From positions 1-64,000 of the forward strand of contig JAJYHT010000053.1 in assembly GCA_021784595.1 (NCBI GenBank): 64,000 bases of DNA, read 5' to 3'. Each line of letters opens with the position of its first letter. Positions within the stretch are counted from its first letter, which is position 1. Shown piece after piece: positions 1-64,000 of the stretch. The stretch comes from Bacillota bacterium (GTDB lineage Bacteria; Bacillota; Sulfobacillia; Sulfobacillales; Sulfobacillaceae). A model generated the notes under the pieces. That model searched no databases, was not told the DNA's origin, and was given only the letters and a program-made list of their open reading frames with translations. Made by a program: the position numbers and the translations under genes.

Positions 1-139
1 TCAATAGGGGTGTGGGGATAAGCTTTTAGATGAGACGATGGCCTGCTGCACTGGATGGAGTTAACGCGCACGGGTTAGGCTCTCACGGTCTGCACGCATG
101 GCGTGGTTGATCGAGGAGACATTTGCCCAGGGTTGGTGA

Positions 140-1327
140 TCACGATGAGGTTTGAGGCGGGTCCGCAGCTTCAGACAGTGTGCTCAGCCAATGCGCCAAG
201 CCTTCAAGGCCCGAGCGAAGGCGGCGGTAATAGCTGGCACGGCTGAGGTTAAGACCAGCAGCGACCTGGGTGACGGAAGGATCCAATGCCAAAAAGGTTG
301 CCTGCAGTACGGTGAGCAAGTCGTTCGATACGAATCGCAAGAGAGAGGGATCCCGGCCGGTTAGGGCTCGCAACAGAACTAAGCGCAATTCTTCCGGCGC
401 TAAGGGAAGTTTGAACACCAGATCGTTTTGATGGAACAGATGTGGCGTTCTAATCAGGGCCAAGGCACGGCGCACCGTTTCTGCCTGAATTTCCTGGTGA
501 GGCAAATGGAGGGGCACAAAGGCCTCGGTGGGTAAGTCTGGGAAATCCGTTTTCTTAATTAGATAACGAATCCAGAGGGGGAAGCGACCGCCGGTCAGAT
601 CGAGTGTGCACACGTGCGCTGGTAATCCTTGAACATCACAGGCGTGTGTTTTAGTCGGTTTAATCGCAAAGCCGAGAGTGCGCAACAGTTGCATTAGTTG
701 GGGATTGGTGGCGACTAGGGTGACGCGTGTACCGCTGCCCAGCAGCGAAAGTCCGCCACGGATCAATATTCCCGTCAATTCCGAAACCGAAATGCTGGGA
801 TCTCTGCGATCTACACAGACTAAAATCGCATAATACGTGCTGGATTGGTCAGGTGTCCGACCCAATTCTTCTGACGTTAGGCATTCTCGGATTTCGTCAG
901 GAAAGTAGCGCACCAACAAGTCTGCACTCTGTTGATGCACGAGGGTGAAGAAGGACGCGGCGGCGGGTTTGCCCTGATCGTTGCGGAGCACCCTGATATC
1001 TTGGGGGAAACGTGCCGCAAAGGCCACCAGAAACCGTTGATACAGGTCCTGTTGCCCGGGAATGGCGTAGGCATTTGCCCAGTCTTCCAGCATGGTCTGC
1101 AGATAGGGAAGGTCATCCGGTTGGTATGGCGTTTGGTGATAGTACCAAGCGTGGCTGGAGAGGTCAGCGTATTCGGCCGGGGCACGCAGTGCTTCCAAGC
1201 TTAAATTCAGCAAACGGCGCGCGGATGCCACTCGTTGCGCGGAGGACCCTGATTGGAACTGTTCAACCAAAGCGGCCGCCAAGCGATCCCGAAGTGTGCG
1301 CATGTAGTCCGGCTGGCGTCCTGCCAT
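140..1327 (-). CDS. C-terminal part of the frameshifted STAND ATPase, with HTH tail
   Basis: This frame continues the ATPase encoded at 1263-2318. With four instead of five T on the coding strand at 1335-1339, the protein would read through as TYLFADMAGRQPDYM without a break. The last 60 residues contain a helix-turn-helix-like segment (VTQVAAGLNLSRASYYRRL), suggesting a DNA-binding output as in ATP-dependent transcriptional regulators. The middle 250 residues are not recognised. If translated alone it could start at the ATG at 1327, but no ribosome site precedes it. The split could be a real inactivation, a phase-variable tract, programmed slippage or a sequencing error. Confidence 0.6.
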   Translation of the reverse strand: MAGRQPDYMRTLRDRLAAALVEQFQSGSSAQRVASARRLLNLSLEALRAPAEYADLSSHAWYYHQTPYQPDDLPYLQTMLEDWANAYAIPGQQDLYQRFLVAFAARFPQDIRVLRNDQGKPAAASFFTLVHQQSADLLVRYFPDEIRECLTSEELGRTPDQSSTYYAILVCVDRRDPSISVSELTGILIRGGLSLLGSGTRVTLVATNPQLMQLLRTLGFAIKPTKTHACDVQGLPAHVCTLDLTGGRFPLWIRYLIKKTDFPDLPTEAFVPLHLPHQEIQAETVRRALALIRTPHLFHQNDLVFKLPLAPEELRLVLLRALTGRDPSLLRFVSNDLLTVLQATFLALDPSVTQVAAGLNLSRASYYRRLRSGLEGLAHWLSTLSEAADPPQTSS

Positions 1328-2318
1328 ATCCGCGAAAAAGATAGGTACGGACCAGATCGTGCAGCACCAATCCGTCGTGCCCGGGTTGGATGAAGGACAA
1401 GGATGCTAAGGAAAAGTACTGGTGCGTAGTTAATGGCTGTCCAATTCCCGCGGACAGGATGTCCTGGTCCGCCGAACCTATTAAGGTGAGAACATCCACG
1501 GCTGGTTGCAGGGTTTCGTCAACCAGCTCGCGCAGCCAGTGGGAGCTCAAGACTTGGTAAAAGGGCGGTGCATCGTTTGGGAGAGGGTCGGCAAGTGGTT
1601 GGGGGTCGACTGTCATGGCCGTTTGCTGTGCATGAATTCTTTCCGTGACGAGCGTCAACGCTAAAGGATGCCCGCCCGTTTTCGTCACGATCTGTTGTCG
1701 AATGCGCCACGGGAATGACGGGAGAGTCCGTACTACGAGACTGTGGGCTTCGGACTGAGAGAGTGGATCGAGCGGGACCTGCACCCAGTGTTTGTCAGCA
1801 GGTGAGTGCAGTGTCGTCGACGGTATGGCAAAGGTGCGGGCAGCCAAGACGGCAAGCACGCCTCGATCAGGCAGGCTGCCCAAGAATCCGTACGTCCACC
1901 ACTCCGCAATCGCCGACAAGGCTTCGAAATTGTCGATTACGAGGAGGACGGGTCCTGTCTCGATGGCATGTAACAGGGACTGCATCGGGGAGTCTGGACC
2001 AGATCCCGACATGTCGCTTAAAATCAGCGCACTCGCCAGATGGTCTAAAAAACCTTGTGGCGTGCGCACACAGGCTCGGCCATCCATCCACAAGGCATTT
2101 TGACCGGAGGTTCGCGCTATATGGTACAGGTGCGCTAAGAGTTGAGATTTTCCTATGCCCCCGATTCCCGATACCGCGTAGACCGTGGTGGGGGGATCGG
2201 GAGACGACAGCCAGTCCCGAAAGAGGGTCAATTGAGGATGCCGTCCGACAAATACGCGGTGGTCAGTAGCGTTGGGTGAGGCCGTCATGATTTTTACCGT
2301 ACTGCGCTTTGAATTCAT
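1263..2318 (-). CDS. STAND/NB-ARC-type ATPase, N-terminal part of a frameshifted gene
   Basis: This is the nucleotide-binding half of a signal-transducing ATPase. From the chosen ATG at 2318 the protein has a Walker A motif, GIGGIGKS, at about residues 51-58, a Walker B-like VLLVIDNFE, and the GHPLAL motif typical of the STAND clade. The ATG follows AAAGGCGAG at good spacing; an open frame continues upstream to 2534 but has no ribosome site. The reading frame is lost just after LVRTYLF. The continuation lies in the next frame (140-1327), so the two are probably one gene broken at a run of five A/T pairs at 1335-1339. STAND proteins usually act as regulators or defence switches. No partner gene is adjacent, so the role is unknown. 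Confidence 0.75.
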   Translation of the reverse strand: MNSKRSTVKIMTASPNATDHRVFVGRHPQLTLFRDWLSSPDPPTTVYAVSGIGGIGKSQLLAHLYHIARTSGQNALWMDGRACVRTPQGFLDHLASALILSDMSGSGPDSPMQSLLHAIETGPVLLVIDNFEALSAIAEWWTYGFLGSLPDRGVLAVLAARTFAIPSTTLHSPADKHWVQVPLDPLSQSEAHSLVVRTLPSFPWRIRQQIVTKTGGHPLALTLVTERIHAQQTAMTVDPQPLADPLPNDAPPFYQVLSSHWLRELVDETLQPAVDVLTLIGSADQDILSAGIGQPLTTHQYFSLASLSFIQPGHDGLVLHDLVRTYLFRGYGRTPAGLHAHTSGSLGGRFG

Positions 2319-2744
2319 GGAATTCTCGCCTTTTCTCAGTATCTCACGGGGCCCATCCCAGCGTCTGGTGTGAATACCTGCAGTATACCAAAAAGAGAAC
2401 CGTGGAAGGTATGTTGCCGGGTTCGGCCGCATAACGAAGGCAACACTGGCGGTATCATCCCGTGCCATTGACGAGTCGGTGACCTTCGTGACCAAGAGTG
2501 GGGTTTTGTGACTCGTGAACCCGAAGGCAACCATCTCTCAAAGGGGCGCCAGAAACAACGGCCATCATCTTACTGTGAATTTCGGCTCTCTTTCTCTTTC
2601 GGGGAGCTGAGACAAAGCTGTTTGAAAACCTGTGTAGACAGCTGCTGGGCAGAAAAGACCATTGGGATAAACTTCTCTGGTCTTCTTAATTGGGATGGGC
2701 GGCCTAAAGCTTGAGCTTCCCAACGTTTGTGTGATAAGTCTTCA

Positions 2745-2773
2745 CTGACAGCTTTCAAGTGCTGTGGTAAAAT
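2745..2773 (+). promoter_or_regulatory. Sigma-A-type promoter of the acyl-ACP reductase-like gene
   Basis: A CTGACA -35 box (2745-2750) and a TAAAAT -10 box (2768-2773) are separated by exactly 17 bases. This is a close match to the housekeeping promoter consensus. The gene start is 31 bases downstream of the -10 box. Confidence 0.7.
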
Positions 2774-2792
2774 GTGCACAGTCTTGTGCACA
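2773..2792. promoter_or_regulatory. Paired TGTGCACA palindromes, candidate operator
   Basis: Two identical 8-bp perfect palindromes, TGTGCACA, lie at 2773-2780 and 2785-2792, 12 bp centre to centre. They cover the predicted transcription start and abut the ribosome site of the reductase gene. The position suits repression by a dimeric regulator. The regulator is unknown. Confidence 0.45.
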
Positions 2793-2803
2793 GGAGGCGC
2801 TTT

Positions 2804-3919
2804 ATGCGACGATTTGCATTTGTGGTTCATCCGCTCCGTTTTGATGATTTCGCGCGCAAATATCGGTTTACCCGGTATTTACCCCAGGGATTAGTGGAAA
2901 CCGGGTTCAAAGCCGTAGGACCGGTGATGGTCGGGCATGCCACAGGAGTGAAATCGATAACGGGTGAAGAACTTGAAGGTTGGTTGATTGGGTTGCCCCT
3001 CACGCCGAAAATTTTGTTGGAATCGCCCTATGAGTGGGTTTTAAAGAAATTGGAGCAAGCTGGGCATATGGCTGAGAAAATGGGCGCCGAAATCTTGGGT
3101 TTGGGGGCATTTACGAAAATTGCCGGCGATCGTGGGGTTTCTTTAGCCCAGCGGTTGTCCATACCGGTAACCACCGGAAACTCTTATACCACGGCAACGG
3201 CGGTGGAGGGCACCCTGCGTGGCGCTGATCGCATGGGCATCGACTTAGCCACGGCTCAAGTGACGGTGATTGGGGCGACCGGAGCGATTGGGGAAGCGAC
3301 ATCATACATACTGGCGCCGCACGTAAAATATCTTCGCCTCGTAGCACGCACCTTAGAACCGCTGCAAGACTTGGCCAAGCGGCTGTCTGAACAAAATCCA
3401 GACCTCAGTATTACGGTGTCTCAAGATGTATCTCAATCCGTGCGGGATTCGGACATCGTGGTAGCGGTGTCGTCAGCTCAAGACGCCATTGTGGAGCCCG
3501 AAGACTTAAAGCCTGGCTCGGTGATTACTGACGTTGCGAGGCCCCGCAATATTTCCTCTCGAGTTAGTCAAGCGCGGCCCGATGTTTTGGTGCTTGATGG
3601 CGGCGTCATTGAAGTGCCAGGAGAACAGGCAGACATGGGTTTCGATTTTGGATTTCCACCCAAAATGGTTGAGGCTTGTATGGCGGAAACCATGATACTC
3701 GCTTTGTCTGGGAGGTTGGAAAACTTTACTATAGGAGGACACATTGCCGTTGAAAAAGTGCGAGAAATTGATGCGCTAGGGCAGCAAAGATCGGAACGCA
3801 TGGCAGGTTTCCGCCGATTTGAACGTGCGATTGATGAGGATGAGGTAGAGTTGATCCGCCAAAGAGCCAAAAAGGCAATGGAACACCCCCGAGACCTGGT
3901 GTCCCATCGATTTCTTTAA
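2804..3919 (+). CDS. Acyl-ACP/acyl-CoA reductase-like dehydrogenase (AAR family, COG5322)
   Basis: The protein resembles cyanobacterial acyl-ACP reductase, which reduces fatty acyl thioesters to aldehydes with NADPH. The Rossmann motif GATGAIG is at about 157-163. The cysteine in MVEACMAETM (about residue 292) lines up with the catalytic cysteine of the family, and the TTGNSYT and LDGGVIE blocks also match. It is 371 residues, slightly longer than the cyanobacterial enzymes. The ATG at 2804 is 6 bases after AGGAGG. It is monocistronic behind a good promoter with operator-like repeats. No aldehyde-deformylating oxygenase is nearby, so the product is more likely an aldehyde or alcohol than an alkane. 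Substrate is inferred from family only. Confidence 0.72.
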   Translation: MRRFAFVVHPLRFDDFARKYRFTRYLPQGLVETGFKAVGPVMVGHATGVKSITGEELEGWLIGLPLTPKILLESPYEWVLKKLEQAGHMAEKMGAEILGLGAFTKIAGDRGVSLAQRLSIPVTTGNSYTTATAVEGTLRGADRMGIDLATAQVTVIGATGAIGEATSYILAPHVKYLRLVARTLEPLQDLAKRLSEQNPDLSITVSQDVSQSVRDSDIVVAVSSAQDAIVEPEDLKPGSVITDVARPRNISSRVSQARPDVLVLDGGVIEVPGEQADMGFDFGFPPKMVEACMAETMILALSGRLENFTIGGHIAVEKVREIDALGQQRSERMAGFRRFERAIDEDEVELIRQRAKKAMEHPRDLVSHRFL

Positions 3920-4237
3920 ATATCGGCTATTTTGCAATCTGCGGTTGGATTATCTCCTGCCTCATTACGAGTGAATCGGTCTGTTTTGCGCAAAAACCGT
4001 CGCCTATCATTTTCATAACGGTGCTAATGCAATGCTTCGCATTAGCAAAAGAAAACAAACCCGCGGGAGCTGTCTGAATCTCTTGGGCAGCTACGCGATC
4101 AGCATGCCTCCGTTCCGTCATTAACGGGATGCACGTCAACGACATGGCAACCTTGGTGCGCTAATCTGCGTGCCAAGGAATTCGAGGGTCACTGCCGAAA
4201 TCGGTTGGGACTCAAACTACCGATGAGGAGGATGCCT
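3920..4237. other. Intergenic region with one hairpin
   Basis: No gene is supported here. A 9-bp perfect inverted repeat (TGCTAATGC / GCATTAGCA, 8-base loop) lies at 4022-4047. It has no T run on either side, so it is only a weak candidate for a terminator of the upstream reductase gene. Confidence 0.4.
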
Positions 4238-4603
4238 ATGGACGTGGAGTATCGTGTAAGCCGGGAGCACAACCGAAGCTATGCTGAGGGGAGTCGGTTC
4301 CGTTGTGGGGAGCCAGTGGAGGTCGGGCGGCGGGATATCCGCTGGTCGTCGTGGCTCTGGTGCACTACCGCCTCGGGCGCAGGCGCGTGGGTCCCGGAAC
4401 AACTTCTCAACATTTCGGACCAAACGCGAGCAGTGGTGACAACCGATTACAATTCTATCGAGTTGACCGTTACGCCTGGTGACCTGGTAACGGGCACACA
4501 GGTTCTAGCCGGATGGATCTGGGGTCAAAACGCCCACAATGAAGAAGGATGGGTACCTCTCGAAAATCTACAATCGGCCGGAAACTGCAATCCGTTGCAT
4601 TGA
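4238..4603 (+). CDS. Small SH3-like domain protein
   Basis: This 121-residue protein has the look of a bacterial SH3-type fold: two repeats of a glycine- and tryptophan-rich beta pattern, with WVPEQLL near residue 52 and WVPLENL near the C-terminus. The repeats suggest two strands sets or tandem half-domains. The ATG at 4238 follows AGGAGG by 6 bases. No signal peptide is visible, so it is probably cytoplasmic. It is convergent with the next gene and has no informative neighbour. Function is unknown. Confidence 0.6.
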   Translation: MDVEYRVSREHNRSYAEGSRFRCGEPVEVGRRDIRWSSWLWCTTASGAGAWVPEQLLNISDQTRAVVTTDYNSIELTVTPGDLVTGTQVLAGWIWGQNAHNEEGWVPLENLQSAGNCNPLH

Positions 4604-4673
4604 GCCGACACGCATGGGTCGTGGGGAGCGAGAGTCGGTGGCGCATCGGCATCAACCTCAGGCTGACGTCGCA

Positions 4674-4696
4674 CCCCCTTCTGGCGGAGAAGGGGG
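4674..4696. terminator. Hairpin between convergent genes
   Basis: A 9-bp perfect stem (CCCCCTTCT / AGAAGGGGG) with a 5-base loop sits just past the ends of the convergent genes at 4603 and 4703. It could end transcription on both strands, but there is no clear T tract. Confidence 0.4.
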
Positions 4697-4702
4697 CCAT
4701 GG

Positions 4703-5314
4703 TTATCTGATGCCGAAGGATTTCTGGAAACCCCATCCCGGACACTGATTCCGCAAGAACTCCAGTCGGTTTTGCCAATGCGCCTCCGAGAGTTGACGTA
4801 AAGGTCGAGCAAAAACCACACCGTGGACGAGGTCATAGCCCCATCCCACCCCCAGTACGGCAAAGAGACGCGGACTCCGGCTGACATCAGGGCAAGCCAC
4901 CAGATAGGTCTCCGCTTCCCAGATTTCATGGTTCCGAGGCGGGTTCGGGCCCGGCGCGTCGAAAAGTGACGGGCGAAACGACAGGCTCACGGGATAGTGC
5001 CTCTCGTCCATGTCCAGCGCAATGTCTGGAATCTCTCCTTCGTGCGATGAAATTTGAAGGAGTTGCAACCATCCGGCTTCGCCCCGGTATCCGGCCGTTG
5101 GGAAATCTGTCCGAGCTAAGAACACGGGGAACCCTCTGGCGAGCCCGATATCGAAGGGAAGACCCAGTAAATCGAATCCCCAAAACCCGGGGTCCTCATT
5201 GACTGTGTAGTAGAACAGAGCTCGTCCTTCTTCTCCTCGGAGGCGAAATGGAATTTGCAGTGTTGGTGTACCAAACCCTGGTTCCAAGTAATCGTTCATC
5301 GTACTGGATTTCAC
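4703..5314 (-). CDS. Hypothetical protein, 203 residues
   Basis: The family was not recognised. The protein is rich in aromatic residues and proline, has no transmembrane helix or signal peptide, and reads as a soluble beta-rich protein. The GTG at 5314 is about 10 bases after GGAGG; an ATG five codons downstream (5299) is the alternative. It stands alone, convergent with the SH3-like gene. Its codon use resembles the neighbours, which supports its being a real gene. Confidence 0.6.
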   Translation of the reverse strand: MKSSTMNDYLEPGFGTPTLQIPFRLRGEEGRALFYYTVNEDPGFWGFDLLGLPFDIGLARGFPVFLARTDFPTAGYRGEAGWLQLLQISSHEGEIPDIALDMDERHYPVSLSFRPSLFDAPGPNPPRNHEIWEAETYLVACPDVSRSPRLFAVLGVGWGYDLVHGVVFARPLRQLSEAHWQNRLEFLRNQCPGWGFQKSFGIR

Positions 5315-5434
5315 GTGCGCTTATCCTCCGTGAACGAATTTTACGCAGAGCATATCACAATCCGTCCGCAGACGTCCATTAAGACGTTCATTTTCGAGGT
5401 AGCCCTGGGATGTGTTCGAGTTCGATAAGACAGA

Positions 5435-5478
5435 GGCCCAGGAGCATCCCGCGGCTCACGACGGCATGCTCCTGGGCC
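5435..5478. repeat. 13-bp perfect inverted repeat
   Basis: Left arm GGCCCAGGAGCAT (5435-5447) and right arm ATGCTCCTGGGCC (5466-5478) are perfectly complementary, with an 18-base spacer. There is no T run. It could be a transcript hairpin or the remnant of a mobile element. Confidence 0.55.
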
Positions 5479-5931
5479 AGGGCGGAAGTTGAACGTTGGC
5501 ATTCGGGGCTAAGCCGCAGAAAACGGCGGAACAGGTTTTCTCAACGGCCATCGGGTAGTGCACAAGCCAATGACGGCGGGATGGGGCTTCGCCTTGTGTT
5601 CCTCCCTCCACCTACAGCCATCTTAACCTGATTTTCGGTGCGGTTATAATATTCATTGTGAATCATCAACTTTCGGGGGCGTTAGCGCAGCAGCATCTGC
5701 CCTGAACCATCGTTGTGACCCACGATAAGCAGCGGCCCCATCGCAGAGCCGTCGTCTTAGGATTCCCACCAGCGGGGGTGCGCCAATCGTCGAGTACGGA
5801 ATTCACATTCCAACCTTGGTCGAAATTGCCGACAAGGGTGGTTTGAAGTAAATTCCAACCGCAAGTTGCACATGGCCTAAATATCCTGAGAACTGTGGAG
5901 TCCTCATCGTTCCCTTGTTGATAGTTCCTAT

Positions 5932-5958
5932 GGTACACTGTACCCACATTATGGTACA
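5932..5958. promoter_or_regulatory. Candidate autoregulatory operator of the GntR gene
   Basis: A perfect palindrome GGTACA-C-TGTACC (5932-5944) is followed by a third half site GGTACA (5953-5958), ending 15 bases before the start codon. GntR regulators of the YtrA type often bind palindromes with a GT-N-TA/AC core in front of their own operon. Binding here is inferred. Confidence 0.5.
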
Positions 5959-5973
5959 GAAGGACGGTGCGGC

Positions 5974-6915
5974 ATGGAACTCTTCGTTGATCCCAAATGG
6001 GAATGGCCGTTGCACGATCAATTGATTCGGCAATTGAGGGCGGCTATCGAAGATGGTGATTTTCAGGATGGAGAAAGATTGCCCAGTGTGAGAGAATTGG
6101 CAGCCGTCTTGCGAATCCATCGTAACACGGTGGTTCGGGCCTATTCGGCGCTGGAAGATTTGGGTTATGTGACAGGCCAACCGGGGAAAGGTTTTTTTGC
6201 CTGCCCTCCTATTAGAACTCCGCTGTCTGGGGCGCTGCAGACCTTGATGACAGAGACGCTAGAACGCCTTCAAACTCTGGGAGAAGATCCGATCGTGTTT
6301 GCCAAAGCACTGTTGCCACGTGCCATGCGAGCCCATGCGAGACGCTACCCTCATCTTCGCATCGCCGTGGTGGAGTGTAGCATGGAGCAGGCCACTCTAC
6401 TTGCGCAGGATTTGTCCAATGCTCTCCAGGTGACTGCCGATCCATTGGTTCTGGACGCTTTAGGGCAATGGGACGAAGCGGCACTACGTCAGTATACGTT
6501 GTTAGTGACCACGTTTCAGCATATAGAAGAGGTGCAAAGAGCGTTGCCGGGATTGGCAGCTTCGGTCATGCCAGGACTGCTCACGGCGCATTTAAAGACA
6601 CTGCGGGCGTTAGAAAAAGTGCCCCAGGGTGGACGCGTGGGAGTGGCCTGCGTCACATGGGAAGGCACGAAACGGTTAACGGAAATGGTTCAGTCTGCCG
6701 GATTTGGGCATCTAAAGATCATCGAGGGCACGAGCGAAGACCCCAAAACTTTGCCAATGCTGTTGCAAGATACGCAGTTAATCATCGCTGCCACAAAGGT
6801 TGCCGAGATTTTGCAGGCCTTTGCGCCTAATGCCCCGATTGTCGTGGACGACCGGACATTTACAGAAGGAAGTCTTTTAGAGATTCGTGCCCGATTGGAT
6901 GGGCTAAATCGTTGA
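5974..6915 (+). CDS. GntR-family transcriptional regulator
   Basis: The first 70 residues form a winged helix-turn-helix of the GntR type: LPSVRELAAVLRIHRNTVVR followed by the wing LEDLGYVTGQPGKGFF. The rest (about 80-313) is a longer sensor domain than the YtrA group normally has; it starts with a beta-strand pattern (LRIAVVECS) and may be a periplasmic-binding-protein-like fold, but the ligand is unknown. The ATG at 5974 follows GGACGG at short range. The stop codon overlaps the TTG start of the permease, so the two are coupled. It probably controls itself and the permease through the palindrome in front. Confidence 0.85.
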   Translation: MELFVDPKWEWPLHDQLIRQLRAAIEDGDFQDGERLPSVRELAAVLRIHRNTVVRAYSALEDLGYVTGQPGKGFFACPPIRTPLSGALQTLMTETLERLQTLGEDPIVFAKALLPRAMRAHARRYPHLRIAVVECSMEQATLLAQDLSNALQVTADPLVLDALGQWDEAALRQYTLLVTTFQHIEEVQRALPGLAASVMPGLLTAHLKTLRALEKVPQGGRVGVACVTWEGTKRLTEMVQSAGFGHLKIIEGTSEDPKTLPMLLQDTQLIIAATKVAEILQAFAPNAPIVVDDRTFTEGSLLEIRARLDGLNR

Positions 6916-8186
6916 CCACACTGAAACGGGTATTAACGTGGCGGGAAGGCGCTGGGATGACCATTGCTGGTGTATTGGGTTCAGGCGTGCTGATTCTACC
7001 GGAAGTGACAGCACGTTTGGCAGGACCAGCGGCCATCGTGGCATGGGCGATTATGGCGTTGATGGCCCTGCCCATGGCATGGACTTTTGGACGTTTGGCG
7101 GTGGTCCGTCCCGACGCGGGCGGCATCGCCAGCTATGTGCGCAGGGCATTTGGTCCCAGAGCAGGACGCATGGTAGGCATTTTATATTTGGGCACTGTGC
7201 CGGTGGCCGCGCCTGCTGCCGCCTTAATTGGGGCGGGCTATCTGGGCGCGCTGCTCAATTGGTCGCACATAGACGTCGTCGTGGTGGCGGGCTCGCTGTT
7301 AACCTTGGCATTGGTAGTGAACTTAGTGGGCATTGAGTGGTCTGGTTGGGCCGCCACCGCCCTCGTGCTCGCGATTAGCCTGTTGTTATTGGCAGCTGTG
7401 GCCAGTGCCTTGCCCCATATGCAGGCGGGTTCGTACACCCCGTTTTGGCCCCATGGATGGTGGCCAGTGGGGCAGTCCGTCGCCTTATTGTACTGGGCGT
7501 TCGTGGGCTGGGAAATGATCGGGCATCTCGCCGAGGAATTTGTCAATCCTCAGCGCGACATCCCTAGGGCGCTAGGATTGGCGGTAGGGGTGATCGCCAT
7601 TCTCTATCTCAGTGTATCCGCGGTCACGATAGGCACTGAGACTTACCGCACGGGATTGGGTGATGCAGGCCTCGCGCGTTTGATTGGCTTAGGACTAGGG
7701 CAGGCAGGACGGGTTGCGACAACCATCTTGGCTCTGTTGATCACCTATGGGACCATGCACACGTATATTGCAGGGTTTTCACGATTAGTGTATGCGCAAG
7801 CCCGAGAGGGGGATTTGCCACGATGCTTCGCAGTCCTACATGCTCGGTGGCGCACGCCGTTTCGGGTGTTCCTGGCATTGACGGTTCCTTTCACTGTCAT
7901 CTTAGGGGTTAGCGCGTTCTTCCAGGTTTCGCTGGCATCCTTAATTGTCTGGCCATCGGCAGTGTTCATTGTGCTGTACATTTTAGCCATGGCATCAGCG
8001 TGGCGCATTGTGCCCAATCATCAAGGCCGTTTGGCAACGTTTTTAAGCGGTTTGTTAAGCGTGCTGGCCCTTGCGTTTGTCGGGTGGGCGGTGGTATTGC
8101 CGCTGACTTTGATGGCAGCAGGGTGGTGGTTGTTGCCTATCCACAAAGGTCAGGGGCAGGAACAGATAAAAACCACAGTGAGTTGA
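6912..8186 (+). CDS. APC-family amino acid permease
   Basis: The product is a 424-residue integral membrane protein with about 12 hydrophobic segments and the N-terminal APC signature (GAGMTIAGVLGSGVLILP). APC transporters move amino acids or related amines across the cytoplasmic membrane by proton symport or exchange. The conserved WEMIGHLAEEF segment in the middle supports the family. It starts at TTG 6912 inside the end of the GntR gene, so translation is likely coupled. The substrate is not predictable; the closest general type is the YjeH/amino acid exporter-like group. Confidence 0.8.
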   Translation: MTTLKRVLTWREGAGMTIAGVLGSGVLILPEVTARLAGPAAIVAWAIMALMALPMAWTFGRLAVVRPDAGGIASYVRRAFGPRAGRMVGILYLGTVPVAAPAAALIGAGYLGALLNWSHIDVVVVAGSLLTLALVVNLVGIEWSGWAATALVLAISLLLLAAVASALPHMQAGSYTPFWPHGWWPVGQSVALLYWAFVGWEMIGHLAEEFVNPQRDIPRALGLAVGVIAILYLSVSAVTIGTETYRTGLGDAGLARLIGLGLGQAGRVATTILALLITYGTMHTYIAGFSRLVYAQAREGDLPRCFAVLHARWRTPFRVFLALTVPFTVILGVSAFFQVSLASLIVWPSAVFIVLYILAMASAWRIVPNHQGRLATFLSGLLSVLALAFVGWAVVLPLTLMAAGWWLLPIHKGQGQEQIKTTVS

Positions 8187-8197
8187 CTCCGCTTCAC

Positions 8198-8234
8198 CGT
8201 GGAGGGGGGCGTTTTGGATGCGCCCCCTCCACCG
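8198..8234. terminator. GC-rich hairpin after the permease gene
   Basis: Arms GTGGAGGGGGGCG and CGCCCCCTCCAC can form a 12-bp stem with one bulged base and a 9-base loop. It sits between convergent genes. No T tract follows, so terminator function is likely but not certain. Confidence 0.5.
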
Positions 8235-8322
8235 ATGCGAGATTTGAAAAAGCCAATAAAGTCTCGCGGCATCTTCTTTCGTAATTGATACTTGAGCGAA
8301 AGCCCCGTGGGGGGTTCGCCGC

Positions 8323-9642
8323 TCAATACACCGTGAGATATTGGTCGATTTCCCAGTCGTGCACCTGATGACGGTAAACATCCCATTCGATTCGCTTTGC
8401 CTCGATGTAGCGGCGGCTGATATGATCGCCGAGCGCTTCTAGCATCACGGAATCAGCCTCTAAATAATCAAGAGCTTCCTCTAAACTGGCGGGCAGGTTT
8501 TCAATGCCCATGTCTCGTCGTTCATTGTCGTGCATTCGGTAGACATTGCGAGTGATAGGCGGTGGAGCATCCAGTTTACGCCGAATGCCGTCCAGTCCTG
8601 CTTTAATGGTGACCGCTAACGCCAAATAGGGGTTGCACGAAGGATCCGGCGAGCGCAATTCGACTCGCGTCTTATCCCCGCGCGAAGCAGGTATTCGAAT
8701 CATGGGGCTTCGATTTCCCATCGACCACGCAATATATACCGGGGCTTCGTAACCAGGCACCAACCGTTTGTAGCTGTTGACCAGAGGATTTGTGATTGCG
8801 GTAAAGCCTTTGGCATGATGAATCAGACCGGCAATATAACGATGAGCCAATTTGCTGATGCCTTCGTTGTTTTTATCGGCAAAGGCGTTGGTATCTCCAG
8901 AAAAGAGGCTTTGATGGAAGTGCAATCCCGAACCGTTAATACCTTGAATGGGTTTAGGCATAAAAGTTGCGTGGAAATTATGCTGCATGGCTACGGTGCG
9001 CACCACAAAACGAAATGTCGCAATATTGTCTGCGGTTTTCAGCGCATCGGCGTATCGGAAGTCGATTTCGTGCTGACCAGGAGCAACTTCATGGTGCGTG
9101 GCCTCAATCTCAAACCCCATCTGCTCTAAAGTCAGCACCATCTCTCGGCGGGCGTCCTCTCCCAAGTCTACTGGGGATAGGTCAAAGTATCCAGCTTGGT
9201 CGATAGTTTTGGTGGTCGCCATGCCGTTGGCATCTCGGGAAAATAAGAAAAATTCCGGCTCTGGGCCCACCATCACCTCGTAACCCATATCACGGCTTTC
9301 GGCCAGCACGCGTTTGAGGGCAGTGCGCGGGCAACCATCAAACGGCGAGCCGTCAGGATTCTTAATATCGCACATAAGGCGCGCAGTCATGCCTTCTTTC
9401 GGCTTCCACGGGAAAATGGCGAATGTATCAGGATCGGGTGCTAAATACATGTCCGATTCTTCCACCCGAACAAAGCCCTCGATGGATGAGCCATCAAACA
9501 TGATTTTGCCGTCCAATGCTTGGCTTAACGATTCGACCGGAATGGCGACATTTTTGACCACGCCCAGAATATCGGTAAATTGAAGTCGAACAAACTTAAC
9601 ATTAAATTCGCGCGCCTTTTCCAAAACGTCAATTTTTGTCAT
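8323..9642 (-). CDS. glnA: Glutamine synthetase type I
   Basis: The enzyme makes glutamine from glutamate, ammonia and ATP. The 439-residue length and lack of the adenylylation insert mark it as the GSI-alpha type of Firmicutes. Recognisable blocks include [10 protein letters not shown] (about 49-58), the nucleotide and glutamate site [11 protein letters not shown], and NRSPMIRIP. The arginine in [12 protein letters not shown] (about 59) corresponds to the residue used for feedback inhibition and GlnR control in Bacillus. The ATG at 9642 lies 11 bases after GGAGGAGGG. A 7-bp hairpin (8292-8326) overlaps the stop codon. No glnR is adjacent. The gene is divergent from the DUF421 gene. Confidence 0.97.
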
Positions 9643-9771
9643 GGATAATAGGGCCCTCCTCCAAGAATTACCTCCACTGTACCAAATCTCCTCCACAATT
9701 GCGAAGTTCTTGGGTATACCAATGAGAGGTCCGTCGAACGATAAGCCTATGATGAGGAGGAGGGACACACC

Positions 9772-10263
9772 GTGCTCGAATTGCTCACGTTGATTTATCG
9801 CACTACGGTTCTCTATATTGTAGCTCTTATTGTTTTCCGTCTAATGGGGAAAAGGACTCTGGCCAAGATGGGTCCGTTTGATTTTGCCGTTATCATTATG
9901 ATTGGTGAGGCGGTGGCCATCGGGATGGAAGACACCAAGACGCCGCTTATTAATGCCATTGGGATTACGGTGGCGCTAGGCGTGTTGCAATATCTTCTGA
10001 CCTGGTTGAACGTAAGATTCCGATGGTTGGAGAAGATTACCCAGGGTGTCCCTAGCCGCCTGATTTTTCAAGGCAATATTGACCAAGAGGAACTGAAACG
10101 CGAACGAGTGTCTAGAGCTGACCTCTTCATGGAATTGCGGCAGAAAGATACGCAACCCAAAGATGTTAAGGAGGCGCGTCTTGAGCCGACTGGAGAGATT
10201 TCTATTTTGAAAAAACCCAAATCCAAATCGAATTCTAAAAACAAACAAAAAAAATCTAAGTGA
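9772..10263 (+). CDS. DUF421 membrane protein (YetF-like)
   Basis: Three N-terminal membrane segments are followed by the soluble DUF421 domain with its conserved core ([16 protein letters not shown] near residue 25, [10 protein letters not shown] near 95). The last 25 residues are a lysine/serine-rich tail. Family members are found in spore formers; the Bacillus homologues are membrane proteins of poorly known function. At 163 residues it is shorter than YetF. The GTG at 9772 follows GAGGAGGAGGG. The gene is divergent from glnA and ends before a good hairpin. Confidence 0.82.
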
Positions 10264-10272
10264 CGTCACCCG

Positions 10273-10307
10273 CACCTACCGCTTGAGAAGCGGTTAGGTG
10301 ATTTTCT
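10273..10307 (+). terminator. Rho-independent terminator
   Basis: Stem CACCTA-CCGCTT / AAGCGG-T-TAGGTG with a 3-base loop is followed by ATTTTCTT. It lies 10 bases after the DUF421 stop codon. Confidence 0.75.
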
Positions 10308-10426
10308 TCGCAGAAAGCCTGTTCGGCAGACCCTTTCACCCGTTCGCGCCCTAATTTATACGGGTTCCGGCGCTACTTGCTGTCATTGGACTCCTGCAAC
10401 ATTCTATTGCATCAAAATCCCTCAAG

Positions 10427-10442
10427 TCGTATATTTATACGA
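10427..10442. promoter_or_regulatory. Palindrome before argC, ARG-box-like
   Basis: TCGTATATTTATACGA has 6-bp perfect arms around an AT-rich centre and ends just before the argC ribosome site. ArgR/AhrC operators are AT-rich imperfect palindromes of about this size. The arms differ from the usual TGAAT/ATTCA core, so the assignment is tentative. Confidence 0.4.
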
Positions 10443-10455
10443 CGAGGTGAAACGA

Positions 10456-11442
10456 TTGAAGGTTGCGGTTCTAGGAGCTACTGGATACGTCGGGCAAGAA
10501 TTGTTGCGCATCATTCATCGCCATCCTGGCTGGAGGCTGGTGGCGGCTTCTGCTCGGCAAGACGTGGGCAAGAGTTTATCAGAATGGTTTGGGCGTCCGG
10601 ACTGGTTGGGGCAGTTGGTTCCTATTGAGTCCGTAGCCGACGCGGAGCCGGATTTAATATTTAATGCGCTGCCAGCCCAAGCCGCTACGGCGTGGGTTCA
10701 GCATTACGCTGAGATGGGGATTCGAGTGATAGACTTGTCTGCCGATTTTCGGTTTCGCGATCAAGCTGTCTATGAAGCGGCCTATGGTCCGCACTTAGCA
10801 CCCCAAGCACTGGCGCATAGTGTGGGCGGATATGCAGATGATCCCCACATGGAATATGCAGAGGCCAAGATCGTGGGGAATCCGGGCTGCTACCCGACAG
10901 GGTTTTTCTCGCTCATAGGGCCGTTGGCAAGGGCAGGAGTAGTCTTTCCACGGTTGTTTGTGGATGGCAAGTCCGGCGTAACCGGAGCTGGACGAAGCCC
11001 GCAAGTGCGACTATTGATGGCGGAAATGGCCGAGAACATTGAACCATACAGCGTCCCGGGCATGCATCGGCATACCGCTGAGATGCAAGCCGTGGCCGGG
11101 AGCATGGTAACTTTTCAACCGCACCTAATGCCTATGGCGCGGGGGATGCTGGTGACCGTGTATTGGCCGGAACCCACGGTGTCAGTGCCTGATATTTTGG
11201 CCGTGTGGCACGACTTTTATCGCAACAATCCGTTCGTCGATATTTTGGGTTCCGATCAAAGGGTGCGCACCGGTCGCGTACGGGGAACCAATCGTGTGGA
11301 AATCATGGCCCTGGCGGATCCGCGGGGGAACGCCACCGTATTGAGTGCGGCGTTGGACAACCTAGGCAAAGGGGCCGCAGGCCAGGCGGTTCAACATGCC
11401 AATCGTTGGAACCGCTGGCCGCTTACGGCGGGGTTGCAGTGA
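10456..11442 (+). CDS. argC: N-acetyl-gamma-glutamyl-phosphate reductase
   Basis: ArgC reduces N-acetylglutamyl phosphate to the semialdehyde with NADPH, the third step of arginine synthesis. The N-terminal LGATGYVGQELL is the nucleotide-binding loop, and GNPGCYPTG (Cys at about 145) is the catalytic cysteine block. A TTG at 10456 lies 7 bases after GAGGTG and gives the usual MKVAVLGATG start; the GTG at 10447 is inside the ribosome site and less likely. It is the first gene of the arg operon, behind an operator-like palindrome. Confidence 0.95.
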   Translation: MKVAVLGATGYVGQELLRIIHRHPGWRLVAASARQDVGKSLSEWFGRPDWLGQLVPIESVADAEPDLIFNALPAQAATAWVQHYAEMGIRVIDLSADFRFRDQAVYEAAYGPHLAPQALAHSVGGYADDPHMEYAEAKIVGNPGCYPTGFFSLIGPLARAGVVFPRLFVDGKSGVTGAGRSPQVRLLMAEMAENIEPYSVPGMHRHTAEMQAVAGSMVTFQPHLMPMARGMLVTVYWPEPTVSVPDILAVWHDFYRNNPFVDILGSDQRVRTGRVRGTNRVEIMALADPRGNATVLSAALDNLGKGAAGQAVQHANRWNRWPLTAGLQ

Positions 11443-11488
11443 AGATAAAAAATCAAAGGGAAAACACTTTTCAAAAGAAGGGATTGCG

Positions 11489-12733
11489 ATGCAACCAGTG
11501 TCTTATATAGCCAATGACCGGCACCCGATTGCCCTTTGTGAGGGCAATGCGGCCTATCCTATGGGGTTCCATGCCTATGGGGTACATTCCGGCTTGCGGG
11601 CAGCACGATTCGATATGGCTCTGCTATGGTCGGAACGACCTGCGATATTTTCTGCAATGTTTACCACGAATGCCGTAAAAGCCGCCCCGGTATTAGTCAC
11701 GCATGACGTGGCGGAACGTGGCGTTTGTCAGGCAATCGTCATCAACTCGACCAATGCCAACGCCATGACGGGAAGCCAAGGATATCAGGATGCGGTGGCA
11801 ATGCAGGAGTTAATGGCCCAAGGCTTGCGCTTGGATCCCCCACTAGTCGCAGTAGCGTCCACCGGGGTGATCGGGGTTCCCCTGCCCATGGAGATCATTC
11901 GGCATGGTATCCAGGAATTAACTAAGTCATGGGAGACGCCGACAGAGTTAGGCGATGGGATCGATGCCAGTCATGCCATTTTGACCACGGATACCATGCC
12001 CAAAACTCGGGCAGCGTCGGTGACGCTGGCGGGCGGCACCGTGCACATTGGTATGATGGTCAAGGGATCGGGAATGATTCATCCACAAATGGCGACTATG
12101 TTGGCCTTTATCACTACTGACGCCGAAATTGCCAAGCCGATGCTGGATGCTTTGGTCGCTCAAGCCGTCGATAAAAGCTTTCATCGGGTTTCTGTAGATG
12201 GAGATCCGTCGACCAATGATATGGTGTTATGTTTGGCTAATGGATTAAGCGGGGTGCCCGTGGCGTCTGACCCGGATCAAGAGGTGTTTGGCCAGGCGCT
12301 CATTGAATTGATGCAGTATGGCGCCCGGCAAATCGCGCAAGATGGTGAAGGAGCGACTCATCTTTTAACAGTCAAGGTCCAAGGCGCGGTATCGGAGAAG
12401 GATGCAGCGCTGAAAGCCCGGGCCGCGGTGCGGTCTTCCCTGGTCAAGAGCGCAGTTTATGGGAGAGATCCCAATTGGGGCCGGGTGGTAGCGGCTGTGG
12501 GTTCGGCAGGCCATGAATTCGATCCCAATCAGGTGGATTTGACCATGAATGGATTAAATCTCTTGCAGGCTGGCCAGCCGCTGCCTTTTGATGAAGACCG
12601 TGCCAAAGCATTGATGGCTGACACGGAAGTGCTATTTGAGGTGAATTTGCACGCCGGTTCCGCCCAAGCGGAAGCGTGGGGCTGTGATTTAACGGAGCGT
12701 TATGTGGAAATCAACGCCCGTTACCGCACGTAG
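11489..12733 (+). CDS. argJ: Bifunctional ornithine acetyltransferase / N-acetylglutamate synthase
   Basis: ArgJ recycles the acetyl group from N-acetylornithine to glutamate and may also make acetylglutamate from acetyl-CoA. The precursor is cleaved at the conserved A-T bond of MATMLAF; here Thr is about residue 203, and the new N-terminal Thr is the nucleophile. The STGVIGVPLPM block at about 124 is also conserved. The ATG at 11489 follows AGAAGGGA; a longer frame overlaps argC but has no ribosome site. Having ArgJ, no separate argA or argE is needed. Confidence 0.96.
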   Translation: MQPVSYIANDRHPIALCEGNAAYPMGFHAYGVHSGLRAARFDMALLWSERPAIFSAMFTTNAVKAAPVLVTHDVAERGVCQAIVINSTNANAMTGSQGYQDAVAMQELMAQGLRLDPPLVAVASTGVIGVPLPMEIIRHGIQELTKSWETPTELGDGIDASHAILTTDTMPKTRAASVTLAGGTVHIGMMVKGSGMIHPQMATMLAFITTDAEIAKPMLDALVAQAVDKSFHRVSVDGDPSTNDMVLCLANGLSGVPVASDPDQEVFGQALIELMQYGARQIAQDGEGATHLLTVKVQGAVSEKDAALKARAAVRSSLVKSAVYGRDPNWGRVVAAVGSAGHEFDPNQVDLTMNGLNLLQAGQPLPFDEDRAKALMADTEVLFEVNLHAGSAQAEAWGCDLTERYVEINARYRT

Positions 12734-13501
12734 ATGCGAATAGTAGTCAAAATTGGGGGCAGCGTCTTGGGAACGCGTACCCAAGACAGGTGGTTGGAGG
12801 AGATTATCCAATTGGCCCGAGAGGGCCATCAACTGCTTATTGTCCATGGAGCAGGATCTTTGATTACCGACGCCCTGGCGCGCCGGCAGGCACAAACCGT
12901 ATTTATCGACGGGCAACGGGTGACAACGCCCGAAGTCATGGAGGACGTTATCCGCGAAATGCGCGGCACGGCCAACCTTGAAGTGGTTAGTCTATGTCGG
13001 CGAGTGGGGTTGTCGGCAGTCGGATTAAGCGGAGCTGATGGGGGCTTTTTCGATGCGGCACCCTTGTCCTTAAGTCAGCAGTTGGGATTAGTAGGGCAGG
13101 TTGGAACGGTGCACTCCGCACTGGTCACGGCCTTATGGGATTTAGCCATGATACCGGTCGTTGCGCCTTTGGCGCCGGCAGTGGGGTCAGGGAAGATATT
13201 GAACATTAATGGCGACTGGGCGGCATCAGGATTGGCTCAACAATTAGACGCGGATGTCTTGTTGTACTATACCGATACGGGCGGAGTCCGCATGGACGCA
13301 GATGATGCGGCCACACTTTTGACTAATTTGGCTGAGTCAAAAGCTGACGCGCTTATCGCCGCAGGGCGTATTTCTAGGGGGATGATTCCTAAGGTCAGGG
13401 CTGCCCTGGCAGCATCCAACAAGGGTGTGGGTTGGGTTGGTATCGGGAGTTGGTATCATCCGGAGATGACGACGCAAGTAGTAGGGGGGAAGGAAATGTG
13501 A
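12734..13501 (+). CDS. argB: Acetylglutamate kinase
   Basis: ArgB phosphorylates N-acetylglutamate, the second step of the pathway and usually the feedback-controlled one. The protein starts with VVKIGGSVLG, the amino acid kinase phosphate loop, and has VGLSGADGG and LNINGDWAASGLA as expected. Length (255) fits the short, hexamer-lacking or dimeric forms. The ATG follows the argJ stop codon directly, with little ribosome site of its own, so it is probably translated by coupling. The C-terminal part is a little divergent (YYTDTGGV in place of the usual LTDVDGV). Confidence 0.92.
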   Translation: MRIVVKIGGSVLGTRTQDRWLEEIIQLAREGHQLLIVHGAGSLITDALARRQAQTVFIDGQRVTTPEVMEDVIREMRGTANLEVVSLCRRVGLSAVGLSGADGGFFDAAPLSLSQQLGLVGQVGTVHSALVTALWDLAMIPVVAPLAPAVGSGKILNINGDWAASGLAQQLDADVLLYYTDTGGVRMDADDAATLLTNLAESKADALIAAGRISRGMIPKVRAALAASNKGVGWVGIGSWYHPEMTTQVVGGKEM

Positions 13502-14688
13502 ACAGCACGGTGCAGTCGCATTTAGTGGGAGTGTATAAACGATATCCGGTGATTTTGTCAGCCGGAGAGGGCGCCGAAGTGTGGGACAGCGAAGGACGTC
13601 ACTATTGGGATTTTTTGGCTGGCATTGGGGTGAACAGTCTTGGTTACCATCATCCAGACATCCAAAGGATTTTACAAGATGCTTCGGCCCTGATGCACAC
13701 GTCCAATTTGTTTTGGCATCAACCGGGCATCGAATTGAGTGAACGCATCGCGGGAATTAGCGGTGGGATGTGGTCTCTATGGTCCAATAGCGGCACTGAA
13801 GCCAATGAAGCCGGGATCAAATTGATGCGGCGGATTGGGCATCCTTTGGGCCGACACCATATTTTAACCATGCATGGAGGATTTCACGGACGGACATTAG
13901 GTAGCCTGTCGGCGACTCCGGTTCGCCGCTATCAAGAGCCATTTGAGCCCTTAGTGCCAGGATTCGTTCCCATAACCTACGGCGATTTGGATTCTTTGGC
14001 CGAAGCGTTGGCTCGTTGGCAGCCTGCAGGGGTCATCATGGAGCCGATTCAGGGAGAAGGTGGGATCGTTGTGCCCCCACCGGGATATCTATCGGAAGCC
14101 GTGCGCATGATCCATCAAGCTGGCGCTGTGATACTGTTTGATGAAGTTCAAAGCGGGATGGGACGTACTGGACAATGGTTTGGGTACCAGGTTGAAGGTG
14201 AATTGGAACCGGATCTGATTACGGTGGCCAAAGGGATGGGAGCCGGGATGCCGATTGGGGGATTGCTGGTGTCTGCGAAATGGGCACAGGCATTTGAACC
14301 AGGCGACCACGGCACCACGTTTGGCGGCAATCCCTTAGCCAGCAAAATGGCGTTGGCAGTCATTGACTGGCTGGACCACGGCGGGTTGGAGCATATTCGC
14401 CAGATGGGAACCGTAATGCAAAGTCAACTCAGAGCACTTCAAAACAGGTATCCTGATCTCATTCGGGAGGTGCGCGGAAGAGGATTAATGTGGGGCATAA
14501 AAACCAGTGTGCCAGCGGCGCCTATTGTTCAGCAGGCTCTGAGCTTGGGACTTATCATTAATGCCCCGCAATCTCACGTGATTCGGATGTTGCCGCCGTT
14601 TGTGATTGACGAGACGGCAATTGCAGCATGTTGTACCATATTAGGAACGGTGCTGGACCAAATGACCCAGCAGCAAATGTCTGGATGA
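13498..14688 (+). CDS. argD: Acetylornithine aminotransferase
   Basis: ArgD transfers an amino group from glutamate to N-acetylglutamate semialdehyde using PLP. Visible blocks are the WSNSGTEANEAGIKL phosphate-binding segment, ILFDEVQSGMGRTG, and TVAKGMGAGMPIGG, which carries the PLP lysine. The GTG at 13498 overlaps the argB stop and follows GGGGGGAAGG; a longer frame within argB is not needed. It may also serve lysine synthesis, as many ArgD enzymes do. Confidence 0.95.
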   Translation: MNSTVQSHLVGVYKRYPVILSAGEGAEVWDSEGRHYWDFLAGIGVNSLGYHHPDIQRILQDASALMHTSNLFWHQPGIELSERIAGISGGMWSLWSNSGTEANEAGIKLMRRIGHPLGRHHILTMHGGFHGRTLGSLSATPVRRYQEPFEPLVPGFVPITYGDLDSLAEALARWQPAGVIMEPIQGEGGIVVPPPGYLSEAVRMIHQAGAVILFDEVQSGMGRTGQWFGYQVEGELEPDLITVAKGMGAGMPIGGLLVSAKWAQAFEPGDHGTTFGGNPLASKMALAVIDWLDHGGLEHIRQMGTVMQSQLRALQNRYPDLIREVRGRGLMWGIKTSVPAAPIVQQALSLGLIINAPQSHVIRMLPPFVIDETAIAACCTILGTVLDQMTQQQMSG

Positions 14689-14704
14689 GAGTGGGGAGAC
14701 AAGC

Positions 14705-15919
14705 ATGACAAGTGGCGTGATGCCGGGGGACCGCGTCGTCCTGGCTTATTCGGGAGGATTGGATACCTCTATCATTATACCCTGGCTCAAAGAAAATTAC
14801 GGTGTAAAGGTAATCGCCTTTTGTGCGGATTTGGGTCAAGGAGAAGATTTAGAGGCGGTAAGACAAAAAGCATTGCAATCGGGTGCAGAGGCAGTAGAAA
14901 TTCGGGACTTGCGCCATCAGTTCTTAACGGATTTTGCGTTTCCTATGTTGCGATCAGAGGCTGTCTATGAAGGAGTATATTTGCTGGGCACCTCCATTGC
15001 GCGACCGCTCATAGCCCAGGAGTTGGTGCGGGTGGCCAGGCAATATGATGCCAAGGCGGTGGCGCATGGTGCCACCGGCAAGGGCAATGACCAAGTCCGT
15101 TTCGAATTGGGAATTATGGCGTTGGCTCCCGACTTGCGTGTTATTGCACCGTGGCGTGAGTGGCATATTACGGGCCGCCTCGAAGCCATGGAGTACGCCA
15201 AAGAACATGGCATTCCTGTGGCAGCCACGCCCAAGAGTCCCTATTCTCGCGACCAAAACATATGGCACGTGAGTCATGAAGGCGGGGTGTTGGAGGATCC
15301 CGCAATCTCGACCCCTTTGGACGTGTATACTTGGACAACGGACCCTAAAGAGGCACCCGATGAGATTCAAACCATCCGGGTCGGATTTCGGGAGGGCTAT
15401 CCCACGTCTTTGAACGGTGTCGATCTAGAACCTGTCATGCTGATGGAACAGGTCAATGCCTGGGGCGCTCGGCATGGCATTGGGCGCATCACCATGGTGG
15501 AGAATCGGCTGGTGGGGATGAAATCGCGCGGGGTGTATGAGACTCCTGGCGGCACCATTTTATATGAAGCGCACCAGGCATTAACGGCGTTGACTTGGGA
15601 TCGGGAAACTCGTGCTTTCGCCAGCGAAGTGGGGTTGCGCATGGCACGCTTGATTTATGACGGATGGTGGTTTTCGCCATTGCGGGAAGCTTTGAGCGCG
15701 TTTGTCGATCAATCAAATCAGGTGGTCAGCGGAGAAGTTGTGCTTAACCTCTATAAAGGAAGAGTCACCAGTCAGGCGGCCACCTCGCCCTTTTCACTAT
15801 ACTCGCAAGATCTGGCGACATTTGACGGAGGACAATACGACCACCATGACGCTGAGGGATTCATCCGATTGTTTGGGTTGCCATTAGCTATTCGCCATCG
15901 CTTGCGGGAAGGACACTAG
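14705..15919 (+). CDS. argG: Argininosuccinate synthase
   Basis: ArgG joins citrulline and aspartate with ATP. The N-terminal VVLAYSGGLDTSIIIPWL is the PP-loop of the ATP pyrophosphatase fold, and the HGATGKGNDQVRFEL and YSRDQNIWH blocks are typical. The ATG at 14705 is 16 bases after the argD stop and follows GTGGGGAG. The 404-residue length is normal. The citrulline must come from an argF gene outside the window. Confidence 0.97.
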   Translation: MTSGVMPGDRVVLAYSGGLDTSIIIPWLKENYGVKVIAFCADLGQGEDLEAVRQKALQSGAEAVEIRDLRHQFLTDFAFPMLRSEAVYEGVYLLGTSIARPLIAQELVRVARQYDAKAVAHGATGKGNDQVRFELGIMALAPDLRVIAPWREWHITGRLEAMEYAKEHGIPVAATPKSPYSRDQNIWHVSHEGGVLEDPAISTPLDVYTWTTDPKEAPDEIQTIRVGFREGYPTSLNGVDLEPVMLMEQVNAWGARHGIGRITMVENRLVGMKSRGVYETPGGTILYEAHQALTALTWDRETRAFASEVGLRMARLIYDGWWFSPLREALSAFVDQSNQVVSGEVVLNLYKGRVTSQAATSPFSLYSQDLATFDGGQYDHHDAEGFIRLFGLPLAIRHRLREGH

Positions 15920-15924
15920 AACCC

Positions 15925-17325
15925 ATGACGGTAGCACGCAACCCCCGATTTCAATCCCTGCCGGATCATGACGCGCAGGCATTTACGGCGTCCATCACTT
16001 TTGACTGGCGGCTCTTGCCCTATGACATCGAAGGATCGTTAGCTCATGTAGCGATGCTTGGACGACAAGGCATTATCGGCCTTGATGAAGCGCGCCTCAT
16101 AGAAGAAGGCTTGAGACAAATAGAGAGAGAAGCCGAAACGGGTGCCTTTACTCCGCGTCTTCAGCATGAGGATGTGCATATGAATGTCGAGGCCAGGCTT
16201 TTGGAAATCATCGGCCCAGTAGCCGGCAAACTGCACACAGGCCGCAGCCGCAACGACCAAGTGGCGCTGGATATGCATCTCTATATGCGCCAGGTGGGAC
16301 ACCGCCAGCAAGAAGCGCTTTTGCTCCTGATTGAGGCTTTGCTGAACCAGGCGCAGGAGCACAAAAATGTTGTCATTCCGGGCTACACGCATTTGCAAGC
16401 CGCCCAGCCCGTGCTCTGGGCGCACCATCTGATGGCCTACGTGGCCATGTTGCAACGAGACATAGAACGATTGTCGGAATGGCTGCACCACGTCGCATTT
16501 TCTCCCTTGGGAGCTGGGGCCATTTCGGGGACTCCTTATCCTACGGACCCCCAAAGTGTAGCGGACAGCTTAGGGCTTGACGGTGTCTATCAAAATTCCA
16601 TGGATGCGGTGGCGGATCGAGACTTCTTGCTGGAATATTTGTCTTGGGCCAGTATTTTGATGGTTCATCTGAGCCGTTTGGGCGAAGAATTAGTCCTGTG
16701 GTCTACTGAAGAATTTGGGTATGTGCGGATGGCAGATGGATACAGTACTGGCTCTTCCATCATGCCGCAAAAACGCAACCCCGATGTGGCAGAATTGATG
16801 CGCGGGAAATCCGGGCGGGTGTTTGGCAGTTTGATGGCGTTGTTGACCGTGATGAAAGGCCTGCCTTTGGCATATCATTCGGATATGCAAGAAGACAAAG
16901 AGGCCGTATTCAACGTGGTGGACACGTTGGATGCCTTATTGCCCGTGGCGGCCGGGATGATAAACACGCTCGTGCTCATGGAAGACCGCATCACCCAGCG
17001 GGTAGGCCGGGATTACACGGCCGCGACTGATTTGGCCGATATGTTGGTAGGGCGCGGGATGCCCTTTCGATCTGCCCATCATCTGGTAGGAGCATTGGTG
17101 AGTCGATTGGAACGCGACCATATTCAATTTAGCGACATTACTCCCGATTATCTCAGCGAAATCGCTCCTGATATCCCCTATGAATGGATAGCCCAGTTAA
17201 CGGCCCAGGCGGTGGTGTCAAGACGAAAACAATCCCTGTCTACAGGGCCGGAATTTGTTCAAACAAAGATAGCGGATGCGCGTCGCTGGCTGAATGAGAT
17301 TCGTCAAGGTTTAGGATTGGTTTGA
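15925..17325 (+). CDS. argH: Argininosuccinate lyase
   Basis: ArgH splits argininosuccinate to arginine and fumarate. The superfamily signature GSSIMPQKRNPD carries the catalytic serine, and TGRSRNDQVALD near residue 107 is the substrate block. Length (466) is normal. It starts 5 bases after the argG stop and is the last gene of the operon, followed by a strong terminator. Confidence 0.97.
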   Translation: MTVARNPRFQSLPDHDAQAFTASITFDWRLLPYDIEGSLAHVAMLGRQGIIGLDEARLIEEGLRQIEREAETGAFTPRLQHEDVHMNVEARLLEIIGPVAGKLHTGRSRNDQVALDMHLYMRQVGHRQQEALLLLIEALLNQAQEHKNVVIPGYTHLQAAQPVLWAHHLMAYVAMLQRDIERLSEWLHHVAFSPLGAGAISGTPYPTDPQSVADSLGLDGVYQNSMDAVADRDFLLEYLSWASILMVHLSRLGEELVLWSTEEFGYVRMADGYSTGSSIMPQKRNPDVAELMRGKSGRVFGSLMALLTVMKGLPLAYHSDMQEDKEAVFNVVDTLDALLPVAAGMINTLVLMEDRITQRVGRDYTAATDLADMLVGRGMPFRSAHHLVGALVSRLERDHIQFSDITPDYLSEIAPDIPYEWIAQLTAQAVVSRRKQSLSTGPEFVQTKIADARRWLNEIRQGLGLV

Positions 17326-17358
17326 GACATCGAACTAAAATCTTTTGGCTAAAAATGT

Positions 17359-17398
17359 ATCCATCGAGTAGAATGTCACCTCTACTCGATGGATTTTT
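17359..17398 (+). terminator. Rho-independent terminator of the arg operon
   Basis: A 14-bp perfect stem (ATCCATCGAGTAGA / TCTACTCGATGGAT) with an 8-base loop runs into TTTTT. It lies 33 bases after argH. Confidence 0.9.
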
Positions 17399-17423
17399 GA
17401 CCAACTATGCCAAGCAGCCCGCC

Positions 17424-18035
17424 CTATTTCACGTCTTGATCAAGATACATCACGACGCCTTGAATTTGTGGTGCGCTGAGACCCAAATTAGGCATCTTCG
17501 CTCCAGACCACACATTAGCAGGATCGGCAATCCACTGGGCGAGCCAGGTCGGATTATTCGGGTCGCTGGTCGGCGCTAGAAGACTGGCACTCACTTTTCC
17601 CGCAAACACCTGATTGAGATTGGGGCCAATGGTACCTCCGGTGCCATTGATGATGTGGCAACTCACACAAGTCTGGGTGACGATTTGTTTTCCTATCGCC
17701 AGTTCTTGGCTCGGCGTTACCTTGCTTGAGGGAGGCAAGGGTTCTGCGGTCACGATCAATTGTGGACTGACCGCAATGATGAGAGCCAAAAAGGCTCCAT
17801 ACGCGAAGAACACCGGATAGACCTTGCGATTGCCCAGATTCATAAAGACCACTGCCTGGATCAAAATCACTAAGATGGCCATGACGACGATGACTGGGAT
17901 CTCAAGGGATTTGAATGCCGTTTGGGTAGTTACGACATACGCCGCTATTCCGGCTAAAATGATGGACAAAATGCCAAACGCCAACAGGTACCCGGTGGGT
18001 AATTTACGAGCCAGAAGATTAGGTTTGACGCTCAT
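17424..18035 (-). CDS. Cytochrome c oxidase subunit IV-like protein fused to cytochrome c
   Basis: Three hydrophobic segments (about residues 15-35, 45-68 and 74-95) resemble the small subunit IV of haem-copper oxidases. After a linker, a class I cytochrome c domain follows with the haem motif CVSCH and a likely Met ligand in KMPNLGLS. The haem domain would face outside the membrane and feed electrons to the oxidase. This is the last gene of the oxidase operon, 3 bases after subunit III. Fusion of subunit IV to cytochrome c is unusual, because the caa3 haem domain is normally on subunit II, which here has its own. Confidence 0.75.
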   Translation of the reverse strand: MSVKPNLLARKLPTGYLLAFGILSIILAGIAAYVVTTQTAFKSLEIPVIVVMAILVILIQAVVFMNLGNRKVYPVFFAYGAFLALIIAVSPQLIVTAEPLPPSSKVTPSQELAIGKQIVTQTCVSCHIINGTGGTIGPNLNQVFAGKVSASLLAPTSDPNNPTWLAQWIADPANVWSGAKMPNLGLSAPQIQGVVMYLDQDVK

Positions 18036-18038
18036 CCC

Positions 18039-18659
18039 TTACGCCACCTTCCCCAGAAGATATACCACGGTAAACACGACCATCCAGATAATGGTGACAA
18101 AGCCCCAATAGAGACTGAGGACTTTCAATTTCAAAATGCTTTCGTTCAAAAAATTGCGGTTAAACGTGTAGATTAACAAACCCACCGCCCATAAGACCCC
18201 AAACGCCACATGGGCCCCGTCAAAGCCGGTGAGAGCATAAAAGGCTGAGCTAAAAGGGCTGGTGTGAAATGTAAAGTGTTGTTGGTACAGCGAAGCGTAA
18301 TCTTCCAATTCGACCAAGACAAAGGCTAAACCCAGCACTGCTGTTATTGCCAACCAGAGTCTGGTTGCCACCAGTTTTCCTTTTTGCACTTGGCCCAGGC
18401 TGAACATCATTGTCATGCTGCTTAGCAAAATGATCACCGTACTGACGGCAGCTGTTGGCAGATCAAGGATCTTCGCACTAGGACCGGAATTAAGGTTATT
18501 GTGCAACATGATGTAGGCACCGATCAGTGATGCAAAAAAGACGCCCTCGCCGGACAGCCAAATCCACATCCCCAACACACCATTGTCCATGGGAGCCTGA
18601 AATTCGGCACTGACCCGCGAGTCTATTTCACTGGTGCCTTGAATTGGCATATCAGCCAT
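18039..18659 (-). CDS. ctaE: Cytochrome c oxidase subunit III
   Basis: This is a five-helix subunit III of the short Firmicute type (206 residues), with the GEGVFFASL and GFDGAHVAFGVLW segments typical of the family. It packs against subunit I in the membrane and stabilises the oxidase. The ATG at 18659 lies within the last codons of subunit I (8-base overlap) and follows GGAGGTGAG, so the two genes are coupled. Confidence 0.93.
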   Translation of the reverse strand: MADMPIQGTSEIDSRVSAEFQAPMDNGVLGMWIWLSGEGVFFASLIGAYIMLHNNLNSGPSAKILDLPTAAVSTVIILLSSMTMMFSLGQVQKGKLVATRLWLAITAVLGLAFVLVELEDYASLYQQHFTFHTSPFSSAFYALTGFDGAHVAFGVLWAVGLLIYTFNRNFLNESILKLKVLSLYWGFVTIIWMVVFTVVYLLGKVA

Positions 18660-20550
18660 CGATACTCACCTCCGGATGCGTCTGTACCGGTATATAACTG
18701 CCGCGGTCCACTTCAAACATGGACTTCAGCAGGGAAGCGAAGGTAATTAATAGGCCTACCACATCGAGCCATACGATGGAAAAGATAAATCCATAGCCCG
18801 CTACAAAGAGGCCAAACGCCAACAGCACAGGCAGCATTGTGCGAGCCGGCATATGAATCATTCCTTGGGGGGCATGGTGGTCGAGTTCTTCGGCATTAAG
18901 CATGGTGCCGTTGCCATACATTTTTTCGGCCCACAGTGCATCGCGAGACCGCACCAAGGGAATGTGCTCATAATTGTATTCAGGTGGTGGGGAAGCAATT
19001 GTCCATTCCAATGTGCGACCGTCCCAGGGATCTGCAACTCCCATCGCCCCTTGTTTGCTCAAGGACAAGAAAAGGTTGGCGATGAATACCAGCAAACCCG
19101 CGGTGAGAATGAACACGCCAAAGGTGGAAACCTGGTTCCAAAAGGTCAAGCCGAGTCCCGGAGCGTAGGTGTAGATGCGTCGGGGCATGCCTAACAGGCC
19201 CAAGATATGGAACGGGAAAAATGTGACGTTAAACCCAATGAACATCAGCCAGAAGTTCCACTTTCCCAAGGTTTCGTTCATCATCTTGCCAGTAATCTTA
19301 GGAAACCAGTAGTACAGTCCCGCGAAGAGTCCAAATAGAGAGCCGCCAATCAGTACGTAATGAAAGTGCGCGACCACAAAATAGCTGTTGTTGTATTGAA
19401 GATCCGCCGGCGATACCGCGAGCATAACACCGCTCATACCCCCAATGGTAAAGCAGACCAAAAACCCTAGAACCCAGAGCACGGCGGTGGTAAGCCGCAA
19501 CTGTCCGTTCCATAGGGTGGCGATCCAGTTGAATACTTTAACGCCGGTGGGAATAGCGATCAACATGGAAGTAATCCCGAAAATGGAGTTGACCACAGGG
19601 CCATAACCCAGAGAGAACATGTGATGCACCCATACTGTGAAGGCTAAAAATCCTATCACGAAAGTCGCCATAACCATTGCGGTATAGCCGAAAATGGGCT
19701 TTCTGGCAAAAGTCGGTAGAATTTCTGACACAATCCCGAATACCGGGAGGATTAGAATATAGACTTCTGGATGGCCAAAAATCCAAAACAGGTTGGTCCA
19801 TAACAATGGATTGCCGCCCGCGGCAACATTAAAGAATTGCGCACCAAACAACCGGTCAAAGGTTTGCAAGAACATGGTCACACTGAGAGGCGGCAGAGCA
19901 AACAAAATCAAAAGCGAGGTCACAAAGGTTGACCACACAAACAGCGGCAACCGCATCATGGTCATGCCGGGTGCGCGCATATTGATGATGGTGACCAGGA
20001 AGTTAATAGACCCGATAATGCTGCCGAGTCCAGTTATTTGCAATCCTATATCGTAAAAATCAATGCCATGGCCGGGGTTGAATTGAAGTCCGCTGATGGG
20101 TACATAATTCCACCACCCCGCATTGGGAGCGCCGCCTAAAAACCAACTGCTATACAGCATGATCCCGCCGAATAAAAACAACCAGAAACTTAAGGCGTTC
20201 AGTCGTGGAAACGCGACATCGCGGGCGCCAATCATTAAGGGCACCATGTAATTCATAAAGCCTGAAGTCAAGGGCATCACCGCAAAAAACAGCATGGTGA
20301 TGCCATGCATTGTGAACACTTGATTGTACAGTTGAGCAGACAAAAAATGATTATTGGGCACTGCTAATTGAATGCGGATCAAAAATGCCTCAACGCCGCC
20401 CAACAGGAAGAAGATGAAGGAAGCCACCAGATACATGCGTCCCAATTGCTTATGGTCCACCGAAGTGAGCCAACTCCACAAGCGCCCGTGCTGAGTGCTG
20501 ATGGAGGGGACTTCATAGCGATGTACAAGTGGTTGCGAATGTTCAGCCAT
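18652..20550 (-). CDS. ctaD: Cytochrome c oxidase subunit I (A-type haem-copper oxidase)
   Basis: Subunit I reduces oxygen at the haem-copper centre and pumps protons. The low-spin haem ligand is in TMHGITM (His about 82), the cross-linked His-Tyr and proton-channel Glu are in GHPEVY (about 259-264), the CuB histidines are in VWVHHM, and VAHFHYVL carries the two haem ligands. GHPEVY with both E and Y marks an A1-type enzyme. The 632-residue length reflects a C-terminal extension with two more hydrophobic segments, as in Bacillus CtaD. It follows subunit II by 38 bases. Confidence 0.97.
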   Translation of the reverse strand: MAEHSQPLVHRYEVPSISTQHGRLWSWLTSVDHKQLGRMYLVASFIFFLLGGVEAFLIRIQLAVPNNHFLSAQLYNQVFTMHGITMLFFAVMPLTSGFMNYMVPLMIGARDVAFPRLNALSFWLFLFGGIMLYSSWFLGGAPNAGWWNYVPISGLQFNPGHGIDFYDIGLQITGLGSIIGSINFLVTIINMRAPGMTMMRLPLFVWSTFVTSLLILFALPPLSVTMFLQTFDRLFGAQFFNVAAGGNPLLWTNLFWIFGHPEVYILILPVFGIVSEILPTFARKPIFGYTAMVMATFVIGFLAFTVWVHHMFSLGYGPVVNSIFGITSMLIAIPTGVKVFNWIATLWNGQLRLTTAVLWVLGFLVCFTIGGMSGVMLAVSPADLQYNNSYFVVAHFHYVLIGGSLFGLFAGLYYWFPKITGKMMNETLGKWNFWLMFIGFNVTFFPFHILGLLGMPRRIYTYAPGLGLTFWNQVSTFGVFILTAGLLVFIANLFLSLSKQGAMGVADPWDGRTLEWTIASPPPEYNYEHIPLVRSRDALWAEKMYGNGTMLNAEELDHHAPQGMIHMPARTMLPVLLAFGLFVAGYGFIFSIVWLDVVGLLITFASLLKSMFEVDRGSYIPVQTHPEVSIDG

Positions 20551-20588
20551 TTTAAACCTCCATTTCTCGAGAGTATTGGCAATTGCGC

Positions 20589-21617
20589 CTACTTAAGGGT
20601 TCCCAAGTAGGTGGCAATCGCCGTCACTTCATTGCTGGGCAGGTGCAAGTTTGGCATTAATGCCCCAGGTTTTACCGCTTGGGGGTCATGGATCCAAGCT
20701 TCACGGTTTGCCAGTGTGTTGGGGATCAGGTTTGCAGCAATCATCAATCTATCCGACAGATCGGTAAGATTGGGGCCTACCGCACCGGCGAAGTTCGTTC
20801 CGCCAATAGTGTGACAGGATTCACAGCCGGCAGACGCGAAGTCCAGGTAGCCTTGGTATGCCAACGTACTGCTCTTGGGGGGAACGCTTACGGGATGCGT
20901 CATGGATTGCACCCACACCGCGTATCTGGCTGGCGGTTCGGCATCCACGGTAATGCGCATGTCGGCATGTCCGGTTCCGCAAAACTCTGCACACTGGCCG
21001 TGATAGATACCAGGCTGGCTGGCTTCAATCCACATGTAGTTAGTGCGTCCGGGTATGAGGTCCGTTTTTCCTCCTAGGCGGGGAACCCAAAAACTATGCA
21101 TCACATCGGCCGAAGTTAAAATAAGCTCAACTTTCTCTCCAACTGGGATGTGCAGTTCGTTGGCCGTGGTAATATTTGCCGACGGATATTGAAATTGCCA
21201 CCAGAACTGGTGGCCAGTGACATCGACTTGCAGAGCTTGGGATGCTGGATAAATTTTTCCTAAAACAAATGATTGATTGATGGTGCCAATCATCATAAGA
21301 GCCAAAATGATGGCAGGCGTCACGGTCCACAAGAATTCAATCCGATTGTTTCCCTCGGTTTGGGGGGGCAGGGTCTTTTGGCCTGGTTTGGCTCGGAACC
21401 GGATTATCGCCACAATCAGGGCGCTGAAGACCACTACCGACACGACCATCATTATCCAAAAGCTGGAGGTGATCATTCTGGCTTGGATTTGTGCCACGGT
21501 CCCTGCAGGATTTAGGGCTGATTGAGTTGTATCAAATCCACACCCTGACAAGCCAACTGCGATCAACAAACTAAGCGCGCCTCGCTTAACAAGGCCACGA
21601 CGACGTTTGGAAGACAC
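20589..21617 (-). CDS. ctaC: Cytochrome c oxidase subunit II with C-terminal cytochrome c (caa3 type)
   Basis: The protein begins with a lipoprotein-type signal (LLIAVGLSGC), then two membrane helices, a cupredoxin domain with the CuA ligands QCAEFCGTGHADM, and a cytochrome c domain with CESCH. It accepts electrons from outside and passes them to subunit I. The GTG at 21617 has GGGAG at a spacing of 8 and is preferred; ATG codons at 21623 and 21635 are alternatives with poor sites. It is the first gene of the oxidase operon. Confidence 0.94.
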   Translation of the reverse strand: MSSKRRRGLVKRGALSLLIAVGLSGCGFDTTQSALNPAGTVAQIQARMITSSFWIMMVVSVVVFSALIVAIIRFRAKPGQKTLPPQTEGNNRIEFLWTVTPAIILALMMIGTINQSFVLGKIYPASQALQVDVTGHQFWWQFQYPSANITTANELHIPVGEKVELILTSADVMHSFWVPRLGGKTDLIPGRTNYMWIEASQPGIYHGQCAEFCGTGHADMRITVDAEPPARYAVWVQSMTHPVSVPPKSSTLAYQGYLDFASAGCESCHTIGGTNFAGAVGPNLTDLSDRLMIAANLIPNTLANREAWIHDPQAVKPGALMPNLHLPSNEVTAIATYLGTLK

Positions 21618-21919
21618 AAGCATCGCTCCCGCCATTCAGTTTCGTGTTTTCGGGTAAATTCCGGCTCTGGCTTCACTACGGCAAGCCGCGGTAGTGAACG
21701 GGAAGTGCCTGCTGCATATTCTTGTAAGATAAAGAATATTGCGTCTAATAAACCGGAATCCCGACGTCTGCAAAGAGACAAGTTGCCACGATCAAGATAT
21801 AGAATAAAGCAAAATTTAATTAATGAGTAGATAGTTGTAAAAAAATTATACAAAAATTCTTTGACTAGCGAACATTTGGTACCTTGAGAAACTATGGAAG
21901 TTAGAAACTAATCTAACAT
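21618..21919. other. Upstream region of the oxidase operon
   Basis: An AT-rich stretch (about 21720-21920) probably contains the oxidase promoter. An 8-bp inverted repeat TTCACTAC / GTAGTGAA with an 11-base spacer lies at 21672-21698, inside the likely 5' leader. No gene is supported here. Confidence 0.4.
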
Positions 21920-22540
21920 TTAGTTCAATGAGTCATTTTGGCTGATGATGCCTAGCGCATTCCAGTTGATTGCCCATACGGTATTGTCCCTGGGCGCGAG
22001 GTAAAATTCAAAAACTGCAATATGGGTTTTGGGGTTCATCTGGACTCCGTAGCCATGCATGTTGCCGGCCACGTATAAGTCTCCAGATTGAAGACTGGAA
22101 GCACCAGGCGCACTTCCGGTAATAATTTCTCCACCTCGTTCTAGTACTTTGACGTTTACGGGCACCGCGACGGACACAAAGTAGCGATGACGCTTGGTCA
22201 TGTATACCGTGAAATGTGCTGGCAAAGTCTTGTCCCCAATATTGCCGGTGGCATGTTTCAATGCCATGCCAAGCGAATCGGAGGCGCCTAAGGGCAAAAA
22301 ACTTAAAAGGGCATTAGGGACCGCGCTGGAACTTCTGATGGCGATGGCGGCGCCGCCTTGTGGGGTAGGACTCATGGGGACGGTCTTGGCCGTATGTTTG
22401 GAAAATTGATCTAAGACAAAAAGGGTCGCTAGGCCAATCGCCACCAGCATGACAACAAGTCCGATGACCAGGCGGTGACTCTTTTGAATGGAAGGAGTCG
22501 TAATGTTCATGGTGTAAGCGGTGTCTCGTGTTTTACTCAT
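21920..22540 (-). CDS. Single-pass membrane protein of unknown function
   Basis: One hydrophobic helix (about residues 25-46) anchors a 160-residue extracellular or periplasm-side domain rich in beta-strand pattern. The family was not recognised. It lies between the oxidase operon and the oxidase assembly genes on the same strand, so a role connected with respiration is possible but not shown. ATG at 22540 follows AAAGG; the GTG one codon earlier is equally possible. Confidence 0.65.
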   Translation of the reverse strand: MSKTRDTAYTMNITTPSIQKSHRLVIGLVVMLVAIGLATLFVLDQFSKHTAKTVPMSPTPQGGAAIAIRSSSAVPNALLSFLPLGASDSLGMALKHATGNIGDKTLPAHFTVYMTKRHRYFVSVAVPVNVKVLERGGEIITGSAPGASSLQSGDLYVAGNMHGYGVQMNPKTHIAVFEFYLAPRDNTVWAINWNALGIISQNDSLN

Positions 22541-22851
22541 CACACAAACAACCTTTCAGGTGATTTCAGAATTATTGTAACATGAGTTTGGCGCCGGAAC
22601 TGGTATGGGTTACGGCGTTTCATTGCCTGGAGTTTCTCCCGAGACTCGATAAAACAAAAGGTATCGCAACCGGGCGTTGCGCTAGTCTTCCAACTGGATC
22701 AGCCCAACATCTGCCTTTAAAATGAGTCCATGCCATAGGTGGCGCCAGTGGTCAAAGCCTGCGACGAGTCGTCCTCCAAGGCATCAGCGCCCATTCCATC
22801 AGTAATGGCACTATAGCGAAAAATGTAGCGCCGATAGCCTGCAATCCTTGG
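22541..22851. other. Intergenic region without a recognised feature
   Basis: No gene, terminator or repeat could be supported between the membrane protein gene and the copper ATPase gene. Confidence 0.4.
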
Positions 22852-25290
22852 CTACAGACCCCAGTAGGCCAGTACCGCTAGCGTTCCTAGTGCGGATATC
22901 ACAATGCCAGCCCCAGCTACATAACGTTTGGGGGACCATCCTAGGATTCTTAGAGAATTCCCTAAGACAAAAGCGCTTGACAAAAGCATGGCCAGAGCCG
23001 CCACAAAGGGATAAGCCAATCCCAATGCGGCCGCCGGCAATGCCACCAAATTGTAAAGCAATGCCCACAACAAATTTTGCCTAATAATGTGAGCTACCTC
23101 TTGGCTGGTGGACAGGGTATCCACGATATTGACCAAATTGGGTCGGGTCATGGTGAGATGCCCGGCTTCCACGGCAATATCTGATCCAGTGCCCATAGCA
23201 ATTCCCAGGTCCGCCTGCACCAATGCGGGAGCGTCGTTGACGCCGTCTCCTACGAAGGCGACGCGGTGGCCGGCCTGTTGCAACTGTTGCACTAAGGATG
23301 CCTTATCCACCGGCGTTTGCTGACTTAGAAAGTCCGTAATGCCTAATTGTTGGGCGACCACGTGGGCGGTTTGTGCGTTGTCGCCCGTGACCATCCAGAG
23401 AGAAAATCCGCGTCTGTGCAATTCGTCGATGGCGTCTTTGGCTTCTGGACGCACTTGATCGCTGATCGCTATAACGCCCTCAACCTGGCCGTCGATAACG
23501 ATTTGAGCCATCGTGCGCCCAGCTTGCAGCAGGTGCGAAGCCTCGGATTTGAGGCTGGTGGGCAAGTGGTCAGGATTGCGCATGGCGACCACTTGGATTT
23601 CATGCCCGTCTACCAGACCGCGCACCCCAAAACCTGGTTGGGAGTCAAAATTGTCCACTGGCAGCAAGGGGATGTTCTGTGAACTGGCAAAGCGGGCGAT
23701 GGCGGTTGCGATAGGATGTTCCGACGCCATCTCAACGGAAGCCGCCATTTGGATAAGAAATGTCCCATTGGGTATGACTTGGTCCACCGCCATCCGACCT
23801 TGAGTCAAAGTGCCGGTCTTGTCCAACATGACGGTGTCGACGCGGGCTGAACGCTCCAATGCGTCTTCGCTGCGCAACAACATGCCGTACCGACCCAGCC
23901 TTTGGGCTCCCGCCAACACGGCGAGCGGAGTGGCCACACTCAAGGCGCACGGGCAGGCAATCACAAACACCGCGATGGTTCGCAAGATGGCCTCAGAGAG
24001 GGGAGCTTGGCCAATCCAAAACCACGCCGAGAAAGTCAAGAGGCCTACTACCAGCACAAATGGAACAAAAATCCTCAGCACATGGTCTGCCAGTTTGCGC
24101 CACTGGCCTTGGGCTCCTTGTGCGGCGTGGACAAATCGAGCAGTTTGGGCAAGCACAGTTTCCTCGGCGACGCGTCGTGTCTCAACGATTAAACGACCGG
24201 TATGGTTGATAGTCCCCGCATAAACCGTGTCACCAGCTGTTTTATCCACGGGAAGTGACTCACCCGTTAAAAAAGACTCATCCAGTGTGGAATATCCCGA
24301 AACGACAAGCCCATCGACCGGCACCCGTTCTCCCGGCCGAATCACAATCTCTTGGCCTACCTGCAGGCTCTCAGTGGGAGTTTTGCTTTCGATCCCATGG
24401 TCCCACAGCGTGGCTTCCTTAACGTTTAGCTGGGCCAACATACGAACCACGCCCGCCGCACGATTACGCGTGCCGACCTCTAAGTTACGGCTCAACAGCA
24501 AGAACGACACCAGCATAGTGGAGGTGTCGAAATACAGATAGCGGCCGCCAAAGACAGCGGTGTAGGCACTATACCCATACGCGGACAGGCTTCCTATGGC
24601 AATTAAGAGATCCATGGTGGGGACTCCGTGGCGAAGCGAGGACCAGGCGCCACGAAGAAACGGCCACCCTCCCCAAAACACGACCGGTGTGGCCAAGGCC
24701 CACAATCCATACGCTAAGACGTCACGCAAGGCGGTAGGCAAATGCGGGAGGTAGCCTGACCATACGGGTACACTGAACATCATCACGAAAATGGCCAGGA
24801 CGGCGCTGACGCCAAAACGTTTCACAAGCATCAAATCCCGATCCGATTCGTCGGCACTGTCGTCGTCCCGCTCTTTGGCGCCATAACCCAGTTTGGATAT
24901 GGCGCGGGTAAGATCTCCAGACGAGGTAGTGCTGGCATCCACCGCAATATGGGCGGTACTGGTGGCAAAATCGATCTGGGCGGCCATAACTCCTGGCATG
25001 CGTGTGAGGACTTGTTCAACGAGTATCGAACATGAGGCGCACCACATGCCATCGATATCCAATGTCACAGTTCGCGGATCGGCGCTGACGGAAATTTTTG
25101 GCGCTTCGGGCGCTAAGCTCGCCCGCAAATTTTCCCAATTCAATCCCGGCCTGCTCTTGAGTTCCAGGACTTCGTCATCACCCAAAAGCCGCCAGAGTTC
25201 TCGGCATCCGTGGCAACAAAAAGTGTGTCCATCGCCTGGCACTGCCGTTATGACCGGTTGTTCGCATAAATAGCAAGTTAAAAGAGCCAT
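22852..25290 (-). CDS. Copper-transporting P-type ATPase, FixI/CcoI-like
   Basis: The 812-residue protein starts with a cysteine-rich metal-binding segment (CYLCEQ and CCHGC within 30 residues), as in FixI/CcoI, then an HMA domain with MWCASC. The P-type core has the CPCAL metal site, DKTGTLT phosphorylation site and GDGVNDAPA hinge. FixI-type pumps export Cu(I) slowly to supply CuB and CuA of haem-copper oxidases rather than for detoxification. The ATG at 25290 overlaps the end of the UreH-like gene by 13 bases. The position next to CtaG and the oxidase operon supports an assembly role. Confidence 0.88.
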   Translation of the reverse strand: MALLTCYLCEQPVITAVPGDGHTFCCHGCRELWRLLGDDEVLELKSRPGLNWENLRASLAPEAPKISVSADPRTVTLDIDGMWCASCSILVEQVLTRMPGVMAAQIDFATSTAHIAVDASTTSSGDLTRAISKLGYGAKERDDDSADESDRDLMLVKRFGVSAVLAIFVMMFSVPVWSGYLPHLPTALRDVLAYGLWALATPVVFWGGWPFLRGAWSSLRHGVPTMDLLIAIGSLSAYGYSAYTAVFGGRYLYFDTSTMLVSFLLLSRNLEVGTRNRAAGVVRMLAQLNVKEATLWDHGIESKTPTESLQVGQEIVIRPGERVPVDGLVVSGYSTLDESFLTGESLPVDKTAGDTVYAGTINHTGRLIVETRRVAEETVLAQTARFVHAAQGAQGQWRKLADHVLRIFVPFVLVVGLLTFSAWFWIGQAPLSEAILRTIAVFVIACPCALSVATPLAVLAGAQRLGRYGMLLRSEDALERSARVDTVMLDKTGTLTQGRMAVDQVIPNGTFLIQMAASVEMASEHPIATAIARFASSQNIPLLPVDNFDSQPGFGVRGLVDGHEIQVVAMRNPDHLPTSLKSEASHLLQAGRTMAQIVIDGQVEGVIAISDQVRPEAKDAIDELHRRGFSLWMVTGDNAQTAHVVAQQLGITDFLSQQTPVDKASLVQQLQQAGHRVAFVGDGVNDAPALVQADLGIAMGTGSDIAVEAGHLTMTRPNLVNIVDTLSTSQEVAHIIRQNLLWALLYNLVALPAAALGLAYPFVAALAMLLSSAFVLGNSLRILGWSPKRYVAGAGIVISALGTLAVLAYWGL

Positions 25291-26015
25291 GGGTTCACAT
25301 CCGGAATCCAGCCGTTGACCGCCATGCCCCGCAACATAAAGACAATGCCGCTTAAAGCGATGAGACCTGCAGCGATATAGGAAAATTTGCGGCCTTGAAA
25401 ACGTTTGCCGCCAAACCATCCTAGGGCGGCAACACTGAGCAGCGACGGTATGGTGCCGATCCCAAACATCAACAAAATCAGGGAGCCTCCGACAGCGGAG
25501 CCTGTGGCAGCAGCCGATACCAACATAGCGAAAATCAGCCCGCACGGATGGAATCCCAATAAAATCCCGGCCACAAATGCCGTGCTCGGAGTTTTTTTAG
25601 CCATCACACGGCGAAAAATAGACCTAAAAGGACCCAAGCTCATCAGCGACCACCGTTCCATGAATCCGGCGCCATGGCCCGTGCGCGCTTCATCGATGGC
25701 CCACAAGATCATCAGAGTGCCACCGAATATCCCGGCCGCCGCTTGAATTCCCGTAGCATCAGATGCTGTGTTGACAAAAGAACCCAATGCACCAAAGAAC
25801 GCTCCTAGCAGTGTAAACGTTAGAATCCTCCCTAGGTTGTGGGCTAGATGCAGTTTTAAGATATGACCGGTCGAGGCTTTGGTGAGATTTCCGGCAGCAT
25901 CCTTACGATATGACAGACTAAAAGCTAGCACGAATGGGCCACACATCCCCGAACAGTGCAAAAATCCTTGAAGAAGGCCGACACCGAGGGCCCAGACCAG
26001 TAATTCCGGTTTCAT
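25278..26015 (-). CDS. UreH-like / TauE-SafE-type membrane protein linked to oxidase copper assembly
   Basis: Six membrane segments and the N-terminal HCSGMCGPFV motif, with two cysteines in a helix, mark the UreH_2 family. These proteins are often encoded beside FixI-type ATPases and are thought to help metal or cytochrome assembly. A second conserved motif, LGFHPCGLIFAML, supports the family. It is 245 residues. It lies between the copper ATPase (13-base overlap) and CtaG (15-base gap), so the three probably form an operon. Confidence 0.78.
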   Translation of the reverse strand: MKPELLVWALGVGLLQGFLHCSGMCGPFVLAFSLSYRKDAAGNLTKASTGHILKLHLAHNLGRILTFTLLGAFFGALGSFVNTASDATGIQAAAGIFGGTLMILWAIDEARTGHGAGFMERWSLMSLGPFRSIFRRVMAKKTPSTAFVAGILLGFHPCGLIFAMLVSAAATGSAVGGSLILLMFGIGTIPSLLSVAALGWFGGKRFQGRKFSYIAAGLIALSGIVFMLRGMAVNGWIPDVNPWLF

Positions 26016-26030
26016 GAATGCACTCCCACC

Positions 26031-26930
26031 CTAGGTGCCCGAATCTCGCTTTTTCCCCTTGATCATGGTGAGGTGTGAAGGACGATAGTTGGGGTTGCGC
26101 GCTTGGCGATTAGGAATTGAGATCGCTGCCTCTTTAGCTCGTTCGGCTTGCACCCACATGTAAAACTCTTTAATGAACACCACCAATAATATGAGCATGG
26201 TGGATACTTTCATTACAGCGCCCCCCAGTTGTTGATCCGTTAGAGGCGAAACTCCCAAGGCGTGGGCGCCAGTAATGAAGGTCGAGTAAAAAGCTTGGCC
26301 TGCTAGCGTAATAAACGCGAAAGTCAAAAGCGTGGGCAAACTCATAGCAAAAAGATACAGCAAGGTTAGAGGCCGTGCAATGGAAGGGATTGCTTTCGTG
26401 GGGCTATATACAGGCCACCATAAAAAGATAGAGGCCAGCATCATAAGATACTCCTCGACCAAATACAGTCCGTTGTATTTTAATGTGGCTTCTAAAAGAT
26501 TGGGCACTTGAAATAAGATCGGAACCACGGTAAATGCCAAAAGAGCTACGCCAGGCCGGGTAAAAAATTTAATTGCGGCCATTACACTGTGAGGACGCAA
26601 CAGGGGTGCTATCAACCAATCTGGTAGCCCAATCAAAAATAGCGGGGGCAACACCATAGCCAATAAGACGAATTGGATCATATGCGCAGTCAATAAAAAT
26701 TGGTCGGCTAAAATCTGCAAGGGTGTACCCACGGCGATGTACAATGTAACCAGGCTCAAGTACATGGCCAATCGGCGCATGCGCGGAAAAGGCGGCAGAT
26801 TCGGGCCAAATCGCGAGCGAAGCGGCCCCACCAGCTGTCGATAGGTAAATCCGAGAATAATCACCAACACCATCACTTCTGGATGCCATAAGGCAAAAAA
26901 TCCTGCTTTGGCCACAACGCTCGGCAACAT
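26031..26930 (-). CDS. ctaG: CtaG/Caa3-type oxidase assembly membrane protein
   Basis: This is a 299-residue protein with about seven hydrophobic helices, similar to the caa3_CtaG family of Bacillus. The motifs LTAHMIQFVLLAMVLPPLF and LWWPVYSP are typical. CtaG is needed for active caa3 oxidase in Bacillus, probably by supplying copper. The ATG at 26930 follows AAGGGGG at good spacing; an open frame reaching 27038 has no comparable site. Context with FixI and the YtkA-like lipoprotein supports an assembly role. Confidence 0.87.
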   Translation of the reverse strand: MLPSVVAKAGFFALWHPEVMVLVIILGFTYRQLVGPLRSRFGPNLPPFPRMRRLAMYLSLVTLYIAVGTPLQILADQFLLTAHMIQFVLLAMVLPPLFLIGLPDWLIAPLLRPHSVMAAIKFFTRPGVALLAFTVVPILFQVPNLLEATLKYNGLYLVEEYLMMLASIFLWWPVYSPTKAIPSIARPLTLLYLFAMSLPTLLTFAFITLAGQAFYSTFITGAHALGVSPLTDQQLGGAVMKVSTMLILLVVFIKEFYMWVQAERAKEAAISIPNRQARNPNYRPSHLTMIKGKKRDSGT

Positions 26931-27122
26931 ATCGGGCCCCCTTAGGGTCGCTTGATTTAAGTACCCACTATTGTAGGCTTTGTCGGTGTCAATGCATAGG
27001 GTTGATTTATCCATACGCTGAATAGCACCCAGTGCCAACGCCGTTTTACTCTGGGTTCTGAACCACGCTTTAAGCGGAATTGGATGACACTCTGCTGAAG
27101 TGCGCGTCTAGAACCTGATGGC

Positions 27123-27656
27123 TTAACACCAACCGTGACGGCTTAACACACTGCCAATAATCATTAAAGCCATGGCGGGCATAATCAACAATCCGAGCCA
27201 AGCCTGACGGTCAAGCAAAGCAAACCAGGAGGCCCCAGATATGGTGCCCATGCCGTAAAGAATGACATCGGCTTCGACTAAAAGAGGGCGATGCATGTCC
27301 ACAAATAAGTTCAGGCTGGGAATAATCCACAAAAAATCGACAGCCATGCCCAAAATGATAAATCCCACCGCTACGGCTTTAATCCGTTTTAGCCGAAGGG
27401 TTTCACTGGCATTGGGCATAAACGCGCGCACACCTCGCTGTACCCAGTGATAGAGCCAGGGACCTGCCGCGATGCCTGCCACCACACCGGTCAAAAGAAT
27501 CCAGCTATATTGCAGCGTGTGTTGATCGACGCAGCCTCTTTTATCGGCTAGATTGCTTAAGTGCTGGATCCGCACCGAGACGGCAAGCGCATAACTTGCT
27601 AGGGACATCAAAAATGCACCTAACCGCAATCGGCGATGTTCCGCCGTTTGATCCAT
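27123..27656 (-). CDS. Four-helix membrane protein of unknown function
   Basis: Four hydrophobic segments in 177 residues, with no recognised family. The ATG at 27656 is 10 bases after AAAGGAGG. It lies between CtaG and the YtkA-like lipoprotein on the same strand, so it may be an accessory to oxidase assembly. No conserved metal-ligand cluster was seen; single cysteines occur near residues 42 and at the C-terminus. Confidence 0.65.
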   Translation of the reverse strand: MDQTAEHRRLRLGAFLMSLASYALAVSVRIQHLSNLADKRGCVDQHTLQYSWILLTGVVAGIAAGPWLYHWVQRGVRAFMPNASETLRLKRIKAVAVGFIILGMAVDFLWIIPSLNLFVDMHRPLLVEADVILYGMGTISGASWFALLDRQAWLGLLIMPAMALMIIGSVLSRHGWC

Positions 27657-27714
27657 AGAGGGCAAACCTCCTTTTAAAGCCACATGTTTAACTGATATTT
27701 TACCAGCGGTGTTC

Positions 27715-28137
27715 TCAGTTGTCGGCCAGCACAGACCAAGATTTGGTCACGCGGTGTCCGTGGTAATTTATCGTCACATCAATGAGCCAAGGACCAGCCA
27801 TGACCGGGATGAGTTGTCCTTTATATGCACCGGGCGTTCCGGTGGGTGTGAGGCGGGCATGCAACGGGGGCATGCTCATATCTTGCATGGTAAATTTGAC
27901 CGCCACGGCAGCGCCTTGGACAATGGCGACATCATGGGAATTTTTCAGTGTCACGGTCACCTGGCAAGGTTTTAACGCCACCAGCGGACTCGGCGTCCAG
28001 GAAACCGTGGCTTTGATAGAGGAGCCGCTTATCGTCTGGGGTGGCAAATGAAAGGCGTTGCCGCTTGCTCCGCATCCGGTCAAGAGTATCGCGGCGAGGG
28101 CCAAAAGGAACTGTGTAAACCCACGGCCGATGCGCAA
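27715..28137 (-). CDS. YtkA/FixH-like lipoprotein
   Basis: A lipobox (LLTGC) at about residue 22 predicts a membrane-anchored extracellular lipoprotein. The domain that follows carries the YtkA-like pattern: KFTMQDMSMPP with several methionines, then GAYKGQLIPVMAGPWLIDVTI. Proteins of this type are found with copper-handling and oxidase-assembly genes, and the methionines could bind copper. The TTG at 28137 is 9 bases after AAAGGAGG. It is the upstream end of the assembly cluster. Confidence 0.75.
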   Translation of the reverse strand: MRIGRGFTQFLLALAAILLTGCGASGNAFHLPPQTISGSSIKATVSWTPSPLVALKPCQVTVTLKNSHDVAIVQGAAVAVKFTMQDMSMPPLHARLTPTGTPGAYKGQLIPVMAGPWLIDVTINYHGHRVTKSWSVLADN

Positions 28138-28293
28138 CCTGGCCCGCCTCCTTTGTATTTGCCGATGAAATTCTCTCGGTCATTATACCCTAAGGAGAGA
28201 CAGTCACGAATGACTTGCAATAACCATATGGCTGACTAGATGACGAGCCTGGCCACTTGACGTATCATAGTGCCCAAGAGGGGGCGCAACGAC

Positions 28294-28935
28294 ATGCATC
28301 CGCTAGAAGCACTCGAAATGCAAGTATCCCAGTGCCGACGGTGTGATTTAAGAGACCAGGCCCACGGGGTAGTGTTTGGTGAGGGAGCATTGGATAGCCA
28401 TATTGTATTTTGCGGTGAAGGGCCAGGGGCCGAGGAAGATCGCTTATTGCGGCCGTTCGTGGGAGCAGCCGGACACTTGCTCGACAAAATGCTGGATGCC
28501 ATGGGATTTAGCCGTGGCAAAAATGCATACATATTGAATGTGGTCAAATGCCGTCCGCCAGGCAATCGGGTGCCGCTTCCCCAAGAACTTGCAGCATGTC
28601 GGCCGCACCTTGCAGCACAACTGTCCATTCTCAGCCCCAGGATTATGGTGCTGCTGGGATCCACCGCGATTCAGAGTTTTTTAGGCCCCCAAGCTCGGGT
28701 GACCCGAGTGCACGGTCAATGGACAGAGCATCAAGGGATATGGCTTATGCCGACGTACCACCCCGCCGCCCTGCTGCGCAATCCCTCATGGAAGGTCGAG
28801 GCGTGGTCCGATCTCAAAAAAGTGATCGACAAGTACCGAGAGCTCGTGGATCCGGATCATTTCTCTACCCATTATCCTCTGAAGATATCCGATAAAAATC
28901 TGCCGCCGGGAACCATTAAGCCGCAATGCCGGTAG
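28294..28935 (+). CDS. Uracil-DNA glycosylase, family 4 (Fe-S)
   Basis: The enzyme removes uracil from DNA arising from cytosine deamination, which is useful in a thermophile. Four cysteines at about 14, 17, 86 and 102 fit the 4Fe-4S cluster of family 4, and the motifs GEGPGAEED and HPAALLR match the active site and DNA-binding loop. The first motif has G in place of the usual A (GEAPG). The ATG at 28294 follows GAGGGGG; the GTG at 28270 lies before the ribosome site. The gene is 213 residues and monocistronic. Confidence 0.9.
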   Translation: MHPLEALEMQVSQCRRCDLRDQAHGVVFGEGALDSHIVFCGEGPGAEEDRLLRPFVGAAGHLLDKMLDAMGFSRGKNAYILNVVKCRPPGNRVPLPQELAACRPHLAAQLSILSPRIMVLLGSTAIQSFLGPQARVTRVHGQWTEHQGIWLMPTYHPAALLRNPSWKVEAWSDLKKVIDKYRELVDPDHFSTHYPLKISDKNLPPGTIKPQCR

Positions 28936-28960
28936 ACCTGCGCGTCAGTCTGGGAAGTCT

Positions 28961-29497
28961 TCATCCAGAAACGACCGCAATATCATCCCATCCATACGCA
29001 GTTTCATCTAATGTCTGTGAACCAATGGTGATGGGGGATTCGGTCAACGCACGGCCTCCCAGTCGTTCATAAAAGGAACGAGAAGGGTTGCCCGACAAGA
29101 CCCACACCAAGAGGCTATGGTATCCCCGCACTTGCAGAGATAGGGCCAGCTGCCTGACCAACGCTGTGCCCACCCCACTTTTCTGCCATCCCGACAGCAA
29201 ATAGATGGCATAAAGTTCGGCATCCAGACCTAAATCGTGCCTTCGGGCCGGTCCTCCATTGATAAAGCCTACAATATGATGGTGCAGGGTCGTTGCCACA
29301 TAGGTCACAATATCAGGGCGAGCTAGCCACTCATCTTGTCGCGCGATTCGCTGGTCTAAACTTTTTTCCATGTCATCAAAAATAGTCGGGTCTAGCAAAT
29401 CGTGGTACGTTGTGCGCCAACTTGCAACATGGACGCGCACAATAGCTTCCGCATCCCCCGGTTGGGCACGTCGCACGAGAAATTTCTTCGGTTTCAC
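28961..29497 (-). CDS. GNAT-family N-acetyltransferase
   Basis: The 178-residue protein has the GNAT fold: start VRRAQPGDAEAIVRVH, the acetyl-CoA loop LSGWQKSGVGTALVRQ at about 100-115, and GNPSRSFYERLGG at about 136. The substrate is unknown. The GTG at 29497 is 7 bases after GAGGAGGG. The next gene upstream on the same strand, 28 bases away, is another GNAT-like gene, so the two may be co-transcribed. Confidence 0.85.
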   Translation of the reverse strand: MKPKKFLVRRAQPGDAEAIVRVHVASWRTTYHDLLDPTIFDDMEKSLDQRIARQDEWLARPDIVTYVATTLHHHIVGFINGGPARRHDLGLDAELYAIYLLSGWQKSGVGTALVRQLALSLQVRGYHSLLVWVLSGNPSRSFYERLGGRALTESPITIGSQTLDETAYGWDDIAVVSG

Positions 29498-29524
29498 TAT
29501 GTGGCCCTCCTCGTATAATCCGTG

Positions 29525-30355
29525 TCAGCCCTGCAGCAGGGGATGGCTCAATTCCGCCGTTACGTAGGCCAGCCGAAATCCAATGCGTTCGACGTTGCGT
29601 TGCGAGTCAGATCCGGGCTCGGTTTCAATGGTTGCCCATCGCATGCCCTGTTGCTGGGCATAGCGAAGTCTCCAATCCAATAGGGCCAGGTGTAGGCCCT
29701 TGCGCCGAAATGAGAGACGCGTGCTAGTCGCAAATAGCGCTGCGATTCCATCATTTAAGGCTAACATGCCGGCGCCCGCCGGATGCCCATGCTCAAAGGC
29801 AATGACCGGAATTCCGCTCGACATGCGAAAAAATGCCCGCTCTAAAGCCAGGGAATCCCCTTGGACAGTGTCTTCGGAAGAAAACCCCGACGCCACTGTG
29901 CGGGCCCAAAGCATTTCTTCGCCAGGGTTGGCCTGATGGACCCGCGCGTCCGGGGCCGTTAACATAGACTTCCACGAAGCGAGGTCTAACACCCACCGAT
30001 GGGAAAATGCTGTTAAAACATAGCCGCGTTGCCCGGTCAGTGCGATCAGAGTCCCATCTGCCAACGAAGAGACCCGAACAATTGATGGGTGGCGATGCGA
30101 TGCATAAAAGGCCTCTACCCGGTCGAGTGTCTGGCCTGTCACCGGACCGGAAACTCCTAGTCCTACTGCTCCATTGAGAGGACAGTGCTGTCCGCCATAG
30201 ATGGCTATTCCTTGGTCCCATGCCAGGGAGTCAATCGAGGAGGTGCCAAGAGGCAGCGTGTTCCAAGCTTCCACAACTTGCTGATTGCCTTTTACCAAAT
30301 CGGTCTCTAATTGGACCGCGAGTGTTGGACTTAGAAAAGATCCGATAATAATCAT
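29525..30355 (-). CDS. GNAT-like acetyltransferase with an extra N-terminal domain
   Basis: The C-terminal 100 residues look like a GNAT domain: AGAGMLALNDGIAALFATSTRLSFRR then HLALLDWRL and a conserved final FRLAYV. The N-terminal 130 residues may be a second, degenerate GNAT unit. Substrate is unknown. The start is uncertain: the ATG at 30355 touches a GGAAGGA site with almost no spacing, and the open frame reaches 30439. It is upstream of, and co-oriented with, the other GNAT gene. Confidence 0.7.
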   Translation of the reverse strand: MIIIGSFLSPTLAVQLETDLVKGNQQVVEAWNTLPLGTSSIDSLAWDQGIAIYGGQHCPLNGAVGLGVSGPVTGQTLDRVEAFYASHRHPSIVRVSSLADGTLIALTGQRGYVLTAFSHRWVLDLASWKSMLTAPDARVHQANPGEEMLWARTVASGFSSEDTVQGDSLALERAFFRMSSGIPVIAFEHGHPAGAGMLALNDGIAALFATSTRLSFRRKGLHLALLDWRLRYAQQQGMRWATIETEPGSDSQRNVERIGFRLAYVTAELSHPLLQG

Positions 30356-30674
30356 TCCTTCCGTTATTGCGATGGAGATGCAACTGTGCATTTTTGCGAA
30401 CTCATTGACGTGACGTCCCATTGTCTTGGTTTGCCTCATATTTTATCATGTCAGGGGATCCCCTCATGGAGAGTGAACAAGCTTTTTCACCGCGTGCCCT
30501 GCGGCCGTTCCCACCCATGCTGGTCGGATGGGTGGGAAGCCAAAGGCTCTCCTCCACTGCAATTTGGTTCCCACACAGCGACTAGCCGCAAAAACTACTC
30601 CATATGGCGCGCCTTGCCTGGGAATTTTGCTCATCTCATGATAAGATCTTGGTACAACCGAGGAGGGGATATCA
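30356..30674. other. Intergenic region between divergent genes with a strong hairpin
   Basis: An 11-bp perfect inverted repeat (TTCCCACCCAT 30508-30518, ATGGGTGGGAA 30528-30538, 9-base loop) lies in the middle. No T run follows. The right end has the leader and ribosome site of the dehydrogenase gene. No gene is supported. Confidence 0.5.
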
Positions 30675-31553
30675 ACGAACACGCCCACACGTCTGGGGTT
30701 TATCGGATTAGGCATTATGGGATATCCCATGGCAGAGCATCTTTTGGCCCATCAATCGATAGCGGTATATAACCGCACTCAAGCAAAAGCAGATCCGCTT
30801 GTGGCCAAAGGGGCTCATTTAACAAATTCTCCGAGAGAGACAGCCGAAGTGTCAGAGATAATTTTTATAATGGTGTCCGACGATAAGGCATTGACTGACG
30901 TGATGAGGGGACCCAATGGGGTGTTGTCCGGTCTAAAGACTAAAACCGTCATTGTGGACCATTCCACCGTATCCGTCCAGTTGACTCGCCAACTAGCTTT
31001 AGAGGCTAGGGAGAAGGGCGCCGATTGGTGTGATGCGCCGGTTACCGGAGGAGATATCGGAGCCCGCAATGCGACCCTTACGATAATGGTCGGGGCATCG
31101 GACAATTCCTTTGAGCGCATTAGACCTTATCTAGAGCGTATGGGCAAACATGTGGTTAAGGTAGGACCAACAGGGCAGGGGCAAGCTCTGAAAGTGGTTT
31201 CGAACATGGTTTCTGCTTTGAATTTGATGGCCGCCGCGGAAGGGATCCGATTAGGCCTAGCGGCGGGATTGTCTTTGGATGCATTGGATGATGTGATGAC
31301 GCATGGTTCGGCACAGTCGTTTGAGGTGACTAAAATGGCCGACCGCATGCGCAGGCATGACTTCCAGCCTGGGTTTTCGGTCGCCAACCGGCTAAAAGAC
31401 TTGCGCTTGGCTCTGGACTTGGCTGCCGCGCTAGAATATCAGGCGCCATTGGGCGCGTCCGGAAAAGATCTGTTTGGGGCCCATGCCGCTCGCGGATTTG
31501 ATAGTCTCGACGAATCAAGCTATGTGCTAAGGTGGCCCGCGATAGATGATTAG
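30675..31553 (+). CDS. 3-hydroxyisobutyrate dehydrogenase-like oxidoreductase, probable ACG start
   Basis: The protein belongs to the beta-hydroxyacid dehydrogenase family, which oxidises short hydroxy acids with NAD(P). The nucleotide-binding loop LGFIGLGIMGYPMA is intact only if translation begins upstream of the first ATG (30717). The catalytic-lysine segment GQGQALKVVSNM and the substrate block APVTGGDIGA are present. The only well-placed initiator is ACG at 30675, 8 bases after GGAGG, giving T(M)NTPTRLGFIG. Either ACG is used or an ATG has mutated. The HAD gene overlaps its end by 8 bases. Confidence 0.82.
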   Translation, partial: TNTPTRLGFIGLGIMGYPMAEHLLAHQSIAVYNRTQAKADPLVAKGAHLTNSPRETAEVSEIIFIMVSDDKALTDVMRGPNGVLSGLKTKTVIVDHSTVSVQLTRQLALEAREKGADWCDAPVTGGDIGARNATLTIMVGASDNSFERIRPYLERMGKHVVKVGPTGQGQALKVVSNMVSALNLMAAAEGIRLGLAAGLSLDALDDVMTHGSAQSFEVTKMADRMRRHDFQPGFSVANRLKDLRLALDLAAALEYQAPLGASGKDLFGAHAARGFDSLDESSYVLRWPAIDD

Positions 31554-32211
31554 TCACGTATTGTGCGATCTAGATGGCACCATCTTGGATACCATGGAGT
31601 TGATTTTGGCCAGCTATCATTACGCATTTTTGGAGGGTTTGGGGCAAACAGTGACGGACGCCGAACTAATGCCATATTTCGGGCAAACCTTGGACGATCA
31701 GTTTGCCCAAATGCGCCCGGATTTAAGCGACTCGGAAATTGAACGGCTCGTGGATATCTATCGAAACCATAACCACAAGGAACATGACAGTCACATCAGT
31801 ATTATTCCAGGAGCCGACGTGGCTCTCCACAAGCTTTATGCGATGGGATATCCTTTGGGCATTGCCACCTCCAAACGGTTGGATATGGCACGTCACGGAC
31901 TAGAATTATTTGGCCTATGGAGCTACTTTTCTGTCGTGGTGCACCATGACAGCACGCATCTGCATAAGCCGCATCCTGACCCTTTGTTGGCAGCGATCAA
32001 GGATTGGGGTGTTGACGGATCTGAAGTAGTGTATATTGGAGACAGCCCTTATGATATGAAAGCGGCCAAATCGGCCGGCTGCCAAGCCTTGGGGTTAGCG
32101 TACAATACGTTCACCGTCAATGACCTTAAACAGGCTGGCGCTGACACAGTCCATACGACTTGGGATTCGGCGCTTTTATGGATATTTTCTCAAAACCCTA
32201 GTGCGGTATAA
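31546..32211 (+). CDS. HAD-superfamily hydrolase (phosphoglycolate phosphatase / PpaX-like)
   Basis: The motifs are motif I LCDLDGTILDT, motif II IATSK, and motif IV VYIGDSPYDMKAAKSAG. The helical cap (about 20-80) is of the C1 phosphoglycolate phosphatase/PpaX type. It probably removes phosphate from a small metabolite such as phosphoglycolate or pyrophosphate. The ATG at 31546 overlaps the dehydrogenase gene, so translation is coupled, and the MBL gene follows after 13 bases. Confidence 0.85.
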   Translation: MISHVLCDLDGTILDTMELILASYHYAFLEGLGQTVTDAELMPYFGQTLDDQFAQMRPDLSDSEIERLVDIYRNHNHKEHDSHISIIPGADVALHKLYAMGYPLGIATSKRLDMARHGLELFGLWSYFSVVVHHDSTHLHKPHPDPLLAAIKDWGVDGSEVVYIGDSPYDMKAAKSAGCQALGLAYNTFTVNDLKQAGADTVHTTWDSALLWIFSQNPSAV

Positions 32212-32224
32212 GGAGGATTTCGCC

Positions 32225-32947
32225 ATGACATTGGACGGTACGGAAATTACCTGGCTGGGACACGCAAGCTTCATTGTTAAATCTCCTGGGGGGAAAACGC
32301 TGGTGTTTGACCCCTGGCTCGGATCGGAAGGCAACCCTAAGTGTCCCCCTCAATTTAATGATTTGAGCCAATGGGGATCGGTCGATTATATATTCATTAG
32401 CCACGGGCATTTTGATCATATGGGCAGCGCAGTCAGATTGGCTAAGCATTCGGGAGCCATGGTCATTGCCAATTTTGAAATTGCCCAATACATAGAGCGC
32501 CAAGGGGTTGAAAAAACTATTGGGATGAATAAAGGAGGGACGTTGGAACTTGGTGAAATCCGGGCAACCATGGTGCATGCCGATCATAGTTCGGGCATTT
32601 CTACCGAAGACGGCATTGTCTATGGGGGCGAGCCCGGCGGGTATGTGGTGACCTTGGAAAATGGAATGAGTCTTTACCATGCGGGCGATACGAATGTGTT
32701 TGGGGACATGCAGCATATCCGTACTTTATATGCGCCTGATGTTTGCTTGTTGCCGATTGGCGGGCATTTTACCATGGGACCAAAAGAAGCTGCTTTTGCT
32801 GTCAAGTTGTTAGGTCCCAAAGTCGTGATTCCCATGCACTATGGGACATTTGACGTCTTGTCCGGAAGTCCTGATGCCTTAAGAGATCTTTTGGCGGATG
32901 ACCCGGTCGAAGTCCATGTATTAACGCCAGGAGACCAATATCGGTAA
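32225..32947 (+). CDS. UPF0173 metal-dependent hydrolase (MBL fold)
   Basis: The metallo-beta-lactamase motif SHGHFDHMG is at about 60-68, with later metal ligands at HADHSSG and HAGDTNVFGD. It ends with MHYGTFDVL, typical of the UPF0173 group (YtkL in Bacillus). The 240-residue length fits. Substrate is unknown. The ATG at 32225 is 8 bases after AAGGAGG; a longer frame runs into the HAD gene but has no site. Confidence 0.88.
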   Translation: MTLDGTEITWLGHASFIVKSPGGKTLVFDPWLGSEGNPKCPPQFNDLSQWGSVDYIFISHGHFDHMGSAVRLAKHSGAMVIANFEIAQYIERQGVEKTIGMNKGGTLELGEIRATMVHADHSSGISTEDGIVYGGEPGGYVVTLENGMSLYHAGDTNVFGDMQHIRTLYAPDVCLLPIGGHFTMGPKEAAFAVKLLGPKVVIPMHYGTFDVLSGSPDALRDLLADDPVEVHVLTPGDQYR

Positions 32948-32970
32948 ACCGATAGGAGAGAGTGCAAACG

Positions 32971-33654
32971 ATGCCCCAAGCCAAGACGCCAAAAAAGCCC
33001 CGCTTATTCCCGCCTTCGATGGCCGGCCAGTGTATGCGCTATGCGGTGATGGAACTGCTGGGGTTTGGACGACTGATTGAACCGTTAGCGCAAGAGGCGA
33101 TGCGTGAAGGGAGCATGCTGCACAAATCGTTTCAAAATGAGCTGTTGCAGACAGAAAATGTTCGGGCGATCGAGGCTCCTATCCGGGATCCGGAAAGGGG
33201 AATTTCGGGACGGATGGACGCGGTTGTCGATTTTAAGCAAGGCGCCATGGTGATTGAATATAAAACGGTCAATCACGATAAATTTGTCGGTATCGCGGAT
33301 GAGGGACCATTGGTGTCGCATTGGGCTCAATTGCAATTGTATTTGGCCATCGGAGACTTTGCAGCGGGCCGTTTGGTGGTGGAATCACGGATGACCCACG
33401 GGAGGTTAACATACCAAAGCACGGGCGACGCATTGTGGCAAGAGTGGGTGTTGGCTCGGGTGGCAGCCGCCCGCGAATATCAGGCCGCCCATAAATTGCC
33501 ATCGCGCGAGGTTAGCATCCAGTGCGCGCATTGTGATCGCTGGCAACGTTGTTTTAAGAATGAAGCGGAACGCGATGAGGCTATTAGTGAACATCCCCAG
33601 TGGTGGACGGAACCACCCTTGCCCGCGGAATTTCGCATCAGCCGCATATCGTGA
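32971..33654 (+). CDS. Cas4/RecB-like PD-(D/E)XK nuclease with Fe-S cysteines
   Basis: The RecB-type nuclease motifs are His51 (MLHKSF), Asp83 (GRMDAVVDF), Glu96-x-Lys98 (VIEYKT) and a QLQLYL motif IV. One N-terminal cysteine (21) and three C-terminal cysteines (185, 188, 194; CAHCDRWQRC) match the 4Fe-4S cluster of Cas4 and AddB. The ATG at 32971 follows GGAGAG; a GTG at 32962 sits inside the site. No CRISPR array or cas1/cas2 gene is in the window, so it is a solitary Cas4-like nuclease, perhaps in repair. Length is 227. Confidence 0.8.
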   Translation: MPQAKTPKKPRLFPPSMAGQCMRYAVMELLGFGRLIEPLAQEAMREGSMLHKSFQNELLQTENVRAIEAPIRDPERGISGRMDAVVDFKQGAMVIEYKTVNHDKFVGIADEGPLVSHWAQLQLYLAIGDFAAGRLVVESRMTHGRLTYQSTGDALWQEWVLARVAAAREYQAAHKLPSREVSIQCAHCDRWQRCFKNEAERDEAISEHPQWWTEPPLPAEFRISRIS

Positions 33655-33726
33655 TTGCAGACAAATTCTACCGATTATCGTGTGTCATTAAGAGACGACA
33701 GTAGCAATAGAGAGGATGAGCGAAAG

Positions 33727-34173
33727 GTGTCCATCGCGGAAGTGGAATTTTCAGGGGGAATGAAGTTTATCGGACATTCAGCATCGGGACATTCCGTTGT
33801 AATGGATTCCGCCCCTGAAGTGGGAGGACAAAACCAGGGTGTGCGGCCCATGGAACTGACCCTGATTGCGCTAGGCGGGTGCACGGGTATCGATGTCGTG
33901 TCAATTTTGAACAAAATGCGCATCGTTGTCGAAGAGTTTAAAATGGATATGGATGGGAGTCGGGCACCGGAGCACCCTAAGATTTATCGCACCATTCAGT
34001 TGAATTATCGTTTTAAGGCAGACGAAGCGGCAGCTGACAAAATCTTGCGGGCAGTGCATTTGAGTCAGGAGAAATATTGCAGCGTTTCGGCCATGCTAGG
34101 CGCCGTGGCAGTTATTGAAGCCAACATATATTTAAATGGCCAACTGTTGGAAACTCTGCAATCCCACTCCTAA
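33727..34173 (+). CDS. OsmC-family protein
   Basis: OsmC proteins reduce organic hydroperoxides or bind small thiols. The two redox cysteines are present: LGGCTGIDVVSIL and EKYCSVSAML, with the PMELTLIAL block before the first. The family core starts at about VEFSGGMKFIG. GTG at 33727 is about 11 bases after GAGAGG and gives a 148-residue protein of normal length; TTG at 33655, directly after the upstream stop, would add 24 unconserved residues. It is in line with the MBL and nuclease genes. Confidence 0.85.
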   Translation: MSIAEVEFSGGMKFIGHSASGHSVVMDSAPEVGGQNQGVRPMELTLIALGGCTGIDVVSILNKMRIVVEEFKMDMDGSRAPEHPKIYRTIQLNYRFKADEAAADKILRAVHLSQEKYCSVSAMLGAVAVIEANIYLNGQLLETLQSHS

Positions 34174-34252
34174 TTCGGCAGCAACAAATGGAGTAGCGGC
34201 TCCAATAGCGGTACACACTATCCCGGCACACATAATGCGGGAGGTGAATACG

Positions 34253-34420
34253 ATGGCCGAAAACAAAAAAACCTTGCGGCATGTTACCCAAGAACGGTTT
34301 CAACAAGAAGTGGCCCGTGAACTCGGAATCGATTTAAATGGTGACGAAAGCATCCGGCCGCCTAGAGCTCCGTCCAATCATGAACAGTTAATCGTGGATG
34401 GTGATACCGAACAGGAATGA
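34253..34420 (+). CDS. Small protein resembling alpha/beta-type SASP at its N-terminal half
   Basis: This 55-residue acidic protein has ERFQQEVARELGIDL, which resembles the conserved K-x-E-V-A-x-E-L-G-I segment of alpha/beta-type small acid-soluble spore proteins. The second half (NGDESIRPP onwards) lacks the GGxxTKRLV block of true SASPs. The ATG at 34253 follows GGGAGGTG. A strong terminator follows. It may be a diverged spore protein or an unrelated small protein. Confidence 0.6.
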   Translation: MAENKKTLRHVTQERFQQEVARELGIDLNGDESIRPPRAPSNHEQLIVDGDTEQE

Positions 34421-34432
34421 CATGTTGCGCAT

Positions 34433-34464
34433 GGGGCGTCGGCATTGAGCCGACGCCCCTTTTT
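34433..34464 (+). terminator. Rho-independent terminator
   Basis: An 11-bp perfect GC-rich stem (GGGGCGTCGGC / GCCGACGCCCC) with a 5-base loop is followed by TTTTT. Confidence 0.92.
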
Positions 34465-34519
34465 GGTTGGCATGGAATACGCGCATTGGGTATAATCGGG
34501 TAAGAAATGGAGGTCGACA

Positions 34520-35587
34520 GTGGACGTTGGATTGATAGGATTGCCGCGTTGCGGCAAGACCACCGTATTTAATTTGCTGACGCATTCACAAGCTGAGGTG
34601 AATCAGTTTGGCGGAGGAAGAGCTGAATCTCGTCAAGCTTTGGCCCCGATACCGGACCACCGTTTGACTTGGCTGTCCAACTTCTACCATCCGAAAAAGG
34701 TTACCCCAGCCCAATTGTCGGTAGTAGATGTGCCGGGCCTGAGTCGCTCAGAAAGTGGCGGACCCAATCGGTTTCTTAACGATGTACGCTTGGTTGATGC
34801 TTTAATTTTAGTCGTGCGGGGCTATCCGAGTGAATTAGGGGAACCTGCCGCTCCTTTGGCGGACATCGAGGAAATGGAACTCGAGCTGATGTTGTCGGAT
34901 CTGGATTTGCTGGAAAAACGCAAAGAGCGCATTCGCACTGGAAAGAAGATTACCCGTGAGTATCAAGAAGAGCTTGATTTGGTGGACCGACTGATAGATG
35001 CCTTGGAAAACAACCAGCGTTTAAATCAAATGACGCTGAATGAAGATGAATTGCGGTTGATACGCGGATATCAGTTTTTGACTCTAAAGCCTTTGGTGTG
35101 GGTGGTAAACCTAGATGAAGAACAATTTAAAACCAGAACATACCGCGATGACGATCAGATTGTGGCCTTAGCAGCGACTAAAGATGTTCCGGTGGTAACC
35201 ATGGCTGCAGCACTGGAACAGGAAATCGAACAACTCTCGGATGAGGATCAGGAAGTTTTTATGTCGGATTTAGGTATTGACCGTAGCGGACTGAGTCGCG
35301 TAGCGGGTGCCATGTATCAAAAACTAGGACTCATTTCATTTCTTACCGCAGGCGAAGATGAAGTGCGGGCCTGGACCATTAAAACGGGTACGCTGGCCAA
35401 ACAAGCGGCAGGTAAAATTCATTCCGACATTGAACGGGGCTTTATTCGAGCGGAAGTGGTAGCGTACGAGGATTTGGTGCGGGCGGCCAGCATGGTTAAG
35501 GCTCGAGAAATGGGTCTGGTACGCTTGGAAGGAAAAGATTACGTGATGAAAGATGGCGATGTGGTAAATTTTCGATTTAATGTATAA
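34520..35587 (+). CDS. ychF: YchF/OLA1-type GTPase/ATPase
   Basis: YchF is a ribosome-associated, Obg-related NTPase that prefers ATP. G1 is GLPRCGKTT (usual form GLPNVGKST), G3 is DVPGLSR, and the coiled-coil insert runs from about 115 to 165. The C-terminal TGS domain is TAGEDEVRAWTIKTGTLA onward and ends with the MKDGDVVNFRFNV motif. The GTG at 34520 is 6 bases after GGAGG. It begins an apparent operon with hemL and lgt. Confidence 0.9.
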   Translation: MDVGLIGLPRCGKTTVFNLLTHSQAEVNQFGGGRAESRQALAPIPDHRLTWLSNFYHPKKVTPAQLSVVDVPGLSRSESGGPNRFLNDVRLVDALILVVRGYPSELGEPAAPLADIEEMELELMLSDLDLLEKRKERIRTGKKITREYQEELDLVDRLIDALENNQRLNQMTLNEDELRLIRGYQFLTLKPLVWVVNLDEEQFKTRTYRDDDQIVALAATKDVPVVTMAAALEQEIEQLSDEDQEVFMSDLGIDRSGLSRVAGAMYQKLGLISFLTAGEDEVRAWTIKTGTLAKQAAGKIHSDIERGFIRAEVVAYEDLVRAASMVKAREMGLVRLEGKDYVMKDGDVVNFRFNV

Positions 35588-35605
35588 CGCTAAAGGGAGG
35601 CTCTT

Positions 35606-36874
35606 ATGGCAGATTGGTGGGAACGGGCACAAGCTGTGATGCCCGGGGGAGTGAACAGTCCGGTGCGCTCTTTTCGCGGTGTCGGGGGCACTCCATTTTT
35701 TGTGAAGTCGGGGCAAGGTCCCTATTTAATAACTGAAGACGGCCGCACCGTAATCGACTATGTCATGGGTTATGGCCCTCTAATATTGGGCCATGCGGCC
35801 CCCCCTGTGGTTGAAGCGGTAATCGCGCAGGCCGCTTTGGGGCTAGGGTACGGAGCGCCGACCACACAAGAGGTAACCTATGCGGAATTCTTAACCCGCG
35901 AGGTCCCTGGACTGGAAATGGTTCGACTGGTGAATTCGGGGACTGAGGCCACGATGAGCGCACTGCGGGTTGCACGTGCGGTTACCGGGCGCCATCGCGT
36001 CATCAAATTTACGGGATGCTACCACGGCCATCACGATTCTTTGTTGATCAAGGCGGGTTCTGGGGCGGCTACGCTGGGCGTGCCGGATTCCCAAGGCGTG
36101 CCCGAGCAATTGGCGGCTTTGACCATCACGGTTCCTTACAATGATGTGCAAGCTCTAACCGAAGCGTTTAGCCAGTATGGACATGAAATTGCCGCCGTCA
36201 TCATGGAGCCAGTGGCGGGTAATATGGGGACGGTGCCGCCCTTGCCTGGATATTTAGAATCCGTCCGCGACCTGGCCCACGCCCACGGAGCGCTTTGGGT
36301 GGTGGACGAGGTGATGACCGGGTTTCGGGTAGCCTTTGGCGGAGCTATGCGAAAATATGGGTTGGAACCGGATTTGGTATGTCTGGCCAAAGTGATTGGT
36401 GCAGGCATGCCTCTTGGAGCATATGGCGGCAAACGGGAATACATGTCCCTAGTGGCACCTTTAGGCGCGGTCTATCAGGCCGGCACATTTTCGGGCAATC
36501 CCATTGCTGTAGCGGCTGGCAGCGCCCAATTAGCCGCTATAGGGGGGCAAGCTTTTTATGAGCAATTAGGACAACGAACACAATATTTGGCCGACCAATT
36601 GGTGGCTCGGGGCCGCCGTCATCACATTGGGGTATCGGTCAATGTGGCGGGAGGCATGTTTACCCTCTTTTTCAGCGACACGTCCCCCAAAAATTTTATT
36701 GAAGTCGAAAATACGGATCGAGTGCGGTATCGCAAATTTTTCCATGGGATGTTGGAGCGTGGAATTTTTGTCCCGCCGTCTCCATTTGAAACGATGTTTC
36801 CGTCACACGCGCACCGCGACGAGATTATTGAAACGACATTAGACGCGGCAAACGAAGTCTTTCGCACCCTATAG
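35606..36874 (+). CDS. hemL: Glutamate-1-semialdehyde 2,1-aminomutase
   Basis: HemL converts glutamate-1-semialdehyde to 5-aminolevulinate with PLP, the committed precursor of haem for the oxidases in this window. Typical blocks are PGGVNSPVRSF, VNSGTEATMSALR, CYHGHHDSLL and CLAKVIGAGMPLGAYGG, which holds the PLP lysine. Length (422) is normal. It starts 18 bases after ychF with its own GGGAGG site. Confidence 0.97.
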   Translation: MADWWERAQAVMPGGVNSPVRSFRGVGGTPFFVKSGQGPYLITEDGRTVIDYVMGYGPLILGHAAPPVVEAVIAQAALGLGYGAPTTQEVTYAEFLTREVPGLEMVRLVNSGTEATMSALRVARAVTGRHRVIKFTGCYHGHHDSLLIKAGSGAATLGVPDSQGVPEQLAALTITVPYNDVQALTEAFSQYGHEIAAVIMEPVAGNMGTVPPLPGYLESVRDLAHAHGALWVVDEVMTGFRVAFGGAMRKYGLEPDLVCLAKVIGAGMPLGAYGGKREYMSLVAPLGAVYQAGTFSGNPIAVAAGSAQLAAIGGQAFYEQLGQRTQYLADQLVARGRRHHIGVSVNVAGGMFTLFFSDTSPKNFIEVENTDRVRYRKFFHGMLERGIFVPPSPFETMFPSHAHRDEIIETTLDAANEVFRTL

Positions 36875-36883
36875 GAGGTTTTC

Positions 36884-37711
36884 ATGTACATTCCCAAATT
36901 AAATCCGTTTGCCTTCAAAATCGGGCCCATTGGCGTGCATTGGTATGGCATTTTTATGGTGATGGCCATTCTCGGCGGGGCTTGGTATCTCATTGAACGA
37001 GGACGGCAACTGGGCGAGGATCCCGATCGTTTGTCCAATGTCACGTTATGGACCGTGCTGTGGGGAGTGATTGGCGCGCGGCTGGTATTTGTGCTGGCCA
37101 ACGAACCACAGTGGATTTGGACAGACCCAATGCAAATTCTGCGCATTTGGGATGGAGGCTTGGCGTATGACGGGGCTGTCGGTCTGGGTGTTCTGGCCCT
37201 ATGGTATCAACTGCGCAAAAAACCTTTGGTGTTCAACCATATTGTGGATTGGACCGTGCCAGGCATTGGATTAGGCATATTCATGGTCCGGATTGGCAAC
37301 ATTTTTAATCACGAAGTGTTGGGTCGAATGACACAATTGGGATTTGGCCGCTGGCCGGAACAACTCATTGGCTCTTCCATCGGGGTCATCTTGATCGTGA
37401 GATATTTTTGGATTGAACGGTATCGGACGCCGCCGCCGGGCTATCAATTCTGGTCAGCCATGTTTTACTATGCCATATTGCGTGGGTTTGTGGGCGAAAC
37501 CACTCGAGACAATCCCCTATATTTAATACACTATATCAACCCGGTGTGGGGCATTGGATTTACCACGTTAATGCAGCTATTTACACCTCCTATCTTGATT
37601 TTCACTGGGTTGATGATGCGTCGTACCTGGCGACAGTCGGCCAAGCAGTTGAGTGGTCCGGGACTGGGTATCGCAGAGGAGCCTTTGCCAGCGGGGGCGT
37701 CTGACCGATAA
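36884..37711 (+). CDS. lgt: Prolipoprotein diacylglyceryl transferase
   Basis: Lgt attaches diacylglycerol to lipobox cysteines, needed for the lipoproteins predicted here. Seven hydrophobic segments and the signature MVRIGNIFNHEVLGR are visible, as is HWYGIFM near the N-terminus. Length is 275. The final 110 bases overlap the 3' end of the convergent L,D-transpeptidase gene, so the two transcripts are antisense to one another there. Confidence 0.95.
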   Translation: MYIPKLNPFAFKIGPIGVHWYGIFMVMAILGGAWYLIERGRQLGEDPDRLSNVTLWTVLWGVIGARLVFVLANEPQWIWTDPMQILRIWDGGLAYDGAVGLGVLALWYQLRKKPLVFNHIVDWTVPGIGLGIFMVRIGNIFNHEVLGRMTQLGFGRWPEQLIGSSIGVILIVRYFWIERYRTPPPGYQFWSAMFYYAILRGFVGETTRDNPLYLIHYINPVWGIGFTTLMQLFTPPILIFTGLMMRRTWRQSAKQLSGPGLGIAEEPLPAGASDR

Positions 37712-38495
37712 TCAGGACCGGGGTGCCAATATCGGTAAATTGGTAGAGCCATTGTGCGTCGTCGGGAGAATCTCCAGGACGAGGATTAAAGGTCCTAGTC
37801 CGCAGCTGGATACACCCGTGGCTCCGTGCAATGCCAAATTGCCGATTCCACCAGGCTCCGTGAATGGCAATGCCGCGGTATATATACTGGGCCCACGGCA
37901 CATGCTCCACATCCCAGGCATCGGGCGATCCGGCCAGCCCGCCCTTCATGTGATCGTCGGCGACTTTGCGGAATATCCAAAAGGTGCCGTTAGGAGTTGT
38001 CCAAGTGGGTGGAACCCCGGTGGACACTGGCATTAGCCGAATCAAGCGGTCATCTTCAAAGACCAATAAGCGTTGGCTGGATAGGTCAATGAGGAGGCGC
38101 TTGTTGGCATCGGTTTCAAATGTATCGGACACCGCTTTAGCGTGGGCAAGCTCTAACGCGATGGTGATGGTGGTGAGACCAGGCCACGAAGATACTGGAC
38201 GCACGATGAACCGATGGGATGATACCGCGTTTATTTTTACCGATATCGCGGGCCTTACCCGCAAGTGACGACTAATGAAGGCGGGGGATTCCGGCACATT
38301 GGATGTAATGATCACCCGATCCCCAATGCCAGCATGGTGGGGAGCGCTATGCGGCCACAGCATGACTTGAAATCTCGGGGGTTCCAACCCAGCGGCATGG
38401 GCGATGGGGCTATGGATGCGGTAGACAAAAGCCGTGGTTGCGGCTAGGATCATGAGTACGAGAACGCATGGAAGAAGTCGTACACGACGAGGCAT
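37602..38495 (-). CDS. L,D-transpeptidase (YkuD domain)
   Basis: A signal peptide or N-terminal anchor (about residues 8-27) precedes an extracytoplasmic domain. The YkuD domain has its catalytic motif IHGAWW plus ARSHGCIQL with the nucleophile cysteine. It probably cross-links peptidoglycan or spore cortex. The domain starts at about residue 135 (RLLIDLSSQRLLVFEDD). The last 37 codons are antisense to lgt; this tail (about 260-297) is not part of the usual domain. Confidence 0.88.
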   Translation of the reverse strand: MPRRVRLLPCVLVLMILAATTAFVYRIHSPIAHAAGLEPPRFQVMLWPHSAPHHAGIGDRVIITSNVPESPAFISRHLRVRPAISVKINAVSSHRFIVRPVSSWPGLTTITIALELAHAKAVSDTFETDANKRLLIDLSSQRLLVFEDDRLIRLMPVSTGVPPTWTTPNGTFWIFRKVADDHMKGGLAGSPDAWDVEHVPWAQYIYRGIAIHGAWWNRQFGIARSHGCIQLRTRTFNPRPGDSPDDAQWLYQFTDIGTPVLIIGQTPPLAKAPLRYPVPDHSTAWPTVARYDASSTQ

Positions 38496-38540
38496 AAATT
38501 GTCGTCCTTTCTTTCATTTCACAACCCCTTAGGAGGATGT

Positions 38541-38789
38541 ATGAGCCAGGACATTACGGTAACCACCCTATTTTTCTCATTTGCGGCCGATCGTATGAAT
38601 TGCCGGAACAAAAATTATGTGATTCCACAAGGCACTACCCTGGGTGAGATGGTTCACCTGTTGCAGCCGCAACTGGGACCAGATAGCACGCATTGGCTGT
38701 ACTCAGTGAATGAAGAGTGGGCGTCGGGCGAAAGGCCGTTGGAAGATGGTGATGAAATCGCGGTGATTCCGCCGGTGAGTGGAGGCTAG
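38541..38789 (+). CDS. moaD: Molybdopterin synthase small subunit
   Basis: MoaD is the ubiquitin-like sulfur carrier of molybdopterin synthase. The 82-residue protein ends in PPVSGG; the terminal double glycine is thiocarboxylated and gives up its sulfur to precursor Z. The ATG at 38541 follows AGGAGGATGT. moaE follows after 4 bases, so the two subunits are co-translated. Confidence 0.92.
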   Translation: MSQDITVTTLFFSFAADRMNCRNKNYVIPQGTTLGEMVHLLQPQLGPDSTHWLYSVNEEWASGERPLEDGDEIAVIPPVSGG

Positions 38790-38793
38790 CACG

Positions 38794-39228
38794 ATGGATG
38801 TCTATCGCATTACCAAAGAACCGATTGATGTAGAGGAAGCGCTGCAGGCGATCGCGGATCCTGCCGTCGGAGCGCAAGCCATATTTCTCGGAACCGTGCG
38901 CAATGAATTCGAGGGCAAATCGTCGCAAGGACTTTATTATGACGCATATGTAGGACTGGCCGAAAAGGAACTCGCCCAGATTGGAGCAGAACTTAAAGAC
39001 GAGTTTGGAGCGCGGCATGTGGTGTTGATTCATCGGACGGGGGACTTGCCAGTAGGCGCCATAAGCGTACTGGTGGCCGTCTCCACGGGACACCGCCCAG
39101 AAGCTTTTGAGGCCGCCAGGCACGGCATTGACCGCGTCAAAGCGCGGGTGCCGATTTGGAAAAAGGAGCATTGGAGCGACGGAGGGGACGCCTGGCATCA
39201 CGATCCCACCGCGTTTGGGCTTACGTGA
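38794..39228 (+). CDS. moaE: Molybdopterin synthase catalytic subunit
   Basis: MoaE builds the dithiolene of molybdopterin using sulfur from MoaD. The family blocks GAQAIFLGTVRNEFEGK and VLIHRTGDLPVGAISVLVAV are clear, as are the late lysines (VPIWKKEHW) at the active site. Length is 144. The ATG at 38794 is 8 bases after GGAGG. The 3' end overlaps the convergent LytTR gene by 8 bases. Confidence 0.95.
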   Translation: MDVYRITKEPIDVEEALQAIADPAVGAQAIFLGTVRNEFEGKSSQGLYYDAYVGLAEKELAQIGAELKDEFGARHVVLIHRTGDLPVGAISVLVAVSTGHRPEAFEAARHGIDRVKARVPIWKKEHWSDGGDAWHHDPTAFGLT

Positions 39229-39955
39229 TGTTAAAGAGTTCCTTGACCCTGCGCACATTGCTGCGGCTGACCACAACTTCGCTTTGCGGCTTGTCTTTCA
39301 TCTTTAGCAAGTAGGTTCCGTTGAAATAGGGCATGATTTCTTTCACTTGGTGCAGATTGGCAATAAAGCTGCGGTGAGTCCGTAAGAAGGTTTCGGGGGG
39401 AAGCCTTTCTTGCAGCTCTTGCAATGTGAATCTAGTGGGATAACGATCTTGAACGGTGCAAATGTAAATGATGTCGCGTTCGGCCGTGGCGTAAATAATG
39501 TCGCCTACAGCAACCGGAATGGTATGTCCATTGACTTCGCACGGAACCCAGGCCAATGCCGGGATAGTATCCTTGGGTTTTTCATTGCCCTCTTCCGGAG
39601 CCAAGAGCCGTCTCATGGTTTCCGCCATGCGGTCGCTGCTGACGGGCTTCAAGAGGTAATCGACCACTTGGATGGCAAAGGCGTCGACGGCATAATTTTC
39701 ATGGGCTGATACGAACACAACCCGCAAGCTAGGCTTCAGCGTTTTTAACTGTCTAGCTAATTCCAGCCCGTTGGCTCCTGGCATTTGAACGTCTAAAAAG
39801 ACTACGTCATAATCCATCGCCTCTATCAATCGTAATGCCTCTTTGACGGATTGGGCTTCTCCAATGACTTCCAACTGATCCTGATAAGGCTCAAGCAAAT
39901 ATCTCAGTTCCTGTCTGGCAGGATATTCGTCTTCCACAATCAGCGCTTTAAGCAT
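39221..39955 (-). CDS. LytTR-family response regulator
   Basis: The N-terminal receiver domain has VEDEYPAR and VVFLDVQMPGANG with the phospho-acceptor Asp (about 54), and the LLKPVS switch lysine. The C-terminal LytTR DNA-binding domain starts near residue 140 and includes the FLRTHRSFIANLHQVKEI block. It most likely pairs with the LytS-type kinase at 42437-43717, which lies on the other side of the acyl-CoA synthetase gene. The ATG at 39955 is preferred over a TTG four codons earlier. Confidence 0.92.
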   Translation of the reverse strand: MLKALIVEDEYPARQELRYLLEPYQDQLEVIGEAQSVKEALRLIEAMDYDVVFLDVQMPGANGLELARQLKTLKPSLRVVFVSAHENYAVDAFAIQVVDYLLKPVSSDRMAETMRRLLAPEEGNEKPKDTIPALAWVPCEVNGHTIPVAVGDIIYATAERDIIYICTVQDRYPTRFTLQELQERLPPETFLRTHRSFIANLHQVKEIMPYFNGTYLLKMKDKPQSEVVVSRSNVRRVKELFNIT

Positions 39956-40429
39956 GGATGCCCCCAACCTTCACATTTAAGGATCGATTATACGACCGAC
40001 TATCTATCCAAGAACCTCTAAAATCCACGTCTTTGTGCTAGGGATGCGCACTGATCAGCATATAAGGCGCCATCCGTCAGCGATACTCCAGATTGTTCCG
40101 GCGAGGCCACCACGAACAACATCCACATATTCTATTATGGTCAGGCTTGCAGACCATACCACCAATATACCAGGTCCGCTCTCTCTATAACCTAAAAATT
40201 TCCGCTATTAAAACTCACCCGTGTGCAGTTGCCGTCGGAATTGTCAAGTCAGGCATCAGACCGCGATTTTTGATGAAATTCTTGGGTTAAGGCTTACTCC
40301 TTAACAGGAAAGTGGGCAGGTAATTCCGAATACCTATACTATTCACTTTGCCACAGGGATCTCTTACAGGCGATCCTCTATTGTGGTTTTCCCGCATGGT
40401 GGAACATTGATGCAAGGAGGTTAAGGAAT
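39956..40429. other. Regulatory region between LytTR gene and acyl-CoA synthetase gene
   Basis: This 474-base region has no supported gene. It should hold divergent promoters for the response regulator and the synthetase, and possibly LytTR binding sites, which are direct repeats. I could not identify a convincing repeat by eye. Confidence 0.4.
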
Positions 40430-42421
40430 ATGGCACCCGAAATGCCTGACATACCGCAGATGATAGCAGATAGTCATTTAGTCGATCCTTCACTGGAGAA
40501 ATCGGGCAGATTGCCGATTGAAAGCGAAGAGGATTACCGACGGCTATATAAAGATTCTCTTGATAATTTGGGGGAATATTGGGCCTCGGTAGCACAAGAA
40601 CTGGTTTGGGACACCCCGTGGGAGACGCCCCTTGAGGGTGAATTGCCGGATTTCCGGTTCTTTGTGGGGGGTAAAGGGAATGTCAGTGTGAATTGTATTG
40701 ATCGGCATTTGCCCACTCGTGGGGATAAAGTGGCCCTAAAATGGATTGGGGAAGAGGGCCAGGAGCGCTCCTGGACTTACCAAGAACTTTACACCGAAAC
40801 ATCAAAAATGGCGAAAATACTTGTTAATTGGGGCGTGGCCGAAGGTGATGTGGTCGCCATCTATCTTCCCAACTTGTTGGAGACTTTTGCCGCTGTCCAT
40901 GCCTGCTACCGCATTGGCGCTATTTACAACATCATATTTTCCGGATTTTCCCCAGGCGCCTTGTATGATCGCCTGACAGACACCCGGCCCAAAGTCATCA
41001 TCACTGCGGATCAAGCCATGCGCAGGGGCCGAGCGATTCCTCTCAAGAACAATCTAGATGCCATTATCGAGCGCGTGCCCAGCGTAGAGCATGTCATCGT
41101 CGTGCGCCGCACCGGAACCAACCAGATTCATATGGATCCAATGCGCGACCAATACTGGGATACCTTGATGAAAGACACGACGGAACTTCAAGATCCGGTG
41201 CCGATGGACGCCAATGCGCCAGGCTTTGTGATATATACCTCAGGCACGACATCGAAGCCTAAGGGGTTGGTGCATTCAGGACTGGGATTTTTGGTGGCTG
41301 CTTATCACAATGTCAAATATGCGCTCGATCTCGGACCCGAAGATGTCTACTGGTGCACCGCCGATGCCGGGTGGTTGACGTTTCCCATTTTTGAATTGGT
41401 CGGCGCATTGGCCCACGGAGCCACCGCGTTGGTTTATGAAGGGGCCTTGGACTACCCGAATCCGGATCGCGCATACGAGATTATCGAGCAGAATAAGGTC
41501 ACCAAAGTGTTTACGGCGCCCACTTTGCTGCGAATGTGGGCGCGCTATGGAGAATCTTGGGTAGGGAGCCATGACCTGTCTTCGCTTAAACTCATTGCAC
41601 TGGTGGGTGAACCATTGGATGCCACGACCTGGCAATGGGTTCGAGACGTGGTAGGCGGGGGCCGATTGGAAATCAACAACACCTATGGGCAAAGTGAGAC
41701 CGGGAGCGCATGGACATCTTCGGTGGCCAGCGTTACTCGCGCCAAGCCGGGATCCTGTGGAGTGCCATTGCCCGGGCATCGATATGCCATCGTAGACTTA
41801 AACGGGCAATCGGTGCCTGCTGGCGTGGTGGGATATCTTTTGCTAACCGCGCCATTTCCGGGTTTGGCCCGCACCATTTTTGGCGACCCGGAACGTTTTC
41901 ACTCGCACTACTTCCGCCAATTTTCGGGTGCCTACAGCACGGCGGACGCTGCCATCGAAGACCAAGACGGGCACATTTGGGTTTTGGGGCGCATCGATGA
42001 CGTGATTAATGTATCGGGGCATCGGTTGTCGACAATGGAGATGGAGTCCGCGCTGCTCGATGTCGAGGGAGTCTCGGAGGCGGCTGTAGTGGGAATTGAA
42101 GACCCGATCAAAGGCATGGTGCCTGTATCGTTTGTGACTATTAATGCCGGCAGCGATGTGTTGGCAGGAGAGGATTGGCGGCAATATCTATCACAAGCGG
42201 TGGTGGATGCGATTGGTGCCATTGCTCGGCCAGCTCAAGTTTATCGGTTGGACGCGATGCCTAAGACACGAAGTGGGAAAATTGTTCGGCGATTGTTGAA
42301 AGATTTACTGAAAAGCGGGCAAGCCACCGGGGATGTGACGGGATTGGAAGACCCTGAAATATTGCCGATCATTGTGGAGCAGATTGGTCAGCAAAAGCCC
42401 GGACAAGAAGTGAATGGATAA
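40430..42421 (+). CDS. Acetyl/propionyl-CoA synthetase-like AMP-forming ligase
   Basis: The enzyme activates a short carboxylic acid to its CoA ester with ATP. The P-loop YTSGTTSKPKGLVHS, and the C-terminal SGHRLST and TRSGKIVRR (catalytic lysine) segments are intact. The substrate block is NNTYGQSETG (about 417-426). Acetate-specific enzymes have TWWQTETG here, and the second Trp limits the pocket. A Gly suggests a larger acyl substrate. The ATG at 40430 follows AAGGAGG. It is flanked by a LytTR regulator and a LytS kinase, both on the opposite strand. Confidence 0.88.
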   Translation: MAPEMPDIPQMIADSHLVDPSLEKSGRLPIESEEDYRRLYKDSLDNLGEYWASVAQELVWDTPWETPLEGELPDFRFFVGGKGNVSVNCIDRHLPTRGDKVALKWIGEEGQERSWTYQELYTETSKMAKILVNWGVAEGDVVAIYLPNLLETFAAVHACYRIGAIYNIIFSGFSPGALYDRLTDTRPKVIITADQAMRRGRAIPLKNNLDAIIERVPSVEHVIVVRRTGTNQIHMDPMRDQYWDTLMKDTTELQDPVPMDANAPGFVIYTSGTTSKPKGLVHSGLGFLVAAYHNVKYALDLGPEDVYWCTADAGWLTFPIFELVGALAHGATALVYEGALDYPNPDRAYEIIEQNKVTKVFTAPTLLRMWARYGESWVGSHDLSSLKLIALVGEPLDATTWQWVRDVVGGGRLEINNTYGQSETGSAWTSSVASVTRAKPGSCGVPLPGHRYAIVDLNGQSVPAGVVGYLLLTAPFPGLARTIFGDPERFHSHYFRQFSGAYSTADAAIEDQDGHIWVLGRIDDVINVSGHRLSTMEMESALLDVEGVSEAAVVGIEDPIKGMVPVSFVTINAGSDVLAGEDWRQYLSQAVVDAIGAIARPAQVYRLDAMPKTRSGKIVRRLLKDLLKSGQATGDVTGLEDPEILPIIVEQIGQQKPGQEVNG

Positions 42422-42436
42422 GCGGGCCAGGGAAAG

Positions 42437-43717
42437 TTAGTGGGCAATGGGCACGGGAATCACCAGCCTAATGGTGGTTCCTTTGTCTTCTTGGGACCGC
42501 AAACGCAAATGGTATTTATTGCCGTATAGGCCAACCAGGCGCTCCGCCACGTTGCTTAAGCCCAGACCCATGCCTTGCCCAGCACCCATCTCAAATATTT
42601 CGTACTGCTTTGCTTTTGGTATGCCACATCCGTTGTCTGAAATGTAAATCACAATGTCTTCTCCCCTAAAGCGTACGGTGAGACTTACCATGCCCGTATC
42701 TTCTTTGGTGGCGATGCCATGGATGACGGCATTTTCGATTAATGGCTGCAGCATAAGGACCGGAACCGGGATATTGAGGGCTTCAGGCTGGATTCGCAAT
42801 CGGTAGCGCAATTTATCTCCATAACGAGCTTTTTCTAAATTTAAGTAGGTTTGCACATAATCGATTTCGTCCTTCAGCAAAATGGTGGGTCCCTTATGGG
42901 ACAGCGAACGGCGAAAAAACGAGGCCAATTGAATCAAAAGGTCTCGGGCTTTGTCAGGGTCGGTGCGCGAAAACGAGATAATGGTGTTCAGAACGTTAAA
43001 GAGAAAGTGGGGCCGAATTTGGGCTTGCAGCGCCTCGAGTCTGGCGGCCGACGCCAAACTGCGCTGTCGGTCCAGTTCAGCTACCTCCAAAAGAATAGAG
43101 AGCAGTTGGGCAATGCCTTCGGCAAATCGGCTGACGCGGTGGGGCAACATGCTTTCTTCGGCGACATAAAGTTTGACCGACCCGACAGCTTGGTCATGGG
43201 AGACTAAGGGAGCGATGACGACGATGCCCAATTGACAATCATCATAGGCGCCTTGGAGTTCATCGGTGTGAAGAATGCGAACCGCCCGATCCCGCATAAC
43301 TTGACGCGTGGTCAAGGACAATAGGCTGCCCGGCCCGTGATGCGGACAATCTTTTCCAGCCCATCCGAGAACAATATTGGTGTCGGTGATGGCGACGGCT
43401 TCCACTCCTGCTGTCGTTTGGATGATGTTGGCAATGTGCTGGGCGGTGTCACGGTTCAGTCCTTGACGCAAGTGAGGCAAAGCGGCGCTGCCGATCTCAA
43501 AAGTGGTTCCAGCCGGATCCTCCAAGGATTGAGACAAGGAATCGCTTGCACCACCCGGGTCTCTAAGAGAACGGCGCGAAACCACCCATACCAGCACTGC
43601 CGCAGCTAACACTAATATGCTTACGGTGGTGCGCATCAAAGTGCCTGGCAAGGCCCAAAGCGCAGTCAAAATTAAACCAGCCCCTACCAGCAGTTGAATT
43701 TGCCGGGTTTTAGACAT
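42437..43717 (-). CDS. LytS-type sensor histidine kinase with GAF domain
   Basis: Two N-terminal membrane helices (about 8-25, 30-46) are followed by a GAF-like sensor domain (about 80-210) and a His_kinase domain with IRPHFLFNVLNTI, in which the His is phosphorylated. The ATPase domain has PLIENAVIHGI and ISDNGCGIP. It likely pairs with the LytTR regulator at 39221-39955. It is the last gene of an operon with nicotinamidase-like genes (8-base overlap). The signal sensed may be a carboxylate or a redox state, but nothing shows this. Confidence 0.9.
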   Translation of the reverse strand: MSKTRQIQLLVGAGLILTALWALPGTLMRTTVSILVLAAAVLVWVVSRRSLRDPGGASDSLSQSLEDPAGTTFEIGSAALPHLRQGLNRDTAQHIANIIQTTAGVEAVAITDTNIVLGWAGKDCPHHGPGSLLSLTTRQVMRDRAVRILHTDELQGAYDDCQLGIVVIAPLVSHDQAVGSVKLYVAEESMLPHRVSRFAEGIAQLLSILLEVAELDRQRSLASAARLEALQAQIRPHFLFNVLNTIISFSRTDPDKARDLLIQLASFFRRSLSHKGPTILLKDEIDYVQTYLNLEKARYGDKLRYRLRIQPEALNIPVPVLMLQPLIENAVIHGIATKEDTGMVSLTVRFRGEDIVIYISDNGCGIPKAKQYEIFEMGAGQGMGLGLSNVAERLVGLYGNKYHLRLRSQEDKGTTIRLVIPVPIAH

Positions 43718-44282
43718 GGCCAGATCCTTTCTGGGGCTTAGACAGCCAGGTGATGAACTGAGTTGAGGTCATTACCCGGCTTATGCGGGGAAAAACTCGG
43801 GTGAGCGTAAAAAAATGCTCATCGCGAGAGGTTCCGAGCATGGCGTCAGAAATGGCAATGACGTCAAACCGATGATCATAGGCATCGCGCGCGGTGCTTT
43901 CTATCGAAAGGTTCGTGGAAATGCCCGTCAAGACAAGCGTGTGCGCCCGCAGGCTCGCGAGATGAAAGGGTAACGACGTATGGTTGAAAGCACTCCAACT
44001 GGGCTTAGTCACTAAAAAGTCTTTGGGCAACACGGCCAAATCCTTCAATATGCCATCATTGGCCAGCACCCCAGACGCTTTAGCCGGTTGATCCACTGCT
44101 GGCGCATAGTAATGGCCGTCGGTTGCTGCGGGCGTCCACACATAGCCTACTGGGATTGCGTGAAACCGCGCCTGCTGTATCAACACTTTGACGGTGGACA
44201 GCAAACGGGTCCGGGGGTCGCCTTCCTCTTGAGGCCGCGCCAAGGACTCTTGCATGTCAATGACTAACAGCACCGTACTCAA
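43710..44282 (-). CDS. Isochorismatase-like hydrolase with Ser in place of the catalytic Cys
   Basis: The fold is that of the cysteine-hydrolase family: LLVIDMQES (Asp), VTKPSWSAF (Lys) and LVLTGISTNLSIESTARDA. The residue where Cys normally sits (as in TNVCVESTARDA) is Ser, so the amidase mechanism by thioester is unlikely; it may act like true isochorismatases, which lack the Cys. Length is 190. It overlaps pncA by 4 bases and the kinase gene by 8 bases. Confidence 0.82.
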   Translation of the reverse strand: MSTVLLVIDMQESLARPQEEGDPRTRLLSTVKVLIQQARFHAIPVGYVWTPAATDGHYYAPAVDQPAKASGVLANDGILKDLAVLPKDFLVTKPSWSAFNHTSLPFHLASLRAHTLVLTGISTNLSIESTARDAYDHRFDVIAISDAMLGTSRDEHFFTLTRVFPRISRVMTSTQFITWLSKPQKGSGHV

Positions 44283-44893
44283 GGTCCTATCCTTAAATGA
44301 GATTCTAACAACACAGCCCCTTGCGAGGCCATTTCCCGCAACGCCCGCTCGCTATCTGTGGGCTCTACGTTGACGCCCTTTACTCCATCCGCAATAATTC
44401 CCGCTCCATAGCCTAGACTTAAGGCATCGAGCGCGGTTGCCCTCACACAATAGTCGGTGGCAAGCCCGCATAAATAGACTTCCGCCACCTCGTGCGCTTG
44501 CAACAGTTGGTGAAGAGTCATGGTGGTCAAATGGCCTGGCGTATCGCTCACAACACCCTCAAATCCGCTATAGGCATCGACGGCTGGATTAAATCCTTTG
44601 ACGACGTGATGCGCTTGGGGCGGCACTCGCAACGAAGGATGCAATTCACAGCCAATGGTCTCTTGCACGCAATGGGCAGGCCACGGTCCACCTTGGGATT
44701 TAAACGAGATATGGTCTTTGGGGTGAAAATCCCGTGTCAGAATGACGGGTCGTTGGTGCGTTTCGAATAGCGCTAGATATTGCTGCACTACCGGAATGAT
44801 CTGATCGCCATGAGGAACCGCTAGGCTTCCGCCTGGACAAAAGTCATTTTGAAGGTCGACGACGATAAGAGCTGCGCGTGAGATGTCCAACAT
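44279..44893 (-). CDS. pncA: Nicotinamidase/pyrazinamidase-like enzyme
   Basis: PncA hydrolyses nicotinamide to nicotinate for NAD salvage. The triad Asp (VVDLQNDF), Lys (HHVVKGFNPAVDAYS) and Cys (GLATDYCVRATALDA) is complete, and TRDFHPKDHISF gives metal ligands. The 204-residue length is normal. The ATG at 44893 lies 11 bases after GGAGG. It is the first gene of an operon with an isochorismatase-like gene and the kinase. Confidence 0.93.
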   Translation of the reverse strand: MLDISRAALIVVDLQNDFCPGGSLAVPHGDQIIPVVQQYLALFETHQRPVILTRDFHPKDHISFKSQGGPWPAHCVQETIGCELHPSLRVPPQAHHVVKGFNPAVDAYSGFEGVVSDTPGHLTTMTLHQLLQAHEVAEVYLCGLATDYCVRATALDALSLGYGAGIIADGVKGVNVEPTDSERALREMASQGAVLLESHLRIGP

Positions 44894-45074
44894 CAGTGCT
44901 AAGGCCTCCTTTACCCACCCATTGATCGCTGCCTGGCGAAATTCAAGAATTCCACGATTTCAGTATACATGGAACCTTTGTGGACTCAAATGGGTTAAGC
45001 GATCATGTGAAGATTGTTTGTACGCCGTGACGGGGCACATGCATGACCTCCCGCACGCCGCAATGAGCGTGAAA

Positions 45075-45117
45075 AACCGGTGACGTGCTGAATCATTAAT
45101 CGATTCGGCACGTCATC
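45075..45117 (-). terminator. Rho-independent terminator of the permease gene
   Basis: On the minus strand a 14-bp stem with one wobble pair (TGACGTGCCGAATC / GATTCAGCACGTCA) is followed after CCGG by TTTTT. It lies 34 bases past the permease stop codon. Confidence 0.8.
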
Positions 45118-45148
45118 GGTGGAAACAGAAGGGATTCTCAGACGATAG

Positions 45149-46759
45149 CTAGAACGATCCCGCTTCGCGGGTTTCATCGATCGCTTCGAGTGCCGCGCCC
45201 ACGTCTTTGGTGCGATAGCCGCTGGCCACGCCCCAATAGAAGAAGATCAGCGCGAGGATGATGACGACGATTAAGTCCATCGGATAAGGAATGATGTTCT
45301 TCAGTTCGCCCAGTTTCGAAGATCCCACATAGGTCATGCCCAACATCGCGAGTAGGTATACGATTAACCAAACGCCGCTCTTGACGGACTGTCCATCCGG
45401 GCGTTGAATCGAATTGGGGGAAACTGCCGCTGCAATCGCGTACAGGACAACACCAAGAAGAATGGCAATGAGGAGTTTAGAATCCGTAACCCAACCGGTG
45501 AAGTAGACGATTAGGGTACCAATCGCAAATGCCGTGGGAGCAATGATGCCGGACCCGTTGAGCTTAAATGGGCGGCGAGCGTCCGGCGCGGTTCTGCGTA
45601 GAACCGAGAGCGAAATGGGGCCGATAATGTAGGTGAACACGGTAGCTGCTGATATCAGTCCGACCAACGACTGCCAAGATGGAAACGGAAGCAAGAAGAC
45701 TAGACCAAGAATAAAGGCGACTACCAGGGCGCCTACCGGAATTCCGGTCTTTGGATCGATTTTAGCCAGTCCCTTGGGGAAATAGCCGTTTTTGGCCAAA
45801 GCGTACAAGACACGCGTTGTGGAAGCCATATAAACGTTTCCGGTACCGGCTGGAGACAACACCGCGTCGGCATACAGTAGGGTGACAAAGAAACCCAAGT
45901 TCAAGCTGGCGGCCACTTCGGCAAATGGCGAAGTCAAAGCCACGCTGGCCCATCCTTTGGCCAAATCGGCCGCAGGCACGGCGCCCAAGAAGACCACTTC
46001 AAGTAGCACGTACAGAATGATGCCGATGAGAATCGAATAGATGAGCGCCCGGGGAACGTCGCGCTGCGGATTGCGAGCCTCACCAGCTAGGTCTACCGCT
46101 TGGCGGAAACCTAGATAAGAGAAGATAACGCCTGAAGTGGCCAGTGCCACTAGTACACCTGAGCTGCCATCTGGCGCGAACCCGCCGTAATGCGACAGGT
46201 TGACCCAGTGAAGACCAGAAAACAAAAAGACGATGATGGTCAAACTGGGCATGATAAATTTCACTATAGTGACGGTCGTGTTCACTTTGGCGAAACTGCG
46301 GACACCATAGTAGTTGATGATGAAAAAGGCCAACATGAGTAGGGCGGCAACCAAAAGACCGATACCAGACAAAATGTTGGGCGTCGATTTGGCATCCCAC
46401 AGTGCAGGGAACCAGTGCGAGGCGTATTGCATCACGCCTTCTGCCTCAATCGCGGGAACTGAGGCATAGGCAATCCACGCTGCCCACCCCATGATGAAAC
46501 TGGTGAGGTGTCCGTGCGTGTAATGGGGATATCGCGCGATGGATCCAGATTCGGGAAGCATGGCCCCTAACTCGGCGTACACAAGACCAATCAGCAAAAC
46601 CGCGAAACCTCCAAGAATCCAAGCGATGATGCTGGATGGTCCAGCATCGTTAGCGGCGAATAATGCTCCGAATAGCCATCCTGAACCGATAATGCCGCCC
46701 AATGAAGCCATGGTAAGGTCCAAGAGGCTGAGCTCTTTCTTAAGACCCTTATTAATCAA
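45149..46759 (-). CDS. APC-superfamily amino acid permease
   Basis: The product is a 536-residue membrane protein with about 14 hydrophobic segments. The N-terminal LTMASLGGIIGSGWLFG and the central DLAGEARNPQRDVPRALI are classic APC motifs. It probably imports an amino acid; substrate is not predictable. The TTG at 46759 follows AAAGGAGG by 6 bases and is chosen over an upstream frame. It ends with a good terminator. It stands alone. Confidence 0.88.
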   Translation of the reverse strand: MINKGLKKELSLLDLTMASLGGIIGSGWLFGALFAANDAGPSSIIAWILGGFAVLLIGLVYAELGAMLPESGSIARYPHYTHGHLTSFIMGWAAWIAYASVPAIEAEGVMQYASHWFPALWDAKSTPNILSGIGLLVAALLMLAFFIINYYGVRSFAKVNTTVTIVKFIMPSLTIIVFLFSGLHWVNLSHYGGFAPDGSSGVLVALATSGVIFSYLGFRQAVDLAGEARNPQRDVPRALIYSILIGIILYVLLEVVFLGAVPAADLAKGWASVALTSPFAEVAASLNLGFFVTLLYADAVLSPAGTGNVYMASTTRVLYALAKNGYFPKGLAKIDPKTGIPVGALVVAFILGLVFLLPFPSWQSLVGLISAATVFTYIIGPISLSVLRRTAPDARRPFKLNGSGIIAPTAFAIGTLIVYFTGWVTDSKLLIAILLGVVLYAIAAAVSPNSIQRPDGQSVKSGVWLIVYLLAMLGMTYVGSSKLGELKNIIPYPMDLIVVIILALIFFYWGVASGYRTKDVGAALEAIDETREAGSF

Positions 46760-46966
46760 TGGAATCCTCCTTTGTTGACAGAACAATTATGAGGTGAGGA
46801 AAAAAGGACAACCAACAAACCAAAAGTAAATTTCGACATAAGAATCAGAATTCCTGCAACAACGAGATGGTGTCATAAAAGAATTATGCGAACAGGATGA
46901 GTTTTATGCGACAAGATGCGCATATTTATGTGAAAGAAGGAAATATCTAGAAAATCAGGCGGGTCT

Positions 46967-47974
46967 TTATAGGGCACGGGCGGTGGGGTGCAGGAGAGAT
47001 TCGACTAGTGATTGAAGCACGGACAAGAGATTTTGCATTGTGAACTGCGGCTCTTTAATATGAGGAGCGTTCGACAGCAAAGCCTCGGCTCTAGCTATTG
47101 CGATGCGATAGACGGTCAATACTTCCCAAGGGTCTACAGAAAACGAATGCTTGCGCCATTGGCCCATGTCGATGACGTCATCGCCAAGCAAGTCGGGCAG
47201 GGCATGGGGGGCAGTAGACAACGTAACTCCCAGAGATAGTTCGGGAATCACCACGTGGTCAATGCGGGTGGGGTCCCACTCGCAATGAAACAGATGCACT
47301 TCGTATCCGGACAGCATGGCGCGTTCCCCAAACCAGCGAATGAGACTGGTGTGATTCAAACCGGGGGGGCCTTCAAAGCGTATCCGATGTTTTTGTGAAG
47401 ACAGAACATTTGAGAGAAAGTTGGTCCATCCCGCACCACTCACGGTGGCTCCCCAGAAATGCCGGGCTCGATTTCCCTGTTGGCCTGATCCGGACAAAAA
47501 TTGCAGCAGGTGGTATCGGGCTGAGGTGACGGCCTGCTGATCAATATCGGGACGGATCGACGCTTCGAGTTCATCCATCGCGCACTTGGCCATCCCTAAC
47601 AAGGCGGGCACACGAGCGGGCAGTTTATGGCTGAGAGGATCTCCTGTGTGTAAGGTGGCAGAAATAGGAACATCGATAACGGATTGCGCATCGACTGCGT
47701 TCGGTGCTTCCGCTATGATCGCTCGGTGGGCTATCACGAGCTTTTGGTCAACCCGTAACGCAGTGATTAGTTCGGGATGCACTGCTGAGTGGAATACTTC
47801 AGTAAAGGTCGTGAGAGTCTGCAGAATTTCACGAAGAAGAAACGAGGAATCCGCTAGCGATCCTCCAGACAGCATAATGATGGCTTTGGCATGGCTGAAC
47901 AAGTCTGCATAGAACGTGCGAATGCCCCAAGGGGTAATCGCCTCTAGAAGGTAATGGCTCACGTGCGAATTCAT
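46967..47974 (-). CDS. PRK06851-family P-loop protein with both Walker A motifs degenerate
   Basis: The architecture matches the two-P-loop PRK06851 family, including RHFWGATVSGAGWTNFL and the C-terminal block HCEWDPTRIDHVVIPEL with STAPH. In family members the P-loops read like GGPGTGKST and GRPGTGKST; here they are SGGSLADSS (about 36-44) and GPPGLNHTS (about 202-210), so both key lysines are lost. Length (335) is slightly shorter than usual. ATG at 47974 follows GGAGG. It is divergent from the selenocysteine glutaredoxin gene. Function is unknown. Confidence 0.75.
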   Translation of the reverse strand: MNSHVSHYLLEAITPWGIRTFYADLFSHAKAIIMLSGGSLADSSFLLREILQTLTTFTEVFHSAVHPELITALRVDQKLVIAHRAIIAEAPNAVDAQSVIDVPISATLHTGDPLSHKLPARVPALLGMAKCAMDELEASIRPDIDQQAVTSARYHLLQFLSGSGQQGNRARHFWGATVSGAGWTNFLSNVLSSQKHRIRFEGPPGLNHTSLIRWFGERAMLSGYEVHLFHCEWDPTRIDHVVIPELSLGVTLSTAPHALPDLLGDDVIDMGQWRKHSFSVDPWEVLTVYRIAIARAEALLSNAPHIKEPQFTMQNLLSVLQSLVESLLHPTARAL

Positions 47975-48064
47975 CGCTGATGCCTCCGGCTCCTAAGGAA
48001 TGTAATGCCATCATACGGAGCGGACACAAAGAAGGTTCCAACAGATAGATCGAGAAATAAGCGG

Positions 48065-48070
48065 TATAAT
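48065..48070 (+). promoter_or_regulatory. -10 box of the glutaredoxin gene
   Basis: A perfect TATAAT at 48065-48070 lies 37 bases before the start codon. A related TATAAC-like box follows at about 48081. No good -35 box is visible at 17 bases, so activation by a regulator is possible. Confidence 0.45.
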
Positions 48071-48107
48071 AAGCTGTTGGTATAACAATTTGTAGGAGGT
48101 TTTAGGG

Positions 48108-48344
48108 ATGGCTGTTGTGGTCTACACCACCCCCACCTGACCCCATTGCCGGACTGCTAAAAAGTTCTTGCAGGAGCGCAAAGTCCCTTTTAAAGAAGTG
48201 GATGTTTCCAAAGGGCCCCAAGCGGCGCAAGAACTGCAGCGAAAGTCTGGGCAAACCGGCGTGCCGGTGATCATAGTGAATGGAACGGTGATTGTGGGGT
48301 TTGACCGTCCTAAGTTAGTGCGGGCATTGGGTGTTCGTGAATAA
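48108..48344 (+). CDS. Selenocysteine-containing glutaredoxin-like protein (in-frame TGA)
   Basis: The 78-residue protein has a glutaredoxin/NrdH fold: strand VVVYTTPT, active site U11-P-H-C14, helix RTAKKFLQE, and the cis-proline block TGVPVIIVNG. Codon 11 is TGA (48138-48140), exactly where the first Cys of CPHC belongs. Downstream sequence is in frame, conserved and ends with TAA at 48342. ATG follows GTAGGAGGT at a normal distance. A SECIS-like hairpin starts 11 bases after the TGA. The convergent neighbour has the same TGA arrangement. It probably reduces disulfides or persulfides in the cytoplasm. Confidence 0.85.
48151..48167 (+). promoter_or_regulatory. Candidate SECIS hairpin 1
   Basis: GGACT / AGTTC form a 5-bp stem (one G-U) with a 7-base loop GCTAAAA; the loop begins 15 bases after the TGA. 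A G in the first two loop bases and a loop 16-37 bases downstream are the features of bacterial SECIS elements. The loop position is at the near edge. An overlapping alternative stem (CTGC / GCAG) also exists. Confidence 0.5.
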
Positions 48345-48380
48345 AAAGAAAGGACCCTTTTCAAGAAGGGTCCTTTCTTT
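48345..48380. terminator. Bidirectional terminator shared by the two selenoprotein genes
   Basis: A 14-15-bp perfect inverted repeat (AAAGAAAGGACCCTT / AAGGGTCCTTTCTTT) with a 6-base loop has T-rich tracts on both sides. It lies 1 base after one stop codon and 1 base before the other, so it ends both convergent genes. Confidence 0.9.
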
Positions 48381-48381
48381 A

Positions 48382-49032
48382 TTATTGTTTTTGGGCGTCC
48401 AACACCAGTTTTAGCAGTTGCGCCTCGGGGACCGCGCCAGTCACCTCGAGTTTGCCGTTAATCATAGACTTGGGAACCCCATAGACGCTATATTTGCTGG
48501 ATAGCTCGGGAAATTCCCCCGCATCAATCATATCAGCTACAATGTGCGGTGAAGCCAATGCCATATCATGAGCCAGGCGTACAGCCCGGGGACAATATGG
48601 TCAGGTGGGGGTTGTAAAGACCTGAATGTGAAGCGGCTTTGAAATCGTGGCTAACGCCTCACGCGCCTGATCGCTAAGACCGCTGGTATGTGTGGATACC
48701 GCTTTGAGCGCTTCAAGAAAAGCACCAAATTCATGCCCGCTGGGAATTCCTAAAAATCTCACTCCCGTTCGATTTCCGGTGTTGTCTAAGAGCTCGGCGA
48801 CAGGACCTGTAATAGTCTCATTGCCGCCATGCCCCGGTTCTAGCATCGGAGCCTTCTCGGTAGTTTTGACCATCACTAAATCGGAAAGGTCCGCCACTTC
48901 ATTAATCAATTCGTTAAAAGTCTCTGCCATTTCGGCTTCGGGTCCAGCGTAAAATTCGACGGTGACGGCATCCTGCATGCCGTCAAAGAACTGCGAGACT
49001 TGTTGGCTTACTTGACTGTCGAGCAATGCCAT
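48382..49032 (-). CDS. Selenocysteine-containing protein disulfide oxidoreductase (in-frame TGA)
   Basis: The gene encodes 216 residues with two thioredoxin-like units, like archaeal/bacterial PDO. The first unit has lost its CxxC (FYAGPEAEMAE). The second has VFTTPT-U144-P-Y-C147-PRAVRLAHDMALASPHI and the cis-proline YGVPKSM. Codon 144 is TGA (48601-48603) and the frame is open on both sides. The homologous motif is TPTCPYCPRAV, so the TGA replaces the first cysteine. A strong SECIS-like hairpin follows. ATG at 49032 is 10 bases after AAAGGAGG. Confidence 0.85.
48573..48589 (-). promoter_or_regulatory. Candidate SECIS hairpin 2
   Basis: On the minus strand CCGGGC / GCCTGG form a 6-bp stem (one G-U) with a 5-base loop TGTAC. 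The loop begins 18 bases after the TGA and has G as its second base, matching the bacterial SECIS pattern well. Confidence 0.6.
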
Positions 49033-49067
49033 GACTACAACACCTCCTTTTCTAAAAGATAGACGCT

Positions 49068-49688
49068 TTAAGTGCGTTGCACGGGATGGCGTGCCCCGAT
49101 CCATAATGACATCCCGCCGACCACGTTGGCGACGTTAAACCCTTGTTGGGAAAGCCAAGCTGCGACCGATGCGCTTCGGCTGCCCGATGCACAGACAATG
49201 GCGTGGGGCTTAGCTTTGTCGAGTTCCGACATGCGCGCTTGCAATTGTCCCATGGGAATGCTGATAGCACCAGGAATAATGCCAGATCGCAATTCATAGG
49301 ATTCCCGAACATCCACAACAATATAATTGTCAAGGTTTTGCAAGAGCTCGTCAACGGTTAAGTCATGAACTCGTGCAACCGGTAGGCCAGCTTGTTCCCA
49401 TCCCTTGACGCCTTGATCAAAAACGAAGGGCACGGTAATACCTGCTTCTTCAAGGCTATCTTTGGCCGATTGCGCAATCACACTATTTTCCGCGAAAATT
49501 CCGATGGGAGGATTTTGCCCATTTAAGGCCCTCTTTACCTCCTGGCCCCACTGGCGGCGATGGAATGGGAAGTTGTAGCTCCCCGCCGGATGCGCCTTAG
49601 AGTAAGCATGAGGCGGATTGACATCGAGTAAGATAACCGAACCTTGCTGTACTTGATTCATAAAATCCTGCGCAGTCATAGATGCCAT
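49068..49688 (-). CDS. Tandem rhodanese-domain protein, one active site
   Basis: Two rhodanese domains (about 1-105 and 110-206) occur in one 206-residue protein. The second has the catalytic loop IVCASGSRS with its cysteine, and VDVRESYELRSG before it. The first has IGIFAENSVIAQ where the loop should be, with no cysteine, so it is structural or binding. The protein would carry persulfide sulfur in the cytoplasm. ATG at 49688 is 12 bases after GGAGG. It is 28 bases downstream of the persulfide dioxygenase gene and 35 bases upstream of the Sec-PDO gene on the same strand, so the three may be co-transcribed. Confidence 0.85.
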   Translation of the reverse strand: MASMTAQDFMNQVQQGSVILLDVNPPHAYSKAHPAGSYNFPFHRRQWGQEVKRALNGQNPPIGIFAENSVIAQSAKDSLEEAGITVPFVFDQGVKGWEQAGLPVARVHDLTVDELLQNLDNYIVVDVRESYELRSGIIPGAISIPMGQLQARMSELDKAKPHAIVCASGSRSASVAAWLSQQGFNVANVVGGMSLWIGARHPVQRT

Positions 49689-49716
49689 GGATTCATCAAT
49701 CCTCCTTCTCTTAGGA

Positions 49717-50478
49717 TTAGACAGGCGCGGCCACGCCCAAGTTTTCAGCGCGGATAGCGGCTGCACTCTCTGGGGGCGGTTTTAAGAGCATGAGTACCTG
49801 TTCCACAAATTCGTCAGGTTCCGTGAATTGCACAAATCGGTTCCATCGACGTTCATAGCCAATGGTGGATACCGGTTTGGAACTGAGAAAAAGCCCTCCG
49901 CAGGCAGACGCCCCGTAATGTGCCGGATATAACTCGCATGTATCAGGCAATGTTAAAATTTTGTCGCGAATCGAATGAAACTGATCCAAAGCGGCTGCTT
50001 TAACCATTTCGGGGGTTGGGTCCGCTAGGTCTGGTCGTCCAACATCTCCCACAAACAATGAGTCGCCACTCAGTATGAGCCATGGTTCAGAAGCCCTGGT
50101 GGCATCGGTTACGACAAGAGAAATACTATCAGGGGTATGACCAGGAGTTTCCCACACCACGGCTTTGACGTGTCCTAAGTCAATGGTGTCGTTCTGACGA
50201 AGCGGATTGAAATCATAGGCTACAGGAGCCCGATGGCTGAGCGAGACCGGCACGCCCGTTTTTTGAGATAACTCGCGGGCCGCTGAATGATGATCGGCAT
50301 GCACATGGGTTTCGACTATGGCCGTTATCTCCAGTCCTAACTCGGCCGCTCCTAAGATATACGAATCAGCTCCTAGATTGCCCAACGGATCTACCACCAT
50401 AGCCTGCCCTTGTGCCTCGTCGCCTAGCAGAAATGAAGCGCACCCCAGTGACCCGTCCCACATCGGCACAAAAATCAT
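49717..50478 (-). CDS. ETHE1-like persulfide dioxygenase (MBL fold)
   Basis: The protein has the MBL motif THVHADHHSA (His58, His60, Asp62, His63), WETPGHTPDS, and the ETHE1-specific LFVGDVGRPDL. Family members oxidise glutathione or other low-molecular-weight persulfides to sulfite with an iron centre. Length is 253. ATG at 50478 follows GGAGGGAGAGC. It is transcribed away from the CsoR-family gene, and a CsoR-type operator overlaps its promoter. Confidence 0.9.
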   Translation of the reverse strand: MIFVPMWDGSLGCASFLLGDEAQGQAMVVDPLGNLGADSYILGAAELGLEITAIVETHVHADHHSAARELSQKTGVPVSLSHRAPVAYDFNPLRQNDTIDLGHVKAVVWETPGHTPDSISLVVTDATRASEPWLILSGDSLFVGDVGRPDLADPTPEMVKAAALDQFHSIRDKILTLPDTCELYPAHYGASACGGLFLSSKPVSTIGYERRWNRFVQFTEPDEFVEQVLMLLKPPPESAAAIRAENLGVAAPV

Positions 50479-50494
50479 GCTCTCCCTCCTCGCT

Positions 50495-50516
50495 TATATA
50501 CCACCTAGGGTATATA
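50495..50516. promoter_or_regulatory. CsoR/CstR-type operator palindrome
   Basis: TATATACC (50495-50502) and GGTATATA (50509-50516) are perfect inverted repeats around ACCTAG. CsoR and CstR operators have a similar TACC-CCTAGG-GGTA layout. The site lies between divergent genes, one of them a CsoR-family regulator, and overlaps both promoters. Confidence 0.7.
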
Positions 50517-50542
50517 ATGACGGTAGCAGCAAAAAAAGTCAA
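50514..50542 (-). promoter_or_regulatory. Promoter of the persulfide dioxygenase gene
   Basis: On the minus strand TTGACT (-35, 50537-50542) and CATTAT (-10, 50514-50519) are 17 bases apart. The operator covers the -10 box and the start point. On the plus strand a TATAAT (50513-50518) may serve the regulator gene. Confidence 0.6.
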
Positions 50543-50603
50543 CGGTATTTGTTTTGGCGGATCTAGCAAACTACTCTTAAGGGTAACCAGGGAGGGGATT
50601 ATT

Positions 50604-50909
50604 ATTCCAGACAAAGAACAGCCTGTGCGACCTGTGGTTATCGGGCAATATTGGGATACGGGGGACTTGATTCGTCGGATGCGCCGTATTGAAGGACAAG
50701 CTCGGGGCATACAAGCGATGTTAGAACGCGAAGAAGACTGCAAGGCCATCTTAACGCAATTGGCGGCCATGGCTGGAGCGCTGAATCAAGTGTCGCGAGT
50801 GGTAGGAGCTTGTGGATTAGTGGATAGCCTGAGACGAGAGGCTTCTCTGTTGAATCCGGATGATATAAGGGCTGTGCTGGAGGACTTGCAATCGAGAGGA
50901 AGACTATAA
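50604..50909 (+). CDS. CsoR/CstR-family repressor, unusual second Cys, probable ATT start
   Basis: The family core MRRIEGQARGIQAML and EEDCKAILTQLAAMAGAL is clear. Copper sensors use C-H-C and persulfide sensors use two Cys 29 residues apart. Here Cys46 is followed by Cys70 only 24 residues later (VVGACGLVDSL), and the usual His and second Cys positions are Gly and Ser. The start is uncertain: an ATT at 50604 is 8 bases after GGAGG; a GTG at 50625 is the nearest standard start. An ATG at 50517 lies on the predicted -10 box. DUF302 follows. Confidence 0.8.
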   Translation: MPDKEQPVRPVVIGQYWDTGDLIRRMRRIEGQARGIQAMLEREEDCKAILTQLAAMAGALNQVSRVVGACGLVDSLRREASLLNPDDIRAVLEDLQSRGRL

Positions 50910-50934
50910 TCTAACCAGAAAAGAGGCGTGGGCC

Positions 50935-51315
50935 ATGCTGGCATATACCAAACCGACCACCAAAACTTTAGAGGACGCCATTCAGAGTGTGCATCAAGCG
51001 GTGGACGCACACGGGTTTAAGGTGCTTAATGTGTTGAATATTGGGGAGATCCTAAAAACTAAGGGATTTGAGCGGGAGCCCATTGTCATTTTAGAAGTTT
51101 GTCATGCTAAGTCTGCAGCTGCCATGTTGTCTGAAACCATCGACATTGGATTGCTGCTACCGTGTAAAATCAATGTCTACCGCCAGGACGGGGAGATATC
51201 CATTTCAGCTTTGGATCCCACGATGATTAGCCAATTTTTTGACCAACCCAGCGTAACCTCGATGGCCAAGGAAATTGCCGCAACGATTAGGAGCATCGTT
51301 GATGACGCAGTCTAA
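50935..51315 (+). CDS. DUF302 protein
   Basis: The 126-residue protein has the DUF302 fold: KTLEDAIQSVHQAVDAHGFKV, then LEVCHAKSAAAMLSETIDIGLLLPCKINVY. DUF302 proteins are of unknown function but commonly sit beside rhodanese, thioredoxin-like and CsoR-type genes in sulfur oxidisers. It starts 25 bases after the CsoR gene and is probably co-transcribed with it. The two conserved Cys could bind a metal or sulfur. Confidence 0.85.
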   Translation: MLAYTKPTTKTLEDAIQSVHQAVDAHGFKVLNVLNIGEILKTKGFEREPIVILEVCHAKSAAAMLSETIDIGLLLPCKINVYRQDGEISISALDPTMISQFFDQPSVTSMAKEIAATIRSIVDDAV

Positions 51316-51326
51316 ATATGGACGCC

Positions 51327-51359
51327 GGCCAGTGGCCCCATTTTAGAGAGCCACTGGCC
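51327..51359. terminator. Inverted repeat between convergent genes
   Basis: A 10-bp perfect inverted repeat (GGCCAGTGGC / GCCACTGGCC) with a 13-base loop lies between the DUF302 gene and the FAD oxidoreductase gene. A T run is missing on both sides, so function as a terminator is tentative. Confidence 0.45.
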
Positions 51360-51369
51360 ACAGGACGGT

Positions 51370-52515
51370 TTACACGTCTTCTTCCAACGTGAAACCTGGT
51401 CGGATGGGGAAATCAGTCAAGGGATATCTTAACGGGTTGAGATGCGGAGCCTGGGCTTCACCCAAAACAATTTGTGCCGCCAACTCGCCGAGTGCTGGCC
51501 CGCGCATCACACCAAATCCTTGGTCGCCACAGGCGACAAACAGCCGGTCTGCCACCGGTCCCACTAACGGCCGGCGGTCAGGCGTGCTGGCACATAATCC
51601 TGCCCATGAGGTGCGCAGCCCAGCCGTGTCGGCTCGACTCATGAGATCGATTACGTGACCCGCTATGGTGGACTCGAACTCCTCATCACCGGTGGTCTGA
51701 TAGTGGTCGGGATCGTGTTCAAAGAGGCGGGTGCCATCGCCCGCCAGAAGATTATGCGGACCATCGGGTACTAAATAGACGTCAGTAGCTAATTCCCAGA
51801 GAATGGGCAGGTGATATCCGTGTGGGAAGTCAAGCGATGAGAGCTGTACTCGGTAGGGACGCATGGGCAGTTGAAAACCTATCGGTTGCAGCAATTTTCG
51901 GGTCCACGTCCCTGCGGCTACCAAGACGTTGTCCCCCATCACGATTTCGCCGCCCACTTCCACCGCAACTTGGCGGGACTCCAAACGAATGGCCGTCACC
52001 GGATGTCCTAAGCGAAGCGATAGTCCCAGGTCGCGAGCCTCGCTTACGGTCGCTTCCGCGTATGCTGTGGGATTGACATGGAAATCCTCTGGGGTCCAAA
52101 GGGCAACGGTATCTCGACGCAACCGGTCTAACTGGGGGAAATTTTCTGTTATGCGGGCTACGTCCCACAATTGCGCAGCAATACCACGGTCCAAGAGCCC
52201 CCCTGCGCGTTTTTCAAGCAGCGCGGCCCGGCTTGGCTCGGCCAATGTCAGCATCCCATAGCGTTGCAGGATGGAGCGGTCCTGGCTTTTGGCAAAGGCT
52301 CTTTGGTAAAGAATGCGACTCCTCTGCACCCAAGACACGTCCTCAGGATTCCACACTAAATCGGTCACGATTCCCCCCGCTTTGGCACTGCTTTCAGTGG
52401 CGACGCCGTTGTTGGCTTCAATTAGCAAAATGGATTTCAGTCCATATTGGGCGGCGGCGAGGGCGGCCGAGGTCCCCCACACTCCAGCGCCTATAATAAT
52501 CAGTTGGTATTTCAC
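51370..52515 (-). CDS. FAD-dependent oxidoreductase, DAO family
   Basis: The Rossmann loop IIIGAGVWGTSAALAA starts at residue 6, and the FAD-binding segment DQGFGVMRGPALGELAA is near the C-terminus. The family includes glycine, sarcosine and D-amino acid oxidases. The 381-residue length and the VTDLVWNPEDVSWVQRS segment fit this group. No cofactor genes are adjacent, so the substrate is unknown. It is convergent with the DUF302 gene and is probably unrelated to the sulfur cluster. Confidence 0.85.
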   Translation of the reverse strand: MKYQLIIIGAGVWGTSAALAAAQYGLKSILLIEANNGVATESSAKAGGIVTDLVWNPEDVSWVQRSRILYQRAFAKSQDRSILQRYGMLTLAEPSRAALLEKRAGGLLDRGIAAQLWDVARITENFPQLDRLRRDTVALWTPEDFHVNPTAYAEATVSEARDLGLSLRLGHPVTAIRLESRQVAVEVGGEIVMGDNVLVAAGTWTRKLLQPIGFQLPMRPYRVQLSSLDFPHGYHLPILWELATDVYLVPDGPHNLLAGDGTRLFEHDPDHYQTTGDEEFESTIAGHVIDLMSRADTAGLRTSWAGLCASTPDRRPLVGPVADRLFVACGDQGFGVMRGPALGELAAQIVLGEAQAPHLNPLRYPLTDFPIRPGFTLEEDV

Positions 52516-52629
52516 ATGAGATCCCCCTTTAGCACTGTCCCCTATTACTCTGACGTTTCATAAGGGGGCTGTCCAGATCCGAAGCCTGCATTTTCACCCA
52601 TGGGAACGCAGTGCGACACCCGTCTCTTG

Positions 52630-53268
52630 CTACAATTTTGATGATGGCGGCAAAAGGCTGACGAAAAAGACCTTGGGACCCGTTGGGGCTGGCATATCGG
52701 GCGACGGCTCCAGTGTTATGCCGATCGCCTGATAGCCTATGTCCGGATTGGGGACTGCAAAGGCTACTTGCGTGATTCCAGAGACACTGGGAATAATGGC
52801 TACGGGAACGTGATGCCGACCGTGAATCATCCACACTTCCAATACCCGGTGGGCCATGGGAGGCATGTGCGAGACCGTCATAAGGCCAACTGGAGACCCT
52901 GGCTTCCACTGGACCGCAACCCGAGATTGAGCAAACGAGACGTCTTCAGCGCGAAGTGCCAAAGAGGGCATAGCTATAGGGCTCGGTGCTGTTGGAACGC
53001 TTGCCAAGAATCCGATCAGGGCCGCCATAATTGCGAGAGCACCCCCTAAGAATGGCGTTCGTTTAGAGGTCTTCACTCGAGAATCCCTCTGCAATATGTC
53101 CGCCGCAGTGGTCGTTGGAGTGATGGCAGGGGGCATTCCCAGCACCTGGATGGCGGCGCTCAAAAGGTCCTGGCGCTGTCTACAAGCGGCGCAGTGCGCC
53201 AAGTGCGGATGGTTCAAAAGCATTGGGCCGAGACTTTGCAGCAATTCGGCGTCGGTTAAGTGCTTCAT
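52630..53268 (-). CDS. Anti-sigma factor, zinc-finger type with RskA-like domain
   Basis: The N-terminus has H-x-x-x-C-x-x-C (HLAHCAACRQ, about 23-32), the zinc-binding anti-sigma module. A single membrane helix (about 73-91) is followed by an extracytoplasmic RskA-like domain that ends near PAPTGPKVFFVSLLPP. It overlaps the sigma gene stop codon (TAATG), so both are made together. The outside domain would sense envelope or redox stress. Confidence 0.88.
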   Translation of the reverse strand: MKHLTDAELLQSLGPMLLNHPHLAHCAACRQRQDLLSAAIQVLGMPPAITPTTTAADILQRDSRVKTSKRTPFLGGALAIMAALIGFLASVPTAPSPIAMPSLALRAEDVSFAQSRVAVQWKPGSPVGLMTVSHMPPMAHRVLEVWMIHGRHHVPVAIIPSVSGITQVAFAVPNPDIGYQAIGITLEPSPDMPAPTGPKVFFVSLLPPSSKL

Positions 53269-53825
53269 TATTCGGCTCCTTTATGCCCATTCACGTATTG
53301 CTGACGCAGTTTATCCAATCCTCGCCGAGTCCAGCTTTTCACCGTGCCTAAGGGCCGGTGCAGAAGTTGGGAGACTTCGCGTTGGGTAAAGCCATACCAC
53401 ACAATTAGTTCAATGGTCGTCCGCTCGTGCGGACTTAATGCTTCAAGCGTCTCCTCTGCCATTAGCCTGTCGTCGATAGGAGCATCTTGCCACAAAGATT
53501 GTGCTCCGTTGTCCTCAGTCACCGTATATTCCCACCGGCGCCGATTCTTTCGCAAGAAGTCGATAGCCCTGCTTTTAGCAACCCGGAACAGATAAGCCTG
53601 AACCGTTCCACGCTCTGAATGGTATATGCCGGGATGTTGCCATATATAAAGGAATACGTGCTGCAAGACATCTTCAGATTCATCCCGGTCGGGAATTATA
53701 TGACGGATAAAGCCTAAAAGCCTGGGCGCGTACCGCGCATACAAATCTTCGAATGATTGGGTATCATGAATAGAGATGCCGTACATGAGTTCGAGATCGG
53801 AGGGATTGTGCATTTTGACCCCCAT
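53268..53825 (-). CDS. ECF RNA polymerase sigma factor
   Basis: Region 2 is SFEDLYARYAPRLLGFIRHI and YLFRVAKSRAIDFLRK; region 4 is ERTTIELIVWYGFTQREVSQ with an HTH. The 185-residue length fits an ECF factor of the SigK type, which is consistent with an RskA-like anti-sigma partner. ATG at 53825 is used here; ATG at 53813 has a GGGGGT site and may be the real start. It is divergent from the CAP-domain gene. Confidence 0.92.
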   Translation of the reverse strand: MGVKMHNPSDLELMYGISIHDTQSFEDLYARYAPRLLGFIRHIIPDRDESEDVLQHVFLYIWQHPGIYHSERGTVQAYLFRVAKSRAIDFLRKNRRRWEYTVTEDNGAQSLWQDAPIDDRLMAEETLEALSPHERTTIELIVWYGFTQREVSQLLHRPLGTVKSWTRRGLDKLRQQYVNGHKGAE

Positions 53826-53880
53826 CAACTAAGATGTCCCTATCATATCATTGGAAAGAAGATCAGGGGGAGGCAAGCGG

Positions 53881-55437
53881 ATGGCCAATAGGTGGACAGA
53901 ACCCCGGCGTTTTATGGCGGCGATGCTGGCAGTCTCCGGTTTGTCATTCATCGGATTCGTGTCTGGCCCCCAACCATCGACGCTCACCGCACCGATCACA
54001 GGATATTGGCCCATTCATTTAGTGCCGTCCCTATTTGGTCCGTATTCCACTCCGGCCAACCACGGCTATGAAGGGGCTGACCAAATTAGTCCTGTGATTC
54101 CCCTGTCGTATGTGGCCTGGCGGTCGCCACGCTTGTTGGGGGTCCAGTTTATTGGCGATGCCCCTAAGAATTTGGAAACCGACGATTTTGCCATGTCGAT
54201 ACGAGGACCCAGAGGTACCATAGCAGGCTTAAAAACGCATTACTTTTCGAACGGTTTTGTCGGTTGGAAAGTGCCGCACTTGAATCCTGGCCGGTACCAA
54301 GTGACCTTTATGGCGCCGGGGTTTCAGCAACCGGAATCTTCCTGGACGCTCACCATCGTCAAGTCCTCAAAAGCTGTTAAAACGGCGGGCGAAACTCAGT
54401 CCGATCGAGTGGCATTAACGGCGCTTAATGCCTACCGTTCCATTCTCGAGGAGGCCCCGGTGCACTGGAATAGTTCCCTCGCAGAGGCAGCCCAAGCACA
54501 CGCGCAGTACTTGGCGGTCAATGGATATCACGCACCGTCATTTCATATGGAAGAGCCCAATCGAACCGGGTTTTCGGGGAAAACGCCCTGGGCGCGTGAT
54601 TTGGTTTTTGGATGGCCGAGCATCCTGGATGGCGAGGTCGGCATCGAATGGACACAACCATTGCCACCGGTGGCGGTCATTCAAGATTTGGTCGATACGG
54701 TGTACCATCGGTTGTCCTTACTCTCGGCCAACCTGTTTTTTAGCGGCGAAGGTGCAACGAACGGCGCGACGGGGGCCGTGGTGATGGATCTGGGATACGG
54801 GTACAGTTCCAATCTTCCTATGGCCATTACCTATCCACGGCCTGGGCAGACCGGGGTGCCTACCGGATGGGTGGATTTGGAAAGTCCAGATCCGGTTCCT
54901 GGGGGATTTGGCAACCGGTACGGATACCCAATTACGGTAGATTTTCCTACCGTGCAAAATCTTAACAATGTTCGTGTGGGATTATTCTTGGGTACCCATA
55001 GGGTTTCGGTATATCGCGACATGCCCGGGGTGAACTCTATGGCGCAAAACCAATTGGGCCTGGTGCCGAGACATTTGCTAATGCCGAATAACGTGTACAC
55101 CGTGGTGGTGTCAGCTGACGCATCGTATAATAGCGGGGCGAAAGGCCCAGTCAATTTGCATTGGCAATTTGCGACCGGCGCCGGCTCGGAATCTGTGGCG
55201 GCAGCCCCGTTGTCTGGCCATAATCTCTTGGTGTCGGTAGTCAAAGCAGGTGATGGCGAACCCGAGGCGAATACGCTCGTAAGAATTTATCAGGTCCGAT
55301 CCTCCAATCATATTAAATTGGTCGGCTCCGGACAAACGGGATTGAACGGCACGTGGACATTTACGCGTCGCCCGGGAAATCGGGCACTCTATGACGTGGT
55401 GACCTCGTCTGGAAACAGCGAAGAGTTTTGGTGGTAA
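53881..55437 (+). CDS. Secreted CAP-domain protein
   Basis: A signal peptide (about 10-30, ending near VSG) is followed by an N-terminal beta-rich domain. The CAP (SCP/PR1) domain occupies about 185-330: NAYRSILEEAPVHWNSSLAEAAQAHAQYLA and, later, the GYSSNLPMAITYP segment. The remaining C-terminal 180 residues look like Ig-like and carbohydrate-binding modules. Length is 518. ATG at 53881 is 7 bases after GGAGG. Its position divergent from the ECF sigma gene suggests control by that sigma. Confidence 0.82.
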   Translation: MANRWTEPRRFMAAMLAVSGLSFIGFVSGPQPSTLTAPITGYWPIHLVPSLFGPYSTPANHGYEGADQISPVIPLSYVAWRSPRLLGVQFIGDAPKNLETDDFAMSIRGPRGTIAGLKTHYFSNGFVGWKVPHLNPGRYQVTFMAPGFQQPESSWTLTIVKSSKAVKTAGETQSDRVALTALNAYRSILEEAPVHWNSSLAEAAQAHAQYLAVNGYHAPSFHMEEPNRTGFSGKTPWARDLVFGWPSILDGEVGIEWTQPLPPVAVIQDLVDTVYHRLSLLSANLFFSGEGATNGATGAVVMDLGYGYSSNLPMAITYPRPGQTGVPTGWVDLESPDPVPGGFGNRYGYPITVDFPTVQNLNNVRVGLFLGTHRVSVYRDMPGVNSMAQNQLGLVPRHLLMPNNVYTVVVSADASYNSGAKGPVNLHWQFATGAGSESVAAAPLSGHNLLVSVVKAGDGEPEANTLVRIYQVRSSNHIKLVGSGQTGLNGTWTFTRRPGNRALYDVVTSSGNSEEFWW

Positions 55438-55443
55438 GAAATC

Positions 55444-56256
55444 ATGACTAAAGTGGCCGATCGGCATATGCAGATAACGTTGAAAGGGCAAAGCATTCGA
55501 CTTTTCTACGCACTGCGCGAGGGGGCGCAGCCACCGTGGATTCTCATTCATGGCATGGGTTCTTCACGATTGGCCTATCGTCCGATGATGGAGCGCTGGC
55601 CGTTGAACAGTGCGGTTTATGCCATGGATCTTCCTGGATTTGGTGGGTCGGGGAGTCTAAAGACTCCTCATCAAATGGATGACTATGTGGCGGCGGTAGG
55701 TGCCTTCATCGACCATCTATACCTAACGGAGCCCCTTCTGTTGGGCCATTCCTTTGGAGGCATGGTGGCCGGCGAGGCCCTGGGCATGCTTGCGAGCAGA
55801 GTTGGTGGCGCCGTGCTGGTTTCCAGCGCTGGGTTTTTTGCTCCACAGCACGCCATGTCTCCCACACCCTATCCGCTCATTAATCGCATTGCGATTTGGA
55901 TTACCGGATGGCAGCATTTTGGCTTGCGCATGGTTCAGGCCTTGGGCGTGGACCCCCGAACCCTAACCCGACAAGATCGCAAGCGCTTGCAGTATGGATG
56001 GCGTCATGCCATTGAAATGGCACGCATGCGCACATTTTATGAGGACTCGCAGTTTCTTGAAAAGATATTAGCCGCAAAGCGTCCCGTGGCCCTTATTCAC
56101 GGTGACCGCGATCCGCTGTTTCCTTTGCCGAACCTCTGTCAAGTGGTAGGAGACAGCTTGCCCTTATGGGTAATGCCTGGGGCGGGCCACCTCCCATATG
56201 ACAAAGATCTTGAAGGGTTTTTGAAGATTTTGACCGAGGCTGTCAATAATTTTTAG
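55444..56256 (+). CDS. Alpha/beta hydrolase
   Basis: The fold is alpha/beta hydrolase: the oxyanion segment LIHGMGSSRLAYRPM, nucleophile elbow GHSFGGMVAG (Ser), acid and base at HGDRDPLFPLP and GAGHLPYD. It starts 6 bases after the CAP-domain gene and is likely in its operon. Substrate is unknown. Confidence 0.87.
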   Translation: MTKVADRHMQITLKGQSIRLFYALREGAQPPWILIHGMGSSRLAYRPMMERWPLNSAVYAMDLPGFGGSGSLKTPHQMDDYVAAVGAFIDHLYLTEPLLLGHSFGGMVAGEALGMLASRVGGAVLVSSAGFFAPQHAMSPTPYPLINRIAIWITGWQHFGLRMVQALGVDPRTLTRQDRKRLQYGWRHAIEMARMRTFYEDSQFLEKILAAKRPVALIHGDRDPLFPLPNLCQVVGDSLPLWVMPGAGHLPYDKDLEGFLKILTEAVNNF

Positions 56257-56408
56257 GTCGGACGCGGCCCTGCACAGTGCTGCAGTGGCCTGGCATCCAG
56301 CTGGATGGACCAGGGGTGCGGGTTTTTGGCCGCTTTTCAGTGACTCCAGAAGGATCCCGGTCATAGGAAACGTTCCGGTTCCATCACATAATCCGTACCC
56401 ACAAATTT

Positions 56409-57791
56409 TTAAACGAGGGGCTCTCCCGCGTAATGGGTGCCGGTGATCCGGGCGATTTCAGGATCCAGGGCGCAGAGGTCCTCTGGACTTAAATCCCATA
56501 CGCTGGTATGGCCCATCGTGCGAATCGCCATCTCCATCTCTTTGCGGCAACTGGAAAGAAAGTTCGCCAATCCTAATGCAGCTCGGGCGATATCCAACGG
56601 TACCCCAGGTTTAGCGCGGTAAAATACCAGGTCAGTGGGTGGCAAAAAGGGCACCGTTCGGGTGATTTGCTTGTGCGCCAAGGCAAACATGGCGATGGTG
56701 CCCAAACCGACAGCCCGTGCTCCTAAGGCGTATGCCTTAAGGAAGTCTCCCGGTTCGCGAAAGCCGCCGGAAATTACCAGATCCACGCGATGGGTGGCGT
56801 CATGGACTTGGAGATACTTGCGGGCGCGCGCCAGGGCATAAAGAGAGGGAATGCCAAAATGATCCGAAAGGGTAATGGGTGCATTGCCTGTCGCGCCTTC
56901 CGTGCCATCAATGACGACAACATCCACGGCTGCCTCCAATGCGTTGGCTAGATCATGCTCCAAGTGATCGCCGGCACCCATCTTAAGGGCAATCGGAATG
57001 CCGTCGGTAACCGACCGTAAATATTGCACCACTTCTTTAAGAGGCGTCGGGTGGGCAGGATCTTTTAAAAACAAATCGGCGTGGATGATGGGCGCTTGGC
57101 TGGGGTCCAAGTGCATTAGCGCCTTAATCTCGGGGCCTACGTCACTGGGCGTGGCCAACACCGCGTTGCCTGGCATTGCGCCTTGTCCCACTTGCACTTC
57201 AATCATATCGGCTTGTTGCAAAATAGCGGGATCTCGATTCCAGGTCCAACGTCCAAATTGGAGAATATAGCGGTAGGCCTTTTGACGCTCCGCTGCTAGA
57301 AACGGGCCTTGACCTGAATTAATCGGAATCTTTGCCCGGCTGGAAGCCTCTGCGATGGCAATTCGGGAAGCTTCATTCAAGGCTAATCCATAGGCCATGC
57401 CGGATATGAAAAGCGGCATGCTAAAGGTCAGAGGTTTTTTGCATTGGGCCCCCAATATGGCATCCAAGGCGACTTCCTCGGTCGCCAAGACGGGTCGTCT
57501 AGCCAACTGTGCCGGTACCAGCGCAAGATCGTCAAAACCATGCACCGGTTTGGCGGAGCCCATCGGCCGTATAACCACATCGCCGCTTTGAGAACGCAGT
57601 GAAGAATATAAAAAATCCATCAATGGCGTCGATTTCATCGAAACATAGAGTTCTGCCAGGGTATCACTCATGGGCCGCGTGAGCAGGATCCCGATCATGC
57701 GACGCGTAATGGTCGGCAACAGCCACGCTAAGAAACCCACCACGACCACCAATGCGGTTAGACTGCCTGCAAACATGACTAAGAATCTCAT
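56409..57791 (-). CDS. FMN-binding glutamate synthase-like protein, membrane-anchored
   Basis: One N-terminal hydrophobic helix is followed by the FMN/Fe-S glutamate synthase-like domain: MPLFISGMAYG, INSGQGPFL, DLVISGGFREPGDFLKAYALGARAVGLG. The domain lacks the N-terminal amidotransferase of GOGAT. Such stand-alone versions occur in many bacteria with unknown substrate. Length is 460. It is not next to a GOGAT small subunit. Confidence 0.85.
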   Translation of the reverse strand: MRFLVMFAGSLTALVVVVGFLAWLLPTITRRMIGILLTRPMSDTLAELYVSMKSTPLMDFLYSSLRSQSGDVVIRPMGSAKPVHGFDDLALVPAQLARRPVLATEEVALDAILGAQCKKPLTFSMPLFISGMAYGLALNEASRIAIAEASSRAKIPINSGQGPFLAAERQKAYRYILQFGRWTWNRDPAILQQADMIEVQVGQGAMPGNAVLATPSDVGPEIKALMHLDPSQAPIIHADLFLKDPAHPTPLKEVVQYLRSVTDGIPIALKMGAGDHLEHDLANALEAAVDVVVIDGTEGATGNAPITLSDHFGIPSLYALARARKYLQVHDATHRVDLVISGGFREPGDFLKAYALGARAVGLGTIAMFALAHKQITRTVPFLPPTDLVFYRAKPGVPLDIARAALGLANFLSSCRKEMEMAIRTMGHTSVWDLSPEDLCALDPEIARITGTHYAGEPLV

Positions 57792-57908
57792 GAAATCTCC
57801 TCCCTGTCGGTGGATAGGATGAACAGAGAGGCCAAAACTATTCTGAATACGAAAATCAGATGAGGAGTAGGATAACGCGCTATCTTCAGCGCGACCCTAA
57901 GCTGGCGA

Positions 57909-59585
57909 TTAGCGCTCGATGCTTAGGAGATCCTGGATAACAGGCAGACCCCTTACGGCGCCCCTCTCTTGAAGGTGGTTCCAGATCGCGTCAACAAGAG
58001 CAGGGACGGAGTGTTGCGCGGTATCCAAGATCAAATCGGCGGTAGAGGGCACTTCATAGGGCTCATCAATGCCTGTCATATGCTTTAGCCGGCCACTTCG
58101 GGCCTGAGCGTATAGACCTTTGGGATCGCGCCGTTGGCACTCTTTGAGGGAGGTCGACAAGTAGATTTCGAAAAATTGTCCCCATTCTTCAATCATGTGG
58201 CGCAGTGCGAGCCGGCCTTCTTCATAGGGAGCGATCATCGACACCAAGGCAATCCCCCCGTGCTGTGCAATGATTTGGGACACGAACCCGACGCGTTTTA
58301 AGTGCTCCCTGCGATCCTCTGGCGAAAAGCCAAGTCCTTTGGATAGCTGGCGGCGGATCATATCGCCGTCCAGCAAGCTTACCTGACGATTGTCATTGAC
58401 CAGCAAAACATTTCTTAAGGCAGTCGCGAGCGTGCTTTTCCCTGATGCCGGCAATCCTGTAAACAAGATCACCAACCCGTGATCCTGCTGGCAGTACGCA
58501 CTTTCCATCACTTCACGCACGGCTTTGGGAGCGAACCATTGGGGTAAATTCTCCTTCTTAGACAGTCGCCTGCGTGCCCAAGATCCAGACAGTGTGGCGT
58601 AGTCATTGGCAGGATCTTTTAGAGGCTTTGGCATATACGCCTGTTGCCGCTTGTTCCAAGCGTATTCGGGAAAAATCAATGGCTTGATGCGCAGCTGCGA
58701 TGCCGCTGATTGGAATAATTCGTGCGCTTTATAGGGGGGCCACCAATATCCGTCCGAACGGTCGGGATTTTGCCCAGGGTCGGCTGGGGCACGGCCGACA
58801 ATAAAGTAATCGGCGCCAAAGTTTTGACGAATCAAGGCTTGCCAGAGTGTTTCGCGCGGGCCTGCCATGCGCATTGCTAAGGGCAACGTGGACAGGGTGA
58901 CTGCCTGTTTGGGATAGCTTGCCGTCAAAGCGGCAATCGACCGGATGCGCAGCGCCGCGGACATGTCTCCGGGATTTGTGGGTCCGGTGGTGGGATGGAG
59001 CAAGAGATGACCTTGGGTTTGCTCAATAGCTGACCGAGTTAATGCAAAGTGGGCTCCATGCATAGCATTTCGGGTGTGAAAGGCGACAATTGGCTTCGCT
59101 ACCTCTTTCCATCGCGAGCGAAGTTCCCATGGCGTGTAATAGGGCGGTAAAAAGTCTACGTGGCGGGCGACCTCAGAGCGCTCCGGGTCAATGTCGACGA
59201 CGGGGCCCCCGACGTAAAACGGGTGACGTTCGTAAAGCAGCCGGACTCCGGCATGCGCCAAGCTCTGAGTCCCATAGATCTGCAGGGCTTCATAGACGAA
59301 ATCTGGCGAATAAATGTCGGTGACATCCATGGTAGCCAGAGGTGTGCCATCGGCTCGGCACAGCACCAAGGGTTGTCCCGGTTCGAGGGACTGGGCGAGC
59401 TCGGCGGGGATGTCCAAGGTTACCGGAATCGGCCACAAAGCCCCAGAACGGAGTGTCATATTGTGCAGGACCGACTGATATTCATCCTCGCTTAAAAATC
59501 CTGCAAGAGGTGAAAAACCCCCAGTCACCAGCAACTCCAAGTCGCACCGTTGTCGTTGGGTCAAAATCCAATAAGCATTGGCCAC
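57909..59585 (-). CDS. Sat-CysC fusion: sulfate adenylyltransferase/APS kinase
   Basis: The N-terminal 360 residues look like ATP sulfurylase and the C-terminal 190 like APS kinase (GLPASGKST at about 377, LDGDMIRRQLS, KGLYAQARSG). Together they would make PAPS from sulfate and ATP. The ATP sulfurylase active site is unusual: FHTRNAMHGAH stands for the usual FQTRNPMHRAH, and GRAPAD stands for GRDHAG, so catalysis by that half may be altered. It is divergent from a sulfotransferase gene that would use PAPS. Confidence 0.88.
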   Translation of the reverse strand: MANAYWILTQRQRCDLELLVTGGFSPLAGFLSEDEYQSVLHNMTLRSGALWPIPVTLDIPAELAQSLEPGQPLVLCRADGTPLATMDVTDIYSPDFVYEALQIYGTQSLAHAGVRLLYERHPFYVGGPVVDIDPERSEVARHVDFLPPYYTPWELRSRWKEVAKPIVAFHTRNAMHGAHFALTRSAIEQTQGHLLLHPTTGPTNPGDMSAALRIRSIAALTASYPKQAVTLSTLPLAMRMAGPRETLWQALIRQNFGADYFIVGRAPADPGQNPDRSDGYWWPPYKAHELFQSAASQLRIKPLIFPEYAWNKRQQAYMPKPLKDPANDYATLSGSWARRRLSKKENLPQWFAPKAVREVMESAYCQQDHGLVILFTGLPASGKSTLATALRNVLLVNDNRQVSLLDGDMIRRQLSKGLGFSPEDRREHLKRVGFVSQIIAQHGGIALVSMIAPYEEGRLALRHMIEEWGQFFEIYLSTSLKECQRRDPKGLYAQARSGRLKHMTGIDEPYEVPSTADLILDTAQHSVPALVDAIWNHLQERGAVRGLPVIQDLLSIER

Positions 59586-59738
59586 GTTATAACCGCCTTT
59601 GTTGATGCCTTTTGTCCAATATACCGTAATCGGGTCCGAACACAGCCCGCCGACCGGGGCATTTCAGGAGATGTTCAGTTTTCGGCTGGGTAATTTTCGC
59701 TACAGTGACAATGACGATTTGCGAAAGGTGGTCAAGCA

Positions 59739-60602
59739 GTGGTTCCAAATTTTCTCATCATTGGCGCGCCCAGGACAGGAACAACCCATCTTTACCAGGG
59801 ATTGCGCCAGCATCCTGAGGTCTTTATGAGTGAGTTGAAAGAGCCGATGTTTTTTGCCTACGAGGGAGAGCATAAGCCGTGGGCGGTAGACACATGGGTA
59901 GATTACGTGAGGCTCTTTTCTAAAGCGGAAAATTTTCAGGCGATTGGAGAAGCATCCACTTTGTACCTGTGGCACCACAGGGCGCCAGACAATATCCGGC
60001 TGCGGCTGCCTGACGCACGTTTGATTGCGGTGTTGAGAAATCCCATGGAGCGAGCGTTTTCCCAATTCATGTTTCAGCGGCTGCTCAAGTCCGAACCATT
60101 GGAAACTTTTGAGGAAGCGCTGGCGGCAGAAGAGCAACGCGCCCAAAACCCAAAAACATCGGCATTTCTACTTTATCGCGAGCTGGGCCGCTATGCCCAG
60201 CACATAGCTCGGTACCAAACGATGTTTTCGCACGAACAACTGTTGTTTATTCTTAACGAGGATCTTCGGGACCATCCGTTCGAGGTGTTTGCTAAAGTTT
60301 TTAAGTTCATTGGCGTGGATCCAGGGTTCACACCCGTGCTGGGACATCACACCAACCCCTCGGGGATTGTGCGCAGAACCTCTCTGTTTCATGGTCTTAA
60401 GGCCACCGGCCGCATGGTCAAGCGCATTATCCCAGAATATCTGGCGCTGCAACTGAGCGGTCTCTTGAATCAACATTATCTGGTGCATCAAGAAATAGCG
60501 CCCGATACTTATCGACGATTGCTCCAGGATTTTCGCCAAGACATTGTCCTGACCCAAACCCTCATTGGTCGCGATCTGTCAGAGTGGCTGGCCACTTTGT
60601 AA
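59739..60602 (+). CDS. PAPS-dependent sulfotransferase family protein
   Basis: The 5'-phosphosulfate binding loop is IIGAPRTGTTHLYQGL (about 7-22) and the 3'-phosphate site is LRNPMERAFSQF (about 98-109). The 287-residue length fits prokaryotic sulfotransferases that modify carbohydrates or lipids. The GTG at 59739 is 7 bases after AAAGGTGG. The gene is divergent from the Sat-CysC fusion, 153 bases away, so supply and use of PAPS are encoded together. The acceptor is unknown. Confidence 0.88.
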   Translation: MVPNFLIIGAPRTGTTHLYQGLRQHPEVFMSELKEPMFFAYEGEHKPWAVDTWVDYVRLFSKAENFQAIGEASTLYLWHHRAPDNIRLRLPDARLIAVLRNPMERAFSQFMFQRLLKSEPLETFEEALAAEEQRAQNPKTSAFLLYRELGRYAQHIARYQTMFSHEQLLFILNEDLRDHPFEVFAKVFKFIGVDPGFTPVLGHHTNPSGIVRRTSLFHGLKATGRMVKRIIPEYLALQLSGLLNQHYLVHQEIAPDTYRRLLQDFRQDIVLTQTLIGRDLSEWLATL

Positions 60603-60626
60603 GACAATGCCGGTATCAGCTCTGAG

Positions 60627-61031
60627 CTAAGGCGATAGAGCGGTCCATGTGACCCACCTTCCATTTTGAGCGTTCACCAACACGATGGCGAGTGCGGTCT
60701 CATGGCTTTGACCAGTGGACAAGCGGACAATGGTCACCTGATGCAGGGTGACAAGCCAGGCTAATGTGTGCGTGGCAGTGATGCGCACCAGGCGCGCATC
60801 CGGCGGTGTGCTGGGGGTCAAAAGAACATTGTGGTGGGCGGTTTGACTGTCGACCAGCGCTTCTTGACTTGTAATGCGCGTGGCGCTGTCTGAGACGTCG
60901 ATGACACGAATGCCACGGGTGGCCAGCATGGCAGGAGTGGCCCCAGCTGAATCTTGATTATGCGCTATGGCCATCCCTGCCGCCAGGACCGCCACGCCTG
61001 TCGCCAATAGCCACCCCGTGGCGCGTCGCAT
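60627..61031 (-). CDS. Small secreted or membrane-anchored protein
   Basis: A signal peptide or anchor helix (about 5-23) precedes a 110-residue domain. The family was not recognised. It lies 4 bases after the S9 peptidase gene on the same strand, so the two are probably co-transcribed. Confidence 0.6.
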   Translation of the reverse strand: MRRATGWLLATGVAVLAAGMAIAHNQDSAGATPAMLATRGIRVIDVSDSATRITSQEALVDSQTAHHNVLLTPSTPPDARLVRITATHTLAWLVTLHQVTIVRLSTGQSHETALAIVLVNAQNGRWVTWTALSP

Positions 61032-61035
61032 GCCT

Positions 61036-63057
61036 TTAATCCTCTATTGGAGGTATATGCGCATTAAACCAATCCACCATGCTTTCCAAACGGTGGATGC
61101 GATGCCAGGGCTTGCCGTCTCTGCTCATGCCGTGAAACTCATTGGGGTAGCGCACAAATTTGACGGGCGCTTTGTTCAAGTACTTGATCGCACTGTAGAG
61201 AATCTCGCCTTGTTCGATGGGGCACCGGAGATCGCCTTCCTGGTGTTCGATTAGGAGTGGGGTGGTGATCTGATCGACGTAGGTAATCGGGCTTTGTTGC
61301 CGGTACCAGTCATCATTTTGCCATGGGGGCACACCGCCCGCCCGGCGCATCCAATGCCAGCCGCCGTCTCCAGTTCCCACCATGGCTCGCCAGTCAACGA
61401 CCGATCGCATGGTGACCCCAGCGCGGAAGCGATCGGTGTGTCCAACAATCCAGTTGGTCATGTATCCACCATAGGACCCGCCCGCAACGCCAAGACGCGT
61501 GGCATCAATCCAAGGGTTTAGGTCCAGCGCCTGGTCCAGGCCCCACATGATGTCCGCATAGTCCAGGTTGCCCCATTCTTTTTGAATCGCCTTGCAAAAT
61601 TCGGCGCCATAGCCTTGCGATCCACGCGGATTCGTGTAGATGACGCCATAGCCATTGGCGGCCAGCCATTGGAATTCGAAGAAGAAGCTTTGAGCATACA
61701 TCATCATGGGTCCGCCATGAATTTCCAAGACGGCGGGATATTGGCGATCGGGCTGAAATTCCGCGGGCTTCATCACCCACCCGTCAATCTCAGGCCCTTG
61801 ATCGGTGTTATAGTGAAACCGCTCCGGTGTGGCTAAGGCGATTTGCTTAAGCAGTGCTGCATTGGGATTGGCTAAAGACTGCTCGGTGCTTGCGGAAAGA
61901 TCCAGCCACACCACCTCGCTGGGGTTGGTAGGCGTGCTGCGAACCAATGCGGCATGGCTCTGGCTCGCGTTTAGCGCATAACTGTAGTTGACCGCGTCCT
62001 GCGCGGTGAGCGTCAGAACAGTTTGGTCTTCAAGGTTCACACGCACTAAATGCGTGGCGCCTCGCTGCGATGTCAAGGTAAAGAGGTGGGTGCCGTCCGT
62101 ACTGAAAATCAACGGACTGCTGCCGCTTCCGATCATGTCAGATAACGATAGGTTGCCAATGGGGAAATCCCAGTGATGGGCCAGGGGAGTGATTACGCCA
62201 CTTTGCCACTGGCATATGTAAAGACTCGGGGTGTCATAACCCCACGCGTCCTCGTGATCTGCGACAAAGACGATTTGATCGCCGTGAGGTGTAAATGCGG
62301 CTTGCCCAACTGACAAAGTGTCATCTGTCAAGGCGCGAGGGGTCGGTGTAGACTCTTGCGACAAATCCAGAAGATACAAGACGCCCTCCGGCCATTGTCG
62401 GTCATAGGCTTGGCCGTAGCGGGATCGCACGAGCAATTTGGTGCCGTCGGGGTGGATGGCCAGACCTGCGTGACGGTAAGGGCCCGAGGTTAATTGTCGT
62501 GGTTGTTGGTCATGCTCCAGGAAAATTTGGACTATATGGGGCCGCTTTTCGTCGTAATATCCCACTCCATCCATTTTATGCGCTAGTTCGCTAATGACTT
62601 TGACATCGCGATTGAATTTGACCCGAGGTTCCTCGCTGTCGGATTCTTGCTGAGTTTTCTCGGGCATGATGCCCATTGCGGATAGTTTGGCAATCGCAAA
62701 AAGGCTCTGGCCATCCGGTGCCCAAATAAACTCAGCAATTCCGCCCTCTATTTTAGACAACTGGCGAGATTCGCCGCCATGTGTCGGCAAAAGCCATATT
62801 TGCGATTGTCCGCTGCGCTCAGACAAAAAGGCCACCCAATGACCGTCTGGGGAAAAGGCGGGATGGGTATCGCTGGGACCCGCCGTGAATACAAACGGAT
62901 CCTGGCCAGGGCGCACAGCCATAAGTTGGCGTCGGTAGCTATTGTCTTTAGGCTGTGCCTGTGATTCTACATAAATCACTAGATCTTCAACTGGAGACAC
63001 TTCTACGCTCCCGTCGAGCCGAAACGCGAATAAATCCTCCGTGGTAAGTACCCGCAT
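61036..63057 (-). CDS. S9-family peptidase (acylaminoacyl-peptidase-like)
   Basis: The N-terminal 400 residues are a beta-propeller of WD40-like/TolB type (PAFSPDGHWVAFLSER). The C-terminal catalytic domain has the nucleophile GGSYGGYMTNW, plus an Asp and HGMSRDGKPWHR with the active His. The enzyme releases acylated residues or dipeptides from short peptides. ATG at 63057 is 6 bases after GGAGG. Length is 673, normal for the family. Confidence 0.92.
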   Translation of the reverse strand: MRVLTTEDLFAFRLDGSVEVSPVEDLVIYVESQAQPKDNSYRRQLMAVRPGQDPFVFTAGPSDTHPAFSPDGHWVAFLSERSGQSQIWLLPTHGGESRQLSKIEGGIAEFIWAPDGQSLFAIAKLSAMGIMPEKTQQESDSEEPRVKFNRDVKVISELAHKMDGVGYYDEKRPHIVQIFLEHDQQPRQLTSGPYRHAGLAIHPDGTKLLVRSRYGQAYDRQWPEGVLYLLDLSQESTPTPRALTDDTLSVGQAAFTPHGDQIVFVADHEDAWGYDTPSLYICQWQSGVITPLAHHWDFPIGNLSLSDMIGSGSSPLIFSTDGTHLFTLTSQRGATHLVRVNLEDQTVLTLTAQDAVNYSYALNASQSHAALVRSTPTNPSEVVWLDLSASTEQSLANPNAALLKQIALATPERFHYNTDQGPEIDGWVMKPAEFQPDRQYPAVLEIHGGPMMMYAQSFFFEFQWLAANGYGVIYTNPRGSQGYGAEFCKAIQKEWGNLDYADIMWGLDQALDLNPWIDATRLGVAGGSYGGYMTNWIVGHTDRFRAGVTMRSVVDWRAMVGTGDGGWHWMRRAGGVPPWQNDDWYRQQSPITYVDQITTPLLIEHQEGDLRCPIEQGEILYSAIKYLNKAPVKFVRYPNEFHGMSRDGKPWHRIHRLESMVDWFNAHIPPIED

Positions 63058-63140
63058 AAAACACCTCCATGTGCTAACATAAACATACATATTCGTCGAG
63101 AAGAGGACAATTCCTGCCTAAACCTAAGGAGGTGCCGCCA

Positions 63141-63653
63141 ATCTCTAACGCTCCCAGCATAGACTTTGCTTCATGGGCTAAACCAGCGGCGGTGGCGGTG
63201 GTGTTGGTTCCGATCCGGCACAGCAATCACATATTGTTGATTCAGCGTCCGGTCACCATGGCAGAGCATGCGGGCCAGATCGCTTGCCCGGGCGGACGTT
63301 TTGATCCTCTCTACGACAAGACGTTGTGCGACACCGCATGCCGCGAAACACAGGAAGAGGTGGGGGTGCAGCTTAACGCATCCTATCATGTGGACACGTT
63401 GTCCCCGGTGTACATACCGCCTACCGGCTATACCATATTGCCTCACGTCTTTTGTCTTAGCACGCTCCCACCCCTTATTTTGTCCCGGGAGGCGGAACAA
63501 GCACATTGGGTGTCCCTAGAAGATCTGCGCCGAGCTCTTGACACGTCGGGTGGATATTCCCGGTATCCCTTGCCTTGGGGCACGGTTTGGGGAGCGACGG
63601 CTCGGATTATTGATGAATTGTTGAATACGCCCTGGGGGAAAGGAATGATTTGA
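63141..63653 (+). CDS. NUDIX hydrolase (CoA pyrophosphatase-like), probable ATC start
   Basis: The NUDIX box is GGRFDPLYDKTLCDTACRET then QEEVGV (G-x5-E-x7-REUXEEXGU form). The N-terminal VAVVLVPIRHSNHILLIQRP and ACPGG blocks fit the NudL/CoA pyrophosphatase type. The GTG at 63132 lies on the ribosome site; the first properly spaced codon is ATC at 63141, 8 bases after GGAGG. The next gene overlaps its stop codon. Confidence 0.85.
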   Translation: MSNAPSIDFASWAKPAAVAVVLVPIRHSNHILLIQRPVTMAEHAGQIACPGGRFDPLYDKTLCDTACRETQEEVGVQLNASYHVDTLSPVYIPPTGYTILPHVFCLSTLPPLILSREAEQAHWVSLEDLRRALDTSGGYSRYPLPWGTVWGATARIIDELLNTPWGKGMI

Positions 63654-64000
63654 TGCCCGATTCACCGCTTGTCATTGAACCCGTTCATGAGATAAGCGAT
63701 CTACAAAAAGTGTTGGACTTGGAAACCCGCGTATGGGAAGGCACGGAGCCGGTTCCGGTGTCGCTGCTGCGGGTATTTGCCCAAGAGGGAGGGCTCGTCC
63801 TCTTGGCATTTTGGGACGGGCAGCCAGCACCTGTGGGGATGGCGGTGGCCTTTTCGGGCAGGCGCCACGGCCAGTGGTATTTGCATTCCCACATGCTGGC
63901 GGTGCTGCCTGCTTTCCGTCGCTTGTCCGTGGGCCGTGCCTTAAAGCATTATCAATTGCAATATGCGGCCGAACATGACATGGAATATGTCGGGTGGACT
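63653..64000 (+). CDS. GNAT-like acetyltransferase, runs off the window end
   Basis: The N-terminal 116 residues are visible. ATG at 63653 overlaps the NUDIX stop codon (TGATG). The segment HSHMLAVLPAFRRLSVGRAL is the acetyl-CoA-binding core, and EYVGWT follows. It resembles COG3375 proteins. The rest is beyond the window. Confidence 0.75.
   Translation, partial: MPDSPLVIEPVHEISDLQKVLDLETRVWEGTEPVPVSLLRVFAQEGGLVLLAFWDGQPAPVGMAVAFSGRRHGQWYLHSHMLAVLPAFRRLSVGRALKHYQLQYAAEHDMEYVGWT

Follow-up and report, generated by a model that had tools for sequence, protein, structure and literature searches.

A probable glutaredoxin-like selenoprotein convergent with a second selenoredoxin in a Sulfobacillaceae genome

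RESULTS AND DISCUSSION

Two convergent genes with in-frame TGA codons

The window, by which we mean the whole 64-kb stretch of DNA analysed, carries two genes lying tail to tail, each with an in-frame TGA in its active-site motif (Table 1). The forward-strand gene translates to MAVVVYTTPT-U-PHCRTAKKFLQERK...LGVRE*, and its frame stays open, as the first-pass annotation had described, from the TGA at codon 11 within YTTPT-U-PHC to the TAA at 48342–48344. That annotation had also called the product a glutaredoxin, which holds for the fold, since the full 60 positions of PF00462 (Glutaredoxin) are matched, at 77.4 bits (gathering cut-off 22.9). It does not hold for the narrower sense of glutaredoxin 3 or NrdH, for which TIGR02181 and TIGR02194 stay below their cut-offs (62 vs 90 and 52.9 vs 85.75 bits); the models passed are TIGR02196 (GlrX_YruB; 90.5 bits vs 88.55) and NF041212 (Uxx_star glutaredoxin-like (seleno)protein; 72.9 bits vs 66).

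The adjoining reverse-strand gene was absent from the first-pass annotation. It encodes a protein disulfide oxidoreductase (PDO) that passes TIGR02187 (PDO_seleno_TRX) with 203.6 bits against a cut-off of 185 and has its UxxC in the second domain. Its mechanical ORF starts at 49104, and the likely start is the ATG at 49032, which has GGAGG upstream.

Table 1. Features of the locus and of the genome around it. Plain positions are those of the window; positions with handles belong to other loci of the genome.
Feature	Position	Strand	Basis
Probable glutaredoxin-like selenoprotein gene, YruB/Uxx-star type, 78 residues	48108–48344	+	Translation; PF00462, TIGR02196, NF041212
TGA codon 11, predicted Sec, first position of the UxxC active site	48138–48140	+	Translation, homologue DNA
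Ribosome binding site AGGAGG, upstream of the ATG	48094–48099	+	By eye
Synonymously conserved stretch after the TGA, probable SECIS	48147–48173	+	Codon comparison
Inverted repeat flanked by A/T runs in the gap between the two genes, likely bidirectional terminator	48346–48381	.	By eye only
Second selenoprotein gene, two-domain PDO	48382–49032	−	TIGR02187
TGA (Sec) codon of the PDO in FTTPT-U-PYC	48601–48603	−	Window scan, homologue DNA
Bacterial SECIS hairpin CCGGGC[UGUAC]GCCUGG of the PDO, loop 17 nt past the TGA	48573–48589	−	
RluA-type pseudouridine synthase-like domain with C-terminal glutaredoxin domain and UGA	L100:17558–18430 (G000 C10)		
RluA-type pseudouridine synthase-like domain with C-terminal glutaredoxin domain and UGA	L101:1270–2127 (G000 C46)		
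ArsC-family protein, CYRR-U-STC	L182:481–864 (G000 C99)		PF03960, 41.5 bits
PDO paralogue, FVAPT-U-PHC	L180:732–1412 (G000 C44)		
Second tRNA-Cys(GCA), tRNA-Sec-like body	L002:1501–1592 (G000 C1:18026–18117)		
selA with private in-frame TAA	L016 (G000 C33:64640–65902)		

A scan of the window kept 102 TGA sites after motif and open-frame filters, and among those listed only the two above looked, by eye, like real redox genes. Searches of the window gave nothing at gathering score with Rfam and no tRNA. Rhodanese-like, metallo-beta-lactamase-like and CsoR-like genes, named by eye, lie nearby at 49068–50909, and these surroundings suggest sulfur or persulfide handling. Several TGA-containing frames occur in the genome, as would be expected if UGA were a sense codon genome-wide, but of 56 long, non-overlapping ORFs in the window 18 end in TGA (one being the neighbouring PDO gene), and the anticodon UCA occurs on tRNA-Sec. 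We give such a reassignment practically no chance, and the first-pass annotation had called it unlikely from the genes that stop at TGA.

Conservation of the TGA codon and selection beyond it

Homologues of the glutaredoxin-like protein were searched for in 61 genomes (its own and 60 relatives), and matches at E ≤ 1e-5 were found in 51 of them. In 42 genomes the best match reached E ≤ 1e-20; it spans one TGA in 30 of these and no stop in the other 12. The best 13 matches (82–99% identity, own included) all carry one TGA, which is therefore no chance event, and readthrough is also seen in many matches at 62–74% identity. A sequencing error turning TGC or TGT into TGA is excluded in practice, because an in-frame TGA recurs in 30 of the 42 close homologues. 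Read at the level of DNA, the active-site position is TGA in 25 of the 30 TGA genomes; the alignment to Cys homologues that the first-pass annotation had proposed as a check places TGC or TGT there in 10 of the 12 stop-free genomes. These 25 TGA and 10 Cys glutaredoxins are the ones that passed the motif filter among the 42 loci and were used in the codon and SECIS comparisons below (failing: L168, L169, L172, L174 and L175 from TGA genomes, and L178 and L179 from G050 and G046); an earlier hairpin set comprised 17 TGA and 9 Cys glutaredoxins passing the filter out of 30 loci. In a collection of named genomes, the pattern-readable matches outside the class all have Cys (L064–L075, L081, L083), and the nearest named TGA relatives include Sulfobacillus benefaciens AMDSBA4 (95%) and S. 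thermotolerans Kr1 (88%, L054).

The region beyond the TGA is under purifying selection as protein, because codon differences there are mostly synonymous. Against the relative at L019, post-TGA differences at codon positions 1, 2 and 3 number 2, 1 and 26, and the ratios of synonymous to nonsynonymous codons against four relatives are 25:2 (L019), 29:2, 31:7 and 31:6 (the last against L022). The most distant of 11 sequences compared still has 31 synonymous vs 20 nonsynonymous codons.

Matches to selA, selB and selD are all missing from 4 of the 12 stop-free genomes (G007, G016, G046, G050) and from none of the 30 TGA genomes (hypergeometric 0.0044, relatedness uncorrected). The neighbouring PDO likewise has Cys in G007 and G016. 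Two TGA genomes give no selB match (G023, G052) and two no selA match (G021, G036); all four have selD, and the misses are likely draft-assembly gaps. PDO matches at 1e-15 occur in 47 of the 61 genomes, and of 78 matches 24 were examined as loci (22 TGA, 2 Cys). Extra TAA or TAG codons in some PDO matches probably stem from a false N-terminal extension of the query.

Selenocysteine machinery and the selA nonsense codon

In bacteria, SerRS charges tRNA-Sec(UCA), SelA makes Sec-tRNA from it with selenophosphate supplied by SelD, and SelB delivers the product at UGA, aided by an mRNA element just downstream. The genome encodes a tRNA-Sec with anticodon UCA (72.9 bits), selB (346.9 bits vs cut-off 242.25), selA (541.1 bits vs 267.9, with one in-frame TAA) and selD (351.9 bits, with its own in-frame TGA in KSG-U-GCK). 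The Sec reading put forward in the first-pass annotation, which was to fall if selA, selB, selC and selD were absent, is therefore supported both by the presence of all four loci and by the conserved TGA. Across the 61 genomes, selB is matched in 47 (1e-80), selD in 49 (1e-40) and selA in 47 (1e-60). A weaker selB-like match on C42 (192 bits, below cut-off) is, at a guess, EF-Tu. One relative, G010, has selA and selB matches, no selD at threshold and a PDO match with one TGA; the missing selD is either an assembly gap or a sign of another selenophosphate source.

The TAA in selA is found in 1 of the 47 selA-bearing genomes, the assembly studied here. Six members of the genus or family read at this site have CAA or CAG, and six more distant genomes have Gln, Ser or Thr in four cases and lack the search motif in two. 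Either the assembly is wrong at this codon or the strain has recently lost the function of the gene. If it were real the strain could not make Sec, and the glutaredoxin-like gene could be a decaying remnant in which UGA is now a stop and only the relatives make a selenoprotein. Besides the private TAA, such decay would accord with an AAA that replaces the usual AAG in the conserved stretch after the TGA. Nevertheless, the selA match to the model, its TAA apart, runs from position 27 to 453; identity of the glutaredoxin to its closest relatives is 95%, with few nonsynonymous changes; and other TGA genes, like their hairpins, look intact. An error in the draft assembly is the simpler cause of the TAA, and we hold decay to be improbable.

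SECIS elements

The published bSECIS model has a loop of 3–9 nt with G in the first two places and a spacing of 16–37 nt (PMC13188914). The hairpin that follows the TGA of the PDO is a textbook bacterial SECIS. It recurs as CCRGGC[NGUNN]GCCUGG in 21 of 22 TGA loci, where its codons are held (CCC 21/22, CGG 19/19, CGC 20/20, CTG 21/22). The model fits 21 of the 22 PDO homologues, against a synonymous control that is itself high (46/88), and the TGA group folds with an energy barely lower than that of synonymous controls (mean z −1.14). In three loci the stem reads CCAGGC in place of CCGGGC; this change from G-U to A-U is one-sided, and there is therefore no two-sided covariation.

Within the candidate stretch of the glutaredoxin-like gene, the TGA homologues hold TGC (25/25), CGG (23/24) and AAG (23/25), as against 6/10, 3/6 and 6/10 for the same codons in Cys homologues; in the window as a whole, TGC is used 81 times vs 69 for TGT, CGG accounts for 240 of 1125 Arg codons, and AAG is used 191 times vs 327 for AAA. 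The gene studied here has AAA as its last conserved codon, and AAA stands there in 2 of the 25 TGA sequences. The preference for TGC, CGG and AAG points to a constraint at the RNA level, with shared ancestry uncorrected in these counts. The bSECIS model fits 15 of the 25 TGA glutaredoxins, vs 1 of 10 Cys homologues and 17 of 100 synonymous randomisations, whose codon usage was taken, roughly, from stop-to-stop frames of at least 200 codons in the window. A G[G/U] loop is present in only 6 of the 25, and the structures vary among species; the gene studied here fits the model through a TGCA loop, lacking G[G/U].

A structure common to the TGA glutaredoxins was found neither by ungapped hairpin enumeration nor by the published model with bulges, and the RNAalifold consensus of 17 of them contained almost nothing. 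Folding energies relative to synonymous controls did not separate TGA from Cys glutaredoxins (mean z −1.17 vs −1.51). Averaged pairing probabilities over the 25 TGA sequences gave no common structure either, only two weak helices with pair probabilities of at most 0.27, one joining positions 8–19 to 23–35 and the other joining the UGA, with the bases that immediately precede it, to 43–46. A SECIS signal in the glutaredoxin mRNA is nonetheless likely. It is also conceivable, if rather unlikely, that decoding of this UGA needs no canonical bSECIS and goes through an element unlike the NGUNN-loop hairpin of the PDO and of other UGA genes in the genome. One SelB would then have to recognise two types of signal; alternatively, the UGA would lie enclosed in the base of a longer stem.

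Other UGA genes and a second tRNA-Cys

Further UGA genes of the genome are selD, a Grx-like gene (C10), the PDO paralogue (C44), an ArsC-like gene (C99) and two fusions of an RluA-like domain to Grx (C10, C46); these are the ones we met, as distinct from a survey of the whole selenoproteome. All four of those compared (selD, the C10 Grx and both fusions) fit the bSECIS model and have a G[G/U] loop, vs 12 of 40 in the synonymous control. The fusions share the active site YTxPT-U-SVC, each with a strong GUU-loop hairpin, and score 22.9 (C10, below the cut-off of 26.8) and 35.4 bits (C46, above it) with PF00849. We found no description of such fusions: a literature search came back empty, and the words "pseudouridine" and "RluA" are absent from PMC13188914. 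By hand count, and going by frame length alone, 21 of 27 glutaredoxin matches with open frames of 250–340 residues carry a TGA.

Besides a tRNA-Cys on C33, the genome has a second one (L002) with a long D stem and variable arm, 51.7 bits to tRNA-Sec and a 3' end of U then CCA. It resembles the selC* tRNA-Cys of anaerobes described in PMC7609411, and similar DNA occurs in 17 of the 61 genomes. Its presence raises the question of whether the UGA might be read as Cys by a suppressor tRNA-Cys, leaving an ordinary CxxC site, the more so as tRNA-Cys(UCA) readers are reported from other bacteria in the same source. The extra tRNA, however, has the anticodon GCA, which ARAGORN found at 8 of the 10 loci of this type scanned, own included (of the remaining two, one yielded no tRNA and the other an ambiguous anticodon). 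Moreover, the only UCA tRNA seen among the 30 of 47 tRNA matches examined as loci is tRNA-Sec, and a SECIS hairpin follows the TGA of the PDO. Decoding as Cys is very improbable.

A paired selenoredoxin locus

We conclude that the gene very probably encodes a small glutaredoxin-fold selenoprotein whose UGA at codon 11 is read as Sec by the ordinary bacterial route. On this reading, the codon would be decoded through SerRS, SelA, SelD, SelB and tRNA-Sec(UCA), and Sec-11 would act as the attacking residue of the UxxC in thiol-disulfide (or persulfide) exchange, the protein being paired with the convergent second selenoredoxin. The locus provides a well-supported selenoredoxin pair for Sulfobacillus and its relatives, acidophiles of bioleaching, and the class as a whole offers natural Sec-to-Cys switches within one gene pair. 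Annotation that stops at TGA would miss the glutaredoxin and truncate the PDO after residue 167 of its mechanical ORF.

Comparison with known selenoproteins

A selenoprotein glutaredoxin of Alkaliphilus/Clostridium oremlandii OhILAs was reportedly described by Kim in 2011. Like selenoprotein Grx of this kind (PF00462, UxxC), the protein studied here has a glutaredoxin fold by Pfam, with the predicted Sec at the N-terminal Cys of CxxC. Unlike the C. oremlandii type, its best NCBIfam models are YruB and Uxx-star and not glutaredoxin 3, and the solved chains 4tr0 and 4tr1 (Glutaredoxin 3), presumably from C. oremlandii, match with only 37.5 and 33 bits. Within the NF041212 and TIGR02196 group, whose cut-offs are passed, it falls below those of the narrower UXX-star families 1, 2 and 3. 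The neighbouring PDO shows no notable difference from TIGR02187, a family that PMC13188914 lists under the name "Homolog of AhpF N-terminal domain".

Within the available text of the literature on Sulfobacillus with selenocysteine or selenoprotein, we found a Sec formate dehydrogenase (PMC4378227) and a Sec peroxiredoxin (PMC7409299), and no others for this genus. Sec glutaredoxins were tabulated as early as 2006 (PMC1794560), and a list of selenoproteins from 2026 contains both a Sec glutaredoxin and an AhpF-N/PDO selenoprotein (PMC13188914). Both kinds of selenoprotein are known already, and the Sulfobacillus pair adds members to each.

Follow-up and report, generated by a model that had tools for sequence, protein, structure and literature searches.

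In AhpF, the N-terminal domain carries a single active CxxC, which lies in the second of its folds. A selenocysteine (Sec)-containing "homolog of AhpF N-terminal domain" was reported in Carboxydothermus and Symbiobacterium by Zhang et al. in 2006 (PMC1794560), and a 2026 review equates this homolog with TIGR02187, with a UxxC motif and with ABB15282.1 (PMC13188914). The use of Sec in Sulfobacillus is also known: a putative Sec formate dehydrogenase is reported for all Sulfobacillus genomes covered by one study (PMC4378227), and the Sec peroxiredoxin PrxU appears in S. thermotolerans proteomics (PMC7409299). Thus, Sec protein disulfide oxidoreductases (PDOs) of the kind analyzed here are already known, and the suggestion of the first-pass annotation that a two-domain Sec PDO was undescribed does not hold, since such members are covered by the 2006 report and by the review. 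No paper discussing a Sec PDO of Sulfobacillus was found in the literature searched.

We analyzed a stretch of 64,000 nucleotides (the window) from the draft genome of a Sulfobacillus relative (3.79 Mb, 101 contigs). The PDO gene on the minus strand runs from the ATG at 49032 to the TAA at 48382. It contains a single internal TGA, at codon 144 in the context FTTPT-U-PYCPRAVRLAH, and family-conserved sequence flanks the TGA on both sides, as the first-pass annotation had correctly read. When the TGA was translated as Sec, the product matched TIGR02187 (NCBIfam short name PDO_seleno_TRX, protein disulfide oxidoreductase) with 204.1 bits against a cut-off of 185, residues 6-212 being aligned to profile positions 2-208 of 209. 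The AlphaFold model, built with 24 sequences, shows two fused thioredoxin folds (pLDDT 94.6, pTM 0.91). The closest PDB structures were the Pyrococcus furiosus PDO (1a8l), over the whole length, and next the AhpF N-terminal domains. The N-terminal redox position reads AEMA, and the protein thus falls outside the archaeal-type PDOs as defined by CxxC in both domains. Among named relatives, Sulfobacillus benefaciens AMDSBA4 is the nearest, with 88% identity in the PDO protein. The features of the locus are collected in Table 1.

Table 1. Features at the PDO locus, in window positions.
Feature	Position	Strand	Evidence
Predicted selenoprotein PDO, 216 aa, two thioredoxin folds, UPYC site (Sec144, Cys147), no N-terminal CxxC	48382..49032	-	TIGR02187 score; AlphaFold model
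UGA codon 144, predicted to be read as selenocysteine	48601..48603	-	sequence; UGA or Cys at the same codon in homologues
SECIS-like hairpin CCGGGC-UGUAC-GCCUGG, starting 11 nt past UGA; loop G then U	48573..48589	-	covariation; synonymous conservation
Shine-Dalgarno-like AGGAGGTG, upstream of the PDO ATG	49039..49046	-	sequence inspection
Convergent glutaredoxin-like predicted selenoprotein, UPHC site	48108..48344	+	TIGR02196 90.5 bits and NF041212 72.9 bits, both above cut-off; UGA kept in close relatives
Rhodanese-domain protein, upstream of PDO; order kept in close relatives	49068..49694	-	PF00581; synteny
Metallo-beta-lactamase (MBL)-fold hydrolase resembling GloB / persulfide dioxygenase	49717..50478	-	PF00753; TIGR03413 and NF040641 below cut-off; synteny

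The first-pass annotation had proposed a search for UGA-containing homologues and a comparison with Cys forms, and both bear out its reading. TGA was found at the same codon in all nine Sulfobacillus PDOs (9/9), and TGT or TGC in the archaeal and most of the distant bacterial homologues. Since the TGA occupies a conserved position and corresponds, in the alignment, to the first CPYC cysteine of the Cys homologues, a chance TGA was ruled out. On a tree of 76 family members, 46 have TGA. A PDO match was obtained in 34 of the 41 relatives searched; for 31 of these, 30 belonging to the same order, one TGA is present in the best match. Within the order, a best match without TGA was detected only in G305 and G322. 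Both genomes are devoid of selA and selB, and their glutaredoxin gene, some 1 kb from that of the PDO, likewise encodes a Cys form. Because the two are congeneric, they count as one evolutionary event. They are a clean natural experiment: within the order, the absence of selA and selB goes with Cys codons in both genes.

Outside the order, the PDO match of the more distant, selA-positive G331 has no TGA, and a Cys glutaredoxin is found in several genomes with selA. Thus, Cys forms can also exist alongside the machinery. In two well-covered genomes that keep the UGA (G313 and G327), selA was not found in the assembly and selB is present; since UGA and selB are retained, these absences look like assembly gaps. 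A further assembly, G301, is only 63% complete. A tRNA-Sec was not found in G302, G303, G305 and G322 among the 150 candidates scored of about 400-500 per genome, and this result was not counted as evidence.

On the 76-row tree, which has several long branches and an unsure deep order, the Sec/Cys state needs five changes and the N-terminal CxxC state needs two. Sec PDOs are likewise found in several further families of Bacillota. A metagenome-assembled genome of Ignavibacterium sp., from a different phylum, carries a Sec PDO with TPTUPYC (L047, 5001-5633) that groups with Cys forms and keeps the N-terminal CxxC, which suggests an independent gain or a transfer. In Sulfobacillia and those other families, Sec PDOs are frequent, often in several copies, and their recognition helps to annotate these acidophiles. 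Gene calling under the standard code would end the PDO gene of the window at the UGA, although the gene is predicted to encode a real selenoprotein.

According to the bSECIS model, a bacterial element has a stem of 4-16 bp, a loop of 3-9 nt with an early G followed by G or U, and a distance of 16-37 nt from the UGA (PMC13188914). In the PDO gene, the UGA is followed by CCAUAUUGUCC and then by the hairpin, with a 6 bp stem, the 5-nt loop UGUAC, GU in the loop and 17 nt from UGA to loop, all within the model. In an alignment of 41 distinct Sec sequences, pairing holds in 94.3% of the hairpin cells, and double changes were detected in four of the six pairs (seven cells). This pairing and covariation was matched by none of 500 shuffles and lies far above that of slid registers, the shuffle and rank tests ignoring the relatedness of the sequences. 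As related sequences can beat shuffles without any structure, the comparison with slid registers and the occurrence of other helices, CCGUGC/GCACGG (L089, L090) and CCAGAU/AUCUGG (in the paralogue L098), are the stronger evidence for the hairpin. For invariant residues, codon identity reaches 0.76 over the first 14 codons past the UGA, compared with 0.43 outside this stretch (permutation p ~1e-5). When the 42 nt past the codon were folded and compared with synonymous shuffles, the mean z was -1.38 for the Sec forms (n = 46) and -0.21 for the Cys forms (n = 31).

The convergent glutaredoxin gene contains its TGA at 48138-48140 on the plus strand (codon 11, TTPT-U-PHC). NF041212, which it matches, is the curated subfamily "Uxx-star family glutaredoxin-like (seleno)protein". 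No convincing consensus hairpin was obtained by folding for the glutaredoxin (z -0.9 to -1.5). The prediction that Sec is used in both the PDO and the convergent glutaredoxin is strongly supported. An exact 14-mer spanning the Sec codon, ACCCCCACCTGACC, is common to window positions 48129-48142 (plus) and 48599-48612 (minus), and may reflect a shared coding constraint or gene conversion. Genome-wide, the pattern ACNCCNNNNTGACCNNANTG has three matches, two of which are the PDO and glutaredoxin genes; the other is at G000:C19:22836-22855 (L094).

L033 and the nearest relatives share the gene order MBL, rhodanese and PDO. A CsoR-type metal-sensing repressor gene and a DUF302 gene (window 50412-51315) stay beside this set in close relatives, and a set similar to these surroundings was found around Sec genes at L040. 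In the searches across the window, no match was detected with Rfam and no tRNA with ARAGORN; viral relatives were looked for and none was found.

The Sec genes that the first-pass annotation had wished to see checked were all located in the genome. A tRNA-Sec with the anticodon UCA scored 72.9 bits, selB 346.9 bits, selD 351.9 bits, with its own UGA in TTKSGUGC, and selA 541 bits, within C33:64640-65902 (L099, G000:C33:61000-69000). A second match to the tRNA-Sec model (L002) proved to be tRNA-Cys with the anticodon GCA and was discarded. The selA gene contains an in-frame TAA, in CAT TAA TCC, where His-Gln-Ser is encoded in close relatives and His-Thr-Ser in two that are more distant. The TAA is one base from CAA (the relatives have CAA or CAG), homology is full on either side, and the site precedes the conserved PLP-lysine motif. 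The TAA may stem from an erroneous base, be a polymorphism or mark a genuine loss of recent date; if it is real, the strain would be unable to make Sec-tRNA. It leaves the identity of the UGA in the lineage unchanged, and the selenoprotein in this particular strain is a predicted one.

A nonsense mutation in a pseudogene, or a base-call error, would also give an in-frame TGA, and the draft state of the assembly and the TAA in selA might be taken to favor this. However, some 30 related genomes share the TGA at this codon, including the complete chromosome of S. thermotolerans Kr1 (L027), and, against a pseudogene, the PDO sequence downstream is conserved and under extra synonymous constraint. 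Because the TGA is conserved across genomes, this explanation is already refuted, and we give it practically no weight. In place of the premature stop with decayed 3' sequence, or the double error, that the first-pass annotation had named as the contrary case, we found a conserved downstream region, the Sec machinery and relatives with the same codon. Alternatively, a suppressor tRNA or an altered genetic code might place a different amino acid, for instance Cys, at the UGA. Homologues have Cys, and Cys insertion would likewise yield a working enzyme. In contrast, UGA also serves as an ordinary stop, terminating 14 of the 42 chosen ORFs of the window, the UCA tRNA fits the tRNA-Sec model, SelB and SelD are present, and UGA is replaced by Cys where selA and selB are missing. 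Such a recoding is very improbable.

It is also conceivable that Sec decoding was just lost in this strain through the ochre codon in selA, so that the PDO and the glutaredoxin are now truncated here and are selenoproteins of the lineage. The substitution of TAA for the Gln codon of close relatives speaks for this, whereas a lone C-to-T change may be a polymorphism or a mistake of the draft assembly, and the UGA genes, the hairpin, selB, selD and tRNA-Sec all look intact. We regard this loss as unlikely, with a small but real chance; at the level of the lineage, it is compatible with the reading of the UGA as Sec. From comparative sequence evidence, the in-frame TGA of the PDO gene is almost certainly read as selenocysteine in a member of the known TIGR02187 family, and we are highly confident in the full explanation, in which insertion at UGA 144 would be guided by SelB and the hairpin.

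Mechanistically, SelB would bring Sec-tRNA(UCA) to the in-frame UGA, directed by the hairpin 11 nt downstream within the coding sequence. Insertion of Sec, which is strongly supported, would give the full-length PDO with Sec144 rather than termination. By the chemistry of the family, Sec144, in the UPYC motif of the second thioredoxin fold, would attack, and Cys147 would resolve the mixed bond. Since the first fold has no CxxC in Sulfobacillia, the PDO would be expected to function as a reductase with one redox site, comparable to the N-terminal domain of AhpF. Its electron donor is probably a flavoprotein of the thioredoxin-reductase type. The neighboring rhodanese and MBL genes hint at a role in the handling of persulfide and sulfane sulfur or of peroxide.

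As judged by sequence, loss of the N-terminal CxxC is a lineage-specific trait of the Sulfobacillia PDOs, in which UPYC is the only standard redox motif. Several Sec PDOs from other Bacillota retain the N-terminal CxxC. Two further PDO paralogues with UGA were detected in the genome, with APTUPHC (L097, G000:C44:154758-155393) and TPTUMFC (L098, G000:C45:97797-98201). Neither has an N-terminal CxxC, and both have the hairpin helix after the UGA. On C44, the paralogue comes directly after a rhodanese gene. As a tentative and rather doubtful proposal, a distinct single-site PDO may have evolved in Sulfobacillia, with the N-terminal CxxC lost and Sec kept at the C-terminal UPYC in several paralogues; paired with the convergent Sec glutaredoxin and lying next to rhodanese and MBL genes, it may be a dedicated selenium-based relay against persulfide or peroxide stress in these sulfur-oxidising acidophiles.

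Among the known systems, the Sec AhpF-N homologues of Carboxydothermus hydrogenoformans (ABB15282.1) and Symbiobacterium share with the PDO the TIGR02187 family, the UxxC motif and a single Sec; compared by description with the homologues of 2006, the Sulfobacillia forms differ in lacking the N-terminal CxxC. The archaeal PDO of P. furiosus (1a8l) has the same two fused folds over its full length (TMq 0.88, 30% identity, TPT-C-PYCP), but it has Cys instead of Sec, and CxxC in both domains. The fold is also shared with the AhpF N-terminal domain (6il7, 5h29 and 1zyn; TMq 0.83-0.84). In AhpF, however, this module is joined to a flavoprotein and relies on Cys, whereas the Sulfobacillus PDO stands alone and is predicted to use Sec. 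With respect to the Uxx-star family NF041212, it is the partner glutaredoxin that passes the cut-off, and the PDO is not the member.
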